In this document: piece by piece, positions 1-64,000 of the stretch
Numbering within the stretch: position 1 is the first letter of the stretch
Layout: each line of letters starts with the position of its first letter
Assembly (NCBI RefSeq): GCF_034092375.1
Contig: NZ_CP139302.1
Coordinates: 1,736,001-1,800,000 of the forward strand
DNA: 64,000 nucleotides
Source: Prochlorococcus sp. MIT 1300
Lineage (GTDB): Bacteria > Cyanobacteriota > Cyanobacteriia > PCC-6307 > Cyanobiaceae
Reading direction: 5' to 3'
The notes under the pieces: model-generated
Told to the model about the DNA's origin: nothing
Seen by the model: only the letters and a program-made list of their open reading frames with translations
Database searches by the model: none
Position numbers and translations under genes: made by a program

Positions 1-2
1 CT

Positions 3-56
3 TTGCTTGACGAACACCCTCTTTTCTCATTTTATCAACATCCTAATGACTATTAA
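3..56 (+). CDS. 3' tail of an upstream gene, possibly the ABC ATPase partner (partial)
   Basis: The third reading frame is open from the left edge to a TAA at 54-56 and gives a 17-residue tail ending in Asn-Asp-Tyr. It would overlap the start of the permease gene by 11 bases, which is common for ABC-2 transporter pairs in which the ATPase gene comes first. The second frame has a TGA at 8-10, so an upstream gene could instead end there. The tail is too short to show any ABC signature; the ATPase identity rests only on the neighbouring gene. Confidence 0.3.
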   Translation: MLDEHPLFSFYQHPNDY

Positions 57-900
57 CAACTCAGTGTTTCTTGAAAAGTCTTCTCCAAATGGAGCTTTTG
101 CAGAAATAACCCAAGAAACTCTTGGCTTGACTCGGCGGCTTTTCTTGCAATTGATGAGACGACCATCAACTTTGATAGCGGGAATTATTCAGCCTTTGAT
201 TTGGCTTGTTCTGTTTGGGGCATTGTTTGCCAAAGCTCCTGAAGGAATGCTTCCTGGTGGAATTAGTTATGGTCAGTTTTTAGGAGCAGGCGTAATAGTG
301 TTTACAGCATTTAGTGGCGCCTTAAATGCTGGTTTGCCTGTGATGTTTGATCGTGAATTTGGATTTTTGAACCGACTTTTAGTTGCGCCCTTGAGAAGTA
401 GAAATTCTATTGTCTTTGCTTCTGTTATTTACATTACGATTATCAGTCTTTTGCAGAGCCTTGCAATTATGTTTACCGCGTCTTTGTTGGGTTATGGATG
501 GCCAGGCACCTCTGGGCTTTTGGTTGTTTTAGTCACCTTGCTTTTGTTGATATTTGCTGTTACGGCTATGAGTCTTGGTTTGGCATTTGCTCTACCAGGT
601 CATATAGAGCTTATCGCTGTCATATTTGTGGTGAACTTGCCGCTTTTATTTGCAAGCACCGCATTGGCTCCAATTTCTTTCATGCCTACGTGGTTGGGGT
701 GGCTAGCTTCCATAAATCCGCTTACCTTTGCTATTGAACCGATTCGTGCCGCATATTGTGGTTCGATTGACCTGGGCCAGGCTTTAATTCATGCTCCCTA
801 TGGGGATGTAAATGGTTATGGTTGTCTTAGTGTTTTATTGGCTCTAACTTTTGGACTTTTCTTTTTGGTTAGTCCTTTGCTAAATCGTAAACTCACTTAA
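46..900 (+). CDS. ABC-2 type transporter, membrane permease subunit
   Basis: This is an integral membrane subunit of an ABC-2 exporter, the class that includes drug, polysaccharide and lipid exporters. The 284-residue product has a short cytoplasmic N-terminus followed by about six hydrophobic segments near residues 42-62, 78-99, 121-146, 157-180, 188-210 and 260-278, the usual ABC-2 layout. The loop after the second segment carries the typical Asp-Arg-Glu then Leu-Leu-Val-Ala-Pro stretch of this family. I prefer the ATG at 46, since the open frame before it starts only at TTG 7 and the preceding gene seems to run to 56. The substrate cannot be read from the sequence. The ATPase partner should lie just left of the window. 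Confidence 0.85.
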   Translation: MTINNSVFLEKSSPNGAFAEITQETLGLTRRLFLQLMRRPSTLIAGIIQPLIWLVLFGALFAKAPEGMLPGGISYGQFLGAGVIVFTAFSGALNAGLPVMFDREFGFLNRLLVAPLRSRNSIVFASVIYITIISLLQSLAIMFTASLLGYGWPGTSGLLVVLVTLLLLIFAVTAMSLGLAFALPGHIELIAVIFVVNLPLLFASTALAPISFMPTWLGWLASINPLTFAIEPIRAAYCGSIDLGQALIHAPYGDVNGYGCLSVLLALTFGLFFLVSPLLNRKLT

Positions 901-904
901 TCCA

Positions 905-1444
905 GTGAAAGACTTACCTTCTTCTGATTGTTTACTTAGGTCTAGAAAGAAGAATATTCAACAACAAATTAGGATCGCTATAGATCAAGGACGCTTCCAG
1001 GAGGTTTATAAACTGCAGTCACGATGGGTTCATCGCTATGGCTATTCAGATCTTCCATTGAGTTTGAGTGGACCAAATCAGCATAAGGAAAATATAAGTT
1101 TGGAAAGTCTTCTTGTTATGGACCTTGAATCTAATGATTTAAGCTTTGCAGATAAAAAACAAGGAAGGCGATCGATTTGTGATGAACTTATTAATTCAGA
1201 AAAATCAGGCATTCAGCCTAAAGTAGGCTTTCAAGAAGATTTGCCTATTCGTAGAGTGAGATCATTCATTGGAAACTCTTCTGAAGAGTTTGTTGCACCT
1301 GTAAGTCAAATACCAGCAAAACAATTAAAGCAATCTGAAAATAATGTCTCTAGCTCCTTCCCGCCACCTCCACGAAAATCGACTCCTAGGAATTTAAGAA
1401 GGTGGCTTGCTGATAGTGAGGATGAGCGTCCAAAAGCATGCTAA
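905..1444 (+). CDS. conserved cyanobacterial protein of unknown function
   Basis: A 179-residue soluble protein with a GTG start five bases after the permease stop, so it is probably cotranscribed with it. The first 60 residues are basic and look helical; the middle and the C-terminal part are low in hydrophobic residues, rich in Ser, Glu and Lys, and end in a Pro run near residue 155 and a basic-acidic tail. There are no membrane segments and no recognisable catalytic motif. It ends shortly before a strong terminator shared with groEL2. I do not recognise the family; a disordered adaptor is conceivable but unproven. Confidence 0.6.
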   Translation: MKDLPSSDCLLRSRKKNIQQQIRIAIDQGRFQEVYKLQSRWVHRYGYSDLPLSLSGPNQHKENISLESLLVMDLESNDLSFADKKQGRRSICDELINSEKSGIQPKVGFQEDLPIRRVRSFIGNSSEEFVAPVSQIPAKQLKQSENNVSSSFPPPPRKSTPRNLRRWLADSEDERPKAC

Positions 1445-1517
1445 ACCTAACCAATTACCTTCATCCCTTGGTTTAGATTGTCAAATTAAAGTAAATTTCT
1501 TCCTTCTATTTGTAATT

Positions 1518-3270
<1,753 letters not shown>

Positions 3271-3392
3271 CTAATACCCGATGACAATTTCCCACAGCAA
3301 GTTGACTCAGTGGGAGGGGGAATGAGTGGGGAAAGCCGAATGCTTTGTGATTTTCGTGTGCCGGCAACGAATTTGCTAGTTATCGTTTGTGT

Positions 3393-3569
3393 ATGAATGA
3401 TTCAGGAACTCTATTTTTTGTTCTGATGGCTGGTCTTGCGGGAACGATGACATTGGTTTACTTCCCATTGCGCTTTTTTTTAACAGCTACAGCAAGAAGT
3501 CGAAGGTTGAGACTATTGCAACGTATTCGAAGACTTCGTGATGAATTGGGTCAGCCTTTAGACTCCTAA
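3393..3569 (+). CDS. small conserved membrane protein
   Basis: A 58-residue protein starting at ATG 3393, with one hydrophobic segment at about residues 6-31 followed by a strongly basic, Arg-rich stretch and a polar end. This predicts one membrane span with the basic tail on the cytoplasmic side. An upstream in-frame TTG at 3387 would add two residues. It lies alone between groEL2 (divergent) and fabG (convergent). I recognise it only as the kind of small cyanobacterial membrane protein that is seldom characterised. Confidence 0.6.
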   Translation: MNDSGTLFFVLMAGLAGTMTLVYFPLRFFLTATARSRRLRLLQRIRRLRDELGQPLDS

Positions 3570-3696
3570 AACTTTTTAAATATTGTCTCTAAAGTTATTC
3601 TTTTAAATTGCATTAGTTGTGGCCTATTATCGGTGAATTTAGTGTTCTGAGTTTAGTTTTATAAAACCCCCTTTATATTCATTGATATGCTATCAA

Positions 3697-4449
3697 TTAC
3701 CCCATAACCATTCCTCCATCAACTTGTAGGACCTGTCCTGTTATATATGCAGCAGCAGGATCCGCTGCTAAGAATCGAACACTTCCAGCTATTTCTTCTG
3801 GTGAACCCAATCTTGCCAAGGGAATTGCTGTCAATATTGGTTCTACATTCAAACCCTTAGTCATATCTGTTTCAATGAATCCTGGTGCAACTGCATTGAC
3901 CGTAATTCCCCTACTGGCAAACTCTTTTGCGGAGCTTTTTGTTAAACCAATGACACCTGCCTTTGCTGCAGCGTAATTAGCTTGTCCCGCATTTCCCATT
4001 AGTCCAACAACAGATGTGATATTTATAATTCTTCCTTTTTTCTGCTTAAGCATTGTTCTGGCAACAGCTTTTGTACATAGAAAAACTCCTTTTAAGTTGA
4101 GATTCATAACTGCTTCCCAGTCTTCGCTTTTCATTCTCATCAAAAGGCCATCACGGGTAATGCCTGCATTGTTTACAAGGATGTCTATCTGACCACTTTT
4201 TTCAAGGATGGTTTTGAAAAGATCATCAACCTCTATTTCGTCAGCAACGTTTGCCTTGACGCTGTAAGCAACCCCTCCAGAACTCTCTATTGCTTTAACT
4301 ACTTCGTTGGCTTTTTCAGGGGAATTGGCGTAGTTAATCACCACTTCTGCTCCAGAATTAGCAAGCGCTAGTGCAATTGCCCGTCCTATGCCACGACTTG
4401 CTCCTGTTACTAGGGCAGTTTGACCTTGGAGTTGAGTTTGGAAAGTCAT
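3697..4449 (-). CDS. fabG: 3-oxoacyl-[acyl-carrier-protein] reductase
   Basis: NADPH-dependent reductase of type II fatty acid elongation, acting on 3-ketoacyl-ACP in the cytoplasm. The 250-residue SDR protein shows the cofactor motif TGASRGIG at residues 15-22, NNAG at 93-96, catalytic Ser146 and the Tyr159-x3-Lys163 pair, and the FabG-like ending with ITGQVLQVDGG. Length and motifs match FabG rather than a generic SDR. It lies downstream of the potassium channel gene on the same strand with a 47-base spacer. Another ketoreductase role is possible in theory but less likely. Confidence 0.95.
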   Translation of the reverse strand: MTFQTQLQGQTALVTGASRGIGRAIALALANSGAEVVINYANSPEKANEVVKAIESSGGVAYSVKANVADEIEVDDLFKTILEKSGQIDILVNNAGITRDGLLMRMKSEDWEAVMNLNLKGVFLCTKAVARTMLKQKKGRIINITSVVGLMGNAGQANYAAAKAGVIGLTKSSAKEFASRGITVNAVAPGFIETDMTKGLNVEPILTAIPLARLGSPEEIAGSVRFLAADPAAAYITGQVLQVDGGMVMG

Positions 4450-4496
4450 ATTGGTGAAATGAGCTAAGGGGGATCGTAGTAATGCAAGAGCTGTCT

Positions 4497-5531
4497 TCAG
4501 CTAGACATTTGCTCTACTGTTTCTAGTGTTTGACCTAAAAGGTCACGTAGGCGAGTCAGTTGAGACTTGCTGCCTAAGACCACAAGTAATTGACCAGGCG
4601 AAATCTCTACATTGCTTCCTGGGTTGGTTATTAAGTTTGAACCATCTCGAATTGCTAAAACCATTGCTCCACTATCTCTTCCTAACTGCAGTTTGGAAAG
4701 ACTTCTATGGGCAAGGTTCTTGAAAAGTTCTGGATTGCTGCTAAGTCGAAATTCTTCAATTTCGCAGTTTGATCCTGCTAGTAAATCCATAAAGTCAACT
4801 GCTAAGGGACGTAATGCCGTGGCTGCCATCGTTCGACCGGCGGCGACATAAGGACTAACTACAACGCTTGCCCCAGCAAGCTTCAGCTTGACTGCCGCTT
4901 CTTGACTCTCAGCTCTCGCAATGAGACGACATTCTGGACGTAACCCTTTTGCGCTAAGAATTACATACAAGTTGGCAGCATTATTAGGAAGGGTTGCCAC
5001 CAAGCTCTTGCATTTCTCCAATCCAGCCATTAACAAAGTTTCATCTAATGTTGCATCAGCCTGTAAAACATTAAGGCCACATTCTTCGGCTGCAAGCTTT
5101 CTGGAAGGGTCAATCTCTACAACTAGTATTGGAACACCTTCTAAAAGAAGTTGCTCTGCAATCTCCTGACCTATTCGTCCATAACCGCAGACAATTACGT
5201 GATCACGCATGCGACGTATGACTCTTCTAAACCTTAGCTCTTTGAGCTGCCGAAAGTAGCCAGAGTCCGCCAGCCTTAGGATTCTCTGGATAGTTAATTG
5301 CACAACAATCAAACCACCAGTGATTATTAGTACTGTTACGACACGTCCCGCTGCACTTAGAGGCTCTACTTCTCCAAACCCTATTGTTGTAATAGTGATT
5401 AGGACCATCCACAGACAATCTCCTAGGTCCCACCCTTCTGTAAGCCTGTATCCAATTGTTCCTCCTATAACCAGTAAATTCAAGGCAAGGATTGGGCCGA
5501 GCCAGGGCTTTGTTAGTGCGCGCAGCTTCAA
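4497..5531 (-). CDS. potassium channel with RCK/TrkA regulatory domains
   Basis: A 344-residue two-helix channel protein. TM1 spans about residues 10-28, a pore helix and selectivity filter TTIGFGE lie at 48-54, TM2 at about 62-80. A TrkA-N (RCK) nucleotide-binding domain starts near residue 111 with the GYGRIG motif at 116-121 and a Val-Val-Glu-Ile-Asp strand end; a TrkA-C domain forms the last ~80 residues. This is the MthK-like architecture, in which ligand binding to RCK gates the pore. The filter reads GFG, a known variant of GYG. It lies next to the remains of a glycosyltransferase gene on the same strand. Confidence 0.9.
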   Translation of the reverse strand: MKLRALTKPWLGPILALNLLVIGGTIGYRLTEGWDLGDCLWMVLITITTIGFGEVEPLSAAGRVVTVLIITGGLIVVQLTIQRILRLADSGYFRQLKELRFRRVIRRMRDHVIVCGYGRIGQEIAEQLLLEGVPILVVEIDPSRKLAAEECGLNVLQADATLDETLLMAGLEKCKSLVATLPNNAANLYVILSAKGLRPECRLIARAESQEAAVKLKLAGASVVVSPYVAAGRTMAATALRPLAVDFMDLLAGSNCEIEEFRLSSNPELFKNLAHRSLSKLQLGRDSGAMVLAIRDGSNLITNPGSNVEISPGQLLVVLGSKSQLTRLRDLLGQTLETVEQMSS

Positions 5532-5576
5532 ATCTTTGAATTGACTAGGCTTTACTAGGGCAAAACCCTTTTCGCA

Positions 5577-6412
5577 TTATAAGCCAAGCATGTTAAAAAT
5601 TTTCTCTTCATTTATTGTACGCAAGTGATGTTCACCTGACTTTATACAATAGATTCCTTGTAAGTCTGGCCAGGTTTATTTATCATTCCCTAAACTTATT
5701 AAGGGTATTCTATGGAATAGATATAGAAGTTGAGATGTATAGAAATTTGTTATTACAACATCAGAGGATCCTATTTCGCTCGATCTAAGTCGAAAGATTA
5801 GCCCCTTGAAAGTATCTTTGTTTGAATATTAGGTGATTTAGTTCTTAGTTTAAAGGCAAGATCTATCCAGATTTGTTTGAGGTAATCTCCTTTGCTCTAC
5901 CTTAGTAACAGCAGTATGAGTGGGTCATCTCCACTTGGAGGATTCCTTCTGGCCTCAGCTAAATTCTTGCTTGGTAATGATGTTCGAAATTTACTTGCTT
6001 CTAGCTTTACTCCTAAAGATGTTAAATAGCTTTCCCATTGTTGCGCGGGCCAAGTATTAGAAAGTCTTACAATATTATTAGCAGCAAAACCTTCTTGGGT
6101 AATTCGATTGGGGGATTTGGCTAATTAAGAGCATTAAATTTATTGGATTACCTTTAGAGAATTTGAGACATGTTTGGAAGCCTGCTTCTCTTATGGCTCC
6201 TAGCAAATGGGCCCATTCTACTAGTGAGGTTTGGGACTGAGTTGCGAAAGGAATTACTTTCTCAATTGATTGTAAAAACAGAAAACCTCAGTTGCAGAAG
6301 GCTCGCATATAATTTGTCGACGAGCATTAAGCTGTTTGTTTAAGCTCCCTAGTGTAGTTAGCTTTACAAGCTGCTCATCAATAGATCCTGGACTGAGAGC
6401 AAGCACACGCAT
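5577..6412 (-). pseudogene. decayed family 9 glycosyltransferase (heptosyltransferase-like), full length
   Basis: Read on the minus strand, an ATG at 6410-6412 opens a frame beginning MRVLALSPGSIDEQL, which matches the N-terminus of cyanobacterial GT9 proteins (MRVLALxPGGIGDQL). That frame stops at TAA 6254-6256; homology continues in another frame (VIPFATQSQTSLVEWAHLLG, then IREAGF), returns to the first frame near 6124, and meets TAG 5897-5899, TAA 5798-5800 and TAG 5771-5773. After a further shift it reads SSDVVITNFYTSQLLYLF, with TAA 5676-5678, and ends at TAA 5577-5579 after Asn-Met-Leu-Gly-Leu, as intact homologues do. About 278 codons remain, with roughly six lesions. GT9 enzymes add sugars to the lipopolysaccharide core. 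Confidence 0.85.
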
Positions 6413-6485
6413 CGAATGAGGTCTTATGAATTATGTAAGTGGATTTGATGAAGAAATCCTCACTATTTACCTGTAGGACTTGAAC

Positions 6486-7157
6486 ATGCACCTTTTAATT
6501 GCAGCAGCTGGAAGCGGTCGCCGAATGGGTGCTGATAAAAATAAGTTGCTTTTAAATCTCGCTGGTCGAGCAGTCTTAGCGTGGACTTTGGATGCGGCTT
6601 TTGGAGCTGAATCAATTCATTGGATTGGAGTAGTTGGACAAAATAAAGACAAAGAGTCAATTATGGATCTAGTGGTTAATACCTCTAAGCCAATTCAGTG
6701 GATTGAAGGCGGGGAGACTAGACAAGAATCTGTAAAGCGGGGCTTAGCGGCTTTACCTGCAGATGCAACTCAAGTTCTCATTCATGATGGGGCGAGATGC
6801 ATGGTTGACCCGGCTTTTTTTGATAAATGTTCGGAGGAGATGTTCTCAGGACAGGCTGTAATTGCTGCAACACCAATTACAGATACGATTAAGCAAGTTG
6901 ATAGTCATGGCCTTATAGAAACAACACTTGATCGTTCAGTGTTGTGGGCTGCCCAAACACCACAAGGATTTGTAGTTGAAGACTTGAAGAGAGCCCACAT
7001 TGAGGCGGAGATTAGAGGTTGGAGTGTTACTGATGATGCATCGCTTTATGAGCGACTTGGCTGGCCTGTAAAGGTATTGGAGTCAAGTCCATCAAACATA
7101 AAGGTCACAACACCGTTTGATTTGTCTGTTGCTGAAGCACTCCTTGAGATTAGGTAA
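6486..7157 (+). CDS. ispD: 2-C-methyl-D-erythritol 4-phosphate cytidylyltransferase
   Basis: Third step of the MEP isoprenoid pathway: MEP plus CTP gives CDP-methylerythritol and pyrophosphate. The product (223 residues from ATG 6486) begins with the CTP-binding loop [10 protein letters not shown] at about residues 6-15, followed by a Lys-rich segment (Asp-Lys-Asn-Lys) that holds the active-site lysine, and has the IHDGARC motif and the C-terminal [10 protein letters not shown] motif of IspD. A TTG two codons upstream is a possible alternative start. It supplies isoprenoids for chlorophyll, carotenoids and quinones. Its 3' end overlaps the convergent carboxypeptidase gene by 8 bases. Confidence 0.96.
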
Positions 7158-8055
7158 TCAGCTTAAGTAGTCCTTTTGTTCCGTTCAGAAGAGTTTTGTG
7201 CCCAAGTGGCATAGCGGCATTTCCACACCCATGTCCGATAGGCAGGTTGCCAACAACAGGAATACCTAGATCGGAACTTCTTTCTTTTAGGACTTCGTCT
7301 AGACGGAATGTTTCTTGGGGAGGGATCTCCTCCGGAGCCTCACAATTTAGGAACTTGCCAAAGCCCAACCCAGCAATGGCTTGAAGAATTCCACTAAGTC
7401 TCCATTGGGTAAGCATTCGATCTATTCGATAGGGCTCTTCTCCAATATCTTCTAAAACAAGAATTGCTCCTCTAAGGTCAGGAAAATAACGGCTACCAAT
7501 GAGGTGTGAGGCGACGGTTAGGTTCGCTACTACTAGAGGACCTATTGCTAAGCCATAGCTCCAGGAATCTCCATGAAGATCATTTACTTGTTCTTTGAAA
7601 AGGATACTTTTGAGCCTTTCTTTGCTCCAATCAGGCTCTTTGTAGAGGGTTGTTAATAGCGGTCCATGAATACACCCTCCAAAACCAGATGTCAGTCTTG
7701 CAAGTAATAGAGATGTCACGTCTGAGAAACCAAGCATCCAGCCTATAGACCAACTTTTTTCTTGGTCGAGTTCAAGTAGTCGGGCTGAGCCCCAACCTCC
7801 TCGAGCAAAAATGATTAAGGGAGCATTATTTTTAGCGTGAAGTTCTGAAAAACGGGTTTGATCGTTACCAGCAAGATAACCCCAACGCCTTTTGTAATTC
7901 GTTTGAGGACGACAGATTAGGCCCCAACTTTCTAGAACTTTCAATCCTTGTATGATTTCTTCCTCATTATCAATTGCCGAGCTGGCTGCGACAGCTACTA
8001 CTTCGTCTCCCTGAACTAATGCAGGTGCTGACTTTGTGGGGTCTACAGTTGCCAT
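7150..8055 (-). CDS. ldcA: LD-carboxypeptidase, peptidase family S66
   Basis: A 301-residue S66 peptidase, the family of murein tetrapeptide LD-carboxypeptidases (and of MccF). The nucleophile motif [11 protein letters not shown] sits near residues 84-94 with Ser90; a conserved [13 protein letters not shown] segment near residue 200 contains the catalytic Glu region, and the GHG near residue 273 provides the His of the Ser-Glu-His triad. The likely role is trimming recycled peptidoglycan peptides in the cytoplasm. It lies three bases downstream of the prenyltransferase gene on the same strand, so the two are probably cotranscribed. MccF-like detoxification is an alternative. Confidence 0.88.
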
Positions 8056-8058
8056 GCT

Positions 8059-8979
8059 TTAAATTAGCCGCCCTAAAAATAGCCCTATAAATATCACTCC
8101 CCCTAAATAAACTTGATATTGAAAATGTTTACCATAGGGAGTTGTATTCTCATATTCTGAACTTTTAAGTAGAGAAACTGTTCTAATCATTCCAATGCTA
8201 GCAACTAACCAGAATGGCCAAAAAAATAAACCAATTCCTGCATGGAAAGCAGCAATCGCTAAGCATATGCATGCAGATATATAGCTTGTTAAGACTACTT
8301 TTTTTACCTTTTTACCAAGAGTTAATGCACTGCTTTTTAGTCCAAGCTTTTTATCATCGATTCGATCAGACATTGCATATACAGTGTCAAAACCAAAGGT
8401 CCACATCACAGCTGCAAGCCATGTGCCAAGTAAGGGCAGCCCACCAGCAACAATAGATGAAAAAAGATTATGGCCAGGATGATCATTGTTGGGTTGGTTG
8501 GCCACCCAGGGAATTAATACTGAAAAACCCCAGCAGATAGCAAGAATTGCTTGGGGATAGCTAAACCATCTCTTAGCAGAGGGGTAGATCAATATTGAAG
8601 GTAAAGCTAATAAAGCTAGTTTTAGAACGGATCCTCTTGTTGCTTCTGGCAGGGCTACAACTGAACTTAAGCTCAGAAAAAGCATTATTACTAGAAGTAA
8701 TGAGGCTGTTGAGACTTTTAGTTGGCCGCTGGCCAACGGTCGGTTTTTAGTTCGAGTAACCAAACCATCAACTTTTCTGTCCCAAAGATCATTGGCTATA
8801 CATCCAGCTCCACTAATGGCGATGCCCCCAAGAGCTATCTTCATTACCAGGGATAGTTGGGGTGGTGCATTAGGGCTTATCCAAAGGGCCCATCCTGCTG
8901 GTATTAGAAGAATTAACCTTCCGCTTGGCCTATCCCAGCGAAGTAATTGGATTAAGGCTGTGATTTGGTTTGGGATGAT
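8059..8979 (-). CDS. ubiA: UbiA-type 4-hydroxybenzoate polyprenyltransferase with a non-standard start
   Basis: Membrane prenyltransferase that joins 4-hydroxybenzoate to a polyprenyl chain, used in cyanobacteria for plastoquinone synthesis. The first Asp-rich motif reads NDLWDRKVDGLVTRTKNRPL and the second DRIDDKKLG; about eight hydrophobic segments follow the family pattern. The first ATG (8844) would remove the conserved N-terminal helix. The same frame continues upstream with LLRWDRPSGRLILLIPAGW, typical of the family, and reaches an in-frame TAA just before two ATC codons at 8977-8979 and 8974-8976. No ATG, GTG or TTG lies in that part. I therefore place the start at ATC 8979, with AGG about 9 bases upstream, giving 306 residues. 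A sequence error is the alternative. Confidence 0.85.
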   Translation of the reverse strand: MIPNQITALIQLLRWDRPSGRLILLIPAGWALWISPNAPPQLSLVMKIALGGIAISGAGCIANDLWDRKVDGLVTRTKNRPLASGQLKVSTASLLLVIMLFLSLSSVVALPEATRGSVLKLALLALPSILIYPSAKRWFSYPQAILAICWGFSVLIPWVANQPNNDHPGHNLFSSIVAGGLPLLGTWLAAVMWTFGFDTVYAMSDRIDDKKLGLKSSALTLGKKVKKVVLTSYISACICLAIAAFHAGIGLFFWPFWLVASIGMIRTVSLLKSSEYENTTPYGKHFQYQVYLGGVIFIGLFLGRLI

Positions 8980-9076
8980 TCGTTACCTGGAGAACTTTTC
9001 TTTGAGAAAGCTAGTCAGGCCGTCTAGCTATTAACTGCTGATGGCAGACTGTTGTAGTTAATGGCAATGGTGTTCC

Positions 9077-10741
9077 ATGTCGGAAGTAGAGCCATTCCAT
9101 AGAGAGGGCCCTGACACCATTAGTCAGGAGTACAGATTCCTTAAAAAAAACCAAGAGCTGCGTGCTGGTAGTCATTTAATTCAAGTGGCCGCTATTGACA
9201 TAGGGACTAACTCCACACACCTTTTAATTGCATCAGTAGATCCTTCTTTACATACATTTAATGTTGATCTTGCTGAGAAATCAACCACACGCCTCGGTGA
9301 ATGTGACCTGGATACTGGAAATCTCAGTGAAGTCTCAATGCAGAGAGTTCTTGATGTCCTGAAACGCTTTAAAGAGTTAGCTGATAGTCATCAAGTTGAA
9401 CAATTAATTGTTACAGCTACAAGTGCTGTTAGAGAGGCTCCAAATGGATTATTTTTTCTAAAGAGGATTGATGATGAGCTGAATTTAGCCGTTGATCTTA
9501 TTAGTGGAGCTGAAGAAGCAAGGTTGATTTATCTTGGAGTTCTCTCTGGTAAGTCATTTGGAGAGCGCCCTCACTTTTTATTGGACATAGGTGGTGGATC
9601 GACAGAATTGATTTTGGCAGATGAGATTGATGCAAGAGCTCTCACTAGCACGAGAGTAGGGGCTGTACGTTTGCAAAGAGATTTCATTAAAGAAGAGCCA
9701 ATATCTATTAATAGACGAAAATTTTTGAAAACTTTTATACAAGGCTCTATGGAGCCTGCTATAGACAAAGTATTAAGTCGAGTTAATTCAGAGGATAGCC
9801 CTGTGATGGTAGCTACTAGTGGAACTGCAATGGCGATAGGTTCTTTGATCGCTGCCGAAGAAGAACATCCACCTGTGAAATTACATGGATATTCACTGTC
9901 GGTTAACCAGGTGGAAAGGCTAATAGAAAAGCTTGTAGAAATGACGCCTGAAGATAGGAGATCTTTAGCCGCAATTAATGATAGACGTGCTGAAATAATT
10001 GTCCCTGGAGCATTAATTCTTCACACGACTATGAAAATGCTAGGAGTTAAAGAATTGACCCTTAGTGAGAGGGCTTTGAGAGAAGGTTTAATAGTGGACT
10101 GGATGCTAAGGCGTGGATTATTAGAAGACAGATTTAATTTCCAACGTAGTATTAGAAATCGTACAGTTTTACATCAGGTCAAAAGGTTTCGAGTTAATAC
10201 TGTTCGAGCTGAGAGAGTGGCAAAGCATGCAATGTCAATTTATGACAATACTTTTGGGGCTTTGCATGATGACAAGGGCTTTGGAAGGGAGCTTTTGTGG
10301 GCTGCATCAATGCTCCATTCTTGTGGACTACATATCAATCGAACTGCATACCATAAGCACTCTTGGTATTTAATTCGTCATGGAGAGTTGCTTGGCTATT
10401 CTCATAGAGAGCATTTGATGGTTGCAGGAATTGCTCGTTATCATCGTAAAAGTTTGCCCAAGAAACGTCATGAAGCTTGGCAAGTTTTAGCAAGCAAGAG
10501 TGATAGGAAGCTTGTTTTAGAAATGTCTTTGATTTTGAGGCTTTCTGTGGCTTTAGATCTTCGACCTGAACCAGCAGCAATTGATATAAATATAAATAAG
10601 ATGAAGCAGAAAATCATCATTCAGTTGATAGCTAAAGCTGAGTCCAATGATCTAGGACTGGAGCAGTGGAATTTAGCTAGTTGTAATCCTATAGTTAAAG
10701 AATTGACAGGACTTGAACTTGATATTCAGGTGAAAACTTAA
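9077..10741 (+). CDS. ppx: exopolyphosphatase, Ppx/GppA family
   Basis: Releases phosphate from polyphosphate chain ends and may also hydrolyse pppGpp. The 554-residue protein has the two actin-like ATPase-fold motifs of the family: AAIDIGTNSTHLLI near residue 38 and DIGGGSTELIL near residue 169, with TSAVREA between them. The remaining ~230 residues form the C-terminal HD-like helical domain typical of long Ppx proteins. The ATG at 9077 is chosen; the stretch before AAIDIG is polar and variable. The gene is divergent from the prenyltransferase gene, with about 100 bases between the starts. Confidence 0.93.
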   Translation: MSEVEPFHREGPDTISQEYRFLKKNQELRAGSHLIQVAAIDIGTNSTHLLIASVDPSLHTFNVDLAEKSTTRLGECDLDTGNLSEVSMQRVLDVLKRFKELADSHQVEQLIVTATSAVREAPNGLFFLKRIDDELNLAVDLISGAEEARLIYLGVLSGKSFGERPHFLLDIGGGSTELILADEIDARALTSTRVGAVRLQRDFIKEEPISINRRKFLKTFIQGSMEPAIDKVLSRVNSEDSPVMVATSGTAMAIGSLIAAEEEHPPVKLHGYSLSVNQVERLIEKLVEMTPEDRRSLAAINDRRAEIIVPGALILHTTMKMLGVKELTLSERALREGLIVDWMLRRGLLEDRFNFQRSIRNRTVLHQVKRFRVNTVRAERVAKHAMSIYDNTFGALHDDKGFGRELLWAASMLHSCGLHINRTAYHKHSWYLIRHGELLGYSHREHLMVAGIARYHRKSLPKKRHEAWQVLASKSDRKLVLEMSLILRLSVALDLRPEPAAIDININKMKQKIIIQLIAKAESNDLGLEQWNLASCNPIVKELTGLELDIQVKT

Positions 10742-10845
10742 TGGTCAGCGATCTTGGCCTGAGACTTTTTAGAAACAGGTTTTAGTTTTTAATCAATTGT
10801 GGTCATTAGGCCGTTGAATTATTTGAAAAGATTTATATATCGAAT

Positions 10846-11460
10846 TTAATTCAAATCTTTTTTGTTATTAAGGAACTGGGTTACCTTGTTTAGTAGTTTT
10901 TTGGATGTAATTTCTTGCTCCCTTGAATTGATTTGGTCTATTTTCTTTGGGGCAGGATCAGGAGTCATATCTTTATAACCTTTGAGGTCGCTATTTGAGT
11001 TCAATATAGATAGCCCTACGCCTGTAAAAGTCACTCCTACCAGACCAGCAAAAATGGAGATGCTTGTTAGGAATTTTTTATGTGAAATTGGTTTAGGTAT
11101 AGATTTTTTATTGGTAGGGCTTGTTGCTGTTTGAAGTGGGGGTGACAGCTCAGTTGAGGCTAGTTCGACTTTTTTATCAAGTTGTTTAATAAGTGGTGTC
11201 GCATCTAGATTTAGCCGATCAGAGACTCGGCGAACCATTGCCTTTATAAATACTGTTTCTGGCAGCAAGTCTTGTTCTCCATTCTCAAGTGCAAGTAATT
11301 GCTCTTTCCCAATCCGAAGACTTTGGGCGATACTCCCTGCGTCCAATTTTTGTTCAAGGCGAGCTTCTCGAAGTACTGCTCCCACCGCAATTAGTGGGTT
11401 TGACTCACCTTTGGGAGAAGTTTGCTCAGGCTGTCTGTTTGGAAGGCTCTCGGAAGTCAA
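10846..11460 (-). CDS. RodZ-like helix-turn-helix membrane protein
   Basis: A 204-residue protein with an N-terminal helix-turn-helix region at about residues 25-85 (VGAVLREARLEQKLDAGSIA, then KEQLLALENGEQD), a Pro/Lys-rich linker, one hydrophobic segment at about residues 130-152, and a polar tail of about 50 residues on the other side. This is the RodZ architecture, where the HTH part contacts MreB and the protein helps to set cell shape. It is shorter than E. coli RodZ because the periplasmic domain is small. DNA binding is an alternative. It is followed by a 100-base spacer with no clear signal. Confidence 0.7.
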   Translation of the reverse strand: MTSESLPNRQPEQTSPKGESNPLIAVGAVLREARLEQKLDAGSIAQSLRIGKEQLLALENGEQDLLPETVFIKAMVRRVSDRLNLDATPLIKQLDKKVELASTELSPPLQTATSPTNKKSIPKPISHKKFLTSISIFAGLVGVTFTGVGLSILNSNSDLKGYKDMTPDPAPKKIDQINSREQEITSKKLLNKVTQFLNNKKDLN

Positions 11461-11644
11461 GGAAACTTTTTTAGAGCTTTGAGAAGAACTTAGTCCTAAT
11501 GAGAGCTTTTGTCAGCGTTTTGGACCAGTTGCCGACCGCCGTCATTGGTAATTTTGTTACATTTACAAATGATTAATATAACAATAATGCCTGAAATAAG
11601 GAGATGGCAGATTTATATACAGACTAACTCCTCTGAAGATTGAA

Positions 11645-12415
11645 TTACTCCTCAGCTTTATTTGCCTTCTGTCTAAATAAATGACTGTGAGTTTGATCAT
11701 ATAATTTCGATCTACAGTTACTTTTAGTGAGTGCGGGACTTATTACATAAAGAGTTGTTCTAATTAACCCACGTTCTTTTGATACTTCTGCCATTTGCCT
11801 TAAAGGTACAATCTGTAACCATTGATCTGGCCAGCTAACTCTATAACCAATAGCAACAGGTGTATCTGATGGGTAGTGGATTTGAAGTAGTTTTTGCACA
11901 TCTTCTACATGCCTAGCACTTAGATATAAACAAAGCGAAGCTCTTAATGCTGCAAGGTTCTCTATTTGTTCTCTCTCTGGAACTCCTGTTACTCCCCCAA
12001 ATCTACTGAGAATAATTGTTTGTACAACACCAGGAATAGTTAGCTCAGCCTGAAGCGATGCAGCAGTTGCCTGAAATGCACTTACTCCAGGGACGACTTC
12101 AATCTCGATACCAGCATCAGCTAGGCCGCAGATTTGTTCAGACAGTGCACCGTATAAACAAGGATCTCCATCATGGAGGCGAACAATGTTTTTACCTTTT
12201 TGAAATCTATCTGTTAATAGTTTAAGGATTTGTTCAAGAGTTAATGAGCTTGTTCGTATCTTCTCGCATGATCTAGGTGCTAAATCTACAATTTCTGGAG
12301 AGACAAGTGAGTCGGTCCAAATCAGCACTTCGGCGTTTTCTATGCGATTTTTTGCACGAATGGTCAAAAGGTCTTTAGCCCCTGGGCCAGCTCCTACTAT
12401 TGAAATTTTTTTCAT
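11645..12415 (-). CDS. cobM: precorrin-4 C11-methyltransferase
   Basis: SAM-dependent methyltransferase of the corrin ring pathway to B12 (pseudo-B12 in these organisms). The 256-residue tetrapyrrole methylase shows the N-terminal [15 protein letters not shown] motif, the [11 protein letters not shown] loop near residue 81 and the [14 protein letters not shown] motif near residue 107. The first motif and the Gln-rich active-site pattern fit CobM better than CobJ or CobI. Its ATG overlaps the stop of lgt in an ATGA, so translation is probably coupled. It belongs to the petC-petA-lgt-cobM row on the minus strand. Confidence 0.9.
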
Positions 12416-13347
12416 TCAGCCTCTGATTTATAACGGAGAGGTTCAGGGAGTCTCCTTTTTCTTGCAAATAGCCACCAAATGCCAAGAGCTCCTAGTCCCA
12501 TAAGAAACATGCTTATTATCTGGGCTATTCGAAAGCCCCCAGCACATAGTGGTTGTGAAGAGAATAAGCAAAGAGGGTCTACTCGTAGACTTTCTATCCA
12601 CACTCTGCCGAGGCTATATCCAAATATGTAAATGCAGCTTATTGATCCGCTGGGAATTTTTACTTTATTCCTTAGACCTTGTTTAAATAAGCCTAGAAGT
12701 ATTATAAATAATATTAGATCCCAAATTGATTCATATAAAAATGTTGGGTGAAAGAATTGATTGTTTATGTACATATTGGGTCTTAGAATTGTAAATGAAT
12801 CTGGATCGATTTTAGGTATGAACAATTTCCAGGGAAGGTTTGTTGGGATTCCGAATGCTTCTTGATTGAAGAAATTACCCCAACGCCCAATTGCTTGCCC
12901 AAGAGCAACTGAGGGAACTATTAAATCCATCAACTCCCAAAAAGATTGTTTCCTTTGCCTGCAAAAAAGAATTATTGCCAATGACCCTGCAATAAGTGCA
13001 CCATGGATAGCTATGCCTCCTCCCCAAATTTCTAATGCTCTTGGTATGGGAATATTCAACTCAAAGAAATTTAAATTGCCCCAGAAATTTTCTGCGGAAT
13101 ATTGCTTCCATTCAAACGCAACGTAATAGGCCCGCGCTCCAATTATTGAGGCAACTATTAGACCTGGAAGTAAGTCGTTTAGAAGCTCATCATCTAAGCC
13201 TTTGAGTTTTGCTAGTTTTCTTGAAATATTTAGACCTATTATTACAGAAAATGCAATCAAAAGGCCATACCACCTTAGGGAAAAAGAGCCTATCCTTATT
13301 AAGACTGGCCCTGGAGATTGAAAAGTCGCTAAGAAAGCGTCAATCAA
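12412..13347 (-). CDS. lgt: phosphatidylglycerol-prolipoprotein diacylglyceryl transferase
   Basis: Inner-membrane enzyme that attaches diacylglycerol to the lipobox cysteine of prelipoproteins, the first step of lipoprotein maturation. The 311-residue product has about seven hydrophobic segments and the Lgt signature [13 protein letters not shown] near residue 151, as well as the N-terminal RWYGLLIAF segment and the C-terminal [10 protein letters not shown] region with conserved Arg and Glu. It starts 21 bases after petA and overlaps cobM by four bases. The operon suggests coexpression with cytochrome b6f subunits, though the functional link is unclear. Confidence 0.95.
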
Positions 13348-13368
13348 TTTTTAATTTCCTCTTTTAGG

Positions 13369-14301
13369 TTAAATACCTTCTGCTGCTTGAACTTTTTCCA
13401 CTTGCTTTTTCTTCAGAACAAGTAATACTTGGGCAATGGAAACTGCTGCAAAGAAGGCAAGAAGGCCATATATTCTTGCAGGATTTTGTAGCACTACTTC
13501 TGCGTCAAGTTGCCCAAAACCACCGGCATTTGGGTCAATGGTGAAGGGGCTGCCAGCCTGAACTGTGTCACCAACTTTAACAACTAATTCTGGTCCTACA
13601 GGAATTGTTTCTTGGATTTCTTCCCCAGAGTCTGTTTGTACTGTGATAAGAGTTGTTCCGTCTTCAGCAGGTGTAATGGCAGAAACTTTACCTTGTTCGC
13701 TGGAAGTAAAGATGCTGTTATTACTTTTTTCACCCGTTGGATAAACCTGGCCACGGCCTCTGTTGCCTCCTACATGAATTGAATACTTCCCAAAGTGAAT
13801 GTTGTCATCAGTTGCCGGGTTAGGTGAAAGGATTGGGAAGACAATTTCTTTATTGTTGTCACCTGGAAGTGGGCCTACAAGAATTATGTTGTCTTTTTCC
13901 TCGCTATAGGGGGTGAAATAAACCCCTTTGGTTTCTTCCTTGATTTCATCTGTCCAGCGATCTTGAGGCGCAAGCTTGAATCCATCTGGGAGCATTACAA
14001 CTGCTCCTACTTGAAGAGGAACATTGCTTCCATCTGCACCAATTTCAGTTAGGTCCTTTTTATAAGGCACCTTTACTGTTGCTTTGAATACGCTATCTGC
14101 TCTAACCGATTGAGGGACTTCGGCCTGAGTAGTCATCTTGGCAAGATGACAGTTAGCGCAAACGATTTTGCCAGTCGCTTCGCGAGGATTCTCATAGTTC
14201 TGTTGAGCCCAGAAGGGATAAGCCCAGCTGCTTGCAGGCGATATGACTATGAAAATGGTTAGGAGAACGGGGCCGAGGAGCAGAGAAAAGAAGCGACGCA
14301 T
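13369..14301 (-). CDS. petA: cytochrome f precursor
   Basis: c-type cytochrome of the b6f complex, carrying electrons from the Rieske centre to plastocyanin or cytochrome c6 in the thylakoid lumen. From ATG 14299-14301 the 310-residue precursor has a signal peptide (about residues 1-27, ending SSWA) and a mature N-terminus [20 protein letters not shown], whose Tyr amine is the axial haem ligand. CANCH at residues 48-52 binds haem c. A single C-terminal membrane anchor lies near residues 275-294, followed by a Lys-rich end. The open frame extends 40 codons upstream over the 3' end of petC; I reject that extension because the signal peptide begins at Met-Arg-Arg. Confidence 0.97.
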
Positions 14302-14350
14302 GGAGCGATTAGAGGTAAATGGGTCAGAAAGAAGTTGGCCTAGAAATTTG

Positions 14351-14887
14351 TCAGGTCCACCAAGCCTTTTCACCAGTTCGAAAGTCTGTTTCGGTCCATT
14401 GGCTAACAAAAACATTGTCATTCTCTACAGAGACATTTGCAAGTGCAAGAGATAGTGGGGCAGGACCTCTCACAACCTTCCCTGTTGGCGCGTATTGACT
14501 TCCATGACATGGACAAATGAATTTATTGGCTCCACTGTTCCAAGGCACGACGCAGCCAAGGTGAGTGCAAATGGCATTAATTCCATAACTGCCAATAGCC
14601 TCAGGGCCTTCAACAATTAGATAAGTAGGGTCTCCTTTAAGACCCTGAACAAGGCTTCGATCACCGGCTTGATGATTTTTCAGCCATCCACTTGCTGTAA
14701 CTGGATTGCCAAGTTCGTCTTTGGCACTAGTTCCGCCGCCACTCCCAGCAGCTCTTGGAGGAATGAAGTAATTGACCACTGGATAAAGAGCACCCAGTGC
14801 AACTCCAGTGAGAGAGCCAAAGGTGAGCAGGTTCATGAACTGCCTGCGTCCCATTGAGGGCACATCGCTAGTGGGCATTTGTGTCAT
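14351..14887 (-). CDS. petC: cytochrome b6f Rieske iron-sulfur protein
   Basis: Holds the [2Fe-2S] cluster that oxidises plastoquinol. The 178-residue protein has an N-terminal membrane anchor at about residues 20-43 preceded by a twin-arginine (GRRQFMN), a Gly-rich hinge at 48-53, and the two cluster boxes CTHLGC (107-112) and CPCHGS (125-130), giving two Cys and two His ligands plus the disulfide Cys. It is followed after 49 bases by petA, the usual cyanobacterial petCA order. The twin-arginine fits transport by Tat; tatC lies only about 400 bases away. Confidence 0.97.
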
Positions 14888-14953
14888 TACAGATGTTCAG
14901 TCTTTGCTCAATGATGCCCATTATGGACTGTGGGGGGTCCGTCACGCTTTGCG

Positions 14954-15334
14954 ATGACTGGGGTTTTTAAGACCTTGAAAACTAATTCAGTGATTAATTC
15001 AATTCAGCCTGGAAATTCTGGTCCTTTAGAAGTCGATGAAGTGATCAATTGTTTTCGCAATCGTTGGCAATCAACCTATGACGTCCAATTGGTTGTGAGG
15101 AGTAAGAGGCTTTATTTTCAAGTGATGTGGGCATATCTAGAGCAGCAGTCCTTCCCAAAAACTAAAGAAACTTATATTGCAGATCTCCAGAACGTTGTTG
15201 AGGTGGTTAACCGGTTAGGCGTTTCTGCAGAGGTGCGTGACTGGTTATGGAATACCCCTAAGAGACCACGACTTGGCAAAGCAATTAGCCTTCATTTGAA
15301 GGCGACTCAGGCTCTAGAGGAGTTTGTTCTTTGA
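14954..15334 (+). CDS. DUF3067 family protein
   Basis: A protein of about 126 residues that I recognise as the DUF3067 family of cyanobacteria and plastids. It is soluble, with a conserved RWQSTYDVQL start of the domain and a Trp-rich C-terminal half (MWAYLEQ, RDWLWNTPKRPRLGKAI). Function is unknown. I choose ATG 14954; GTG 14930 would add eight residues. It is divergent from petC with a spacer of about 65 bases, and its last 50 bases overlap the convergent 3' end of tatC. Confidence 0.8.
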   Translation: MTGVFKTLKTNSVINSIQPGNSGPLEVDEVINCFRNRWQSTYDVQLVVRSKRLYFQVMWAYLEQQSFPKTKETYIADLQNVVEVVNRLGVSAEVRDWLWNTPKRPRLGKAISLHLKATQALEEFVL

Positions 15335-16130
15335 ATTGATCTGCAAGAGCGACTAGTCCTACTCCCACAAGGAAAAGAGCACCTATAGCTCCTGTTAGTA
15401 GGAGCATTGTTATTGGATCAGTTGAGGGGGTTAACACAGCTCCAGAAATTGCTGCAATCATTACTACCCAACGCCATGATGAGAGCATTTGTTGCCAACG
15501 TACTAATCCCAGAACGCCTAAAAGCATTTGTAAAACTGGCAATTGAAACGCTAATCCAGTTGCCAGCATTAAAAGGAGAACAAAGTCGAGATATCTTTCA
15601 ATAGACCAAATTGGCTCGACTACATCGGCGCCATAACTTATTAGGAACCGCAAGGCTGCTGGTACAAGGGCCCACCAGGCGAAGATGATTCCAATCGCAA
15701 ATAAAATTGCTGAGCCTGCAACAGCAGGGGCAATTAAACGTTTTTCACGCCTGGTAAGCCCTGGTAAAACAAACGCTAGTGCTTGGTAAAGCATGTAAGG
15801 CAGGGCAAGAGTTAGACCTGCATATCCAGCAACCTTTATTGAGACGAATAGGAACTCTCCAGGAGCAAGTTGAAGAAAACGAATAGACCCGGCAGGAGCC
15901 TCTAAAACTCGAACTAGTGGCTTGATAGCTACTAGAGATACTGCTGCTGCTATCACTACAGATAGCAAGCTGCGCAAAATCCTTTGTCGGAGCTCCTCCA
16001 GGTGGTCAACCAAAGGCATTGTTTTGTCTTGATTAATCCCCTCTGTTTTTGAACTCCCTTGAACCTGAATTGGGGGAGGGGGAGGCAGAGGAGAATCTTC
16101 TTGATGATTCGGAATTGTCAGAAAAGGCAA
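15285..16130 (-). CDS. tatC: Sec-independent protein translocase subunit TatC
   Basis: Multispanning receptor for twin-arginine signal peptides. The 281-residue product has a Pro-rich cytoplasmic N-terminus (five Pro in a row near residues 16-20) and the TatC core: MPLVDHLEELRQRI near residue 38, then six hydrophobic segments, with the conserved FLFVSIK and LPYMLYQALAFVLPGL loops. The N-terminal extension of about 37 residues is longer than in E. coli. It lies close to petC, a likely Tat substrate. Its 3' end overlaps the DUF3067 gene by 50 bases on the opposite strand. Confidence 0.95.
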   Translation of the reverse strand: MPFLTIPNHQEDSPLPPPPPIQVQGSSKTEGINQDKTMPLVDHLEELRQRILRSLLSVVIAAAVSLVAIKPLVRVLEAPAGSIRFLQLAPGEFLFVSIKVAGYAGLTLALPYMLYQALAFVLPGLTRREKRLIAPAVAGSAILFAIGIIFAWWALVPAALRFLISYGADVVEPIWSIERYLDFVLLLMLATGLAFQLPVLQMLLGVLGLVRWQQMLSSWRWVVMIAAISGAVLTPSTDPITMLLLTGAIGALFLVGVGLVALADQFKEQTPLEPESPSNEG

Positions 16131-16155
16131 TATTGATATTTCCTTAGGCTAGGAG

Positions 16156-17835
16156 TTAATTCGTCGAGAGATAGTTTTTGCCTCGATCTGGTTTTGCCCA
16201 GAACACTTCTCCTCCTCGGTGGGAGATCGTTCCAGGTCCTGCCTCTGGAATTCCTCTCAGTTGCTTTGTAGGGACAGCTATTACAGCAACCTTTTGGTTC
16301 CCTTTTGCTTTGCTGAAATATGCAGCAAGATCAGCTGCTAACTGAATGTCCTCATCTTGGGGTAAGCCCGCAGATGATTTAAGGACAACATGACTACCAG
16401 GACATTCTTGTGCATGAAACCAAAGGTCCCCAGGTTTTGCCTGTCGCAGACTTATAAAGTCATTTTGAAGGTGATTTCTGCCAATTTGAATCACCAAACC
16501 TCCAGCGGTTTTAATTTCTAGGGGTTGATGTTTAAGCTTCGTCTGAGTACTGTTTCGACCAAATCTTTTTTTTGTTCTTGACAGTAATGTTTCTAACTCT
16601 TGTTGAAGATCAAGAAGCTTATTTATTTTCTCCAAGTTATTTTCCAGCTTCTTAATCATTAGATCTTCAAGGAAGGCTTCGCTACCTGAGATCATTTCTA
16701 TTCTCCTTTGATGATAGACAGCCCTGTCTTGTAATATTGGAATTGATCGCCTAAGTTTTTTGGCTCTCTGGAAAAGTTTCTGAGATTTTATAATGATTTC
16801 CTTGCTTGGTGAGGGCAGGCAAAGTAAACGATTTGCTTCTTTTTGGATTGACTCACTTTCTGAGGTGACTCCAAGCTTGGTTTTGATTCTATTTAGTTTT
16901 TCCTTTTCCGCTATCTGGTAGGCAATAATTTTCTTTTTTAGCTCATCAGAAAGTTGATTGATTTTCTTTTTTTCAAGATATTCTTTATAGTAAATTCCTA
17001 ATGAAAGGCTGATGTCTTTTTCTTGATTAATACATTCATTTTCAGCAGTCCATACCATGTAACTTGTTGGCCCATGAAAGGAAAGTTGAAAGTTCTCTTT
17101 TTCAAGGTAACTTAGCCATATACGCCATCGACTATAGATTCGCTCCCATTTTTCTTCTGTTAGCTCATTAACTGAAGAGAGCAGCAGTTTTTGCGATTCA
17201 TTTCTGTCGTCATTAACTAATTGGTGGGCAAGGCTAGGGCTAATGCCTTGATAACTATCTTGAAAGGCTTTTTTCAGAGAGCTTGGAGTTAGGCAGAGCC
17301 TTTCTTTCCATTCTTTCATCGATTCTTTTATAGTAGGCTTTATACCCTTTAGCGCAGGGGGAGGTACATATAAATCGCCTGTGCTTATGGGACGAATTCT
17401 TGATTTGTTTATTCGTATTTGCCTGCCAATTGTTATGACCTTATGCTCTTGGTCTAGAAGTATAAGATTGCTGTGCCTTCCCATTACTTCAAGAATTAAA
17501 ATCCTATCTATACTTTCGCCCGGTCGTTTCGCAAATTTGAATTCAATTACTCTTTCAAAGTCTTTTTGATGAACTTCCAGTAAGGCTAATTGACTTAGGC
17601 TGTATTGTATTTGTTGCGCAAGTGTGCTTTGAGATTTTGACTTTATAGGTGTTGGAATAGTCACAAGGCGAGGTGCTTCTGCTTGCCAACTAAGTTCCAA
17701 CCATGTCAATCCTTTTAATGTTCTTAGCCCAATATTTAAGGTGCATGAATCAGGCTGTTGTGCTTTTTCGAATCGGCTTGGCACTATTCTTTGACGCAGT
17801 TCCGCAACCACTGCCCGAAGGGTTGTCAGATCCAT
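16156..17835 (-). CDS. NFACT-family ribosome quality control protein (RqcH-like)
   Basis: A protein of about 559 residues of the NFACT family (older name: fibronectin-binding protein homologue), related to RqcH and Rqc2/NEMF. These bind split large ribosomal subunits carrying stalled nascent chains; RqcH adds Ala tails. Visible parts are an N-terminal NFACT-N domain beginning [20 protein letters not shown], a long charged coiled coil at about residues 280-440 and the NFACT-R domain with [17 protein letters not shown] near residue 475. I choose ATG 17835 because homologues begin there; the frame continues 14 codons upstream. Whether it adds tails cannot be seen. It is divergent from gmk with about 90 bases between. 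Confidence 0.85.
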
Positions 17836-17923
17836 TGGTTGGAGGACTTCCTTGACCATTGATTCGGTAAAGGCCATAGACCGATCTAGCCTTCTTAGTC
17901 TGCACTCCCATTTGATTTACAGC

Positions 17924-18502
17924 ATGACTGCATCAGGAGCGAAAGCAAGACTTACTTTGATTACAGGCCCTAGTGGGGTAGGGAAGGGATCTCTAGTAAA
18001 GAAATTGCTGCAACGCCATGTAGGAATTTGGCTTTCTGTTTCAGCAACTACTCGCATTCCTAGAGCAGGAGAGGTTGAAGGACAGCATTATTTCTTTTTA
18101 AAAAGAGATGCCTTTGAGAAGATCGCAAGTACTGGAGGCTTGATCGAATGGGCAGAGTTCGCTGGAAACTTATATGGAACGCCTCGAAAGCCAGTAGAGG
18201 AAAAATTAGCTAATGACAATCCGGTTTTACTCGAAATAGAACTGGAAGGGGCTAGACAGGTTCGTAAAAGCTTTCCTGAAGCATTTCAGATTTTCCTTGC
18301 GCCTCCAAATTTTCAGGAGTTGGAGAGTCGGATCCGAGGAAGAGCGACTGACTCAGAAGAAGCTATTCAACGTAGATTGATTAGAGCTAAAGAAGAGATG
18401 AATGCAAGGAATGAGTTTGATGCAGTTGTGATTAATGATGATCTTGAGATAGCTCTTGGGGAAATTGAGAAACTGATGGGATTTGAATTTGAAAAAAAAT
18501 AA
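17924..18502 (+). CDS. gmk: guanylate kinase
   Basis: Phosphorylates GMP to GDP with ATP. The 192-residue product from ATG 17924 has the P-loop GPSGVGKG at about residues 15-22, the GMP-binding STATTR-like stretch (here [14 protein letters not shown]) and the [10 protein letters not shown] segment. The open frame extends 24 codons further up but would overlap the NFACT start on the other strand and add a non-homologous tail, so the internal ATG is preferred. A strong hairpin terminator follows within a few bases. Confidence 0.95.
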
Positions 18503-18505
18503 TTT

Positions 18506-18550
18506 CTAAAAAAAGAGGTCAGTCTGATAAAAGACTGACCTCTTTTTTAG
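18506..18550. terminator. bidirectional terminator between gmk and psaJ
   Basis: The stem AAGAGGTCAGTCT / AGACTGACCTCTT, extended by A and T tracts on both sides, closes on a six-base GATAAA loop. The stem is at least 17 pairs with one bulged A. It gives a U-rich end in both directions, for gmk (plus) and for psaF-psaJ (minus). Confidence 0.9.
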
Positions 18551-18609
18551 TTCAAATTGGTTTGGACTTTTTAAACTTTCAAACTTTCAATGTAGTTGAA
18601 AACTTAATT

Positions 18610-18744
18610 TCACCCACCAATTCCGCCTGACATTGGGTGGAAAAGTAGATCTGGGTGAAAACGGTTGAACTCAATAAGGTATCCAGCCGTAATGGTGATC
18701 CAAACTGCAGCAACTACATGAGCTGATCGAAAAATCTTAGGCAT
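18610..18744 (-). CDS. psaJ: photosystem I reaction centre subunit IX (PsaJ)
   Basis: A 44-residue membrane subunit of photosystem I that sits beside PsaF. Translation gives [20 protein letters not shown] as the first part, one membrane span at about residues 8-27, then the typical [13 protein letters not shown] end of PsaJ, and a short Gly-rich tail. It lies 50 bases downstream of psaF on the same strand, the normal psaFJ order, and before a strong terminator. Its small size makes it easy to miss. Confidence 0.95.
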
Positions 18745-18794
18745 CGTATTTGGAGAGATGAGGTTGGAATTTTGGGTTGGTTTTTGTGACTATC

Positions 18795-19331
18795 TCACCG
18801 AGGAGAGACTGTGACGTTGTTGTCACTCTCAAGAAGAGACCCTGGTGTTCCAGAAGCTTTTCTAGCCTCTTTGTCTGCTTCAAGGGGCCACATGGCTCCT
18901 TTGATCAAGGAAGAGCGAACTAAGTCGAAATCGATAAAAATCTCTTTGTCAGCTGGATCCTTAGAAGCTTTAGAAGCTTTCAGATACTCTCTGCCAGACC
19001 AGCCAATGATTCCAGCAACGTAGAGAAAAATATGTCCGGGAATAAGTACGTCGCCCTCATGGCCGCGTAGAAAATTCCAGGAGAAAGGCTCAATGGTTGG
19101 GGTAATTATTAGATGGGGTAGCCCATCCTCACCACAAACTGCTTTGCTGTATCGATCAAACCTGGCTACTGCCTGAGCATTTGATGCGGCACTAGCACGC
19201 TCTTGAAAGCGGGCATTTTCTGAGCAAGGGGTGAGTCCGCCATGTGAGGGCGCAATGTTTTCAGCTTTAACAACTGGTGCAAAGCCAAAAACAAGCAAAG
19301 CGGAGAGCACGACTGCGAAGAGACGACGCAT
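18795..19331 (-). CDS. psaF: photosystem I reaction centre subunit III (PsaF) precursor
   Basis: Luminal and transmembrane subunit of photosystem I near the plastocyanin docking side. The 178-residue precursor has a signal peptide of about 23 residues ending VVKAE, the PsaF start with LTPCSENARFQERA, a luminal two-Cys region (CSEN and CGEDGLPHLI), a membrane span near residues 95-112 (LIPGHIFLYVAGIIGWSGREYL) and a C-terminal segment with MWPLEADKE. psaJ follows. The gene is divergent from tsaD with about 80 bases between starts, which should hold the psaFJ promoter. Confidence 0.97.
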   Translation of the reverse strand: MRRLFAVVLSALLVFGFAPVVKAENIAPSHGGLTPCSENARFQERASAASNAQAVARFDRYSKAVCGEDGLPHLIITPTIEPFSWNFLRGHEGDVLIPGHIFLYVAGIIGWSGREYLKASKASKDPADKEIFIDFDLVRSSLIKGAMWPLEADKEARKASGTPGSLLESDNNVTVSPR

Positions 19332-19410
19332 TAGTTGGATTCCTGTTTAAGCCTGCCCCTTAACAAGGCAGGAAGGCACAGGTAAAAGTTAGAGGAGATA
19401 TGACCTAAAG

Positions 19411-20481
19411 ATGCAAAGAGTGCTTGCCCTCGAAACAAGTTGTGACGAGTCGGCCGTTGCAGTGGTTCAGCTTCAGGAAGGTGAAATCGAGGTTTTGGCT
19501 AATTTCATAGCATCTCAGGCGACCGAACATGCCCGTTGGGGAGGGGTGGTTCCTGAAATCTCTTCGAGGAGACATTTAGAAGCTTTGCCTGATTTAATTG
19601 CGAAAGCGTTAAACGATGTTCGTCTTCCTTTAAGTGCTTTTGATGCAGTTGCTGCGACAGTTGCACCTGGCCTGGCAGGGGCTCTTATGGTTGGTTCTGT
19701 GACAGCAAGAACGCTTGCTTCACTCCATTCGTTACCTTTCTTAGGCATACATCATTTAGAAGGACATATTGCTTCTGTTTCTTTAGGGGATAAACCTCCT
19801 GAACCGCCTTACATGGTGCTTTTGGTTAGTGGAGGCCATACAGAGTTAATAGAAATGAAGGTGGATGGAAGTCTCGAACGGCATGGTCGGAGTCATGATG
19901 ATGCTGCCGGAGAGGCTTTTGACAAGGTTGCTCGTTTACTGGGACTCTCTTATCCAGGCGGCCCTGCTATTGAATCTGCTTCTTATGGCGGTGACTCAGA
20001 AAGATTTGTTCTTCCTAAGGGCAGGATTTCACTTCCAGGGGGTGGGTTCCATCCCTATGACTTCTCCTTTAGTGGCTTGAAAACCGCAATGCTTAGAAAG
20101 GTGCAGGAACTAGAAACCAAATCGGGGCACCTGCCTATAAGTGACCTTGCTGCAAGTTTTCAGAAAGTTGTTGCTGAAGTCTTGGTAGAGAGAAGTATTC
20201 GTTGCACTTTGGATCAAGGACTTAAAACTCTAGTAATGGTTGGAGGAGTTGCTGCAAACTCAAAATTGAGAGAATTAATGCAAGAAAGGGCTGGAATTGA
20301 GGGGATAGAAATTTCCCTTGCCCCAAAAGCCTTTTGTACAGACAATGCCGCAATGGTGGGCGCGGCGGCTTTAAAACGATTAGAATTAGTCTATTGCACC
20401 AGTTCACTGGAACTGGGAGTTGCTCCACGTTGGCCTCTTGAGCAAGCTAATGACTTTTACAAGCAGAAACCCCCATTTTGA
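19411..20481 (+). CDS. tsaD: tRNA N6-threonylcarbamoyladenosine transferase
   Basis: Transfers the threonylcarbamoyl group to A37 of tRNAs that read ANN codons, with TsaB and TsaE. The 356-residue ASKHA-fold protein shows [15 protein letters not shown] at its start, the metal-binding HHLEGH (His115 and His119), the SGGHTEL loop and the nucleotide-binding [11 protein letters not shown] and [10 protein letters not shown] motifs. Length and motifs are full. It starts about 80 bases from psaF on the other strand; hli follows after about 40 bases. Confidence 0.97.
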
Positions 20482-20522
20482 ATATTTTTATTTAATCGCT
20501 TCAAGTTAGTTGAGGTATTTTG

Positions 20523-20702
20523 ATGGATTCTGAAACTCCGATTCACACCTCTCAATTAGGTAAGCCTGTGAGCAGTGGCGAGTTGAACTCATGGCGACGT
20601 GGATTCACTCCTCAGGCTGAGATATGGAATGGAAGAATGGCGATGTTTGGCCTTGCTGTAGGCCTTTGCTTTTTGTTCACTTGGCGTTTGTTTTTTAGTT
20701 GA
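20523..20702 (+). CDS. hli: high-light-inducible protein (one-helix chlorophyll-binding protein)
   Basis: A 59-residue protein with the Hli/ELIP signature ExxNGRxAMxG (EIWNGRMAMFGLAVGL), in which Glu and Asn ligate chlorophyll, inside the single membrane helix at about residues 36-57. Hli proteins bind chlorophyll and carotenoid in stressed or assembling photosystem II. The N-terminal 30 residues are polar. I start at ATG 20523; the TTG just before it would add one Met. It is 41 bases after tsaD, but its own promoter is likely, since hli genes respond to light. Confidence 0.93.
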   Translation: MDSETPIHTSQLGKPVSSGELNSWRRGFTPQAEIWNGRMAMFGLAVGLCFLFTWRLFFS

Positions 20703-20795
20703 ATAAATAACAGGAAAATAGAATACTGAAAATTTATCTTTGACTAGAAAGCCTTTAAAATGCATATCTTAAATTTAAGTAGGTTTTAGTTCCTT

Positions 20796-21908
20796 ATGTT
20801 TAGTCTGCCTCGCGTTACCATCGTGTTGGGCACTCGCCCCGAGGCAATCAAACTTGCCCCAGTAATTAAGGTATTTCAGGCTTGCAAAGTTTTTAGTACA
20901 CGAGTTGTTCTTACTGGTCAACATCGAGAAATGGTTGCTCAAGTAATGGATCTTTTTGGTTTACAAGCCGATCATGATCTTGATTTGATGAAGCCACGGC
21001 AAAGTCTTACTCATGTAACTTGCTCAGCGCTTAAAGGACTTCGAGACGAATTTCGAAAGTTTCCTGCAGATTTGGTTTTGGTTCAGGGCGATACATCCAC
21101 TGCCTTTTCAGCTGCATTGGCTGCTTTTTATGAACAGATACCTGTTGGTCATGTAGAGGCGGGATTGAGAACTGAGAATTTGATGGACCCTTTTCCTGAG
21201 GAAGCTAATCGACGTTTAATTTCTCAGATCGCTAGTTTGAATTTTGCACCTACTGCTCTTTCAGCATCTAATCTTACTTCTTCGGGGGTAATAGGTGATG
21301 TTTTTATAACAGGCAACACTGTTATAGATGCACTTTTGACTATTGCTGAAATTGCAAAGCCTATTGATATTAAAGGTGCAAATTGGGAAAATCAAAGAGT
21401 CATTTTCACTACTGTGCATAGAAGAGAGAATTGGGGGGACAAACTTATTGGCATAGCTGATGGAATCAGCAGAGTCCTTGATTCTCATCACGACGTATCA
21501 TTGTTGCTGCCTCTTCACAAAAATCCAATAGTTAGGGAGCCCCTAGAAAAATATTTTGGTAATAATTCCAAAGTTTTTTTGACTGAACCCTTGTCTTATG
21601 ACCGCTTAGTAGCTGCGGTTAAAAGGTGTTGCTTGCTTCTGACAGATTCTGGTGGACTGCAGGAAGAGGCACCAGCTTTGGGTAAGCCTGTTTTAGTACT
21701 AAGAGAAACAACTGAAAGGCCTGAAGCAGTTGAAGCAGGAACGGCAGTTCTAGTTGGTACTCAGCCTGAGAAGATAGCCTCTATTGCGAATAATCTTCTG
21801 AATGACCCTAATGCATATAACTCCATGGCAAGGGTGGTCAATCCTTTTGGGGATGGGAAGGCTAGTAGACGCATACTGAAGGCTTGTCGTGGATTTCTCA
21901 ATATCTAA
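20796..21908 (+). CDS. wecB: UDP-N-acetylglucosamine 2-epimerase (non-hydrolysing)
   Basis: Interconverts UDP-GlcNAc and UDP-ManNAc for surface polysaccharides. The 370-residue protein has the family start GTRPEAIKLAPVI at about residues 12-24, LTGQHREM, GHVEAGLRTENL with the conserved Glu and Arg, TVHRREN and the UDP-binding SGGLQEEAPALGKPVLVLRE region. The second enzyme of the pathway, WecC, is not in the window. The next gene overlaps its last 20 bases, so the two are probably cotranscribed. Confidence 0.94.
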   Translation: MFSLPRVTIVLGTRPEAIKLAPVIKVFQACKVFSTRVVLTGQHREMVAQVMDLFGLQADHDLDLMKPRQSLTHVTCSALKGLRDEFRKFPADLVLVQGDTSTAFSAALAAFYEQIPVGHVEAGLRTENLMDPFPEEANRRLISQIASLNFAPTALSASNLTSSGVIGDVFITGNTVIDALLTIAEIAKPIDIKGANWENQRVIFTTVHRRENWGDKLIGIADGISRVLDSHHDVSLLLPLHKNPIVREPLEKYFGNNSKVFLTEPLSYDRLVAAVKRCCLLLTDSGGLQEEAPALGKPVLVLRETTERPEAVEAGTAVLVGTQPEKIASIANNLLNDPNAYNSMARVVNPFGDGKASRRILKACRGFLNI

Positions 21909-22440
21909 AGCGAGTTTTAGTAATTGTGGCCATTACAGATGGGTTTTAAAGCGTTCTTGGGATAATCGAAAGAAGAAAATTATTTTTGTTGGGTTAAACC
22001 CCTCTAAGGCTGATGCGTCTAAGGAAGATCCAACCCTTAGGCGGCTTATAGGATTTTCGGATTCTTGGGGATACGGTTGTCTTGTGGTGGTGAACTTATT
22101 TGGTCGAGTCAGCAGTTCTCCACTTTCTCTTAGGCAATGTAAGGATCCAATTGGATTAGAAAATGATCAATATCTCACCAGGTTGATTAAAAAATGGTCT
22201 TCAAGTGCCAAATGGGATCTTTGGCTTGGTTGGGGTGAAGGAGGTACGTGGCGGGGACGTCATTTTGACTTAATTGACTTGATTGCAAGCTATATGCAGG
22301 AACGTATTTGCTCGGTTCCATATGGGTTAGGTCCAATGGCTTTAGGATTGACCGCAAAAGGACACCCTCGACATCCTTTATATATTCCTAAAGGAACTTT
22401 TCTGAAGCCTTACCCTATTTCTATTAGCACTTACAAGTAG
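21889..22440 (+). CDS. DUF1643 family protein
   Basis: A 183-residue protein of the DUF1643 family, recognised by the IIFVGLNPSKADASKEDPTL stretch near residue 31, the following RRLIGFSDSWGYGCLVVVNL segment and the Trp-rich WGEGGTW region. The fold and function are unknown; a nucleotide- or nucleic-acid-related role is sometimes guessed for the family but not shown. The GTG start at 21889 lies inside the 3' end of wecB (20-base overlap), which suggests translational coupling. Members of this family occur sporadically in bacteria, so transfer is possible, but codon use looks like the neighbours. Confidence 0.8.
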   Translation: MDFSISKASFSNCGHYRWVLKRSWDNRKKKIIFVGLNPSKADASKEDPTLRRLIGFSDSWGYGCLVVVNLFGRVSSSPLSLRQCKDPIGLENDQYLTRLIKKWSSSAKWDLWLGWGEGGTWRGRHFDLIDLIASYMQERICSVPYGLGPMALGLTAKGHPRHPLYIPKGTFLKPYPISISTYK

Positions 22441-22632
22441 CCATTCTTGGAGATAGAACTTTTGAAGACTTAAGAAATTTTAATTGCTTGCAACTTTCAA
22501 GATGGTTTTAAAAAGATTCTTTAGAGTTCATACAAGAAAGATGTTCATTCGACTTCCTTGTTTAGTTTTTAATAGGTATAAAGTGAGATCATTAATGCCT
22601 TCTGGTTTGAGGTTTGGTTAACGTGCACCCAG

Positions 22633-22665
22633 AAAAAAACCAGGAAGCCTATTTATACCTTCCTG
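22633..22665 (-). terminator. hairpin with a U tract on the minus strand (possible terminator)
   Basis: CAGGAAG at 22641-22647 pairs with CTTCCTG at 22659-22665 over an 11-base loop, and seven A residues lie just before it on the plus strand. Read on the minus strand this is a stem followed by a U tract. No minus-strand gene is known just upstream, so it may end antisense transcripts from the antiporter gene, or be chance. The rest of the 22441-22693 spacer shows nothing I can identify. Confidence 0.35.
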
Positions 22666-22693
22666 TCATTGCAATTAATTTTGTCAACTGTTT

Positions 22694-23941
22694 ATGACGC
22701 CTGAGCGGTTAGGTCTGCTATGGGGTATCACCGTCTTTGCAGGCGCAGGTGCACGACTTTTGGCGGCCTTAACAGGCTTGCCAGGAGTAGTGCTTTTATT
22801 GTTATCTGGTTTGCTCATTGGACGTTCTGGCTTTGGGTTGGTAGAGCCATTGGATCTGGGACAGGGACTGGAAACAATTGTTGGCCTGTTAGTAAGTCTT
22901 GTTCTTTTTGATGGTGGTCTAAACCTTCGTCTTCCTGGGGAGACCATTAAGAACACAGTTTTGCGAATTTCAGTAATTCGCCTTGTGGTTTCTTTGGCAG
23001 CAGGTTTGTTGGCTGCGCATTGGCTGGCCGGATTGGGTTGGTCAGTTGCAGCTGTATACAGTGCAATTGTTCTTGCTACTGGACCAACTGTTGTAACTCC
23101 GTTGGTACAACAAATTCGTTTGGCGTCGCCTTTGGGTGATGTTTTAGAGGCAGAGGGCTTGGTTTTGGAACCAGTAGGAGCAGTTTTGGCCCTACTGCTT
23201 TTGGAATTATTGCTTGGAGATTTGCATGGTTGGAGAGAAGTCGCTTTTGGCCTTTTGGCGCGGCTTGGGGGAGGCGTGCTTATGGGTTCAGCAGCTGGTT
23301 GGCTTCTTTCTGAGGCACTACGTAGAGTCAAACCTGATCGGTCCGTTGGGCTGAGATTGCAAATCACATTGGGTGTTCTGTTTCTTCTGTACGGGATTTG
23401 TGAATGGCTTTTGCCTGAGTCGGGTTTGCCTGCCTCAGTCGCTGCAGGGGTTGTGGTTGGACGTAGGCCGGCTACTGAAGCAAACCAATTGGATCTTCTG
23501 ATTAGAGAACTTGCAAGGCTGGCTATCACTATGCTTTTCCCCTTGCTTGCAGCAGATGTATCTTGGGCAGAACTCAGCCCATTGGGGTGGGGTGGTGTCA
23601 CCTGTGTGTTGACATTAATGGTGATAGTTAGGCCTGCTGCAGTTAGTTTGGCGACTTTTGGGTTGCCCTTAGACCTAAGACAGAAATTGTTTTTAGGTTG
23701 GTTAGCTCCTCGGGGAATCGTTACTGCAGCTGTTGCTTCATTGTTTTCAATTCGCCTAGAGCAAGCAGGGATCTTGGGTGCAGGGCGGCTTCAAGGTTTG
23801 GTGTTCTTAACCATTTTGATGACAGTGGGTATTCAAGGGTTAACAGCTCAGCCATTAGCTAGGGCCCTTGGATTATTGGCTCCAGAAGATTCTTCAGAGG
23901 AAGCGCCTGAGTCTGGTTCGATCCTTCCCGGCCCTAGCTAG
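22694..23941 (+). CDS. cation:proton antiporter (CPA1/NhaP type)
   Basis: A 415-residue membrane protein with about twelve hydrophobic segments that exchanges Na+ or K+ for protons. It has the [10 protein letters not shown] motif near residue 70, the [10 protein letters not shown] motif near residue 127 that marks the CPA1 family (in place of the ND or DD of NhaA and CPA2), a [15 protein letters not shown] stretch near residue 335, and a Ser/Glu-rich cytoplasmic tail. Ion choice cannot be read; a role in sodium balance in sea water is a fair inference. Its 3' end overlaps gltX on the other strand by 48 bases. Confidence 0.9.
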
Positions 23942-25324
23942 TAGTCCCCAAGTAGTTATTAAGTCAGGACCTTGTAAGCATCCAAGAAGGGCAGCTCTAA
24001 GACTTTTCATGACTACACCTTTCTTTACTCCTGCAGATTCTGCGGCAACTTTTAAAAGCTCTTTAGCCTTTTGATTTTCCCTGCCATCCCAAGGATTTTT
24101 CTCAAGTTCTTGCAGAAGACCTCTAATAGATTGTTGCCCCTCATTTGTTTGAAGTTGCTTTGATCCATCAGGGAGGAGATTTGGCTCCTCGAAAAAAGGC
24201 CGAGACAGTTCTAATCCATCGGTAAGTAGCGTAAGAGAAGGGCTGATCAACTCCAAAAGGTCTTTGCTCCAGGACTTATCTGGTATCTCCCAGCCAGCTG
24301 CAATCCAAAGAGGAATAATCTCCTGTAGTAGTTTTTCCGGAGACCATTCATGTAAGACTTGCGCGTTTAACCAGTTCAGTTTGTCCCAGTCAAATTTAGC
24401 CCCAGCTTTATTAACTCTTGAGAAGTTGAAGACGGAAGAGACTTCTTTCAGACTAAACCTTTCTCCCATTCCTTCTGGTGCCGACCACCCAAGAAGTGTC
24501 ATGTAATTAGCTAGTGCCTCGGATGTATATCCCATGTTTTTAAATTCGCTTATAGAGGTAACTCCATCTCTTTTAGAAAGTTTTCTACCCTCTGAATTTA
24601 GGATTAAAGGGGTGTGAGCAAATTCAGGGATTTGAATGCCTAAAGCTTTATAAATCAGTATTTGTTTTGCAGTATTAGAGATGTGATCCTCTCCTCTGAT
24701 TACATGTGTAATGTTCATTGAGGCATCATCAATTACTACAACAAGGTTGTACAGAGGATCTCCTATCTCATCAGCTTGGGCACGTCTTGCAATGACCATG
24801 TCACCTCCAAGATCTGCTCCTTTCCAACTCATGTGGCCTCGGATGAGATCATCCCAGGCAATTATGGATTGTTCTTCTATGCGGAATCTCACCACAGCCG
24901 TTCTTCCCTCGGCCTTAAAGGTTGTTTCTTCTTTATTAGATAAATTTCTATGGCGGTTGTCGTAGCGAGGCGGCTGACCGCGAAGTTTTTGAAGCGTACG
25001 CATTTCAGCAAGTTCTTCTTCCGTGGCATAGCACCGATAGGCAAAGCCTTGGTCTAGTAATTTTTGGATCCCTTGTTTGTGTTCTTTAACGCGCTCGCTT
25101 TGGATAATTGGGGTTTCGTCCCAAGAAAGGCCAAGCCATTTCAGACCTTCAAGAATATTTTCTGTGAACTCAGGCTTAGATCTCTCTTTATCTGTGTCTT
25201 CAATCCGAAGAAGGAACTTTCCCCCTTCATTGGCAGCAAAAAGCCAATTGAACAATGCCGTTCTGGCTGTACCTATATGGAGCGTACCTGTAGGACTAGG
25301 AGCGAGCCTTACTCGGACCTTCAC
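23894..25324 (-). CDS. gltX: glutamyl-tRNA synthetase
   Basis: Class I synthetase that charges tRNA-Glu, which in this organism also feeds tetrapyrrole synthesis through glutamyl-tRNA reductase and hemL. The 476-residue product has [20 protein letters not shown] near the N-terminus (HIGT is the HIGH box) and KLSKRDG as the KMSKS box. I place the start at GTG 25322-25324, before Lys-Val-Arg-Val-Arg, because a longer frame would run into tRNA-Asp, which ends 21 bases upstream. Synthetase and tRNA are therefore probably transcribed together, with the tRNA cut out by RNase P and 3' processing. Confidence 0.96.
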
Positions 25325-25345
25325 AATGCTTCTCTCTATTGATAA

Positions 25346-25419
25346 CGGGACCGACGGGGTTCGAACCCGCAACTTCCGCCGTGACAGGGCGGTGCTCTAA
25401 CCAGTTGAACTACGGTCCC
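25346..25419 (-). tRNA. tRNA-Asp (GUC)
   Basis: The minus strand folds into a complete cloverleaf: acceptor GGGACCG with CGGTCCC, D arm with GTTCAACTGGTTAGAGCAC, anticodon stem CCGCC/GGCGG around CTGTCAC, T arm GCGGGTTCGAACCCCG, and discriminator G at 25346. The anticodon GTC reads Asp codons. CCA is not encoded. It lies 21 bases upstream of gltX. Confidence 0.97.
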
Positions 25420-25555
25420 AGGGTTATTGATCCATTAGTCAGCTGACCAGATGGATTGCCCTTTTGTCGACAAAGCGACCAAAGAAGTATCAACCTATGC
25501 CCTGCCCTCCGTCAACTTCAAGGTGTTTTCTGTGATTTCTGTCAGTGTTTAGCCA

Positions 25556-25735
25556 ATGGCATTAAATGCAGAAAAAAACAGTTTTGAGGCTTTCTTGGGC
25601 CGTATAAGAACCTACATTCATTTAATGAATTTCTTAGGTGGCTTAAAAATTGAAAAAATATTTTTCATTAAAATCTTCTCTTGCTCGACTTTTGCAAGAG
25701 TTGATGAGCGTTTTAAAGGGTTGTTGGCGATTTGA
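25556..25735 (+). CDS. possible small open reading frame, 59 codons (weak)
   Basis: The 330-base spacer between tRNA-Asp and the next gene holds one plus-strand frame from ATG 25556 to TGA 25735. Its product would be basic and hydrophobic with many Phe and Ile, which any AT-rich spacer can give. No good ribosome binding site is visible and I recognise no family. The rest of the spacer shows nothing. I list it only so that the stretch is described. Confidence 0.2.
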   Translation: MALNAEKNSFEAFLGRIRTYIHLMNFLGGLKIEKIFFIKIFSCSTFARVDERFKGLLAI

Positions 25736-25749
25736 GGGGAATTATTCCC

Positions 25750-25938
25750 TCAAGGTCTGAAACCTGCTGGCTCAATAAGTCTGACTTGATTACCTCGTGC
25801 AGTGAATTCGCGGCCTTGATCGCTTTGGACCACAACGCGACCACCAGATTTGACTCGTATAACGCGTGCACGAACCCAACCGAGAGCGGCTGACTCGAGC
25901 ACCTTCACGACATCACCAGGTTGAAGATCCAACTCCAT
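25750..25938 (-). CDS. small conserved cyanobacterial protein, SH3-like beta fold (unknown)
   Basis: A 62-residue protein starting at ATG 25936-25938 with MELDLQPGDVVKVLESAALG and continuing as alternating short beta strands with Arg, Val and Gly (ARVIRVKSGGRVVVQSDQGR), ending in Arg-Pro. The pattern suggests a small beta barrel of the SH3 or KOW type. The longer frame upstream runs into tRNA-Trp and is rejected. It sits between tRNA-Trp and tRNA-Asp on the same strand. Its function is unknown; a nucleic-acid or ribosome role is only a guess from the fold and neighbours. Confidence 0.75.
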   Translation of the reverse strand: MELDLQPGDVVKVLESAALGWVRARVIRVKSGGRVVVQSDQGREFTARGNQVRLIEPAGFRP

Positions 25939-25974
25939 TCTCAAAACTAGGAAACTGCAGGAAGGGGCATCGGA

Positions 25975-26047
25975 CGCGCCGTGGAGGACTCGAACCCCCG
26001 ACATCAGGTTTTGGAGACCTGCGTTCTACCAACTGAACTAACGGCGC
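25975..26047 (-). tRNA. tRNA-Trp (CCA)
   Basis: The minus strand gives acceptor GCGCCGT with ACGGCGC, D arm TAGTTCAGTTGGTAGAACG, anticodon stem CAGGT/ACCTG around CTCCAAA, and T arm GGGGGTTCGAGTCCTCC, with discriminator G. The anticodon CCA reads UGG. The 3' CCA is not encoded. It lies between rplS and a small gene on the same strand. Confidence 0.96.
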
Positions 26048-26111
26048 ATGGGATTTGTCTCGTGAAAAATCGCCAGAGACGACGGCATTTGGATTGAACG
26101 AGGCCGTAACC

Positions 26112-26588
26112 TCAGCGGTCGAAGCGCTGCTTAACGCGGGTGGCTTTGCCAACCCGCTCCCGCAGATAGAAAAGCTTCGCCCTACGGACTTTACCGCGAC
26201 GCTCAACTTTTATGGAAGCAACCTGCGGGCTATGCAGCATGAATATACGCTCTACTCCAATTCCTTGGAAGATCCGACGAACTGTAATGGTTTCATTTAG
26301 CCCTCCATTGCGTTTAGAGATAACCACTCCTTCATAGGGCTGAACGCGCTCTTTGTTGCCCTCGCTAATTCTGACGCCAACCTTGACAGTATCTCCAACA
26401 TAAATTTCAGGAAGGCTGTCTTTTTGCTGGGCTTGTTCGAATTCCCTTACAAGATCAACTCCACTGACCTTTGCTGAATCCAGCGTTTTAGTTTTAGAAG
26501 CCACCTCTGAGGAATTGGCCGACTCCTTCTCAGGTGCTTTCTTACTTGTTTCCTCCTGAATGGAGGTGTCTTTTGAATCAGCAGCCAT
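26112..26588 (-). CDS. rplS: 50S ribosomal protein L19
   Basis: Ribosomal protein at the interface of the two subunits. The last ~115 residues are a typical L19, with [40 protein letters not shown] and the basic end [20 protein letters not shown]. The first ~42 residues are an extra, low-complexity extension rich in Ser, Lys and Glu, which is longer than in most bacteria but common in marine picocyanobacteria. The gene is followed on the same strand by tRNA-Trp after 64 bases. Confidence 0.97.
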
Positions 26589-27051
26589 CCCAGATCAAAA
26601 TTATTTCACCAAACGACAATTGTAACTGCTCATTAATCCATCTATGAAAGTTTTGCACTTCTTGCTTTGGCGAGAATTGTCTCGACTATCAGGTTTGAAC
26701 CTGTATGAGCATCAAGATCAGCTCAAGGGCATTGATGAAAACAAAAACGACTTCTCCTTTAGCCCCAGGTAACTAGCCTTAATGAATTGCCATTAATCAA
26801 TCAACTTGGTCTCCAGAAAGCTTCCCGCAGTTTTTAGGGAATAGGTCTGCCCTGCCTTAGGAGAGACTGACTAGAAGAGGGGGGAGAATCGCAAATGGAA
26901 TTAGTCATAGATGGAGTGAATGGCTTGTTTGAACCAACTCATCGAGACCCTGTTTTGCTAATTGTTGAGAATGATGAGAGGGGTTATTGGACTTAATGTG
27001 AATGATGACCAACAATTAGCAGTAGATAGTTTTAGTTTTCACCAAGGCAAT
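26589..27051. other. spacer between rplS and map, no gene identified
   Basis: About 460 bases between the divergent starts of rplS and map. Short frames of 42 codons (from ATG 26644) and 33 codons (from ATG 26895) exist on the plus strand, but neither has a recognisable sequence. The map frame is open for 30 codons upstream of the chosen start without homology. The stretch should hold the promoters of both genes. Confidence 0.5.
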
Positions 27052-27891
27052 ATGAAACTCTTTGCTGATTTGCTGGCTGCCAGCTCCTCAGGTCGTCTGG
27101 ACTCTGCAGGGCCATCAATACAAAAACGCAGGGGAGTCGAAATTAAGTCTGCAAGAGAGGTCGAAATCATGCGGAAGGCTAGTGAAATAGTCGCCACAGT
27201 ATTGAGAGAGATCAACTTAATGGCTGAACCTGGTCTTAGTACTGGTGATTTAGATGCTTTTGCGGAACGACGTATACGCGAAATGGGGGCTGTCCCAAGT
27301 TTTAAGGGTTATCACGGTTTCCCTGGGAGTATCTGCGCAAGTATTAATGATGAAGTTGTGCATGGGATTCCCAGCAATAAAAGAATTATCCGAAAGGGTG
27401 ATTTACTCAAGGTAGATACAGGTGCATATTTTGATGGCTATCACGGAGATAGTTGCATCACAATATGTATTGGAGATGTCCCTTCTCCTGGTGACAGATT
27501 GAGTCGTGTTGCTAAAGAAGCTTTAATGGCAGGACTCTCAAAAATTAAAGCTAATAACACTCTTTTAGATATTGCGGGAGCAATTGAGGATCATGTTTTA
27601 AAAAATGGATTTAGTGTTGTAGAGGATTACACTGGCCATGGGGTAGGACGTAACCTTCATGAAGAACCTTCCGTATTTAATTTTCGCACTAATGACCTGC
27701 CTAATCTAACTCTTAGACCGGGCATGACATTGGCTGTTGAGCCTATATTAAATGCTGGTAAAAAGGATTGTCGGACTCTTAAAGATAGATGGACTGTAGT
27801 TACTAAAGATAAAAGTCTTTCTGCTCAATGGGAGCATACAATCTTGGTTACTTCAGATGGTTGTGAGATACTTACGGATAGAGGTGATTAG
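27052..27891 (+). CDS. map: methionine aminopeptidase, type I
   Basis: Removes the initiator Met from nascent proteins. The 279-residue product from ATG 27052 shows the five metal ligands of the pita-bread fold: Asp122 and Asp133 (in [15 protein letters not shown]), His196 (YTGHGVGR), Glu in AVEPIL and Glu in QWEHT. The first ~28 residues form a variable extension. The frame is open 30 codons upstream, but that part has no similarity to the family. Its last four bases overlap the convergent SDR gene. Confidence 0.95.
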
Positions 27892-28664
27892 AATTCTGAA
27901 TTTTTTTCTTTTAATTCAAGGCTAGATAGAGACCTTGTGTATATAGACCTAATAAGCTCAACCAATGGCATTATTATATATGTCAAAGGATTTGGCGTAA
28001 CTATTATTAAGTTCAGCCCTAGTCCAGCTTGGAAAATGATTTGATCAGCTACCCAGTTGGAGGGCATTACTCCTATTGGGTTCAGCTTAGATCGAAAAGG
28101 ACCAAGGATTAATTTTCTGACTCTAATGGATTTTCTTTTTTGATTGCTTAAGTTATTCCAGTAAATACTTACTAAATTTCCTAGCAATCTTTTGCTTAGT
28201 TCATAAGCAGGACTTAAGGCTGGCTGGATCTCGGCTTCGGATGTATTTACCCATATTTCACGGCTTCTATCTTGATGATTTTGTGTAAGGTTGGCTTGTT
28301 CAAATAATTCAATCAATCTCCAACTGCTTAGTGCATTAATCTCAAGAGCACTATTTATATCAGCAGGACTTTGTTTCCCTTTTGGATTTACCCCATGATT
28401 TAAAATAAGTATGTCTAGCTTTTTAAGAGTCTCTTGTAGTAATTGCTCTTCCCCACATTCCCATTGAATCCATTCTTGAGGCCCTTGATGTTGAGCCTTA
28501 AGTTGTAAAGCTGACCCATGAGTTAAACCTATTACAAAAGCACCTTTCTCTTGAAGTTTTTTGCTAAGTGCTGAACCTAATTCACCTGTGGCACCTGTTA
28601 TGCCTATTCGACATCCTTCCAGTTTATTTTTATCAAAATAGGAATGCTTCAATGTTAGCATCAA
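27888..28664 (-). CDS. SDR-family protein, C-terminal hydrophobic region
   Basis: A 258-residue short-chain dehydrogenase-like protein. It has the nucleotide motif [13 protein letters not shown] near residue 21, NHGVNPKGK in place of the usual NNAG, and Tyr-x3-Lys (YELSK) near residue 178, so the catalytic pair is kept. The C-terminal part (ITPN, then [17 protein letters not shown]) is hydrophobic and may bind the membrane. Substrate unknown. The start could be either of two adjacent Met codons. It overlaps the end of map by four bases, tail to tail. Confidence 0.75.
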
Positions 28665-28957
28665 CCTTCAAGTTGACTTTGAGTTTCTTGGAAGAAAATT
28701 CAGGCAGTTGTGAAATGCGCTTTGTCTCTTGAGTCTGGGATTACAAACCATTATGTGTGATAGTACTTGAGCAGGCATGACAAAGGTTGAAGATGCTGCA
28801 ATAGGTTTTGTAGTCAACCGCTTAGAGGGAGAGCGTTAATTTAGACCTTCTACTGATTACTCAAGCTGTAGTTTGGTCCTTAAGAGCTTTTTAGGGATTG
28901 AGGAGTTTGAAGTTAATGTCTAAAATTTGTGGAGGTTAATGGTTAGGGAGTCCGGTC

Positions 28958-30055
28958 ATGGGCAAGACCTTGATGATCGGATCATGTGAGCCTTTTAGTG
29001 GTAAATCTGCCCTTGTGCTTGGGATAGCTCGTCATATCCTTGCTTCTAATCAAGGAATAAGGTTTGGGAAGCCTTTGGCTACGAGCATTGAGAGGATTGA
29101 AAATAGAGAAGGCTGCCCTAATCCATTAATTGATGATGATGTTCGTTTTGTAGGCGAGACCCTTGGACTTGGAGAAGAAAACCTCATTCCTTCTCTTCAT
29201 TTACTGGAGCCAGGTAAAACAGATGTTCGCCTTCAAGAGGCCAACCTAGATGCTGGGAAGCGATTTGATGAGTTTTGCGAGAAGCTTCTTGCTCCTTTTG
29301 AAGGGGTCACACTTCTAGAGGCAGCTGGAAGCCTCCATGAAGGACTGTTGTTTGGTCTAAGTCTTGATCAACTGGCTGTTGGTCTAGATGCGCAAGTTTT
29401 GCTTGTGCATCTATGGGAAGACAGTAGGAGTGTTGATGCCTTACTAGCTGCTAGGGATCAGTTGGGAGAAAGATTGTTGGGTATTGTCTTGAATGCGGTA
29501 ACCCCTGATGAAGTAGAAGATATAAAGACATCAGTGACACCTTGTTTGGATGCTCTTGGGATGAGAGTTTTTGGTGTCATGCCAAGATCACCCTTGCTTC
29601 GGAGCGTAACTGTTGGAGAGTTGGTGAGAAGGCTCAAAGCCAGAGTTATTTGCTGTTCTGAAAAACTCGAACTGATGGTTGAGACATTGAGTATTGGGGC
29701 TATGAATGTCAATTCAGCCATGGAGTTTTTTCGTAGACGTAGGAATATGGCTGTTGTAACAGGCGCTGACCGTACTGATATTCAGTTAGCCGCTTTGGAA
29801 GCTTCTACTCAATGCTTAATACTTACAGGCGCTGGAGAGCCATTGCCTCAACTAATTAATAGGGCCGAAGAGCTAGAGGTGCCATTGTTGAAGGTGGATA
29901 CTGACACTTTGGCCACAGTTGAGGTTATAGAGCATGCATTTGGTCATGTTCGTTTGCATGAAACGGTTAAGGCCACCTATGCATTCAGGCTGGTTGACGA
30001 GCATTGTGACCTTAAAAGTCTTTTTGAGATTCTCGAAATTTCCTGCAGTATTTAA
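28958..30055 (+). CDS. BioD-like/DRTGG-domain protein (phosphotransacetylase N-terminal type)
   Basis: A 365-residue protein with a dethiobiotin-synthetase-like P-loop domain (GSCEPFSGKSALVLG, about residues 8-22), an LLEAAGSLHEGLLFGLSLDQ segment like the BioD substrate loop, and a C-terminal DRTGG domain (residues ~215-330). This is the architecture of the N-terminal regulatory half of long phosphate acetyltransferases, but the catalytic PTA_PTB part is missing, so the protein should not make acetyl phosphate. A sensing or ligase-like role is possible. The next gene starts 23 bases later and is probably cotranscribed. Confidence 0.8.
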   Translation: MGKTLMIGSCEPFSGKSALVLGIARHILASNQGIRFGKPLATSIERIENREGCPNPLIDDDVRFVGETLGLGEENLIPSLHLLEPGKTDVRLQEANLDAGKRFDEFCEKLLAPFEGVTLLEAAGSLHEGLLFGLSLDQLAVGLDAQVLLVHLWEDSRSVDALLAARDQLGERLLGIVLNAVTPDEVEDIKTSVTPCLDALGMRVFGVMPRSPLLRSVTVGELVRRLKARVICCSEKLELMVETLSIGAMNVNSAMEFFRRRRNMAVVTGADRTDIQLAALEASTQCLILTGAGEPLPQLINRAEELEVPLLKVDTDTLATVEVIEHAFGHVRLHETVKATYAFRLVDEHCDLKSLFEILEISCSI

Positions 30056-30078
30056 GAACGCTGCTAGCTTCAAAAAAG

Positions 30079-30606
30079 TTGTTTGGGATTTCCTTGAGTA
30101 GGTCTCTGGATGTTCCCGAAGTAAATCGTATAGACACCCTTGCTCAGGAGCTTGCTTTACTGCAAGACAAGGGTAAGAGACGAATTGCTTTTCTAGGTAG
30201 TAGGCACGTTCCAGTGGTGTCTATACAAATCGTTGAACTAATTGCGAGATCTTTAGCCCAACAAGGTCATTCTTTGATCACTTCTGGCTCACAGGGGGTG
30301 AATGCTGCAGTGATAAGAGGGGTATTAGAAGTTGACCCTTCACTTTTGACTGTTTTGCTGCCTCAAAGCCTCGATAGGCAGGTCCCTGAAATCAGGGATC
30401 AGCTGGCAATGGTTTTGCACTTAATTGAGAAAGCCGAACATGATGACTTGCCTTTACCTATGGCCAGTAGTTTGTGTAATCAAGAAATTATTAATCGTTG
30501 CGATCAGTTAATTTGCTTTGCCTTTCACGACAGCGAGACTTTATTAAACAGCTGTAGAAGTGCTGAGGATATTGGTAAAATTGTTAGCCTTTTGTTTTTT
30601 GACTGA
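30079..30606 (+). CDS. DprA/LOG-like Rossmann-fold protein
   Basis: A protein of about 170-175 residues with a nucleotide-binding Rossmann core related to DprA and LOG proteins: RRIAFLGSRHVPVVSIQIVE, then LITSGSQGVNAAVIRGVLEV and a C-terminal ICFAFHDSETLL. It is much smaller than DprA and lacks the SAM-like and winged-helix parts, so the name DNA recombination mediator is doubtful. Starts are TTG 30079 or TTG 30094; the second fits better to Met-Ser-Arg-Ser. It follows the BioD/DRTGG gene closely, and this pairing suggests a joint but unknown role. Confidence 0.7.
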   Translation: MFGISLSRSLDVPEVNRIDTLAQELALLQDKGKRRIAFLGSRHVPVVSIQIVELIARSLAQQGHSLITSGSQGVNAAVIRGVLEVDPSLLTVLLPQSLDRQVPEIRDQLAMVLHLIEKAEHDDLPLPMASSLCNQEIINRCDQLICFAFHDSETLLNSCRSAEDIGKIVSLLFFD

Positions 30607-30776
30607 ACTTATCTAAATCTGGTTTTTTGCGATTTTTCTCTTGAAATAAACAAACCTAGACTATCCTTTTTGATATATTTCCTTATGCCCGCATAGACTT
30701 GATGGAAAAGGAAAAGACTATAAAATAATGATAAATGAGGGAATTTTAAGCTTCCTCAAGTCAAACCTCTTTCCCT

Positions 30777-31274
30777 ATGGCAGATACTTATTCATTTGAT
30801 GTTGTTTCTGACTTTGACCGTCAAGAGTTAGTAAATGCCTTAGATCAATTGAGAAGAGAGGTTGGTCAGCGATATGATCTAAAAGATTCCAATAGTGAGG
30901 TCCTGCTTGAGGAATCCTCAATTATTATTTCTACTGCTAGTGATATGACATTGAAGGCGGTTGAAGATGTATTAAGGCAAAAAGCTACTAAGCGGAATCT
31001 TTCCTTGAAAATATTTGACTTTCAATCTGTAGAGGCTTCTGGTGGCAATCGGGTTCGACAAGAGGTCAAGCTTAGAAAGGGGCTTAGTCAAGAAATGGCA
31101 AAGAAGTTAAGCAAAGTTGTTCGTGAAAAAATTAAGAAAGTTAGTGTTTCTATTCAAGGTGAAAGCCTTAGAATTGTCGGTAAAAGTAAAGATGACCTTC
31201 AGTCTGCTATTGCTCTCTTGCGGGAGCAAGAAGAAGAATTTGATATACCTCTTCAATTTGAAAATTACAGATAA
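30777..31274 (+). CDS. yajQ: YajQ family nucleotide-binding protein
   Basis: A 165-residue protein of the YajQ/UPF0234 family with start MADTYSFDVVSDFDRQELVN, the central KLRKGLSQEMAKKLSKVVRE stretch and the ending with FDIPLQFENYR. YajQ has two ferredoxin-like domains; homologues bind RNA or nucleotides and, in Xanthomonas, c-di-GMP. Its role in picocyanobacteria is not known. The next gene starts 17 bases later. Confidence 0.93.
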   Translation: MADTYSFDVVSDFDRQELVNALDQLRREVGQRYDLKDSNSEVLLEESSIIISTASDMTLKAVEDVLRQKATKRNLSLKIFDFQSVEASGGNRVRQEVKLRKGLSQEMAKKLSKVVREKIKKVSVSIQGESLRIVGKSKDDLQSAIALLREQEEEFDIPLQFENYR

Positions 31275-31291
31275 AGTTCTTGCTAAAATAA

Positions 31292-31525
31292 TTGAGTTTT
31301 AATTCATTGGATAAAGATAGTTTAGAAGCTATTGAATCAGTTGTCGCAAGAGCTATTTCTCTTGCGGGTCAGCCCCCTAAAGATGTCGAGCGGGCTTGTT
31401 GGTTGGCTGTACATGAATACTGCCATGGGTTTATGCCTTCTGAATATGATATTCGTGAGACCGATGAAGACTTCTATCTTGAAGTGCTTGCAAAAGTTCG
31501 TTTAACTATTCAGATTGACTTTTAG
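31292..31525 (+). CDS. small conserved cyanobacterial protein
   Basis: A 77-residue acidic protein, probably helical, with a TTG start at 31292, shortly after yajQ. It contains AWLAVHEYCHGFMP-like residues (here CWLAVHEYCHGFMPSEYDIR), including a His and Cys that could bind metal, but I know no function. No signal peptide or membrane segment. A later start is possible but no ATG lies near. Likely cotranscribed with yajQ. Confidence 0.6.
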   Translation: MSFNSLDKDSLEAIESVVARAISLAGQPPKDVERACWLAVHEYCHGFMPSEYDIRETDEDFYLEVLAKVRLTIQIDF

Positions 31526-31663
31526 TTGAAGTGTAATCCTTTAGCGATTTGAGTCTCATTCAGGCGGAGTGCTAGTGCTGCAACCCAGCTTGAATTAAAG
31601 AATGGGTTTGTTCATCACATCTTGCGGCAGTTCTCAATATTATGAAGTTACTAACTTTTGGTT

Positions 31664-32467
31664 ATGACTACTCCTTTTCGCAACGTTACCCCTAATGGTC
31701 CCTCGGGGTCAGCAACACTCCTATTAGCCCTATCATTTACTGGTCTTCTCCTTCTAGCGCAATGCCTTTTCATTGTGCCTGCTGGACAGGTTGCTGTAGT
31801 CACCACCTTGGGGAAAGTCAGTGGTGGGTCTAGGCGCCCTGGGCTGAACCTAAAAATACCTTTTCTTCAGTCCGTTTATCCCTTTGATGTACGCACTCAA
31901 GTGAGACCAGAGAAGTTTGCAACACTGACCAAAGATTTACAAGTAATTGAAGCTACAGCAACGATTAAATATGCAGTAAAACCTACTGAAGCGGGAAGGG
32001 TTTATAGCACGATTGCCTATAACGATAGAGAAGTTTATCCTCGAATAATACAACCTTCTTTGCTAAAGGCTTTAAAGTCAGTTTTTTCTCAATATGAGTT
32101 GGTTACTATTGCAAGTAAGTGGAGCGATATATCTGAGATTGTAGAAAAAACTGTGGCCGAAGAGCTTGATAAGTTCGACTATGTTGACGTTCGCGGTCTT
32201 GATTTGACTGGACTTGAAATTGCTGAGGAGTATCGTGCAGCTATTGAGCAAAAACAGATAGCTGAGCAGCAACTTCTTAGAGCACAAACTGAAGTTAAAA
32301 TCGCAGAGCAAGAAGCCTTAAGATATGAAACCCTTACTCAGAGCCTTGATGACCAAGTTTTATTCAAATTATTTCTAGATAAATGGGACGGAAAAACCCA
32401 GGTTGTGCCTGCTTTGCCAGGAAGCAAGAGCTCGGGAACACCAGTAATAGTAGGAGGGAAGAGATAA
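31664..32467 (+). CDS. band 7/prohibitin family membrane protein (HflC-like)
   Basis: A 267-residue SPFH-domain protein from ATG 31664. One N-terminal membrane span (about residues 17-38) is followed by the band-7 domain (VPAGQVAVVTTLGKVSGGSR, then FDVRTQVRPEKFATLTKD) and a C-terminal coiled coil at about residues 185-225 rich in Glu, Gln and Ala. Such proteins form ring-like scaffolds that regulate FtsH proteases or stay as prohibitin homologues in thylakoids. The TTG two codons upstream is rejected. An AT-rich inverted repeat covers its stop codon. Confidence 0.9.
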   Translation: MTTPFRNVTPNGPSGSATLLLALSFTGLLLLAQCLFIVPAGQVAVVTTLGKVSGGSRRPGLNLKIPFLQSVYPFDVRTQVRPEKFATLTKDLQVIEATATIKYAVKPTEAGRVYSTIAYNDREVYPRIIQPSLLKALKSVFSQYELVTIASKWSDISEIVEKTVAEELDKFDYVDVRGLDLTGLEIAEEYRAAIEQKQIAEQQLLRAQTEVKIAEQEALRYETLTQSLDDQVLFKLFLDKWDGKTQVVPALPGSKSSGTPVIVGGKR

Positions 32468-32503
32468 GTTTTTTTGATTTATAAATTACGTCCAAAAACT
32501 TAT
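32464..32503. terminator. AT-rich inverted repeat, possible two-way terminator
   Basis: ATAAGTTTTT (32464-32473) pairs exactly with AAAAACTTAT (32494-32503) over a 20-base loop, between the convergent band-7 gene and the next minus-strand gene. The stem is weak because it has only one G-C pair, so termination would rely on the U tracts. It overlaps the band-7 stop codon. Confidence 0.45.
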
Positions 32504-32520
32504 TATATTACTACGATTAA

Positions 32521-33054
32521 TTATCTTTTTGTTCCCCAGAAGATATTTCTCACTAATGAATAAGCTAAAGTGAATAAAAGCAGAAATAAAATAAAGTTGA
32601 TTATTAATGCTATGCCCCCTAATGTGAAGATGAAGCTTAAAACAAATAAAACTATTAATGAGATTGAGGAGATTATGCGTTTTAGGCGTTTCTTCCAGTG
32701 AGATCCATTTAGTCTGTCCAATTCTTTAAGAACTTCCTGTTGAGCTTTAGAAAGACTATATATGTCTCTTGCATGCCATTTTGCTGATTCTCTAGCTGTT
32801 ATGAAACTACTTTTTCTTTGAATTTCCCCAAAGAGGCCTCTTGGTTCTGTTATATATGCTTTTAAAAGGACTTTGAGGGAGAGAATGAGGTTGTTTTTTG
32901 CATAGTCTATTTCCCTTTGTATTTGTTTAACCTCTTCTTCAAGTACTTCCTTCGAACGATATTTATTTCCATGCATGTCATCAGTCTTGATAATTGCAGT
33001 ATGGATTTTCTTTTGGTTCTCTTTAAAGCGTTTTAGGCGTCTGAAAATAAACAT
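32521..33054 (-). CDS. putative membrane protein of unknown function
   Basis: A 177-residue basic protein. The first ~115 residues are helical, charged and probably form a coiled coil (KEVLEEEVKQIQREIDYAKN), and the last 50 residues hold two adjacent hydrophobic segments, near 122-145 and 148-168, with a basic end. This predicts a cytoplasmic N-terminus anchored by a C-terminal hairpin. I recognise no family. It is more AT-rich than the neighbours, as fast-evolving accessory genes often are. Confidence 0.6.
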   Translation of the reverse strand: MFIFRRLKRFKENQKKIHTAIIKTDDMHGNKYRSKEVLEEEVKQIQREIDYAKNNLILSLKVLLKAYITEPRGLFGEIQRKSSFITARESAKWHARDIYSLSKAQQEVLKELDRLNGSHWKKRLKRIISSISLIVLFVLSFIFTLGGIALIINFILFLLLFTLAYSLVRNIFWGTKR

Positions 33055-33074
33055 ATTTTTTGCTAGAAGTTGAA

Positions 33075-33266
33075 TTAATCGTAATTACCTGGGGTGATCC
33101 ATGCATATTGCCACAGGTGCATTATCTCTGCATTGATAGCATCATATCCAGTTAATAAATTCACAGGATGAGATTTTCTAAATGGCCTTAGTTTAATTAT
33201 ATAAAAAATTGGAAACTGCTTTTCTTTATTAGGGTTAACCCCTTCAGAAGTAATAATGGAAATCAA
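33075..33266 (-). CDS. small open reading frame coupled to hemL
   Basis: A 63-residue frame whose TTG start overlaps the hemL stop in TTGA, so it could be translated by coupling. The middle and end ([20 protein letters not shown], then a Trp-rich tail) have a balanced composition that looks coding rather than random. There is no ATG start. I do not know a function. A shorter product starting further inside, or no product at all, remains possible. Confidence 0.45.
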
Positions 33267-34564
33267 GCAATTTCTGCAAAACTTTCTTTAAATGCTTGCA
33301 AAGTTGCATCAATATCGGCTTCTGAATGGGCAAGAGATGTGAAGCCAGCCTCGAAGGCACTTGGTGCAAGATAAACACCCTTTTCAAGCATTGATCTATG
33401 TAATCTGCCAAAGCGATCTGTATCAGCACCTTTGGCCTCTTCAAAGTTCCTTACAGGCCCTTCGCATAGATAAAAGCCAAACATTGCACTAATACTGCTA
33501 CCAGTTATTGAGAGGCCAGATTCATTTGCAGCCTTCAAAATTCCTTTAAGTAATCTTTGTGTTGTTGCTTCTAATCGCTCATAGGTTCCTTCTTGGCGAA
33601 GCAGTTCAAGTGTTTTGATGCCCGCTGTCATTGCCAAGGGATTCCCGCTGAGAGTTCCTGCTTGATACATAGGGCCTGCTGGTGCAACCATTGCCATGAT
33701 TTCTGCTCTGCCTCCATAAGCTCCTACAGGAAGGCCTCCTCCAATTACTTTCCCCATTGTTGTTAGATCTGGAATTACTCCGAATCTCTCTTGAGCTCCT
33801 CCGTAACTGATTCTGAAACCGGTCATCACTTCATCAAAAACCAGAAGAGCGCCGTTTTCCTTAGTTAATTCTCTAAGCCCTTCTAGGAAACCTGGTTCAG
33901 GAGTAATAAATCCTGCATTGCCAACAACAGGCTCAAGGATTACACCGCTTATCGCATCTGGATTTTCAGCAAAGAGTTCTTTGACTGCCTCTAGGTCGTT
34001 GTAAGGGGCTGTAAGGGTGTTTGAAGTTGTACTTCTAGGCACTCCCGGTGAATCAGGAAGCCCAAGAGTCGCAACACCCGAACCGGCTTTTACAAGGAAC
34101 ATGTCTGCATGACCGTGATAGCAGCCTTCGAATTTGATCACTTTGTCCCTACCGGTAAAAGCTCTCATTAGGCGCAGGACTGCCATGCATGCTTCAGTGC
34201 CGCTATTTACAAAACGAACCATCTCCACGCTAGGGACGGCATCAATAACCATTTGGGCTAAATGGTTTTCTAGTTCGCAAGGGGCTCCAAAACTAGTGCC
34301 TTTCTCCAGAGTCTCTTGCAGGGCGGATATCACCTCAGGATGCGCATGTCCGCAAATGGCTGGTCCCCAGCTCCCTACATAGTCGATGAAACGATTTCCA
34401 TCTACGTCCCATGCATAGGGGCCTTTTACTCGATCAAAGACGATTGGCTGTCCGCCAACTGATCGAAATGCTCTAACGGGAGAGCTGACACCACCAGGCA
34501 TAAGCTCTTGAGCGGTGCCGAAAATAGCCTGGGAACGGCTTGTGTTTAAGGCGTTAGCTGTCAC
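33263..34564 (-). CDS. hemL: glutamate-1-semialdehyde 2,1-aminomutase
   Basis: PLP enzyme that turns glutamate-1-semialdehyde into 5-aminolevulinate, the precursor of haem, chlorophyll and corrins. The 433-residue protein has the class III aminotransferase features: [48 protein letters not shown], and the PLP lysine Lys272 in [13 protein letters not shown]. It uses the product of glutamyl-tRNA reductase, so it links to gltX in this window. The gene is divergent from glcD, with about 130 bases between starts. Confidence 0.98.
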
Positions 34565-34696
34565 AGGGTGATGCCGATTGGGTTCTAAACCGATGGGTAT
34601 CTTGCCTTAAATAGGTCGAATACGTCTCAACTTTATTTTTGTATTGCATGTCTTCGTTGTTGATTCTCTAGGTTACTAAAAAGCCGAGCTTTCACC

Positions 34697-36169
34697 TTGA
34701 ACCACGACTGGGCTGTTCTGGAAAGGGAACTTAGGGAATTCCTTCCAAAGAAAGCTGTGATCAATAAGCGTCAAGATTTGCTCGTTTATGACTGTGATGG
34801 ACTCACCATCAATCGTCATGAACCTCCTCTGGCCGTTTTGCCTGAGACAACTGAACACGTTTCTAGGATTCTCTCTAGTTGTCACAAGCATGGGATCCCT
34901 TTTGTCGCAAGGGGAAGTGGAACAGGACTTTCAGGTGGTGCTGTAGTCGAGAAGGAGGCTCTGCTTGTCATAACTAGTCGCATGCGAGAAGTCCTTTCAA
35001 TTGATTTGGATAATCAAAAAATTGTCGTACAGCCTGGTGTTATCAATAGTTGGGTTACACGTGCTGTCTCTGGAGAAGGGTTTTATTACGCGCCAGATCC
35101 ATCTAGTCAGGTCGTTTGCAGTATTGGAGGCAACATTGCAGAAAATTCAGGTGGTGTTCACTGTTTGAAATATGGGGTGACAAGTAATCATGTTCTTGGT
35201 TTAGAAGTAGTGCTTCCTGATGGCCAAATTACAAATTTGGCAGGAGAACTTTATGAATATCCTGAACTCGATTTGCGAGGTGCTTTTATTGGAAGTGAAG
35301 GGACTCTTGGAATAGCCACTTCTATTACCTTAAGACTTTTAAGGGCTCCAGAACATGTAACTGTTTTGTTGGCAGACTTCTTAAATATTGAAGAGGCTGG
35401 TGAGGCAGTACGTCTTGTAACAAGGGCAGGGCTTTTACCTGCTGGCATGGAAATAATGGACAATTTTATGATTAATGCAGTAGATGATCTTTTTGGCTTT
35501 GATGAATATCCCCGTGATGCTGGGGCTGTCTTATTGATTGAATTAGATGGTCAAAATGAAGAAGTTAATTTTTCGGCAGAGAAAGCAATAGAAATATGTA
35601 AACAAACAGGTGCTAGAACTGTTAGGCGTGCTGACGAAGTATCGGATAGAAATTTACTCTGGAAGGGGCGTAAAGCTGCTTTTGCAGCTGTTGGTCAAAT
35701 CTCATCTGGGTATTATGTACAAGACGGAGTTGTGCCAAGGAGTACACTGCCAAAAGTCCTTTCAGAAATAGAGAAGTTGAGTGCAATATATGAACTTCCT
35801 GTAGCAAATGTTTTTCATGCAGGTGATGGAAATTTACATCCTTTGATTCTTTATGATCCAATGATTCCTGATATTGAAGTTAAGGTCACAGAGTTGGGAG
35901 CAGCGATTCTTCGTGAATGTTTGGCTGTTGGCGGCAGTATTACTGGAGAACATGGTATTGGCTCAGATAAGAGATGTTATTTGGATTGGATGTTTAGCAG
36001 TGATGATTTGGCGACGATGAGCTTGGTGCGCCAGGCATTTGATCCAGATGGTCTGGCTAACCCAGGTAAAATATTTCCAACACCGCGAAGCTGTGGTGAA
36101 TCATCTCGCAGAAAAGTAAATATGAAAATCAAGAAGAATTATCAATTTAATGATCTAGAGGCCTTTTGA
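34697..36169 (+). CDS. glcD: FAD-binding glycolate oxidase/dehydrogenase subunit GlcD
   Basis: Oxidises glycolate formed by Rubisco oxygenation to glyoxylate. The 490-residue FAD-linked oxidase has the FAD motif VARGSGTGLSGGAV near residue 74, GGNIAENSGGVHCLKYGVTS, the GSEGTLGIATS motif and C-terminal FHAGDGNLHPLILYD with metal-binding His, and ends in the usual NPGKIFPT followed by an extra ~30-residue basic tail. The TTG at 34697 is the only near start that keeps the complete N-terminus. Photorespiration is the likely context; a D-lactate dehydrogenase role cannot be excluded. Confidence 0.93.
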   Translation: MNHDWAVLERELREFLPKKAVINKRQDLLVYDCDGLTINRHEPPLAVLPETTEHVSRILSSCHKHGIPFVARGSGTGLSGGAVVEKEALLVITSRMREVLSIDLDNQKIVVQPGVINSWVTRAVSGEGFYYAPDPSSQVVCSIGGNIAENSGGVHCLKYGVTSNHVLGLEVVLPDGQITNLAGELYEYPELDLRGAFIGSEGTLGIATSITLRLLRAPEHVTVLLADFLNIEEAGEAVRLVTRAGLLPAGMEIMDNFMINAVDDLFGFDEYPRDAGAVLLIELDGQNEEVNFSAEKAIEICKQTGARTVRRADEVSDRNLLWKGRKAAFAAVGQISSGYYVQDGVVPRSTLPKVLSEIEKLSAIYELPVANVFHAGDGNLHPLILYDPMIPDIEVKVTELGAAILRECLAVGGSITGEHGIGSDKRCYLDWMFSSDDLATMSLVRQAFDPDGLANPGKIFPTPRSCGESSRRKVNMKIKKNYQFNDLEAF

Positions 36170-36229
36170 TTTGTTTCGAGGCTTTGATGTTCCTAATTTT
36201 AAGGGTTAATTCTTAAGAATAGTTTTTAC

Positions 36230-37045
36230 TTATTCCTCTTCTAATTCAATTGGCCAACAAATTTCTACCATTACAGGAGCATGATCACTGGGCTGGGTAT
36301 TTCCGCGTACGTCCTTGTGTATTGCACAGCTCTTTGCGTAAGAAAGTAATTCATTGCATAAGTAAATGTGATCAATTCTCCATCCTCTATCGCGATCCCA
36401 AGCCCCAGTTCGGTAATCCCACCAACTCCAATGATTGCTGTTTGGTTCGAAAATTCTGAAGACATCATGGAGTCTGCTCCCTAGGACTTTTTGTAAAGCT
36501 TCTCTTTCTTCTTTACTTGCCATGATTCCACCACTTAAACGGTTGGGATCATGAATGTCCTTATCTTCGAGAGCAATGTTGAAGTCTCCTACCACGCAAA
36601 GTGGTTCATCTCTTTGGTTTTGTTTTTCAAGGTATTTATGCAAGCAAGCAAGCCATTCGAGTTTGTAATTGAACTTTGGTGATTTAAGAGCAGATCCATT
36701 GGGAACGTATAGGTTTACGATTCGAATTCCATCAATTAGAGCACTGATCACTCTCTTTTGTTCTCCAAGTCGAATCGCATTTGGATCATCTGTTAACTCG
36801 CCTATGAATCCAAAACGTACATCTTCAATATTCGTCTTGCTTATTAGCGCAACACCGTTATAAGCTTTTTGCCCGTGGAACTGGACTTGATATCCCTCGG
36901 CGGAAAAATCTTCATGAGGGAAAAGAGGATCATCAACTTTAGTTTCCTGTAAGCAGAGAACATCTGGACTTGCTTCTTTTAGCCAAGTCCTTACCTGCTC
37001 ACTGCGCGTGCGGATAGAGTTGACGTTCCAGGTTGCAATTCTCAC
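36230..37045 (-). CDS. xthA: exodeoxyribonuclease III / AP endonuclease
   Basis: Repairs abasic sites and degrades 3' ends of duplex DNA. The 271-residue protein shows ATWNVNSIRTR at the N-terminus, CLQETKVDDP with the metal-binding Glu, the VGDFNIALEDKDIHDP motif, WWDYRTGAWDRDRGWRIDHI and SDHAPVMVEI with the catalytic Asp-His. Full length for the exo III branch of the EEP superfamily. It converges with glcD across about 60 bases. Confidence 0.96.
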   Translation of the reverse strand: MRIATWNVNSIRTRSEQVRTWLKEASPDVLCLQETKVDDPLFPHEDFSAEGYQVQFHGQKAYNGVALISKTNIEDVRFGFIGELTDDPNAIRLGEQKRVISALIDGIRIVNLYVPNGSALKSPKFNYKLEWLACLHKYLEKQNQRDEPLCVVGDFNIALEDKDIHDPNRLSGGIMASKEEREALQKVLGSRLHDVFRIFEPNSNHWSWWDYRTGAWDRDRGWRIDHIYLCNELLSYAKSCAIHKDVRGNTQPSDHAPVMVEICWPIELEEE

Positions 37046-37108
37046 AAGTCCGAAATTTTGTAGAAAACCCTATAGGATGGTTTTCATGATATTAGAGGAG
37101 CAATTGAA

Positions 37109-37411
37109 TTGAATAGAAAATCAGTGCGCTTTATCTCTAATGTCCTAGTTAATCTTTTTGCTTCATTCCCAATAGTAGTTGGTTCGATAATAGATTTTGC
37201 TAGTGCTGAAGTTACCGGACTTGAGGTCCAGTCTCCGCACGAAAGAGATATTTTCAATACTTCTCCTGGAAGTGGTCAGCCAAATGTTTTTGAAGTTACT
37301 AATCCAATGCAATTAATGAATCAGTTGCGACGAATGACTGCAATGGATGATGCGACTAGTCCTTCGGAAGCAGTTGATGCTGCTCTTGATGCGCTTGAAT
37401 TAGATCAATGA
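37109..37411 (+). CDS. small secreted or membrane-anchored protein, unknown
   Basis: A 100-residue protein with TTG start, an N-terminal hydrophobic segment (about residues 10-32) that looks like a signal peptide ending Ala-Ser-Ala, and an acidic Met/Asp-rich rest (MQLMNQLRRMTAMDD, then Ala-rich end). I know similar small exported proteins only from marine picocyanobacteria. Function unknown. It is divergent from xthA with a 60-base spacer. Confidence 0.6.
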   Translation: MNRKSVRFISNVLVNLFASFPIVVGSIIDFASAEVTGLEVQSPHERDIFNTSPGSGQPNVFEVTNPMQLMNQLRRMTAMDDATSPSEAVDAALDALELDQ

Positions 37412-37440
37412 AATAAAAACCAAATTTCCGTAAATTATGT

Positions 37441-38232
37441 TTATCGATAATCCAAGTTAGATCTTTCGGCCTGGAGGCCCCACTCGCTAGCAAGGTCATC
37501 AATAAGAGAATCTATCTGCCCTGGCTTAGTTCTTCTTTTACGTGCTTCCCTAAGAAGTAATTGTGCTTCGCTAAAGAGTTTTTCCTTCTGCTTCATTTCT
37601 GCTAGTGCTATTACAGGTTTGGCATCACCTTTCATTTCTTCCGCTAATAATTTGTAAATCAACTCTGCAGAAGAGCTTTGTTTCATGTTTTGGTGGAGAT
37701 CTGCCAATAGAAGCCCTAACCTCATTCGATTGGGTTTGGTTGCATTCTCGAAGCGCTTTTTAATTAATGAAAGCGAAGCATATGGGGTTTTATTTTCAAT
37801 ATCAAGTAATGCCTTTAGCTCAAGAATCTCTATATTTTTATGATGAACGCCAGCTAAATAGTTGATTTCTTCCAAAGCTATTTTCTTGTCACCCGTTTGA
37901 CGCTTCAGCTCTACTAGAAGCAGCCTCCAGCCTAGCTTTGATTGATCTTTGTCAACGATCTCCTCAACAGCGGATCTGGCTTCCTGAATTCGGCCGAGAG
38001 TTAATAGGCTTTTTATCATCTTTTTCTCAGCTTTGGGATTGAGACCAAGGCTGTGATGCCTTTTCAAAAGGATATTTACACGACTTTCGAGAATCCTTCT
38101 GTCCCCAGACCTTCTTGACTCTGTTGAAAGAGAACTAGCTAATACCCAGCAAAGGCCAAATGCCATCACTAGTAAAGTCAGTGCTTGAACTGGTTGGGAA
38201 GAGAGAAAAATCTTCTTGTTTGTCTTGTCCAA
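37441..38232 (-). CDS. membrane-anchored TPR-like protein
   Basis: A 263-residue protein with one N-terminal membrane span at about residues 12-32 and then a series of degenerate 34-residue helical repeats (KKMIKSLLTLGRIQEARSAV; LLLADLHQNMKQSSSAELIY) that look like tetratricopeptide repeats. Such proteins are scaffolds for protein complexes at the membrane. No enzyme motif. I recognise it as a cyanobacterial conserved hypothetical. It is divergent from the next gene with about 90 bases between starts. Confidence 0.65.
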   Translation of the reverse strand: MDKTNKKIFLSSQPVQALTLLVMAFGLCWVLASSLSTESRRSGDRRILESRVNILLKRHHSLGLNPKAEKKMIKSLLTLGRIQEARSAVEEIVDKDQSKLGWRLLLVELKRQTGDKKIALEEINYLAGVHHKNIEILELKALLDIENKTPYASLSLIKKRFENATKPNRMRLGLLLADLHQNMKQSSSAELIYKLLAEEMKGDAKPVIALAEMKQKEKLFSEAQLLLREARKRRTKPGQIDSLIDDLASEWGLQAERSNLDYR

Positions 38233-38320
38233 CTAAAGCAGGTAGAAATAATGATTAGTTTGAGGTTGGCTGGCAACTCTGGCTAGATTAAGTACTGGAC
38301 GAATAAATCTTTTTTTTTCG

Positions 38321-39010
38321 ATGCGCGTCCATCCAATCCCTCCGGTTACAGAACCCTTGCAATACCGGGCTATAGGTATCGTACGAGGAATTTACCAACC
38401 TGAAGACTCTGAACAGTTAACAAGAGGATTTCTTGTTGATTCCAAAGGAGAAAAGGTTGAGGCCGTAGTGCTTGGAAGAGTTTTAACTTTAATGCGCCGT
38501 CATTTGGCGATCGACAAGCCTCATTTATGGGTCGTTTACCCTCGTTGTCGGGAAGAAAGTCACTTACATCTTCAAATTGTTGGCATATGGGAGCCAAGCT
38601 CCTTATATAGAGCAGATTCACAAAGTGCTGGGGTTGATCCAAATTTGTCTATATCAAATGACCTAACTGATACTTTGCCTGAGGGAGATGACTATTTCTC
38701 TATACGTGGGGAGCTTATTTTTACACGGCCTGAGACTAGGGAATTAGTTGTCAAGGTTAGGCAGAAACGCAGGGCTAATGGCAGTCGACCTATTCCATTT
38801 AAGCTTCAGATTAAGGGAGATCTTCCCTTGAAAAACTTACGTCATTTTGTTTCAATGGATGTGAGGCGAATTGGACAGGAACTTCATTTAGAAGATTGCA
38901 AAGTGCTAGAGGCTCTCCAAGAGAAGGTGGGCAAACGCCGTGGAGTTGCAGGCAAAGGCTCTATAAATAAAAGACAATTTAATAACAAAGAGAAATCTTC
39001 TAATTCCTAA
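38321..39010 (+). CDS. conserved cyanobacterial protein of unknown function
   Basis: A 229-residue soluble protein with conserved core AIGIVRGIYQPEDSEQLTRG near residue 18, a VVYPRCRE stretch, and a second beta-rich half (SIRGELIFTRPETRELVVKV, IPFKLQIKGDLP) that ends in a basic, Lys- and Asn-rich tail. I recall it as a conserved cyanobacterial hypothetical without a known role. It is followed after about 60 bases by larC on the same strand. The basic end may bind RNA, but this is only a guess. Confidence 0.7.
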   Translation: MRVHPIPPVTEPLQYRAIGIVRGIYQPEDSEQLTRGFLVDSKGEKVEAVVLGRVLTLMRRHLAIDKPHLWVVYPRCREESHLHLQIVGIWEPSSLYRADSQSAGVDPNLSISNDLTDTLPEGDDYFSIRGELIFTRPETRELVVKVRQKRRANGSRPIPFKLQIKGDLPLKNLRHFVSMDVRRIGQELHLEDCKVLEALQEKVGKRRGVAGKGSINKRQFNNKEKSSNS

Positions 39011-39073
39011 TTCTTCTCTTTGAGCCTTTTGACTTTTTCATAAACTTTCTCGAGCTTGAGTGACCTTTGGTAA

Positions 39074-40306
39074 ATGGCAGTTCTTTATTTTGATTGTGCT
39101 TCTGGTTTAGCAGGAGACATGCTATTGGGCGCATTGCTCGATTTAGGAGTTCCGCTTAATGCAATCGAAGAGCCTCTTAGAGCTATTGGGCTAGGTAATA
39201 CTTTCTCTATTAATGCTGGTGAAAGCAGCAGCTTTGGAATGAGAGGGCTTCGAGTTTCTGTTCAAGAGTTAGAGACTCCACCTCCTTGTAGACATTGGAG
39301 AGATATCAAGAAAATGATTGCTGAAGCAACTTGGTCAAAAGATTTACGGAATAACGTTTTAAGGGTTTTTGAATTACTTGCTGAAGCGGAGGCCTTTGTT
39401 CACGGAAATAGTGTGGAGGAGGTTCATTTTCACGAGATAGGTGCGATTGACTCTTTAGTTGATGTTGTTGGTGTCTGTGCAGCGATTGAATATTTGGCTC
39501 CAGCAAGAGTTCTTAGTGCAGTGCCTCCTGCAGGCAGCGGAAATGTTGAAACTTCTCATGGAATTTTGCCAGTGCCCGTTCCCGCTGTTTTGGAGTTGGC
39601 ACGAAGGAATGGGATACGCCTGATGTCTGACCCGCAATCTTCACTGGGTGAATTAACTACGCCAACTGGTCTTGCATTGATGGCTATTCTTGCGGAGAGT
39701 TTTGGGTTGCCTTCGTCTTTTGGTATTCAGCGTATTGGAATAGGCCTAGGGCATAGGAATTTCAATAGGCCAAATTTACTAAGAGTTTATGAGCTGGATG
39801 ATCTTTCATTGACTCCTGTAGATGGAGAAAAAGTAGGGTTGAGTTGGCAACCTTTGGTTGTACAGGAGGCTTGGATTGATGATTCAACCCCAGAGGATTT
39901 GACCATCTTTATTGATCAGTTGAAGAAAGCTGGTGCTATTGATGTGGCATGTCATCCGATTCAAATGAAGAAAAGTCGAATAGGAATAAGTGTCACTGCG
40001 TTGGTTAAACCAGAAGATGCCTCTTCTCTGCGACTAATTTGGCTTTCTAGAGGATTAACTATTGGCTTAAGAGAAAGATTTAATGGTCGATGGGCTTTGC
40101 CTCGCCGTATAGGATTCTGTCCGACAAGCTTTGGAAATATAAAAGTTAAGCAGACAAGGAGACCAGACGGTCAACTCACTATAAAACCAGAACATTCTGA
40201 ACTTTTACGTATTAGCAAAGAGTGTAGTTGTTCCATAGATGATATCAAGCTAGAGATTTTTGAGAATGCAAATCACTTTGCAGCTGAGGGCGAATGGGAA
40301 TTTTGA
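39074..40306 (+). CDS. larC: LarC-like nickel insertion protein (DUF111)
   Basis: A 410-residue member of the LarC/DUF111 family. LarC inserts nickel into the pincer cofactor of lactate racemase. Visible are MAVLYFDCASGLAGDMLLGA, EEVHFHEIGAIDSLVDVVG with metal-binding His and Asp, GELTTPTGLALM, and the C-terminal domain. Without LarA, LarB or LarE in the window, the real substrate is uncertain; the organism may use it for other nickel work. The end overlaps the following gene by 13 bases. Confidence 0.9.
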   Translation: MAVLYFDCASGLAGDMLLGALLDLGVPLNAIEEPLRAIGLGNTFSINAGESSSFGMRGLRVSVQELETPPPCRHWRDIKKMIAEATWSKDLRNNVLRVFELLAEAEAFVHGNSVEEVHFHEIGAIDSLVDVVGVCAAIEYLAPARVLSAVPPAGSGNVETSHGILPVPVPAVLELARRNGIRLMSDPQSSLGELTTPTGLALMAILAESFGLPSSFGIQRIGIGLGHRNFNRPNLLRVYELDDLSLTPVDGEKVGLSWQPLVVQEAWIDDSTPEDLTIFIDQLKKAGAIDVACHPIQMKKSRIGISVTALVKPEDASSLRLIWLSRGLTIGLRERFNGRWALPRRIGFCPTSFGNIKVKQTRRPDGQLTIKPEHSELLRISKECSCSIDDIKLEIFENANHFAAEGEWEF

Positions 40307-41262
40307 GATTAGTTAGATCGTTAATTACTTCTTTCGCTAGCCTGTCTATCCCAGGAGGCCTTAGCTTATGGACAACATTATTAAGTATCTTTTTTGTTCT
40401 ATTCGTCTTATCAAATAATGCCAAGAGTTTTTTTGAATTAAACCTAGATGCCACTGGATTTATTTGGTTATTACTGGCTTTAATTGTTAGTATGCTTAGT
40501 CTTCTGGTGAACTCTTTTGCTTGGAGTTTGCTTGTCTTATGGTTGGGGCATAAGCCTAAAAGGCTATCAATTATATCGCTTTTCTTAAGTACTAACTTAA
40601 TGAAATATTTGCCAGGAGGAATATGGCACTTTCTTGAGAGGGTTAGACTTTTAAAGTTATATATGAGAACTTCAGACGCACTTTCCTCTGTATTATTTGA
40701 GCCAATACTTATGGCTGTAGCAGCATTGTTATGGGTGCCTTTTGGTGGTTGGCAAGCTGGTCTCTCTTTAATTTGCTTTCTGCCGGCATTTCTTTTAACG
40801 CCAAACTTAAGACAAATGGTTTTAAATAAAGTTCAGAGTTTAAAAGTAAAACAGCTTGAAATTGTCAGTGAGGAAAATCTTGGAGATTTGGTAGTTGGCA
40901 GAAGAAATATTGGACCTGCTAATTATCCATTTATTCCTTTAGCTTTTGAGATGATTTTTGTGTTAATCAGGTTTTGTGGCTTTTGGTTTTGTCTTCTTGC
41001 CTTTTCCATATCTTCTGAGCTTCCTATTGGTCAATGGTTGGCAGCATTTTCTTTGGCTTGGACTGTTGGATTAATTGTACCTGGAGCTCCTGGAGGGGTA
41101 GGGGTATTTGAGGCAACTCTCTTACTTCGTATAGGCTCCTTGGTGTCAGATGCACAACTGATTGGAGTTATGCTTTGCTATAGACTTGTTGTTACTTTTG
41201 CTGACTTACTTTCTGCTTCGGCTGTTCTGCTAGGCCGACGACTTTGCAAGAGGCTTGACTAA
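40294..41262 (+). CDS. UPF0104-type integral membrane protein
   Basis: A 322-residue membrane protein with about eight hydrophobic segments and the family pattern: KYLPGGIWHFLERVRLL near residue 108 and LAWTVGLIVPGAPGGVGVFE near residue 248. It belongs to the lysylphosphatidylglycerol synthase transmembrane/UPF0104 group, whose members are flippase or transporter domains. It lacks the catalytic MprF part, so it cannot itself make lysyl-PG. ATG 40294 lies in the end of larC, which suggests coupling. Confidence 0.8.
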   Translation: MGILRLVRSLITSFASLSIPGGLSLWTTLLSIFFVLFVLSNNAKSFFELNLDATGFIWLLLALIVSMLSLLVNSFAWSLLVLWLGHKPKRLSIISLFLSTNLMKYLPGGIWHFLERVRLLKLYMRTSDALSSVLFEPILMAVAALLWVPFGGWQAGLSLICFLPAFLLTPNLRQMVLNKVQSLKVKQLEIVSEENLGDLVVGRRNIGPANYPFIPLAFEMIFVLIRFCGFWFCLLAFSISSELPIGQWLAAFSLAWTVGLIVPGAPGGVGVFEATLLLRIGSLVSDAQLIGVMLCYRLVVTFADLLSASAVLLGRRLCKRLD

Positions 41263-41788
41263 TATATTTATTTAAAACTATCTCAGTAACTTGGATTTAC
41301 TGTTGCTCTTGCCAGCCTTTTTTCGATCTTTTAAAGAAAGAAATACCTGTTTGTCGCAATGAACATCTAAAATGATTACCATAATGGATAATAGGTTTGT
41401 AGTAAAAGCTACCTAAGTTTAACCTTGGGGCTTTCCTTAAGGCGCAGTCCGATCTAGGTAATGGAACGGGGGCATAGGCATTGCTGAGGACTTTGTTATC
41501 TCACCTACTCTTGTTTATAGCGGCCAAGGCTACAGCCCTGCTAGTAAGACTGTTTTAAGTATCAATTGAGATTGACCTATAGAAAGCAAACTTATCTCAG
41601 AAGAAAGGCTGAAGTGTGTTTGACATCTTTTAGGTACCTTGCGTATATGGAGGTTTGCTATGAAAAGTAAAAGCAAACAAGTTTTTGATTAAAAAGTAAA
41701 AGTCCTTTGTCTGATATTTTTCAGATGAATGACTTTTGTATAAGCTTTGGCGAAGGCTACCTATTCAAAATTAACGCTTGTTCTAGTT
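41263..41788. other. noncoding spacer between the UPF0104 gene and the iron permease gene
   Basis: About 526 bases with convergent flanking genes and no credible gene. Only short frames occur; one 10-codon frame (ATG 41660) has a strong GGAGG upstream. A folded RNA is possible at 41423-41529 (separate entry). A short A-rich repeat (AAAAGTAAAAG) occurs at about 41662-41704. Confidence 0.55.
41410..41560 (+). ncRNA. possible structured noncoding RNA (candidate)
   Basis: A locally GC-richer stretch with nested complementary segments: CCTTGG 41423-41428 with CCAAGG 41524-41529, AGTCC 41446-41450 with GGACT 41488-41492, GTAATG 41458-41463 with CATTGC 41479-41484. This would make a rod with internal loops. 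I cannot match it to tmRNA, RNase P RNA, SRP RNA or the Yfr RNAs. Strand is uncertain. It could be chance pairing. Confidence 0.3.
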
Positions 41789-43330
41789 TTATTTATCTTC
41801 GATATTAGAGTTGCTTAGTCCAGGTATTAGGGCCAAGGAGGCTAATAAACCCAGGCTAATTATTAGCAATGCTGGTAAGATAGATTCACCAATTCTTTCT
41901 TCTTTTAAATAAACAAATAGTCTGACTGAAAGAGTATCGAAGTCAGGAATTCTCAATACAAAAGTTAGTGGAAGCTCTTTTACAGTGTCCACAAAAACAA
42001 GTAGGGCACCAACTAAAAGAGGTCCCTTTAAAAGTGGAAGATGTACCTTTTGCAGAACTTTTGGCCATGAGAAACCTAAAGCTGTGGCTGCCTCATCTAG
42101 ATTGGGTGATAATCTCTCAAAGGCAGCATCTAAGCCCCCTTTAGTAACTAAAAGGAAACGTACTCCATAACCCCATATTAGGACAATAATGGTAATTAAG
42201 TTCCATCTAGAAGCAGTGAATGGCATAAGTGCTATAGCAAGAACAGCGCCTGGTATTGCATAGCCTATACCTGCAATAAATGAAAGTGCATTGATTAATT
42301 TGGAGGTGGTCCAGCGCTTGGCTATTGAAAGAATTAGCCCTCCTAAAAGTGTAATTATTGCGGCACTTAAGCCTAGTCCAAAACTTCTAGCAGTTAGTAG
42401 GCCTAATTCAGGGTCAATTCCTTGTTTAAGTTGATCAGCATTGAGTACTGCCCAGAGAATTGGAAGGCCAAGAGTAACGATTGGAGGAGTCGCTCCTACT
42501 AATTGAGCGCTTAATGCTCTTGCACCATATAGTTGCCAAGCTGGTGATTCTCCTCCTGCAACCCCTTCTGTCCAACGCTTACTTCTATTTCTAAGACTCC
42601 TTTCATAGGCCACAAGTGACATAACGATTATTAGTGCAACCATTGATAGCCCAATTGCGCCTGCAGGATTTCCTTCCATTCCCCAGTTTTCACTTATTCC
42701 TGCTGAAATGCTTGGGATATTTAGAAGCTCAACTGCTCCTAGTTCATTAACTACTTCCATACCCATCAGTGCTATCCCTGCACCAATTGCAGGAAGCGCA
42801 ATTGGTAGAGCAATACGTCGAAAACTATTCCAGGGTCCTGTTCCTAAACTTCTACAAGCTTCTAGTTGTCTTCTTCCACAAATAGCAAAGCTTTCTGTGC
42901 TGAGAAGAAATACATATGGATAAGTTGTTAATGCCATGATAATTATTCCCCAGACCATCCCATTAATTCGAATGGCATTTCTGCTACCTAGATCTATCAA
43001 AATGGCACTTAATAAATATGGTGGAGTTGCTAGTGGTAATAATTGGGCAATGCGAAGGGTTTTCCTACCTGGAAATCTGCAATTAGCGAGTAGCCATCCA
43101 TTGGCAGTCCCAAGCATCCCTCCTAGTACTGAAGTCCCAATTAAAAGTGTCAGGGTACCTTTAATTTGTTGGGGACCATCTATTCCTAAGTTTGCTGAGC
43201 CCTTAATTAGCCCTTGAGCACCTTCTGTAATTAGGCCAACCAGAGGCCAGAGGACTATCCCTGCACAAAAGACCGCTATAAGATTTAGCAAAAACCGACC
43301 CGGCTGAAATTGAGGGCCCGTTTGTATCAT
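41789..43330 (-). CDS. futB: ferric iron ABC transporter permease (FutB/FbpB type)
   Basis: A 513-residue permease made of two fused repeats, each about six membrane segments with an EAA-like loop (EACRSLGTGPWNSFRRIALP near residue 158; DEAATALGFSWPKVLQKVHL near residue 412). This is the arrangement of FbpB/FutB-type iron(III) permeases, which import iron delivered by a periplasmic binding protein. ATPase and binding protein are not in the window. Thiamine or other substrates are alternatives, but iron fits this clade. It is the last of the minus-strand genes before the noncoding stretch. Confidence 0.85.
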   Translation of the reverse strand: MIQTGPQFQPGRFLLNLIAVFCAGIVLWPLVGLITEGAQGLIKGSANLGIDGPQQIKGTLTLLIGTSVLGGMLGTANGWLLANCRFPGRKTLRIAQLLPLATPPYLLSAILIDLGSRNAIRINGMVWGIIIMALTTYPYVFLLSTESFAICGRRQLEACRSLGTGPWNSFRRIALPIALPAIGAGIALMGMEVVNELGAVELLNIPSISAGISENWGMEGNPAGAIGLSMVALIIVMSLVAYERSLRNRSKRWTEGVAGGESPAWQLYGARALSAQLVGATPPIVTLGLPILWAVLNADQLKQGIDPELGLLTARSFGLGLSAAIITLLGGLILSIAKRWTTSKLINALSFIAGIGYAIPGAVLAIALMPFTASRWNLITIIVLIWGYGVRFLLVTKGGLDAAFERLSPNLDEAATALGFSWPKVLQKVHLPLLKGPLLVGALLVFVDTVKELPLTFVLRIPDFDTLSVRLFVYLKEERIGESILPALLIISLGLLASLALIPGLSNSNIEDK

Positions 43331-43453
43331 TGATAACCAAGCCTAGTAAGGATTCCTTGTGTCACTTGAGTATAAAAATCCACTTTCTCTATAAGGAATT
43401 GAGGTGTCAAATATAAATTTCTGAATTTATCTGAGGCTAATTGTACAAAATAC

Positions 43454-43600
43454 TCAGATCTGCCTCTCTTTGGTTGGGATAGGGATCAGGGCTGGCTCCA
43501 TTAAGCCCCCACCATTATTGTCGTCATCTGAATCGGTGAGGAACCAGAAGGCCAGTATCACTAGTGCAAATGTGGCTATTGCAGCAACTGTTTCGACCAT
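43454..43600 (-). CDS. 48-residue small membrane protein
   Basis: Minus-strand frame from ATG 43598-43600 to TGA 43454-43456, giving 48 residues. The first half (VETVAAIATFALVILAFWFL) is one membrane span; then four acidic residues, a Gly run and a Pro-rich, basic end. The size and single helix resemble small photosystem or cytochrome subunits, but the sequence is not PetN, PetL, PetG, PsbM or PsbT. The clean start, balanced composition and location in an otherwise empty 456-base gap support a real gene. Function unknown. Confidence 0.6.
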   Translation of the reverse strand: MVETVAAIATFALVILAFWFLTDSDDDNNGGGLMEPALIPIPTKERQI

Positions 43601-43786
43601 ATGCTTCTCAAGTTAGAGGTCACCATAGGCACCTTCTACTGAAAAAGTACAAAGACGATGGACTTCGCAAGGTCTTTTCATGTATTGGCTAGACAACAGT
43701 ATTTTGAATTTTCCTCGGGAGAAAGCTCTTGTCTGTGCTGTTGGAGAATTTGGCTTGTTCTTTATTCGTGATTATTCAGTGTGACG

Positions 43787-44839
43787 TTAACCAGGGATTT
43801 CTGCTACGCAAGCATTTAATTGCTGTTGGATTGCCTTGTGATTCAAGTTACGCCCAATTAGTACAATTTGGTTCTTTCTTTCGCTTTCCCAGTCAGTGTC
43901 ATCAATAGAAAAACGCTTGCCCGCTAAATGAAAAATATGACGTCTCTCACTTTCATTAAACCAAAGTATTCCTTTGGCTCTAAAAACTTCACTGGGCAAT
44001 TGATTGTCGAGAAAATTTTGAAACTTTTTCAAGGCAAAGGGACCATCACTTTGATATGAAACTGATGTAAAACCATCAATATCATTGTACTCGGCTTCCT
44101 CATGATTATGGGAATGTTTTTCATCTGACTCGTGATCATGCTCACAATTTCCGTGTTCATGATCACAATTGCTGTGGTCATGAACATTTTTAATACCTTT
44201 CGAGTTGACTTTATCTGTTTCAAAAAGACCTACACTTAAGAGTAATGATAGTGGTACCTCTCCTTTTGTAGAATGTAGGATTCTCGCTTCTGTTTTTAGC
44301 GATCTTAATTGAGATTCAATTTCTAATATTCTCTTTTCGGCTACTAAGTCACATTTATTAAGTAGGAGTATGTCACCATAAATGACCTGAGCTCTGCCTA
44401 CAGTGGTATCTAGGAATTGTGTTTCAAAGTTTTCGGCATCAACTAAAGTAATAATTGAATCCAGTCTGGTTGTATCACGGAGTTCACTGCCTAGGAAGGA
44501 CATTGCTACGGGAAGTGGGTCGGCAAGACCAGTTGTTTCTATTACTAGGTAGTCAATTGGCTGAGGTTTATCGATTAGTCTTTCAACTGCTTCAACTAAT
44601 TCGCCATTAATTGAGCAACATATGCAGCCATTGCTAAGTTCTATCATGTCTTCACTAGTACTAATTATTAAATCATTGTCTATACCTATTTCGCCAAATT
44701 CATTTACTAGAACTGCAGTTTTGAGATCTTGCTGGTTGCTTAATATATGGTTTAGAAGAGTTGTTTTCCCAGCTCCAAGAAAACCTGTGATTATTGTTAC
44801 TGGAATTGATCTTGGTTGACTCTGTAAGTTTTTGTACAT
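43787..44839 (-). CDS. COG0523 (CobW/ZNG1-type) metal chaperone GTPase
   Basis: A 350-residue G3E GTPase that may hand zinc or another metal to client proteins. It has the P-loop GFLGAGKT (19-26), the metal-binding CxCC motif CICC (72-75), the LLNKCDLV base motif, and a C-terminal CobW_C domain. A His/Asp/Glu-rich loop at about residues 220-247 (with some ten His) probably stores or transfers metal. The neighbours PhhB and YjbQ fit the known link of COG0523 with zinc-dependent and pterin enzymes. A CobW role in cobalamin synthesis is an alternative. Confidence 0.9.
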   Translation of the reverse strand: MYKNLQSQPRSIPVTIITGFLGAGKTTLLNHILSNQQDLKTAVLVNEFGEIGIDNDLIISTSEDMIELSNGCICCSINGELVEAVERLIDKPQPIDYLVIETTGLADPLPVAMSFLGSELRDTTRLDSIITLVDAENFETQFLDTTVGRAQVIYGDILLLNKCDLVAEKRILEIESQLRSLKTEARILHSTKGEVPLSLLLSVGLFETDKVNSKGIKNVHDHSNCDHEHGNCEHDHESDEKHSHNHEEAEYNDIDGFTSVSYQSDGPFALKKFQNFLDNQLPSEVFRAKGILWFNESERRHIFHLAGKRFSIDDTDWESERKNQIVLIGRNLNHKAIQQQLNACVAEIPG

Positions 44840-44883
44840 AGAACTTGTGATTTGGAATGATTGGCTAGAAATAGAGGATCTTT

Positions 44884-45165
44884 TTAAAGCTTATTTATTT
44901 CTTTGGCAAACATTAAGTCTATATTGCTTAATCCCCCTAGATCATGTGTGGTTAAATCTATTTTAACCAAAGCATAAACATTACTCCATTCTGGGTGATG
45001 ATTTATTCTCTCCGCAATCATTGCGACTCTAGTCATAAATCCAAAGGCTTCTACAAAATCCTTGAATTTAAATTTTCTTTGTATTTTATTGCCTACAACG
45101 GTCCACCCAGGTAGTTCTTGAGAGAGAGTAGAAATCTCTTCTTTTGATAAAAGTGATGCTTTCAT
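44884..45165 (-). CDS. phhB: pterin-4-alpha-carbinolamine dehydratase
   Basis: A 93-residue protein that recycles oxidised pterin cofactor. It carries the conserved LPGWTVV start of the domain, [20 protein letters not shown] and the catalytic His pair in [10 protein letters not shown] with the later [10 protein letters not shown] segment. No phenylalanine hydroxylase gene is in the window; PhhB may act on other pterins or in a structural way. It lies 45 bases upstream of the COG0523 gene on the same strand. Confidence 0.95.
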
Positions 45166-45213
45166 TCTTAACCTTATAAAATTTTCATTGATTGGATTTT
45201 ATTCTATTTCATC

Positions 45214-45678
45214 TTAGCTTTCGAACTCACCAACTGCATGTAAACTAATTGTTCTCAAATGTTCTGACTCCCTGTGTTCCCAAAGGTATACAGCCTGCCA
45301 TGTACCAAGTATAAGTTTACCTAAATCTATGCTTAAGCTCATTGAAGTGCAAGTAAGGCTTGTGCGTATATGGGCAGGCATGTCGTCTTTGCCTTCTGAG
45401 GAATGTAGAAAGGTGCTTTTGGGACCATGACCACTTAATGGCTTAAAACCCTCTTCGGGCACCAGTGCTTTCATGTAATTAGAAAGATCTTTTAGTACAT
45501 CTGGGTCTGCATTCTCGTTGATCGTTAAGCTGCAGCTGGTATGAAGTGCAGTCAGGTACAGAACGCCCTTGATTAACTTGGAAGCTGATACCCATTCATT
45601 TAAAAAGGGAGTTAAGTCTGTAAAACCTGATCCACTTGTGCGTATTTTGAGTCGGTCTAAGGACTGTTCAAGAGGCAT
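45214..45678 (-). CDS. yjbQ: YjbQ (UPF0047) family protein
   Basis: A 154-residue protein of the UPF0047 family, with the metal-binding pattern ALHTSCSLTINENADP near residue 44 and DDMPAHIRTSLTCTS near residue 97, followed by the GTWQAVYLWEHRE ending. The His and Asp residues form a metal site; thiamine phosphate synthase activity has been reported for some members. Its physiological job is unclear. It is the first gene of a minus-strand row with phhB and the COG0523 GTPase. Confidence 0.9.
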   Translation of the reverse strand: MPLEQSLDRLKIRTSGSGFTDLTPFLNEWVSASKLIKGVLYLTALHTSCSLTINENADPDVLKDLSNYMKALVPEEGFKPLSGHGPKSTFLHSSEGKDDMPAHIRTSLTCTSMSLSIDLGKLILGTWQAVYLWEHRESEHLRTISLHAVGEFES

Positions 45679-46277
45679 ACTTTTTTGTTCTTTATTTTTT
45701 GCGCTCTAATCTTATAGCAAGTAACATGTCGTTCAATATAATTTTTAGTAATTGACTGGGCGTCAGTCTAACAGAATCGACTTCTGTTTCTATAGGGTTA
45801 ATTGATCAATCAGTGTTCGCTAAGATTACTGTTGATTCTAGAGGCTGTAAAACAAAAGAAAGTTTGCTTTGTCTGCTTCTTATAGCAACTCTTGTTTGGT
45901 GAATTCATTAAAGTGGAACAGCTTATTTGGAAAGAAATCACATGAAAGTATCGATAGCTTGTATAAAGGTTGGGTTTTACTCTTATTGAATTAGCCAAGC
46001 TTTTTCTTTTGCTATGCCGCTACTCTTTGGAGTATAAAGTTTATAGCTATTGGAGAATCACTTTTAATATTATGCACAGTCTTGGGAACTTGTTAAGGCT
46101 TTGTAGGTTTTTACAAGCTTTCTTTGTTTAATATATGGATTTGAAGATCTTTTTGAAAGTTGCCTTGGCTTAGCCGTATTAAGAAAACTTTCTATGGTGA
46201 GTTGCTAATTTATGATTGCGTTTTGTCCATATAAGCCAACATAATTAGATTGATTAGTTCTTTGCAAGGTCCAGCTT
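45679..46277. other. 600-base spacer, no gene identified
   Basis: Between the divergent yjbQ and carboxypeptidase genes. Only short, AT-rich frames with random-looking composition occur. I tested both strands for remains of known genes by eye and found none. The stretch should contain the promoters of both neighbours. A decayed gene too far gone to recognise is possible. Confidence 0.5.
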
Positions 46278-47825
46278 TTGCCTGCGCTCGCTTGGCATCG
46301 TCTGGGGGGTTATCTCCGAGAGACTCAGCTTCTGGGTTCAATTCAGAGCACCCTTTATTGGGATCAGAACACTCGCATGCCCTCTGGTGGGGCCGCATGG
46401 AGGGGAGAGCAATTGAGTTTGCTTGCAACTCAGATTCATGCTCGTCAAAGTAGCAGTCATTTTGAGTCTCTTTTGGAAGAGGCCGAAAGTGAATTTCAGT
46501 TAGAACAAAGAAGTGGGGATATGAGTCTTGAAGAGATTGGAGAGAGAAGTAGGAATTTGGAATTATTGAAGCAGGATTTGATTAGGCAGCAAAGATTAGA
46601 CCCTTGTCTGGTTGGAAATTTAGCCAAAGCAAAATCTGATGGATACAACCAATGGCAGCAGGCACGTGATGTGGTCGACTTTAATTTTTTTGCGCCTGCA
46701 TTAAAAAACTTGATTGCTTTGCGTCAAGAACAGGCCAAGCAGTTGTCAGAACCACGTAGTTGCTGGGAAACATTGGCTCAGCCATTTGAGCCCGATCTGT
46801 CTTTGACTCGTTTAGAGGAATTGTTTGAACCTTTAAGAGCGAAACTTCCTGTCCTTGTTGAAAAGGTAAGAACTTGGGGAAGCCCATCGCGAGAAAAATG
46901 GGACTTAGAGGTTAGTGCTCAAGAGAATCTTTGTAGTGAGCTTCTTAAGGATTGGGGACAGGATCCTGCAATTACTTGTGTAGCGCGTTCCCCTCATCCT
47001 TTTTCAATAACTTTGGGGCCTTGTGATTTCCGTTTAACAACGCGAGTTGTCCCTGGTCAGCCTTTTTCATGTTTCTTGGCCACAGCACATGAGTGGGGGC
47101 ATTCACTTTACGAACAGGGGTTGCCAAATCTTAGTCATCAATGGTTTGCATGGCCTTTGGGACAGGCCACATCTATGGGGGTTCATGAAAGCCAGTCACT
47201 TTTTTGGGAGAATAGGGTTGCTAGAAGTCAAGGTTTTTCAGAAAGGTGGTGGACTAAATTCGCTAACTTTCATGCTCCTATAAATTCTGCAGCTGACTTT
47301 TGGCGACTAATAAATCCTTTGACTCCAGGTTTAAACAGAGTTGAGGCTGATGAGCTTAGTTATGGGTTGCATATATTGATTCGCACGGATCTAGAAATAG
47401 CAATGTTGGAAGGTGGTCTTCCGGTTGAGGATCTCCCTTTGGAATGGAATCGACGTTATACAGAACTTCTGGGAGTTACTCCGAAAAATGATTTAGAGGG
47501 ATGTTTGCAAGACGTTCATTGGAGTGAGGGACTTTTTGGTTATTTCCCTTCTTATTTGCTAGGCCACTTGATTAGTGCTCAGATTGCAGATGCTATGGCA
47601 AAAGACTTAATTGAGGATGGTGCTAATGAGAATGACCCTATTAATTCTTTGATAGCCGAAGGGAGTGAAGCTAAAATTCTTAAGTGGCTGCGTGCAAATG
47701 TTCACCCTTTAGGTCGTCAGGTAAACGCTGAGCAACTTGTGAAAAAGGTCAGTTGTGAGGAACTCTCTAGTAGGCCTTTCCTTAGATACCTAGAGGACAA
47801 ACTAGAACGACTTCATTTTGCTTGA
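46278..47825 (+). CDS. thermostable carboxypeptidase 1 (peptidase family M32)
   Basis: A 515-residue zinc carboxypeptidase of family M32 that removes C-terminal residues from peptides. The zinc motif HEWGHSLYEQG (HExxH) lies near residue 272, followed by GVHESQSLFWENRVARS, whose Glu is the third ligand, and the later DELSYGLHILIRTDLE with the conserved catalytic region. The TTG at 46278 is forced: an in-frame TGA at 46251 lies just upstream and no ATG intervenes. The N-terminal LGGYLRETQLLGSIQSTLYW fits M32 starts. Confidence 0.92.
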   Translation: MPALAWHRLGGYLRETQLLGSIQSTLYWDQNTRMPSGGAAWRGEQLSLLATQIHARQSSSHFESLLEEAESEFQLEQRSGDMSLEEIGERSRNLELLKQDLIRQQRLDPCLVGNLAKAKSDGYNQWQQARDVVDFNFFAPALKNLIALRQEQAKQLSEPRSCWETLAQPFEPDLSLTRLEELFEPLRAKLPVLVEKVRTWGSPSREKWDLEVSAQENLCSELLKDWGQDPAITCVARSPHPFSITLGPCDFRLTTRVVPGQPFSCFLATAHEWGHSLYEQGLPNLSHQWFAWPLGQATSMGVHESQSLFWENRVARSQGFSERWWTKFANFHAPINSAADFWRLINPLTPGLNRVEADELSYGLHILIRTDLEIAMLEGGLPVEDLPLEWNRRYTELLGVTPKNDLEGCLQDVHWSEGLFGYFPSYLLGHLISAQIADAMAKDLIEDGANENDPINSLIAEGSEAKILKWLRANVHPLGRQVNAEQLVKKVSCEELSSRPFLRYLEDKLERLHFA

Positions 47826-47861
47826 CTACTAGGATGCTCAACACAACTCCCTAAGTGCTGT

Positions 47862-48449
47862 ATGGCCAACCTGGATCAAGCTCCTAGTAGAAGCATGCCC
47901 AATCTTTTGCATGTTCTGCCTGCATTCGCAGAGGAGTCAGAGCTTCGCCTGAATACGATTGTTGAGCTCAATTCAAATACGATCAACAAATATGAGCTCA
48001 TTACAGAGACAGGGCACTTAAAACTAGACCGTGTTGGCTATTCATCATTAGCTTATCCATTTGCATATGGATGCATACCTCGTACATGGGATGAAGATGG
48101 AGACCCATTAGATATAGAAATAGTAGGAGTGTCGGAACCATTGGTACCAGGCTCAATTGTTGAGGCTCGGATTATTGGAATTATGACTTTTGATGATGGG
48201 GGGGAGGTTGATGACAAGGTGATTGCTGTACTTGCTGATGACAAACGTATGGACCATATAAAACATTTTAATGATTTGGGAGAGCAGTGGCAAAAGGAAA
48301 CTAAGTATTATTGGGAGCACTATAAAGATTTAAAGAAGCCAGGTACATGCAGTGTTAATGGCTTCTTTGGGATTGAAAAAGCTATTGAGATTATTAAATC
48401 CTGCGAGGCACGATATCTTAAAGAAATTGACCCTCGCCTGGTTGCCTAA
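47862..48449 (+). CDS. ppa: inorganic pyrophosphatase
   Basis: Soluble family I pyrophosphatase that drives biosynthesis by splitting PPi. The 195-residue product shows PFAYGCIPRTWDEDGDPLDI with metal-binding Asp residues, GEVDDKVIAVLADD and HYKDLKKPGTCSVNGFFG. Length is slightly longer than E. coli because of an N-terminal extension. It lies about 36 bases after the carboxypeptidase and converges with hemC, whose end is only seven bases away. Confidence 0.96.
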   Translation: MANLDQAPSRSMPNLLHVLPAFAEESELRLNTIVELNSNTINKYELITETGHLKLDRVGYSSLAYPFAYGCIPRTWDEDGDPLDIEIVGVSEPLVPGSIVEARIIGIMTFDDGGEVDDKVIAVLADDKRMDHIKHFNDLGEQWQKETKYYWEHYKDLKKPGTCSVNGFFGIEKAIEIIKSCEARYLKEIDPRLVA

Positions 48450-48456
48450 AACTTAA

Positions 48457-49410
48457 TTAAGCTTCAGGCCTAACTGTTTCAAATATTTCTGAAAGGATCT
48501 CTCCTGCTCCTTGAGATTTTAGCTTTTCAGCTAGTTCTAGGCCAATGGATTCGCAGTTGGTATTCTTGCCACGACTTTCGTCTCTAATTAATCTTTTTCC
48601 ATCCAGGCTTGCAACCATTCCTGTGAGCAACAAGTCCTCTCCATCAATTTTTGAGTTGACCCCTATCGGGACTTGGCACCCACCTTCGAGCTCTCTCAGA
48701 AAGGCTCGTTCTGCGAGGCATCGCTGACTTGTTGGCGTATGTTCCAAGACACTTATTAGAGATAAGACTTCTGGTCTGGCTTCAACGCATTCAATGCCTA
48801 ATGCCCCTTGGCCTACGGCGTGGAGGGAAATTTCACTTGGAATTAATTGATGAATTCGGCTCCCAAAACCTAGTCTGGTTAAGCCCGCTGCCGCAAGTAT
48901 GAGGCAGTCATAGTCGCCCGAGTCGAGTTTTTCTAAGCGTGTAATTACATTCCCTCTAACGTCTTTAAATATGAGATCTGGATAATGATGCCTCAATTGT
49001 GCTAATCGGCGGAGTGAGCTCGTACCGACTACAGAACCTTTTGGCAACGTTCCAAGTTGGTATTTCGCATTTTTGGAATTAACGACAAGTGCATCTGCGG
49101 GATCTTCTCGTTCAGTAACACACCCAAGTATTAAACCTTCAGGCAAGTTGGTTGGGAGGTCTTTTAGGGAATGAACTGCTATTTCTGCTCGTCCTACGAG
49201 CATCTGAGCTTCTAGTTCCTTTGTGAAAAGGCCTTTGTCTCCAATTTTTGCCAAAGCAACGTCAAGGATCTTGTCTCCCTGGGTTGCCATGGCTTCAACT
49301 GAGACAGAAAGGTTTGGATGAGCCTTTTCAAGCTCTGCTTTTACCCAGTTGGTCTGGACCATAGCGAGCTGGCTTCTGCGAGAGGCAATGCGCAGTTGGT
49401 CGAGGGGCAT
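48457..49410 (-). CDS. hemC: porphobilinogen deaminase (hydroxymethylbilane synthase)
   Basis: Links four porphobilinogens into hydroxymethylbilane for haem, chlorophyll and corrin. The 317-residue protein has the family start [46 protein letters not shown] and the dipyrromethane-cofactor Cys245 in [10 protein letters not shown]. It works with hemL elsewhere in the window. On the minus strand it may follow the sigma factor gene but a spacer of about 280 bases separates them; that spacer shows nothing I can name. Confidence 0.97.
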
Positions 49411-49694
49411 TAAAAAACAATCCGATCCTTCTAAGCCTAAGCAAGCGTACGCTTCATATTTTCGAAGACTGACAATCTTTTATTTCTTGTTTGTAGGCAG
49501 AGGAGCTGGCGTTTTGCTAATGGCCTCCGAGAAAGTTGATGGAGTTTGGTTTGTAATTTGACTAAATAACTCCTATTTGACAGCTAAATTAGTAAAAGAT
49601 TAATGACACTTTACTGTTAAATTATTACTTTGAACATACTGATAAATTTATGAAGTGATATTAATTAACTATGTAAGCGGTAGAATATTCTAAG

Positions 49695-51020
49695 TTATTT
49701 TATGTATTCTTTTAATACTCCATTCCTGTTTGGATGACGCAACTTCCTTAATGCTTTAGCTTCTATTTGCCTAATTCTCTCACGAGTAACATCAAAGATT
49801 TGTCCGATTTCTTCAAGTGTTTTCATTCGTCCATCATCAAGCCCATATCTAAGTCTTAGAACGTCTCTTTCTCGTGGACTAAGAGTTGCAAGAACACCCT
49901 CTAAGTCTTCCCTTAAAAGGTTTTTCGCTACATCCTGCTCGGGATTCTCAATGTCAGCCTCTATAAAATCACCGAGTCTTGAATCTTCTTCTTTCCCTAT
50001 AGGTGTTTCTAGCGAAATAGGTAATTGAGCACTTTTAGCAATAAAGCGAAGTTTCTCAATTGTCATCTCCATGCTTTCCGCAATTTCCTCCTCTGTTGGT
50101 TTGCGACCAAACTCCTGGCTAAGGACCTTAGTGGTTTTTTTGATTCGTGAAATGGTTTCATATAGGTGCACTGGAAGTCGAATAGTCCGACTTTGATCGG
50201 CGATTGCTCTTGTGATTGCCTGGCGAATCCACCAAGTGGCATAAGTGGAGAATTTATAACCTTTTTCGTGATCGAACTTCTCTGCAGCACGTATTAGGCC
50301 CAGGCTTCCTTCTTGGATGAGGTCTTGGAAAGAAAGACCACGGTTCATGTATTTCTTAGCAATTGAGACAACCAAACGTAGATTTGATTGAACCATCTTT
50401 TCTTTAGCCCTGCGACCCAACATCAGGCGCCTACGAAATCTGATGTTGGGCATCTCTACAAGAGCTGCCCACTCTTTATTGGTTGGATAATGGCCGTTAT
50501 CAGTTTCAAATTGATTGGCTAGCTCTTCTAAATGGAGAAGATCTGCAATTTTTCTTGCTAGCTCAATCTCTTCGTCAGGTCGAAGTAGGCGGATACGACC
50601 AATTTCTTGAAGGTAGACCCTTATTGAATCCTCTGTATATACGCCTTTAGGCCCTATCTTGATGCTTGCAAGGGCTTTGGCTCTGGCTTCTTTTGCTATC
50701 TCAGAGGTTGCATCAACGAGTTTTGTTTCGCTTTGGGCTTGAGTTGTATTTGGTTCGATTGTTGATTTCAGAGAAACTTCAGTTGTTTTTTCTATTGGAG
50801 CTAATGTTTTTCCCTCAGACTTCTTGTTAGTATCTTTTGCTGTTGTTTTTTTGCTAGAAGCTTTAGCTGATGGAATAGCCTTCGTTTTTTTTGATGAGGG
50901 CTTCACTTTCTTTGCCTTAGATTTGGCAGTTGAAGCCTTTGGTGCATTGCCCGCTTTTTTTGCAGAAGTTGGTTTGGCTTTCGTCTTTGGTGAGGAAACC
51001 TTGGTTGCAACAGAAGTCAT
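49695..51020 (-). CDS. rpoD: principal RNA polymerase sigma factor RpoD/SigA
   Basis: Group 1 sigma-70. From ATG 51018-51020 (the frame extends five codons further) the product has 441 residues. The first ~90 are low-complexity and rich in Lys, Ala, Ser and Thr, as in other picocyanobacterial SigA. Then come region 1.2 ([20 protein letters not shown]), region 2 ([34 protein letters not shown]), region 3 ([20 protein letters not shown]) and region 4 ([37 protein letters not shown]). Both promoter-binding regions are complete. Confidence 0.97.
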
Positions 51021-51408
51021 ATTTAGAAGCCTCAAATAAAGTTTACTTGATTAAAAAAGAAGACTCGGTATTTGAAATAACGAACAAAACCTCATCAAAT
51101 AAAACCTCCTCAAAGTAGGGCTTTGGTAACTTGTTAGATCGTTTGAGCATCTATCAACTTCCTTTTTTGGAAGAGTGATTTTACTCTTTTAATCCCAATT
51201 GAAACCCTTTTGCTGGTTTGAGGTAAAACTGATGGGTGGAAATGGGTGGATCATTGCAGGGTTGTCAGGGGCTTTCTCAGACAGGCCAATCTTCGTGGAG
51301 AATTCCAACTTGATAGAGCTTCATGTCTTCCCACTGGACGGAACGAACACTGCTTTGTTCCGACAACAGCCTCTTGGCTGTCCAACAAACTTAGTCTAAA
51401 AAAAACTT
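51021..51408. other. spacer between rpoD and priA with two short hairpins
   Basis: No gene is convincing; a 66-codon frame at 51199-51399 has no recognisable sequence. The stretch from about 51240 to 51390 is richer in G+C than its surroundings. CGGAAC 51338-51343 pairs with GTTCCG 51356-51361, and ACAGCC 51366-51371 with GGCTGT 51376-51381 over a TCTT loop, close together. They could belong to the priA leader, end a transcript, or be chance. Confidence 0.4.
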
Positions 51409-53688
51409 GTGAGCTCTGCAAGTCTTGAAAAACCTTCTCTGCCTATTGAGGTTGATGTTTGGTTAGAAGCAGGAAGGGAAGGGCTTTCTTTTACCTATAA
51501 AGACGCAAAGAATCTTGGTGTTGATATTGGAGATCTGGTGCAAGTGCGTTTGCGAGGCCGTTTAATGAACGGCTTGGTTGTTGGGAAACGCCTTTCATCA
51601 ACCAATAAGTTGAACCCTCAGGTGAGGGGTGGGCGCCCCTTGCAAGCGGTTGAAGCTTTGATTCAGCCTGCAGCGGTTGACACCCTTTGGCGAGAATGGA
51701 TTGAGGCTTCTGCTTTTAGTTGTCATATCAGTGCTTTCAGAATGTTGAAAGCAGCGTTGCCCCCAGGGTGGTTGGGTCAGAAACCCTCAAGATTGCAAGA
51801 GCCGCGTGAAATGTGGTGGTTGCAACTCGAGAAGGATATTGATTCTTCTAAGGGATTTGGGTCAAAGAAACAAGCAGAATTATTTAATGAATTAGTGATT
51901 TGCGGCGGAGGCGCATGGCAGAGGGATCTTCTAGCGAGAGGCTTTGGTATATCAACTATGCGAAGCCTGATTAAAAACTGTATTGCTCGCCGAGAAAAAA
52001 AAGTATTTTTACAGACTCCCAATAGATTTAATAGTCCAAATTGCGCGATGAATGTTATAGAAAAGCCTAGGGATTTGACTATTGAGCAGCAACAAGCTGT
52101 AGAGACTTTCGTTGCTCAACCGGCTGGCTCTGCTTTGTGCCTTTGGGGAGTTACTGGTTCTGGTAAGACAGAGGTTTATTTGAATCTTGTAGCAAAGGAA
52201 ATCAAGGCTGGTAATAATAGTTTGATTCTTACTCCTGAGATTGGCCTTGTGCCTCAGTTAGTGGATAGGTTTCGGAGAAGATTTGGTGCAGATGTTTTAG
52301 AATATCATAGTAATTGCTCTACTAGAGAGCGTATAAATAACTGGAAAAGATGTTTAGAGTCTGATACCCCATTGGTCGTAGTTGGTACGCGATCGGCTGT
52401 GTTTTTGCCGATGAAAAAACTTGGCCTAATTGTTTTAGATGAGGAACACGACTCTTCATATAAACAAGATTCTGTCATGCCTTGTTATCACGCTAAAGAA
52501 CTTGCTTTAGATCGAGCAAGGCGGACAGGTGCAAAAGTTTTGCTGGGGAGTGCAACTCCATCACTTTCCACATGGAAGTCTTTGAAACCACAGGGCTCAA
52601 TAAACCTTGTGCGCCTAACCCGTCGAATTTCAAGCCAGCCATTACCTTCTGTGACTGTTATAGATATGCGCCAGGAGCTTGAAGAAGGCAATAAGCGATT
52701 AGTAAGTCGAGGATTGATGGAATCTCTCTCGGCTCTACCTTCTTCAGGAGAACAAGCTGTTGTTTTAGTGCCAAGGCGTGGATATAGCAGTTTCTTAAGT
52801 TGTCGTAGTTGTGGTGAAGTTGTGGAGTGCCCCCATTGTGACGTGGCTCTCACTGTTCACGGCAGTAGGAATGGGAAGCAGTGGTTGCGCTGTCATTGGT
52901 GTGACTATCGCGAGACTATTTCGTCTAGATGCAAGGCATGTGGGTCAAATGCTTTTAAGCCATTTGGTGCAGGTACTCAACGAGTGATGGAACATTTATC
53001 AGAAGAATTGCCAGAAGTGAGGTTTTTGCAGTTTGACCGGGACACGACTGGAGGCCGAGATGGTCATCGACGGTTGTTGGGACAATTTGCAGCAGGTGAG
53101 GCTGATGTTCTTGTTGGTACTCAAATGCTTGCAAAGGGTATGGATCTCCCTAGGGTCACTCTTGCAGCAGTACTCGCTGCCGATGGTTTATTGCATCGCC
53201 CGGATTTGCAAGCTGGTGAACAGAGTTTGCAATTGATGATGCAATTGGCGGGTCGTGCAGGCCGTGGAGAGCGCCCTGGAAAAGTAATTGTGCAAACCTA
53301 TTGCCCAGAACACCCTGTGATTCTCCATTTATTGGACGGTCGCTATGAGGAGTTTCTGAAAAAAGAATCCCAACTCCGTCGCGAAGCGGGCTTGGTTCCA
53401 TATAGCAGGGCTTGCCTGCTTCGCTTAACTGGGAAATCTTCCTCTATTACTGCAACAGCTGCTGCAGGACTTGCTGAACAATTAAGGTCGATATGCCTGA
53501 AAAATGGATGGTGCCTAATCGGGCCTGCTCCCGCCCCAGTCTCAAGGGTGGCTGGCCGCAGTCGCTGGCAAATTTTGCTCCATGGCCCAGAGAAAAGTCC
53601 TTTGCCTCTTCCTGCCGGATCCACTATGTGGAATACCTTGCCTAAAGGAGTAGCCTTATGTGTTGACCCCGATCCGCTTGAGCTTTAA
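51409..53688 (+). CDS. priA: primosomal protein N' (replication restart helicase PriA)
   Basis: 3'-5' DNA helicase that loads the replication machinery at collapsed forks. The 759-residue protein has the N-terminal DNA-binding part, the Walker A motif GVTGSGKTE near residues 247-255, DEEH near 342, and the helicase C-terminal motifs (QMLAKGMDLPRVTLAAVL, QLAGRAGRGERPGKVIVQTY). Eight Cys of the zinc-binding module are present (CRSCGEVVECPHCDVAL ... CHWCDY ... CKACGS). The GTG at 51409 fits the length; no upstream ATG keeps the frame. Confidence 0.96.
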   Translation: MSSASLEKPSLPIEVDVWLEAGREGLSFTYKDAKNLGVDIGDLVQVRLRGRLMNGLVVGKRLSSTNKLNPQVRGGRPLQAVEALIQPAAVDTLWREWIEASAFSCHISAFRMLKAALPPGWLGQKPSRLQEPREMWWLQLEKDIDSSKGFGSKKQAELFNELVICGGGAWQRDLLARGFGISTMRSLIKNCIARREKKVFLQTPNRFNSPNCAMNVIEKPRDLTIEQQQAVETFVAQPAGSALCLWGVTGSGKTEVYLNLVAKEIKAGNNSLILTPEIGLVPQLVDRFRRRFGADVLEYHSNCSTRERINNWKRCLESDTPLVVVGTRSAVFLPMKKLGLIVLDEEHDSSYKQDSVMPCYHAKELALDRARRTGAKVLLGSATPSLSTWKSLKPQGSINLVRLTRRISSQPLPSVTVIDMRQELEEGNKRLVSRGLMESLSALPSSGEQAVVLVPRRGYSSFLSCRSCGEVVECPHCDVALTVHGSRNGKQWLRCHWCDYRETISSRCKACGSNAFKPFGAGTQRVMEHLSEELPEVRFLQFDRDTTGGRDGHRRLLGQFAAGEADVLVGTQMLAKGMDLPRVTLAAVLAADGLLHRPDLQAGEQSLQLMMQLAGRAGRGERPGKVIVQTYCPEHPVILHLLDGRYEEFLKKESQLRREAGLVPYSRACLLRLTGKSSSITATAAAGLAEQLRSICLKNGWCLIGPAPAPVSRVAGRSRWQILLHGPEKSPLPLPAGSTMWNTLPKGVALCVDPDPLEL

Positions 53689-53700
53689 TAAACAGATTAA

Positions 53701-54798
53701 CTACGCAGGAAGTTCAGGGAAGCCAAAGCCCAACTTGAGACGTATGCTTTGTAGAATTAGAGCTAAGGAAAGTAACCCAAAAATTAAAAAAGTCCCTATC
53801 CCTAACCCGCTCCATTGCCATCGTTTAAGTTCAAGTTGGTTTAGAGCTCCTGGTTGTATATCCCATCGAAGAAATTTGTTGTCTTGAGCAGTTAATTTAG
53901 GCTTGGCCTTAATATTTTTAGATGAATTTGAGTCTATAACTATTGATAAATTTATACCAGGAATCTTGGGCATATCTTTTAAGTCTATTAGAAGTATCAG
54001 CTTTTGTTCAACTCCTATTAACCAGTTCTTTTCATTTAGAACTAACTCTGGAGGAGGTAGTTCAATGCCAGCTTCTTCGGTGGCCACTTTAAAGACTTCT
54101 TGAAGGAGTATGTTGGCATCCTTCGATTGAAGAATGGGCGAATAGATCTTTTGTAAACCACGGCTTTGCTCTTGAATTTTAAGTCCACTAACTGAAGAAT
54201 TTAGGGATTCTTTTAACTTTTTCTGCCAAGGCAGTATTTGTTGGCTTGAGGTTTGGATTTCCCAGTCTAATGAAACGCGATTAGGTCCTGGAATGCTTAG
54301 TCTGGTTTGAATTTGAACGCAGCCACTGAGAAGAAATGTTAGACTGATTAGTATAGTTAAGGCTAAGAAAGTAAAGCCAAGGTCCATTCCCTTTGTGGGA
54401 CCAGTTGGTGGAAGAGGAGGTAGATTTTTGTTGGTTTTATTTGTAAACCGAGCATTGTTTTTCTGATAACTTATGTTTGTTTCTTCTAAATCAAGAGCAG
54501 GTAAATCAATAGACCAATTAGAAGGTCTTGGAAGGCTTGGAGCTTCGAGAACCTCAAGTAGTTGTTTAGCTAGTTGGCGCAGTTCTGGGTTCTTGCCATG
54601 AGTAAGTTGTCGAACTATTTTGATTGCTTTTTGTTCTTGTCCAAGCCCCATTAAGGCTGTAACAATCATTATGCGAATTTTTGCTCCTTCTTCTTGCTTG
54701 GGGGGATATACCTTCGTTAGTGGCTCTAATAAAGAAAGGACCTGGCCATAATCCCCGCAAGCAAGGGCTTTCTCAGCCTTTGCCAGCTCGTTTTTCAC
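53701..54798 (-). CDS. DUF3153 membrane protein with TPR-like N-terminus
   Basis: A 365-residue protein. The first ~80 residues are helical (KAEKALACGDYGQVLSLLEP; KIRIMIVTALMGLGQEQKAI), like TPR repeats. A membrane segment near residues 144-165 ends in a lipobox-like LLSGC, then an external DUF3153 domain (GPNRVSLDWEIQ) and a final membrane helix near residues 335-355. The Cys could be acylated by Lgt, but a double anchor is unusual. Function unknown. It follows argB after three bases on the same strand. Confidence 0.7.
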   Translation of the reverse strand: MKNELAKAEKALACGDYGQVLSLLEPLTKVYPPKQEEGAKIRIMIVTALMGLGQEQKAIKIVRQLTHGKNPELRQLAKQLLEVLEAPSLPRPSNWSIDLPALDLEETNISYQKNNARFTNKTNKNLPPLPPTGPTKGMDLGFTFLALTILISLTFLLSGCVQIQTRLSIPGPNRVSLDWEIQTSSQQILPWQKKLKESLNSSVSGLKIQEQSRGLQKIYSPILQSKDANILLQEVFKVATEEAGIELPPPELVLNEKNWLIGVEQKLILLIDLKDMPKIPGINLSIVIDSNSSKNIKAKPKLTAQDNKFLRWDIQPGALNQLELKRWQWSGLGIGTFLIFGLLSLALILQSIRLKLGFGFPELPA

Positions 54799-54801
54799 CG
54801 A

Positions 54802-55698
54802 TCAGCCTCGACCTAAAACCATTGTTCCAATACCAGCATCTGTGAAAACCTCGAGGAGTAGAGCATGGGCAATTCTGCCGTCAATTATGTGAGCAGCTGA
54901 AACTCCTTGAGCTAAGGCTCTAATGCAACATTCAATTTTTGGAGTCATGCCACCAGAAATGATTCCTTCAGAGATAAGTTGACGTGCTTCAGAAATAGGA
55001 AGCTGATGAATTAATGAGTTTGGATTGTTTTGATCTCTAAGTATCCCAGGTGTATCTGTAAGGAGAATTATTTTTTCTGCTCCAAGGGAGGCAGCTATTT
55101 CTCCTGCGACAGTATCTGCATTGATATTGTGGGAAAAGCCTTCAGTTGTTGCCGCAACGCTAGAGATTACAGGTACATAACCCTTAGCAAGAAGTGGTTC
55201 CAGAACTTCTGGATTTACTTTTGCCACCTCTCCGACAAGTCCATGACTTCCATTGTCAAAAGGCCTAGCTTCAACCAAAGTGCCATCACTTCCGCTGAGC
55301 CCAACAGCTTGGGCTCCTAGTATGTTTAGGCCATTAACTATTTGTTTGTTTACTCTTCCTACTAGGACCATCTCTACAATATCCATAGTGTTCGAATCAG
55401 TGACTCTTAATCCATTACGAAATTCAGCTGAAATATTTAACTTCTTAAGCCAAAGGTTGATTTCTGGCCCACCACCATGAATGACAATTGGCTGTACGCC
55501 CACACTAGAAAGGAGAGCTATATCCCTAAAGACAGCCCCTTGGAGATTCTTATGTGACATTGCTGCTCCGCCATATTTGATAACAATGCGACGTCCAGCA
55601 AATCGTTGAATATAAGGAAGGGCCTCGCTGAGTACAGAAACTCTTAGTTGATCATCATCGCTGCGATGTTTGGGTAGGTCTTGGGGAAATCCACTCAC
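54802..55698 (-). CDS. argB: acetylglutamate kinase
   Basis: Second step of arginine synthesis: phosphorylates N-acetylglutamate. In cyanobacteria it is the target of the PII protein. The 298-residue product has the ATP-binding [10 protein letters not shown] near residue 37, [45 protein letters not shown] and the end with [19 protein letters not shown]. The N-terminal extension matches arginine-sensitive, hexameric forms. It overlaps the DUF2854 gene by four bases (ATGA) and is followed by the DUF3153 gene. Confidence 0.97.
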
Positions 55699-56285
55699 TG
55701 GCTTTGCTTGCTTTCATTATCTGTATGTTGACTTGTTGATGTGTTTTCGGCATTGATAGGAAGAAGGGTTAAGTCAATTTCTTCTGAATTCAATATTTTC
55801 AGATCTGCTTTCAATCCAGTTGCAAAGAAGCGACTTAGTCGATCTTCACGTTCTTGCCACCGTCCTAGAGGAACCCCACCAAGTTCAAATTTTAACCTTG
55901 CTCCATATCCATCAGGACTTTTTAAGAGTTCGATTTCTTTCAGTTGTGGTGGATTGTCCTCGTCCCATAGCTTCAAAACTTCTAGAGAGGACTCAAGGTG
56001 AGCTTTTTGACCATATCGCCAACGGGTAACATCCCCTACAAGTTTTATTAATTCGTCTGGGGCTTCTCCTTTTGCTGCTTTTAAAGCATTTTGACTGTTG
56101 ATTAATTTCGCTGGAGGTAGTTCTGATGTTTTTAGTGCAAGTCCTCCTATGAAGATGGGAAAGCCATAGAAAAGTGTTGGCACACTTAGGTTTGCCGCAC
56201 CAGTTAAGTATGCAACGGTTCCTATAACTGTTAGAACTGCACCAGTTACGGTAATGAGGTTGCCTGGGGCTAGTAGATAATTCAT
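55695..56285 (-). CDS. DUF2854 family membrane protein
   Basis: A 196-residue protein with two hydrophobic segments near residues 12-30 and 36-50 and a cytoplasmic C-terminal domain. I recognise the DUF2854 pattern of cyanobacteria and plastids ([36 protein letters not shown]). The function is not known. argB follows and overlaps it, so the two share a transcript. Its start lies only about 50 bases from the start of the next, divergent gene. Confidence 0.8.
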
Positions 56286-56337
56286 GTGGTTATTTTGGCG
56301 CCCAGATTCACCAGATGTGGTTTCAGGAGCACTTGTT

Positions 56338-56529
56338 ATGGAGATAAAAAATGGAGATCAGGATGAGCTCCTGAAGTTGATTGCCCAGCTGGATGCTGAC
56401 AGAATTTGGTTGTTGGAACAAATTGACCGAGGGCGATGGCCAGAGCTTCGCTTTGATTTAGCTGCTTTGGAGAGAGAGTTGGGTCAATTACTTGCAAAAC
56501 TCTCTAAGGATTTAGATGAGGGTCTTTGA
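56338..56529 (+). CDS. small conserved cyanobacterial protein
   Basis: A 63-residue, mostly helical acidic protein beginning MEIKNGDQDELLKLIAQLDA and continuing with RGRWPELRFDLAALERELGQ. ATG 56338 is preferred; the frame opens at 56284 but that part overlaps the promoter and start of the DUF2854 gene. No membrane or enzyme motif is seen. It converges with ssb, 15 bases apart. Function unknown. Confidence 0.65.
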   Translation: MEIKNGDQDELLKLIAQLDADRIWLLEQIDRGRWPELRFDLAALERELGQLLAKLSKDLDEGL

Positions 56530-56544
56530 AATTCTTAGAGCAGC

Positions 56545-57000
56545 TCAAAAAGGGATTTCATCTGTATCAGGGATTAATGGAGAACTATTCCAATTGAGTG
56601 ATTCAGGCTCAACTGGAACTTTTTGATCAGAGGCACTGTCTACTTGTGATATAGACGGGCTTGGTGTACTGGAATTCTCACCCTTGGGATTTGATGCTTG
56701 GCCTATAGGGTGGAATTTACCAAGAGTGAATTCGGCACGTTTCTCTTTGGTCCCATCTTTTCGAGGAACTGTATTCATTCGAAGACGACCTTCTAACAAA
56801 AGTCTTTGTCCTACGCTGACTATGCTTTTAAGCTCTTGGGCCATATTGCCCCATCCGACAACTTTTAATTGAGTTGGTGGATCGTCTGCACGAAGTCCAG
56901 CAAATCGAACCTCCATTTCTGCAATAGGGGTTTGATTATCTTGCGTGTAGCGAACTGTTGGAGGTTGAATTACTTCGACTTCAAGTAGACAGTGGTTCAT
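56545..57000 (-). CDS. ssb: single-stranded DNA-binding protein (divergent SSB)
   Basis: A 151-residue OB-fold protein: LLEVEVIQPPTVRYTQDNQT, then VGWGNMAQELKSIVSVGQRL and LLLEGRLRMNTV. The C-terminal half is a Ser/Pro-rich linker ending in the acidic Asp-Thr-Asp-Glu-Ile-Pro-Phe tip, through which SSB binds partners; PriA, also in this window, is such a partner in E. coli. The N-terminus deviates from the common SSB start, so it may be a specialised paralogue. It is divergent from cobK with 29 bases between the starts. Confidence 0.85.
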   Translation of the reverse strand: MNHCLLEVEVIQPPTVRYTQDNQTPIAEMEVRFAGLRADDPPTQLKVVGWGNMAQELKSIVSVGQRLLLEGRLRMNTVPRKDGTKEKRAEFTLGKFHPIGQASNPKGENSSTPSPSISQVDSASDQKVPVEPESLNWNSSPLIPDTDEIPF

Positions 57001-57029
57001 TTCTATCTCAAGTAGTGAGAGTCATATTG

Positions 57030-57833
57030 ATGCACACCGCCAGGAATTGCCAGCGGCATATATGGCTGCTCTCGGGAACGGGGGAGGGCCCCGCATTTGT
57101 GAAGGCTTTTTTAAACCATGATTTCAAAGTAAGTGTGAGTGTCGTTTCGATTGAAGCTTCCTTTGCTTACGAAGGGCTTGCTCTGGAAAATCTTTGGGTT
57201 GGACCTCTTGATGGCATTGAGGGGATTAGTAGTGTTCTTTCTGAGGCTGCTAATTCCGAGAACAAAATTGATTGTGTTGTAGATGCAACACATCCCTTTG
57301 CGACAGTGATTAGTAGGGATTTGCAGGAAGCATGTAAGGCTTTTGAGAAACGCTTGATTCGATTCGAGCGTCCTTTGACCGATTCAGTGGGATCAACGTT
57401 CCTTGGAAGTCTTGAAGAGTTGTCTAATAAAGCTGAACAAGGCCAGAGGATTTTGCTTGCGATAGGGTCACGACACCTATTAAGAGCTGTATCTTCAGCA
57501 AAAGAAGCAGGCGCAATCATTTTTGCTCGGGTACTTCCTTCCCCTATAAACATTAGAACCGCTCTTATTGCAGGTCTCCCTGAAAGTCACTTGGCAGTTG
57601 CTCGGCCATCTAAAAACTTTTCTTCGGCTGCATTGGAAACAGCCCTTTGCCGAAGATGGGATGTTGATGTTGTTGTTTGTAGACAATCAGGAGGAGTTGT
57701 AGAGCATCTATGGCGGGAGGTCTCTCGCCAATTGGGCATTGATCTCTGGCTAGTAGAAAGGCCTGGTCAGCCGCTTGGAATAGAAGTTGTTAACACTTTG
57801 AAAGAAGTTTTGGCTAAAATAAAAACTATTTGA
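57030..57833 (+). CDS. cobK: precorrin-6A reductase
   Basis: NADPH-dependent reduction of precorrin-6A in corrin ring synthesis. The 267-residue product from ATG 57030 contains HIWLLSGTGEGPAF near the start, VVDATHPFATVISRDLQEAC near residue 86, RFERPL, and an ILLAIGSRHLLRAV segment, all characteristic of CobK/CbiJ. The frame opens 24 codons earlier but would lie on top of ssb. With cobM in this window it supports a complete oxygen-independent-like corrin pathway spread over the genome. Confidence 0.9.
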   Translation: MHTARNCQRHIWLLSGTGEGPAFVKAFLNHDFKVSVSVVSIEASFAYEGLALENLWVGPLDGIEGISSVLSEAANSENKIDCVVDATHPFATVISRDLQEACKAFEKRLIRFERPLTDSVGSTFLGSLEELSNKAEQGQRILLAIGSRHLLRAVSSAKEAGAIIFARVLPSPINIRTALIAGLPESHLAVARPSKNFSSAALETALCRRWDVDVVVCRQSGGVVEHLWREVSRQLGIDLWLVERPGQPLGIEVVNTLKEVLAKIKTI

Positions 57834-57887
57834 TTGAAATAAAGTTTGACTTATCCTTAATAAACTTAATTGAGAGGATCGAATCTT

Positions 57888-58214
57888 TTGAAAAAAGTTG
57901 TTTTAATTTTGACTACTGAGGGTAGTCACCTGAAAGCAGTTGAATTGGCTCAGTCACTTTTGAAAAGAAAACTTGCAGCTTGTGTTAATTTGCGAAGCAT
58001 TGAATCACATTTTTGGTGGGAAGGAAATCTTGAGGCCATTAAAGAAGTGCAGTTATTAATAAAAACAAGTCCAAGCCTTGTGGCTGATCTTTGTGAAGTT
58101 ATTAATGAACAACATAGTTACACCACTCCTGAAATCATTGAATTGAATTGTAGAGCTAGTAATGAGTACATTGACTGGATAGAGTCATCAGTAAGCTGCA
58201 GCAAGTCTAGTTGA
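57888..58214 (+). CDS. cutA: divalent-cation tolerance protein CutA
   Basis: A 108-residue trimeric PII-like protein: KKVVLILTTEGSHLKAVELA, KLAACVNLRSIESHFWWEG near residue 33 and SYTTPEIIELNCRASNEYID, matching CutA. The TTG at 57888 gives the usual length, while TTG 57870 would add six residues. CutA is linked to metal tolerance, but the molecular role is uncertain. It follows cobK after about 50 bases and converges with the PfkB gene. Confidence 0.93.
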   Translation: MKKVVLILTTEGSHLKAVELAQSLLKRKLAACVNLRSIESHFWWEGNLEAIKEVQLLIKTSPSLVADLCEVINEQHSYTTPEIIELNCRASNEYIDWIESSVSCSKSS

Positions 58215-58226
58215 AGTGATTAAAAT

Positions 58227-59237
58227 TTATTTTAAATACATCTTGATTAGATCGCTAAGCGAAGTCCTTGATCTAGGGCCAAATTGAGTAACAATTTGGC
58301 CTGCACAGATAGAGGCAATTTTTGCACAGTTCAATAAAGTTTCGTTTTGCGTTAATCCATAAAGGAAGCCACTGGCGTAAAGGTCACCCGCCCCTGTGGT
58401 GTCAACAACTTCGCCAAGATTAATTGCTGGAACAGGATGGATATCAGTTGGGGTAACAATTGCGGAACCTTTTTTACCAAAAGTTAGTGCTGCTATTTCA
58501 CAACGGCCTTGAATCTTCTTGATTGCATCCTCCACATTAGAAGTCTCATAAAGGGCGGTAATTTCAGATTCATTAGCAAAAAGAATATCTATATAGCCGT
58601 CAACAAGTTCTTGAAAACTTTTCCTATGCCTATTAACACAAAATGAGTCTGATAGTGATAGTGATACTTTCCCCTTTGATGCTAGGCAGGCTTTGGCGGC
58701 ACTTACGAACGCTTTTTTGGCTGCAGGGCTGTCCCATAGATATCCCTCTAGGTAGAGGATTTTTGCATCTTTAACCATTGTCAGGTCAAGATCGTTGGGT
58801 TCTAGTTGCACAGAAGCTCCTAGATAAGTGCACATTGTGCGTTGGGCGTCTGGAGTTACGAGGATGACGCAACGAGCTGTTGAAGGACCTTGTTGAATTG
58901 GAGGAGTGTCAAATTGTGCTCCTACAGATCGAATGTCGTGGGCAAAAATTGTTCCAAGCTGATCACTCTTTACTCGTCCAATAAAGCCTGCCTTCCCTCC
59001 TAATTGTGCAATCCCAGCAAGTGTGTTTGCAGCTGACCCGCCAGAAGTTTCTATTCCGCTTCCACAAGAGTCATAAACCTCTTGTGCTTGCTCTTCACTC
59101 ATAAGCACCATTGAGCCTTTAGTTAGGCCATTTTTTGTCAAAAACTTATCATCAGTTTGAACAATAATATCTACAATCGCATTTCCTATACCTACAACAT
59201 CTAAAGAACTATTTCCTGAATTTTTCTTTTTAGACAT
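58227..59237 (-). CDS. PfkB-family carbohydrate kinase
   Basis: A 336-residue ribokinase-fold kinase. The N-terminal motif GGSAANTLAGIAQLGGKAGF near residue 66 and the C-terminal ATP/anion-hole motif DTTGAGDLYASGFLYGL near residue 275 (with the catalytic Asp) are complete. The sequence is closest in my memory to adenosine kinase-like or sugar kinases of picocyanobacteria; the substrate cannot be fixed. It follows purA after about 40 bases on the same strand. Confidence 0.88.
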   Translation of the reverse strand: MSKKKNSGNSSLDVVGIGNAIVDIIVQTDDKFLTKNGLTKGSMVLMSEEQAQEVYDSCGSGIETSGGSAANTLAGIAQLGGKAGFIGRVKSDQLGTIFAHDIRSVGAQFDTPPIQQGPSTARCVILVTPDAQRTMCTYLGASVQLEPNDLDLTMVKDAKILYLEGYLWDSPAAKKAFVSAAKACLASKGKVSLSLSDSFCVNRHRKSFQELVDGYIDILFANESEITALYETSNVEDAIKKIQGRCEIAALTFGKKGSAIVTPTDIHPVPAINLGEVVDTTGAGDLYASGFLYGLTQNETLLNCAKIASICAGQIVTQFGPRSRTSLSDLIKMYLK

Positions 59238-59280
59238 GATGAATAATGTCGTTTAGCTTGTTCTTGAAATTGAGAATCTA

Positions 59281-60660
<1,380 letters not shown>

Positions 60661-60688
60661 TCAAAAAACTGAATTGAAGATTATTTTT

Positions 60689-61123
60689 TCAACTTCCTCG
60701 AAGGACCGTTTTTTCTGCTTTTGCTAGCTCTTTATTAAGGCGCTCAGTGAGATTTTCAGGGAGAGGGCGGTTGGAGTAGTTTTTGTAATGGCCTGCTAGG
60801 GAATTAAGGGCGGTTTGCATAGTTGTAAAGGACTGGAGGCCACCTACGTCTCTGCGGCTGCGATAGGTGGACATGTAGTCCGTTATGAGAACTAGAGCTT
60901 CTTTTTCTGCGGTCGAGTGACTTTCAGAGTCTTGAGGTAAAGCTATGGTTTCTTCCAAGCTATGAATAACCGCAACAGTGTCTTTAACGTAATCCCCAGA
61001 GATGGAGGACCTACGAGCTTCAGCTGTACTTACGAAGGAGGTAAGCAGTATGCATGAGCCTAGTAAGAGAGTAAACGTTAATCTCATAAGCCTTTTGACT
61101 AGACCATCAAAGGCAAGTTTCAT
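60689..61123 (-). CDS. psb27: photosystem II assembly factor Psb27
   Basis: A luminal factor that binds CP43 in assembling photosystem II. The 144-residue precursor has a hydrophobic export signal at about residues 13-36 with a Leu-Gly-Ser-Cys that could be a lipobox, and also a later Ala-Glu-Ala cleavage site. The mature four-helix part (SGDYVKDTVAVIHSLEETIA; SRRDVGGLQSFTTMQTALNS) is typical Psb27. Start MKLAF or the second Met (MRLTF) are both possible. It lies between proS and purA. Confidence 0.93.
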   Translation of the reverse strand: MKLAFDGLVKRLMRLTFTLLLGSCILLTSFVSTAEARRSSISGDYVKDTVAVIHSLEETIALPQDSESHSTAEKEALVLITDYMSTYRSRRDVGGLQSFTTMQTALNSLAGHYKNYSNRPLPENLTERLNKELAKAEKTVLRGS

Positions 61124-61170
61124 TATTGGAAATGCAATTGATTAGAACTCTAGGAGGAGTTGCATAGTAT

Positions 61171-62964
61171 TTATAGCTTTAGAGCATGAATTTCTTTAAT
61201 TAGCTCACGAAGTGCCTCATTGGTTTCCATTTTCTTTGTCTCGCTGGTAGCTCTTTTGACGACTTCAACTAGTCCATTCGCAGCGTCCCTCCCAACGACT
61301 ACTCTCCATGGAATCCCAATAAGATCAGCATCTTTGAACTTTACGCCTGCTCTTTCTGCGCGATCGTCAATCAATGCATCTATACCTTCTTCTTTGAGTC
61401 TTGAGTAGAAATCTTCCCCTGCATTCCTTTGAACATCGTCCTTTAAATTTGCAATGACAACAATTACCTCGAATGGAGCGATATTGAGTGGCCATTTGAT
61501 TCCAAAATTGTCATGGTTTTGTTCTACAGCAGCCTGTGCGAGCCTTGAAATTCCTATCCCATAACAACCCATCCAAAACGGTTCTTGGCGGCCTGATTCG
61601 TTTGTGAACTCGGCATTCAGAGATTGGGAATATTTTCTACCTAACTGGAATATATGACCAACCTCAATACCACGTTTTTCTTCTAGCTTTTGTTGATTAT
61701 CATGTATGCAGTTGTCTCCAGCCTTTGCATTGCGTATATCAACTACTTTTGGCGCCTCTCCAAGGTTTCCCCAGCTAGTACCTAATAAGTGGAAGTTCTT
61801 TAAATTAGAGCCACATGCAAAACAGGTTAGATTTGCGGCTGTGTGATCTGCTAATCGAAGGAATTTCTTTCTCCATGTAAAAGCACCTTCAAGATTTTTG
61901 TCCTCAAGATTAGGACCAATGGCACCAAAAGGAAGGTCATTCAATCCTTGCTTTTTAATTTCATCTTTTGTAATTAGGGAGATTTTGAGAATATTTTCAC
62001 CGAATATATCTCTTAAAATATTGGATAATTTTACCTCGTTTAGCTCTTGATCTCCACGCAAACTTAACAAGAGAGGTTGTACCTCTCCACTTTCTAGCCT
62101 GGCCGTCATTACTAGTACTTTTATTATTTGTGTTTGATTAATACCTAAGGCTAAACAAACTTCTTGAATGCTTCCTGCAGAAGGCGTTTTGATGGTGGAT
62201 ATTTTTTCTTTGGATGCTAATGGAGTCGCCTTAATTGGTTCTGAAACTGCTTTCTCTTGATTGGCCGCATATGCGCCATCAGGGCTAGTAAGTATTAGGT
62301 CCTCTCCGGATTGTGCTGTTACCATAAATTCTTGGGAAGATGCACCTCCTATCGCTCCGCTATCTGCTTGAACTGCAACAGTTTCTATGCCGCAATTGTT
62401 GAATATAGTTCTATATGTTTTATCCATTATTGAGTAAAATTTCTCTAGGTCTTTTGAGTTCGAATGGAACGAGTAAGCATCTTTCATGATGAACTCTCTG
62501 CTTCGCATAAGGCCAAATCTTGGACGTATTTCGTCTCTAAATTTGCTTTGTATTTGATATAGAGTTGCTGGTAGTTGGCGATATGATTTGAGAAGATCTC
62601 CAGCCAGACTGGTTATGACTTCTTCATGAGTAGGGCCAAGACCTAACTCTCTTCCTTGACGATCTTTTAAATGAAACATTATTCCTTCTCCTGCTGTATA
62701 TTCATGCCATCGCCCACTTTTTTGCCACAGTTCGGCAGGATGAAGCTGAGGTAATAAGGTCTCATGTGCCCCAGCAGCATCCATTTCTGCTTGGACGATT
62801 TTGATAATTTTGCGCAAAACTTTCCACATCAATGGCATATATGCATATATGCCTGGCGCAACGCGACGGACGAAGCCCCCTCTGAGAAGTAACTGATGTG
62901 AGGCTATCTCGGCATCAGAGGGAATATCTCGAAGGGTCACCAGCATCAGCCGGGAGAAGCGCAT
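61171..62964 (-). CDS. proS: prolyl-tRNA synthetase (bacterial type with editing domain)
   Basis: Class II synthetase for tRNA-Pro. The 597-residue protein shows motif 1 and 2 regions (RRVAPGIYAYMPLMWKVLRK; RDEIRPRFGLMRSREFIMKD), the INS editing domain between about residues 225 and 380, motif 3 (GIGISRLAQAA) and the anticodon-binding end. The FACGS and EVGHIFQLG stretches fit the bacterial form. It is the first gene of the proS-psb27-purA-pfkB row on the minus strand. Confidence 0.97.
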   Translation of the reverse strand: MRFSRLMLVTLRDIPSDAEIASHQLLLRGGFVRRVAPGIYAYMPLMWKVLRKIIKIVQAEMDAAGAHETLLPQLHPAELWQKSGRWHEYTAGEGIMFHLKDRQGRELGLGPTHEEVITSLAGDLLKSYRQLPATLYQIQSKFRDEIRPRFGLMRSREFIMKDAYSFHSNSKDLEKFYSIMDKTYRTIFNNCGIETVAVQADSGAIGGASSQEFMVTAQSGEDLILTSPDGAYAANQEKAVSEPIKATPLASKEKISTIKTPSAGSIQEVCLALGINQTQIIKVLVMTARLESGEVQPLLLSLRGDQELNEVKLSNILRDIFGENILKISLITKDEIKKQGLNDLPFGAIGPNLEDKNLEGAFTWRKKFLRLADHTAANLTCFACGSNLKNFHLLGTSWGNLGEAPKVVDIRNAKAGDNCIHDNQQKLEEKRGIEVGHIFQLGRKYSQSLNAEFTNESGRQEPFWMGCYGIGISRLAQAAVEQNHDNFGIKWPLNIAPFEVIVVIANLKDDVQRNAGEDFYSRLKEEGIDALIDDRAERAGVKFKDADLIGIPWRVVVGRDAANGLVEVVKRATSETKKMETNEALRELIKEIHALKL

Positions 62965-63115
62965 TAGTAAGGAATTAAGAGGTTGGTGTGAAGATAATAC
63001 CTACCATCAGGAAAAGGTCGATTGTAGAACTGTCACGATTCCAATAATCGATCTCCCTGTAATGAGTCTCATCTGCTAAGTTCCCGTCAATGCAAAATGG
63101 CAATGGTGGACGCAG

Positions 63116-63580
63116 ATGTTTTCTGGAACTGTAACTTCTGGCATTTCAGAAACTTCATCTTCTTTTGAATTAAATAAAGAGATATCTCCTTCAAGTCCCT
63201 CTGATGAAATGCTTGTTGGAATTGATGATGTACAGAAGTCTCTTAATCGATCTCGCGCATCTGTTTATCGTTATACAAATACTGACCCGAGAGATTTAAA
63301 CCCTACTTTTAACCCTAGGAAGCTTAATCCTGAATATAGAAGTGATCAGAAAGACCCACTTTTGTTTCACCCAAATGAAGTAGCTCGCTTTGCCAAAGAT
63401 ATACTTAGAATTAAAGAAGTAACTGTTGAAGTCTTAAATTCACCCTCAACAGCTACCCAGCAGGTATTGGTTTCTATTCTTGAAGAGTTGCGAGCTCTAA
63501 GGCTAGAGGTCCAATCTTTAAAAGAATCTCCTACTGATCTTGCTAGTCATAGAGACCTCCACAATAGAACTGCTGCATAG
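63116..63580 (+). CDS. conserved cyanobacterial protein, possible DNA-binding HTH
   Basis: A 154-residue protein. After ~30 polar Ser-rich residues comes LVGIDDVQKSLNRSRASVYR, which resembles the helix-turn-helix of MerR or resolvase-like proteins, then a region with NPEYRSDQKDPLLFHPNEVA and a C-terminal coiled coil (ILEELRALRLEVQSLKE). It may be a small DNA-binding protein; I know no tested function. ATG 63116 is chosen. The gene is divergent from proS with a 150-base spacer that should contain the promoters. Confidence 0.65.
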   Translation: MFSGTVTSGISETSSSFELNKEISPSSPSDEMLVGIDDVQKSLNRSRASVYRYTNTDPRDLNPTFNPRKLNPEYRSDQKDPLLFHPNEVARFAKDILRIKEVTVEVLNSPSTATQQVLVSILEELRALRLEVQSLKESPTDLASHRDLHNRTAA

Positions 63581-63708
63581 AATTCATTCTAATGAGAGAA
63601 TATAAGGAGATTTGGTCGGTTTCGATTTATTGAACCTGTCCAAACCTCCCAAATGAAGGTTGCACGATTTGCAATCGGATTTGATGGGTTGCTCTTTATT
63701 TCGGCTGA

Positions 63709-64000
63709 ATGAATTTTCAGGCATCGTCCGCTTCTAGTTTTTCCTCACATTTAGAGGCTTCTGAACAGGAAGATGAACAGAGCCCTGAGCCTGAAGAACC
63801 TTTCAGTTGGGATGGCCCCTCAATTTCGCTGTTGGGCCTCCTAATTGCGATCGCCAGTATTGGCATACCTTTTGGAGCAGTGCTTGCAGATCGCCCTTTG
63901 GGAGGATTAATAACGGTTCCCACGGTATACGAAAGCGATGGATCTAAGTCCTCTTCCGCCATCTCCTTCACCAGGACTAGTAAATCTCTTGGTGGAGATA
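63709..64000 (+). CDS. unknown membrane protein, cut by the window edge (partial)
   Basis: The frame opens at ATG 63709, directly after an in-frame TGA, and is still open at the right edge (97 codons visible). It has an acidic N-terminus of about 45 residues (Glu- and Ser-rich), one membrane span near residues 42-60 (SLLGLLIAIASIGIPFGAVL), then ADRPLGGLITVPTVYESDG and a Ser-rich part. It is probably a cyanobacterial membrane or exported protein of unknown function. The opposite strand has an 84-codon frame here that I regard as its shadow. Confidence 0.6.
   Translation, partial: MNFQASSASSFSSHLEASEQEDEQSPEPEEPFSWDGPSISLLGLLIAIASIGIPFGAVLADRPLGGLITVPTVYESDGSKSSSAISFTRTSKSLGGD

Follow-up and report, generated by a model that had tools for sequence, protein, structure and literature searches.

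What stood in the stretch between a K+ channel gene and ispD, what broke it, and what did its product do? The window, that is, the whole 64,000-nucleotide stretch of DNA analysed, comprises bases 1736001-1800000 of a single-contig 1.855 Mb genome. The original prediction, made from the letters alone, described a gene desert filled by a full-length GT9 pseudogene, lost recently, whose disappearance had simplified the sugars of the outer membrane. The description as a desert holds only for the approximately 950 bases that separate the K+ channel gene from ispD; the flanking genes are intact.

The broken gene and its intact counterparts

The pseudogene occupies 5577..6412 on the minus strand and is a full-length relic of an ispD-linked, GT9-derived gene. 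Next downstream lies the intact K+ channel/TrkA-N gene (4497..5531, minus strand; PF07885, PF02254 and PF02080), followed by fabG, the fourth gene of the ancestral order (3697..4449, minus strand; TIGR01830 above cut-off). On the other side ispD is the divergent neighbour (6480..7157, plus strand; PF01128 with E = 1.9e-71, TIGR00453 above cut-off). Among named records this ispD is nearest to Prochlorococcus single-cell genomes, at 69% identity, although the window's own record has possibly been left out of that comparison.

A profile of 278 columns was derived from the intact copies that 24 genomes carry at this position, and the minus strand from 6440 to 5560 was aligned to it with frame changes permitted. 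The best alignment runs from 6412 to 5580, takes in 278 of 278 profile columns and scores 437.5, with 102 relic residues identical to the consensus. By comparison, 100 dinucleotide shuffles scored 31.2±4.1, with a maximum of 46, and the opposite strand scored 31; elsewhere in the 64 kb window no tile clear of the relic exceeded 56. The relic thus stands for a protein of about 278 residues, and the frameshift-aware comparison that had been proposed as a check returned a full-length match. A separate six-frame search with profile A1 (from the alignment of intact picocyanobacterial copies) recovered three pieces, with E-values of 3e-22, 3e-16 and 8e-7.

Both ends were found where they had been predicted: the ATG at 6412, reading MRVLALSPGSIDEQL, and the NMLGL-TAA terminus at 5577-5579. 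Between them the alignment falls into four segments, all on the minus strand. The first, at 6280..6412, is N-terminal and covers profile columns 1-44 (A1 match at G000:C1:1742254-1742412). The second, at 6114..6278, is in another frame, covers columns ~46-100 and includes ...EKVIPFATQSQTSLVEWAHLLGAIREAGFQTCL... (A1, E = 3.1e-16). The third, at 5794..6112, covers columns ~101-206 and carries stops at 5897-5899 and 5798-5800; the A1 match here (E = 3.2e-22) encloses one TAG and one TAA. The fourth, at 5577..5792, is C-terminal (columns ~208-278), with a stop at 5676-5678 ahead of the original terminator.

In all, three frame changes disrupt the gene, along with three stops or, on another reading, four. 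The stops that had been read at 5897, 5798 and 5676 are all in frame in the best alignment. Whether a fourth, at 5771, belongs with them depends on the site of the third frame change: a change downstream of this stop would leave it in frame, but the best alignment switches near 5793 and so bypasses it. At least three frame changes had likewise been called and three exist, the first two lying near 6279 and 6113 rather than at 6256 and 6124, positions that in so decayed a sequence cannot be fixed exactly.

The position of the relic is orthologous to that of an intact gene. An intact open reading frame stands in the same place in 24 genomes, Synechococcus-like relatives among them, in the usual order fabG, K+ channel, GT9-like gene and divergent ispD, as the original prediction had expected of relatives; the copies of G044 and G075 are both intact. 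The same four genes in the same order are present in a cyanobacterium from outside the family (L007), and in three further out-of-family loci (L005, L015 and L017) ispD adjoins the GT9 gene. The arrangement is therefore old.

In most of the small Prochlorococcus-like genomes the gene has been deleted, which leaves fabG directly beside ispD or the K+ channel gene alone. The intact-family profile matches 123 of 201 sampled family genomes, a figure that counts relics as well as intact copies. The same search found clear relics only in the window genome, G001 and G019, with a trace in G002, and no detectable gene in most other small genomes. The G001 relic (L114) is an open remnant of 225 codons from which the C-terminal part is missing; that of G019 (L141) is an N-terminal remnant with seven stops. 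The K+ channel/TrkA-N gene is likewise absent from most small Prochlorococcus-like genomes, so that fabG adjoins ispD (loci L034-L061), and in several genomes the channel is kept and the GT9-like gene is gone. A tree of ispD and fabG is consistent with loss within the Prochlorococcus radiation and is too short to count the losses or to order them firmly. A search of phage records gave no match.

Glycosyltransferase ancestry and the lipopolysaccharide assignment

On the intact picocyanobacterial copies PF01075 does not reach its cut-off, with weak matches in five of 19 and a best E-value of 8.8e-4. Single intact sequences gave no usable match in Pfam, NCBIfam or the PDB, and NCBIfam made no assignment for the one intact copy tested. 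The out-of-family orthologues, in turn, pass PF01075 (7/7). Since the picocyanobacterial profile matches proteins of the ispD-linked type from other cyanobacteria (hmmsearch E-values up to 1.9e-42; hhalign 99.9%), and since these proteins pass PF01075, descent from GT9 by way of this intermediate is sound. On this evidence the part of the original prediction that named a full-length GT9-derived pseudogene stands.

The function attached to it is another matter. The idea that the lost gene encoded a classical LPS-core heptosyltransferase draws on this GT9 ancestry: a profile of the ispD-linked, PF01075-positive orthologues of other cyanobacteria (A2) matches the heptosyltransferases WaaF (4.8e-14) and WaaC (9.3e-7). 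Against it, the picocyanobacterial copies fall below the PF01075 cut-off and have mostly lost D13 (WaaC numbering), which we take to be the catalytic-base aspartate of GT9. An aspartate occupies this position in three of the 24 intact picocyanobacterial copies, compared with 21 of 24 from outside the family, and the picocyanobacterial copies have lost the D-S-x-P-M-H motif as well. The best relative of known structure, moreover, is not a heptosyltransferase but chloroplast PnsB1. Finally, heptose and KDO are both missing from the LPS of the marine Synechococcus strains WH8102 and CC9311 (PMC4515613). We consider an LPS-core role for this gene unlikely, and, with that role not supported, its loss cannot be read as a simplification of outer-membrane sugars. 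That claim is unproven: most small Prochlorococcus-like genomes share the loss, and other PF01075 matches remain in the genome.

These other matches lie outside the window (G000:C1:1304871, 1328207, 1346391 and 1354298), one of them at 1.5e-16, and cluster with an HldE-like kinase, itself below cut-off, at 1.30-1.35 Mb in what is perhaps a surface-sugar region. With TIGR02198 as a probe for the heptose pathway no sampled genome rose above the cut-off, and 14 of 14 control genomes were also matched.

In the intact picocyanobacterial alignment Q14 is kept and an HIP block is invariant, while position 13 varies; the H of this block replaces a G that is invariant in other cyanobacteria. The pattern suggests that the picocyanobacterial copies may have a conserved but different role. 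A structure predicted from the single sequence of one intact copy (L070) had a mean pLDDT of 39.9, too low for use.

Decay and loss of the gene

The closest intact copy is that of G044, with which the relic shares 38% identity; for the neighbouring K+ channel the figure is 78%. In pairs of genomes with intact copies and a K+ channel identity of 75-85% this gene is 51-72% identical. Sixty-one columns are conserved in 23 or more of the 24 intact copies, and the relic retains 36 of these; when each intact copy was left out in turn, every one kept 85% or more of the columns on which all the others agreed. The GC content of codon positions 1 and 2 is 0.42 in the relic and 0.49-0.51 in the flanking genes. 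Decay is thus well advanced, and it has proceeded without a large deletion, as the starts of the channel gene and ispD lie equally far apart (-955) in the window and in G044. The original prediction had the gene lost recently, on the grounds that both ends are still readable. An identity of 38% where 51-72% would be expected, together with the loss of conserved columns, makes this doubtful, although the decay carries no absolute date.

A truncated protein could conceivably still be produced and serve a purpose, such as an internal fragment or the 52-residue N-terminal peptide at 6254-6412, which is an open reading frame of 52 codons from the original ATG. Open reading frames of similar size are, however, common by chance within the window, the conserved residues have been lost over the entire length of the gene, and from other lineages the stretch is gone altogether. 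The gap between the channel gene and ispD gave no RNA family in Rfam, and scans for promoters, terminators and repeats found none above chance. We regard continued use of such a product as very improbable. Sequencing or assembly errors in an intact gene, typical sources of stops and frameshifts, which are read here in the one genome that represents the genus, are less credible still, given six independent breaks within 836 bases between unbroken neighbours, a single 1.86 Mb contig of 99.98% completeness, independent relics in other genomes and a decay that extends to the surviving codons, which read errors do not produce.

Our preferred reading, to which we give a probability of about 0.94, is that the locus holds a pseudogene, the decaying remnant of an ancient cyanobacterial gene adjoining ispD, with a GT9-derived product, which became dispensable, was disabled during Prochlorococcus genome reduction and has mostly been deleted elsewhere. 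This gene lies upstream of the K+ channel gene and fabG, with ispD divergent on its other side. The copies still intact in the Synechococcus/Prochlorococcus family form a distinct, fast-evolved branch from which the catalytic aspartate of GT9 has largely gone. As Prochlorococcus genomes were reduced the gene would have become dispensable and been disabled by frameshifts and stops, and most lineages would later have deleted it, often along with the K+ channel gene, the window genome keeping an eroded full-length relic with no sign of continued use. The relic, the gene order, the distribution and the decay were observed; the order of these events, and dispensability as the cause of loss, we infer. 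In itself the dead gene is a commonplace outcome of genome reduction, and the relic offers one well-resolved case of staged loss in Prochlorococcus-like genomes, in which the gene is in turn intact, broken, shortened and gone.

PnsB1 and other known systems

Against solved structures in the PDB the A2 profile finds chloroplast PnsB1 best (3e-35, 8e-35 and 1.9e-28), followed by a bacterial GT9 (6e-18) and then by WaaF and WaaC. The PnsB1 structures are PDB 9grx, 7eu3 and 7wff, and the cyanobacterial loci concerned are L153-L164. In the reverse direction, a search with PnsB1 from 9grx gave matches in 53 of the 59 cyanobacterial genomes, in nearly all cases at a single place, with a best E-value of 4.3e-31 and approximately 32% identity over its length; ispD stands beside the match in 10 of the 12 best loci. 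PnsB1 and the out-of-family orthologues are thus reciprocal best matches, a relationship confined to these orthologues, and the profile of the picocyanobacterial branch gave no direct match to PnsB1.

A tree with only five outgroup GT9s groups PnsB1 with the cyanobacterial orthologues (support 94.1/95) and sets this clade apart from those five (90.9/95). With the same five outgroups the AU test weakly rejects a position of PnsB1 outside the clade (p = 0.042), and alternative positions give values of 0.06-0.10. Ten non-cyanobacterial genomes supplied no additional GT9 outgroups. As judged from sequence comparison, shared descent of PnsB1 and the ispD-linked cyanobacterial gene is well supported.

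Two structural papers treat PnsB1-PnsB5 as unique to chloroplasts (PMC12170339, PMC11629750), the former with the addition 'absent in cyanobacteria'. If the family of the relic gave rise to PnsB1, then it is present in cyanobacteria, contrary to these descriptions. In the open papers, to which our search was confined, PnsB1 was linked neither with GT9 nor with any gene of cyanobacteria, and we do not claim priority. We lean towards a combined view in which the family is the cyanobacterial source of PnsB1 and the picocyanobacterial branch had drifted from glycosyltransferase catalysis before its loss in Prochlorococcus; given such a drift, the job of the gene was probably not LPS-core synthesis. 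The family looks more like an ancestor of PnsB1 than a proven sugar-coat enzyme.

Of the bacterial genes found here, the conserved ispD-linked one, which probably carries a heptosyltransferase label, seems to be closest to PnsB1. Should this be true, the origin of PnsB1 could be put to a direct test in laboratory cyanobacteria, and the assignment of the cyanobacterial gene to LPS would be open to doubt; this relationship, with the doubt that it casts on the label, is the most useful by-product of the analysis.

Of the systems with which the locus can be compared, the closest is the set of A2 orthologues. These share with the picocyanobacterial branch the MR.L.L.PG....Q start and the S-ADW-NLLG block, are homologous to it over the full length and, in several genomes, likewise stand divergent beside ispD. 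They differ in their size of ~310-340 residues and in mostly possessing D13 and D-S-x-P-M-H, whereas the picocyanobacterial branch, at ~278 residues, mostly lacks both. The relation to WaaC and WaaF is remote, and unlike these enzymes the intact picocyanobacterial copies show no conservation of the catalytic D13. Chloroplast PnsB1 (NDF1/NDH48), a subunit of NDH subcomplex B, matches the A2 orthologues over the full length and groups with them in the tree with five outgroup GT9s; it differs in being a plant protein with an N-terminal extension that forms part of the NDH-PSI supercomplex. As for gene loss in general, two accounts of Prochlorococcus genome reduction (PMC3940434, PMC10837832) describe non-essential genes lost in small-genome lineages, as is the case here; the window genome departs from its relatives in that it retains a full-length relic of a stretch that most of them have deleted.
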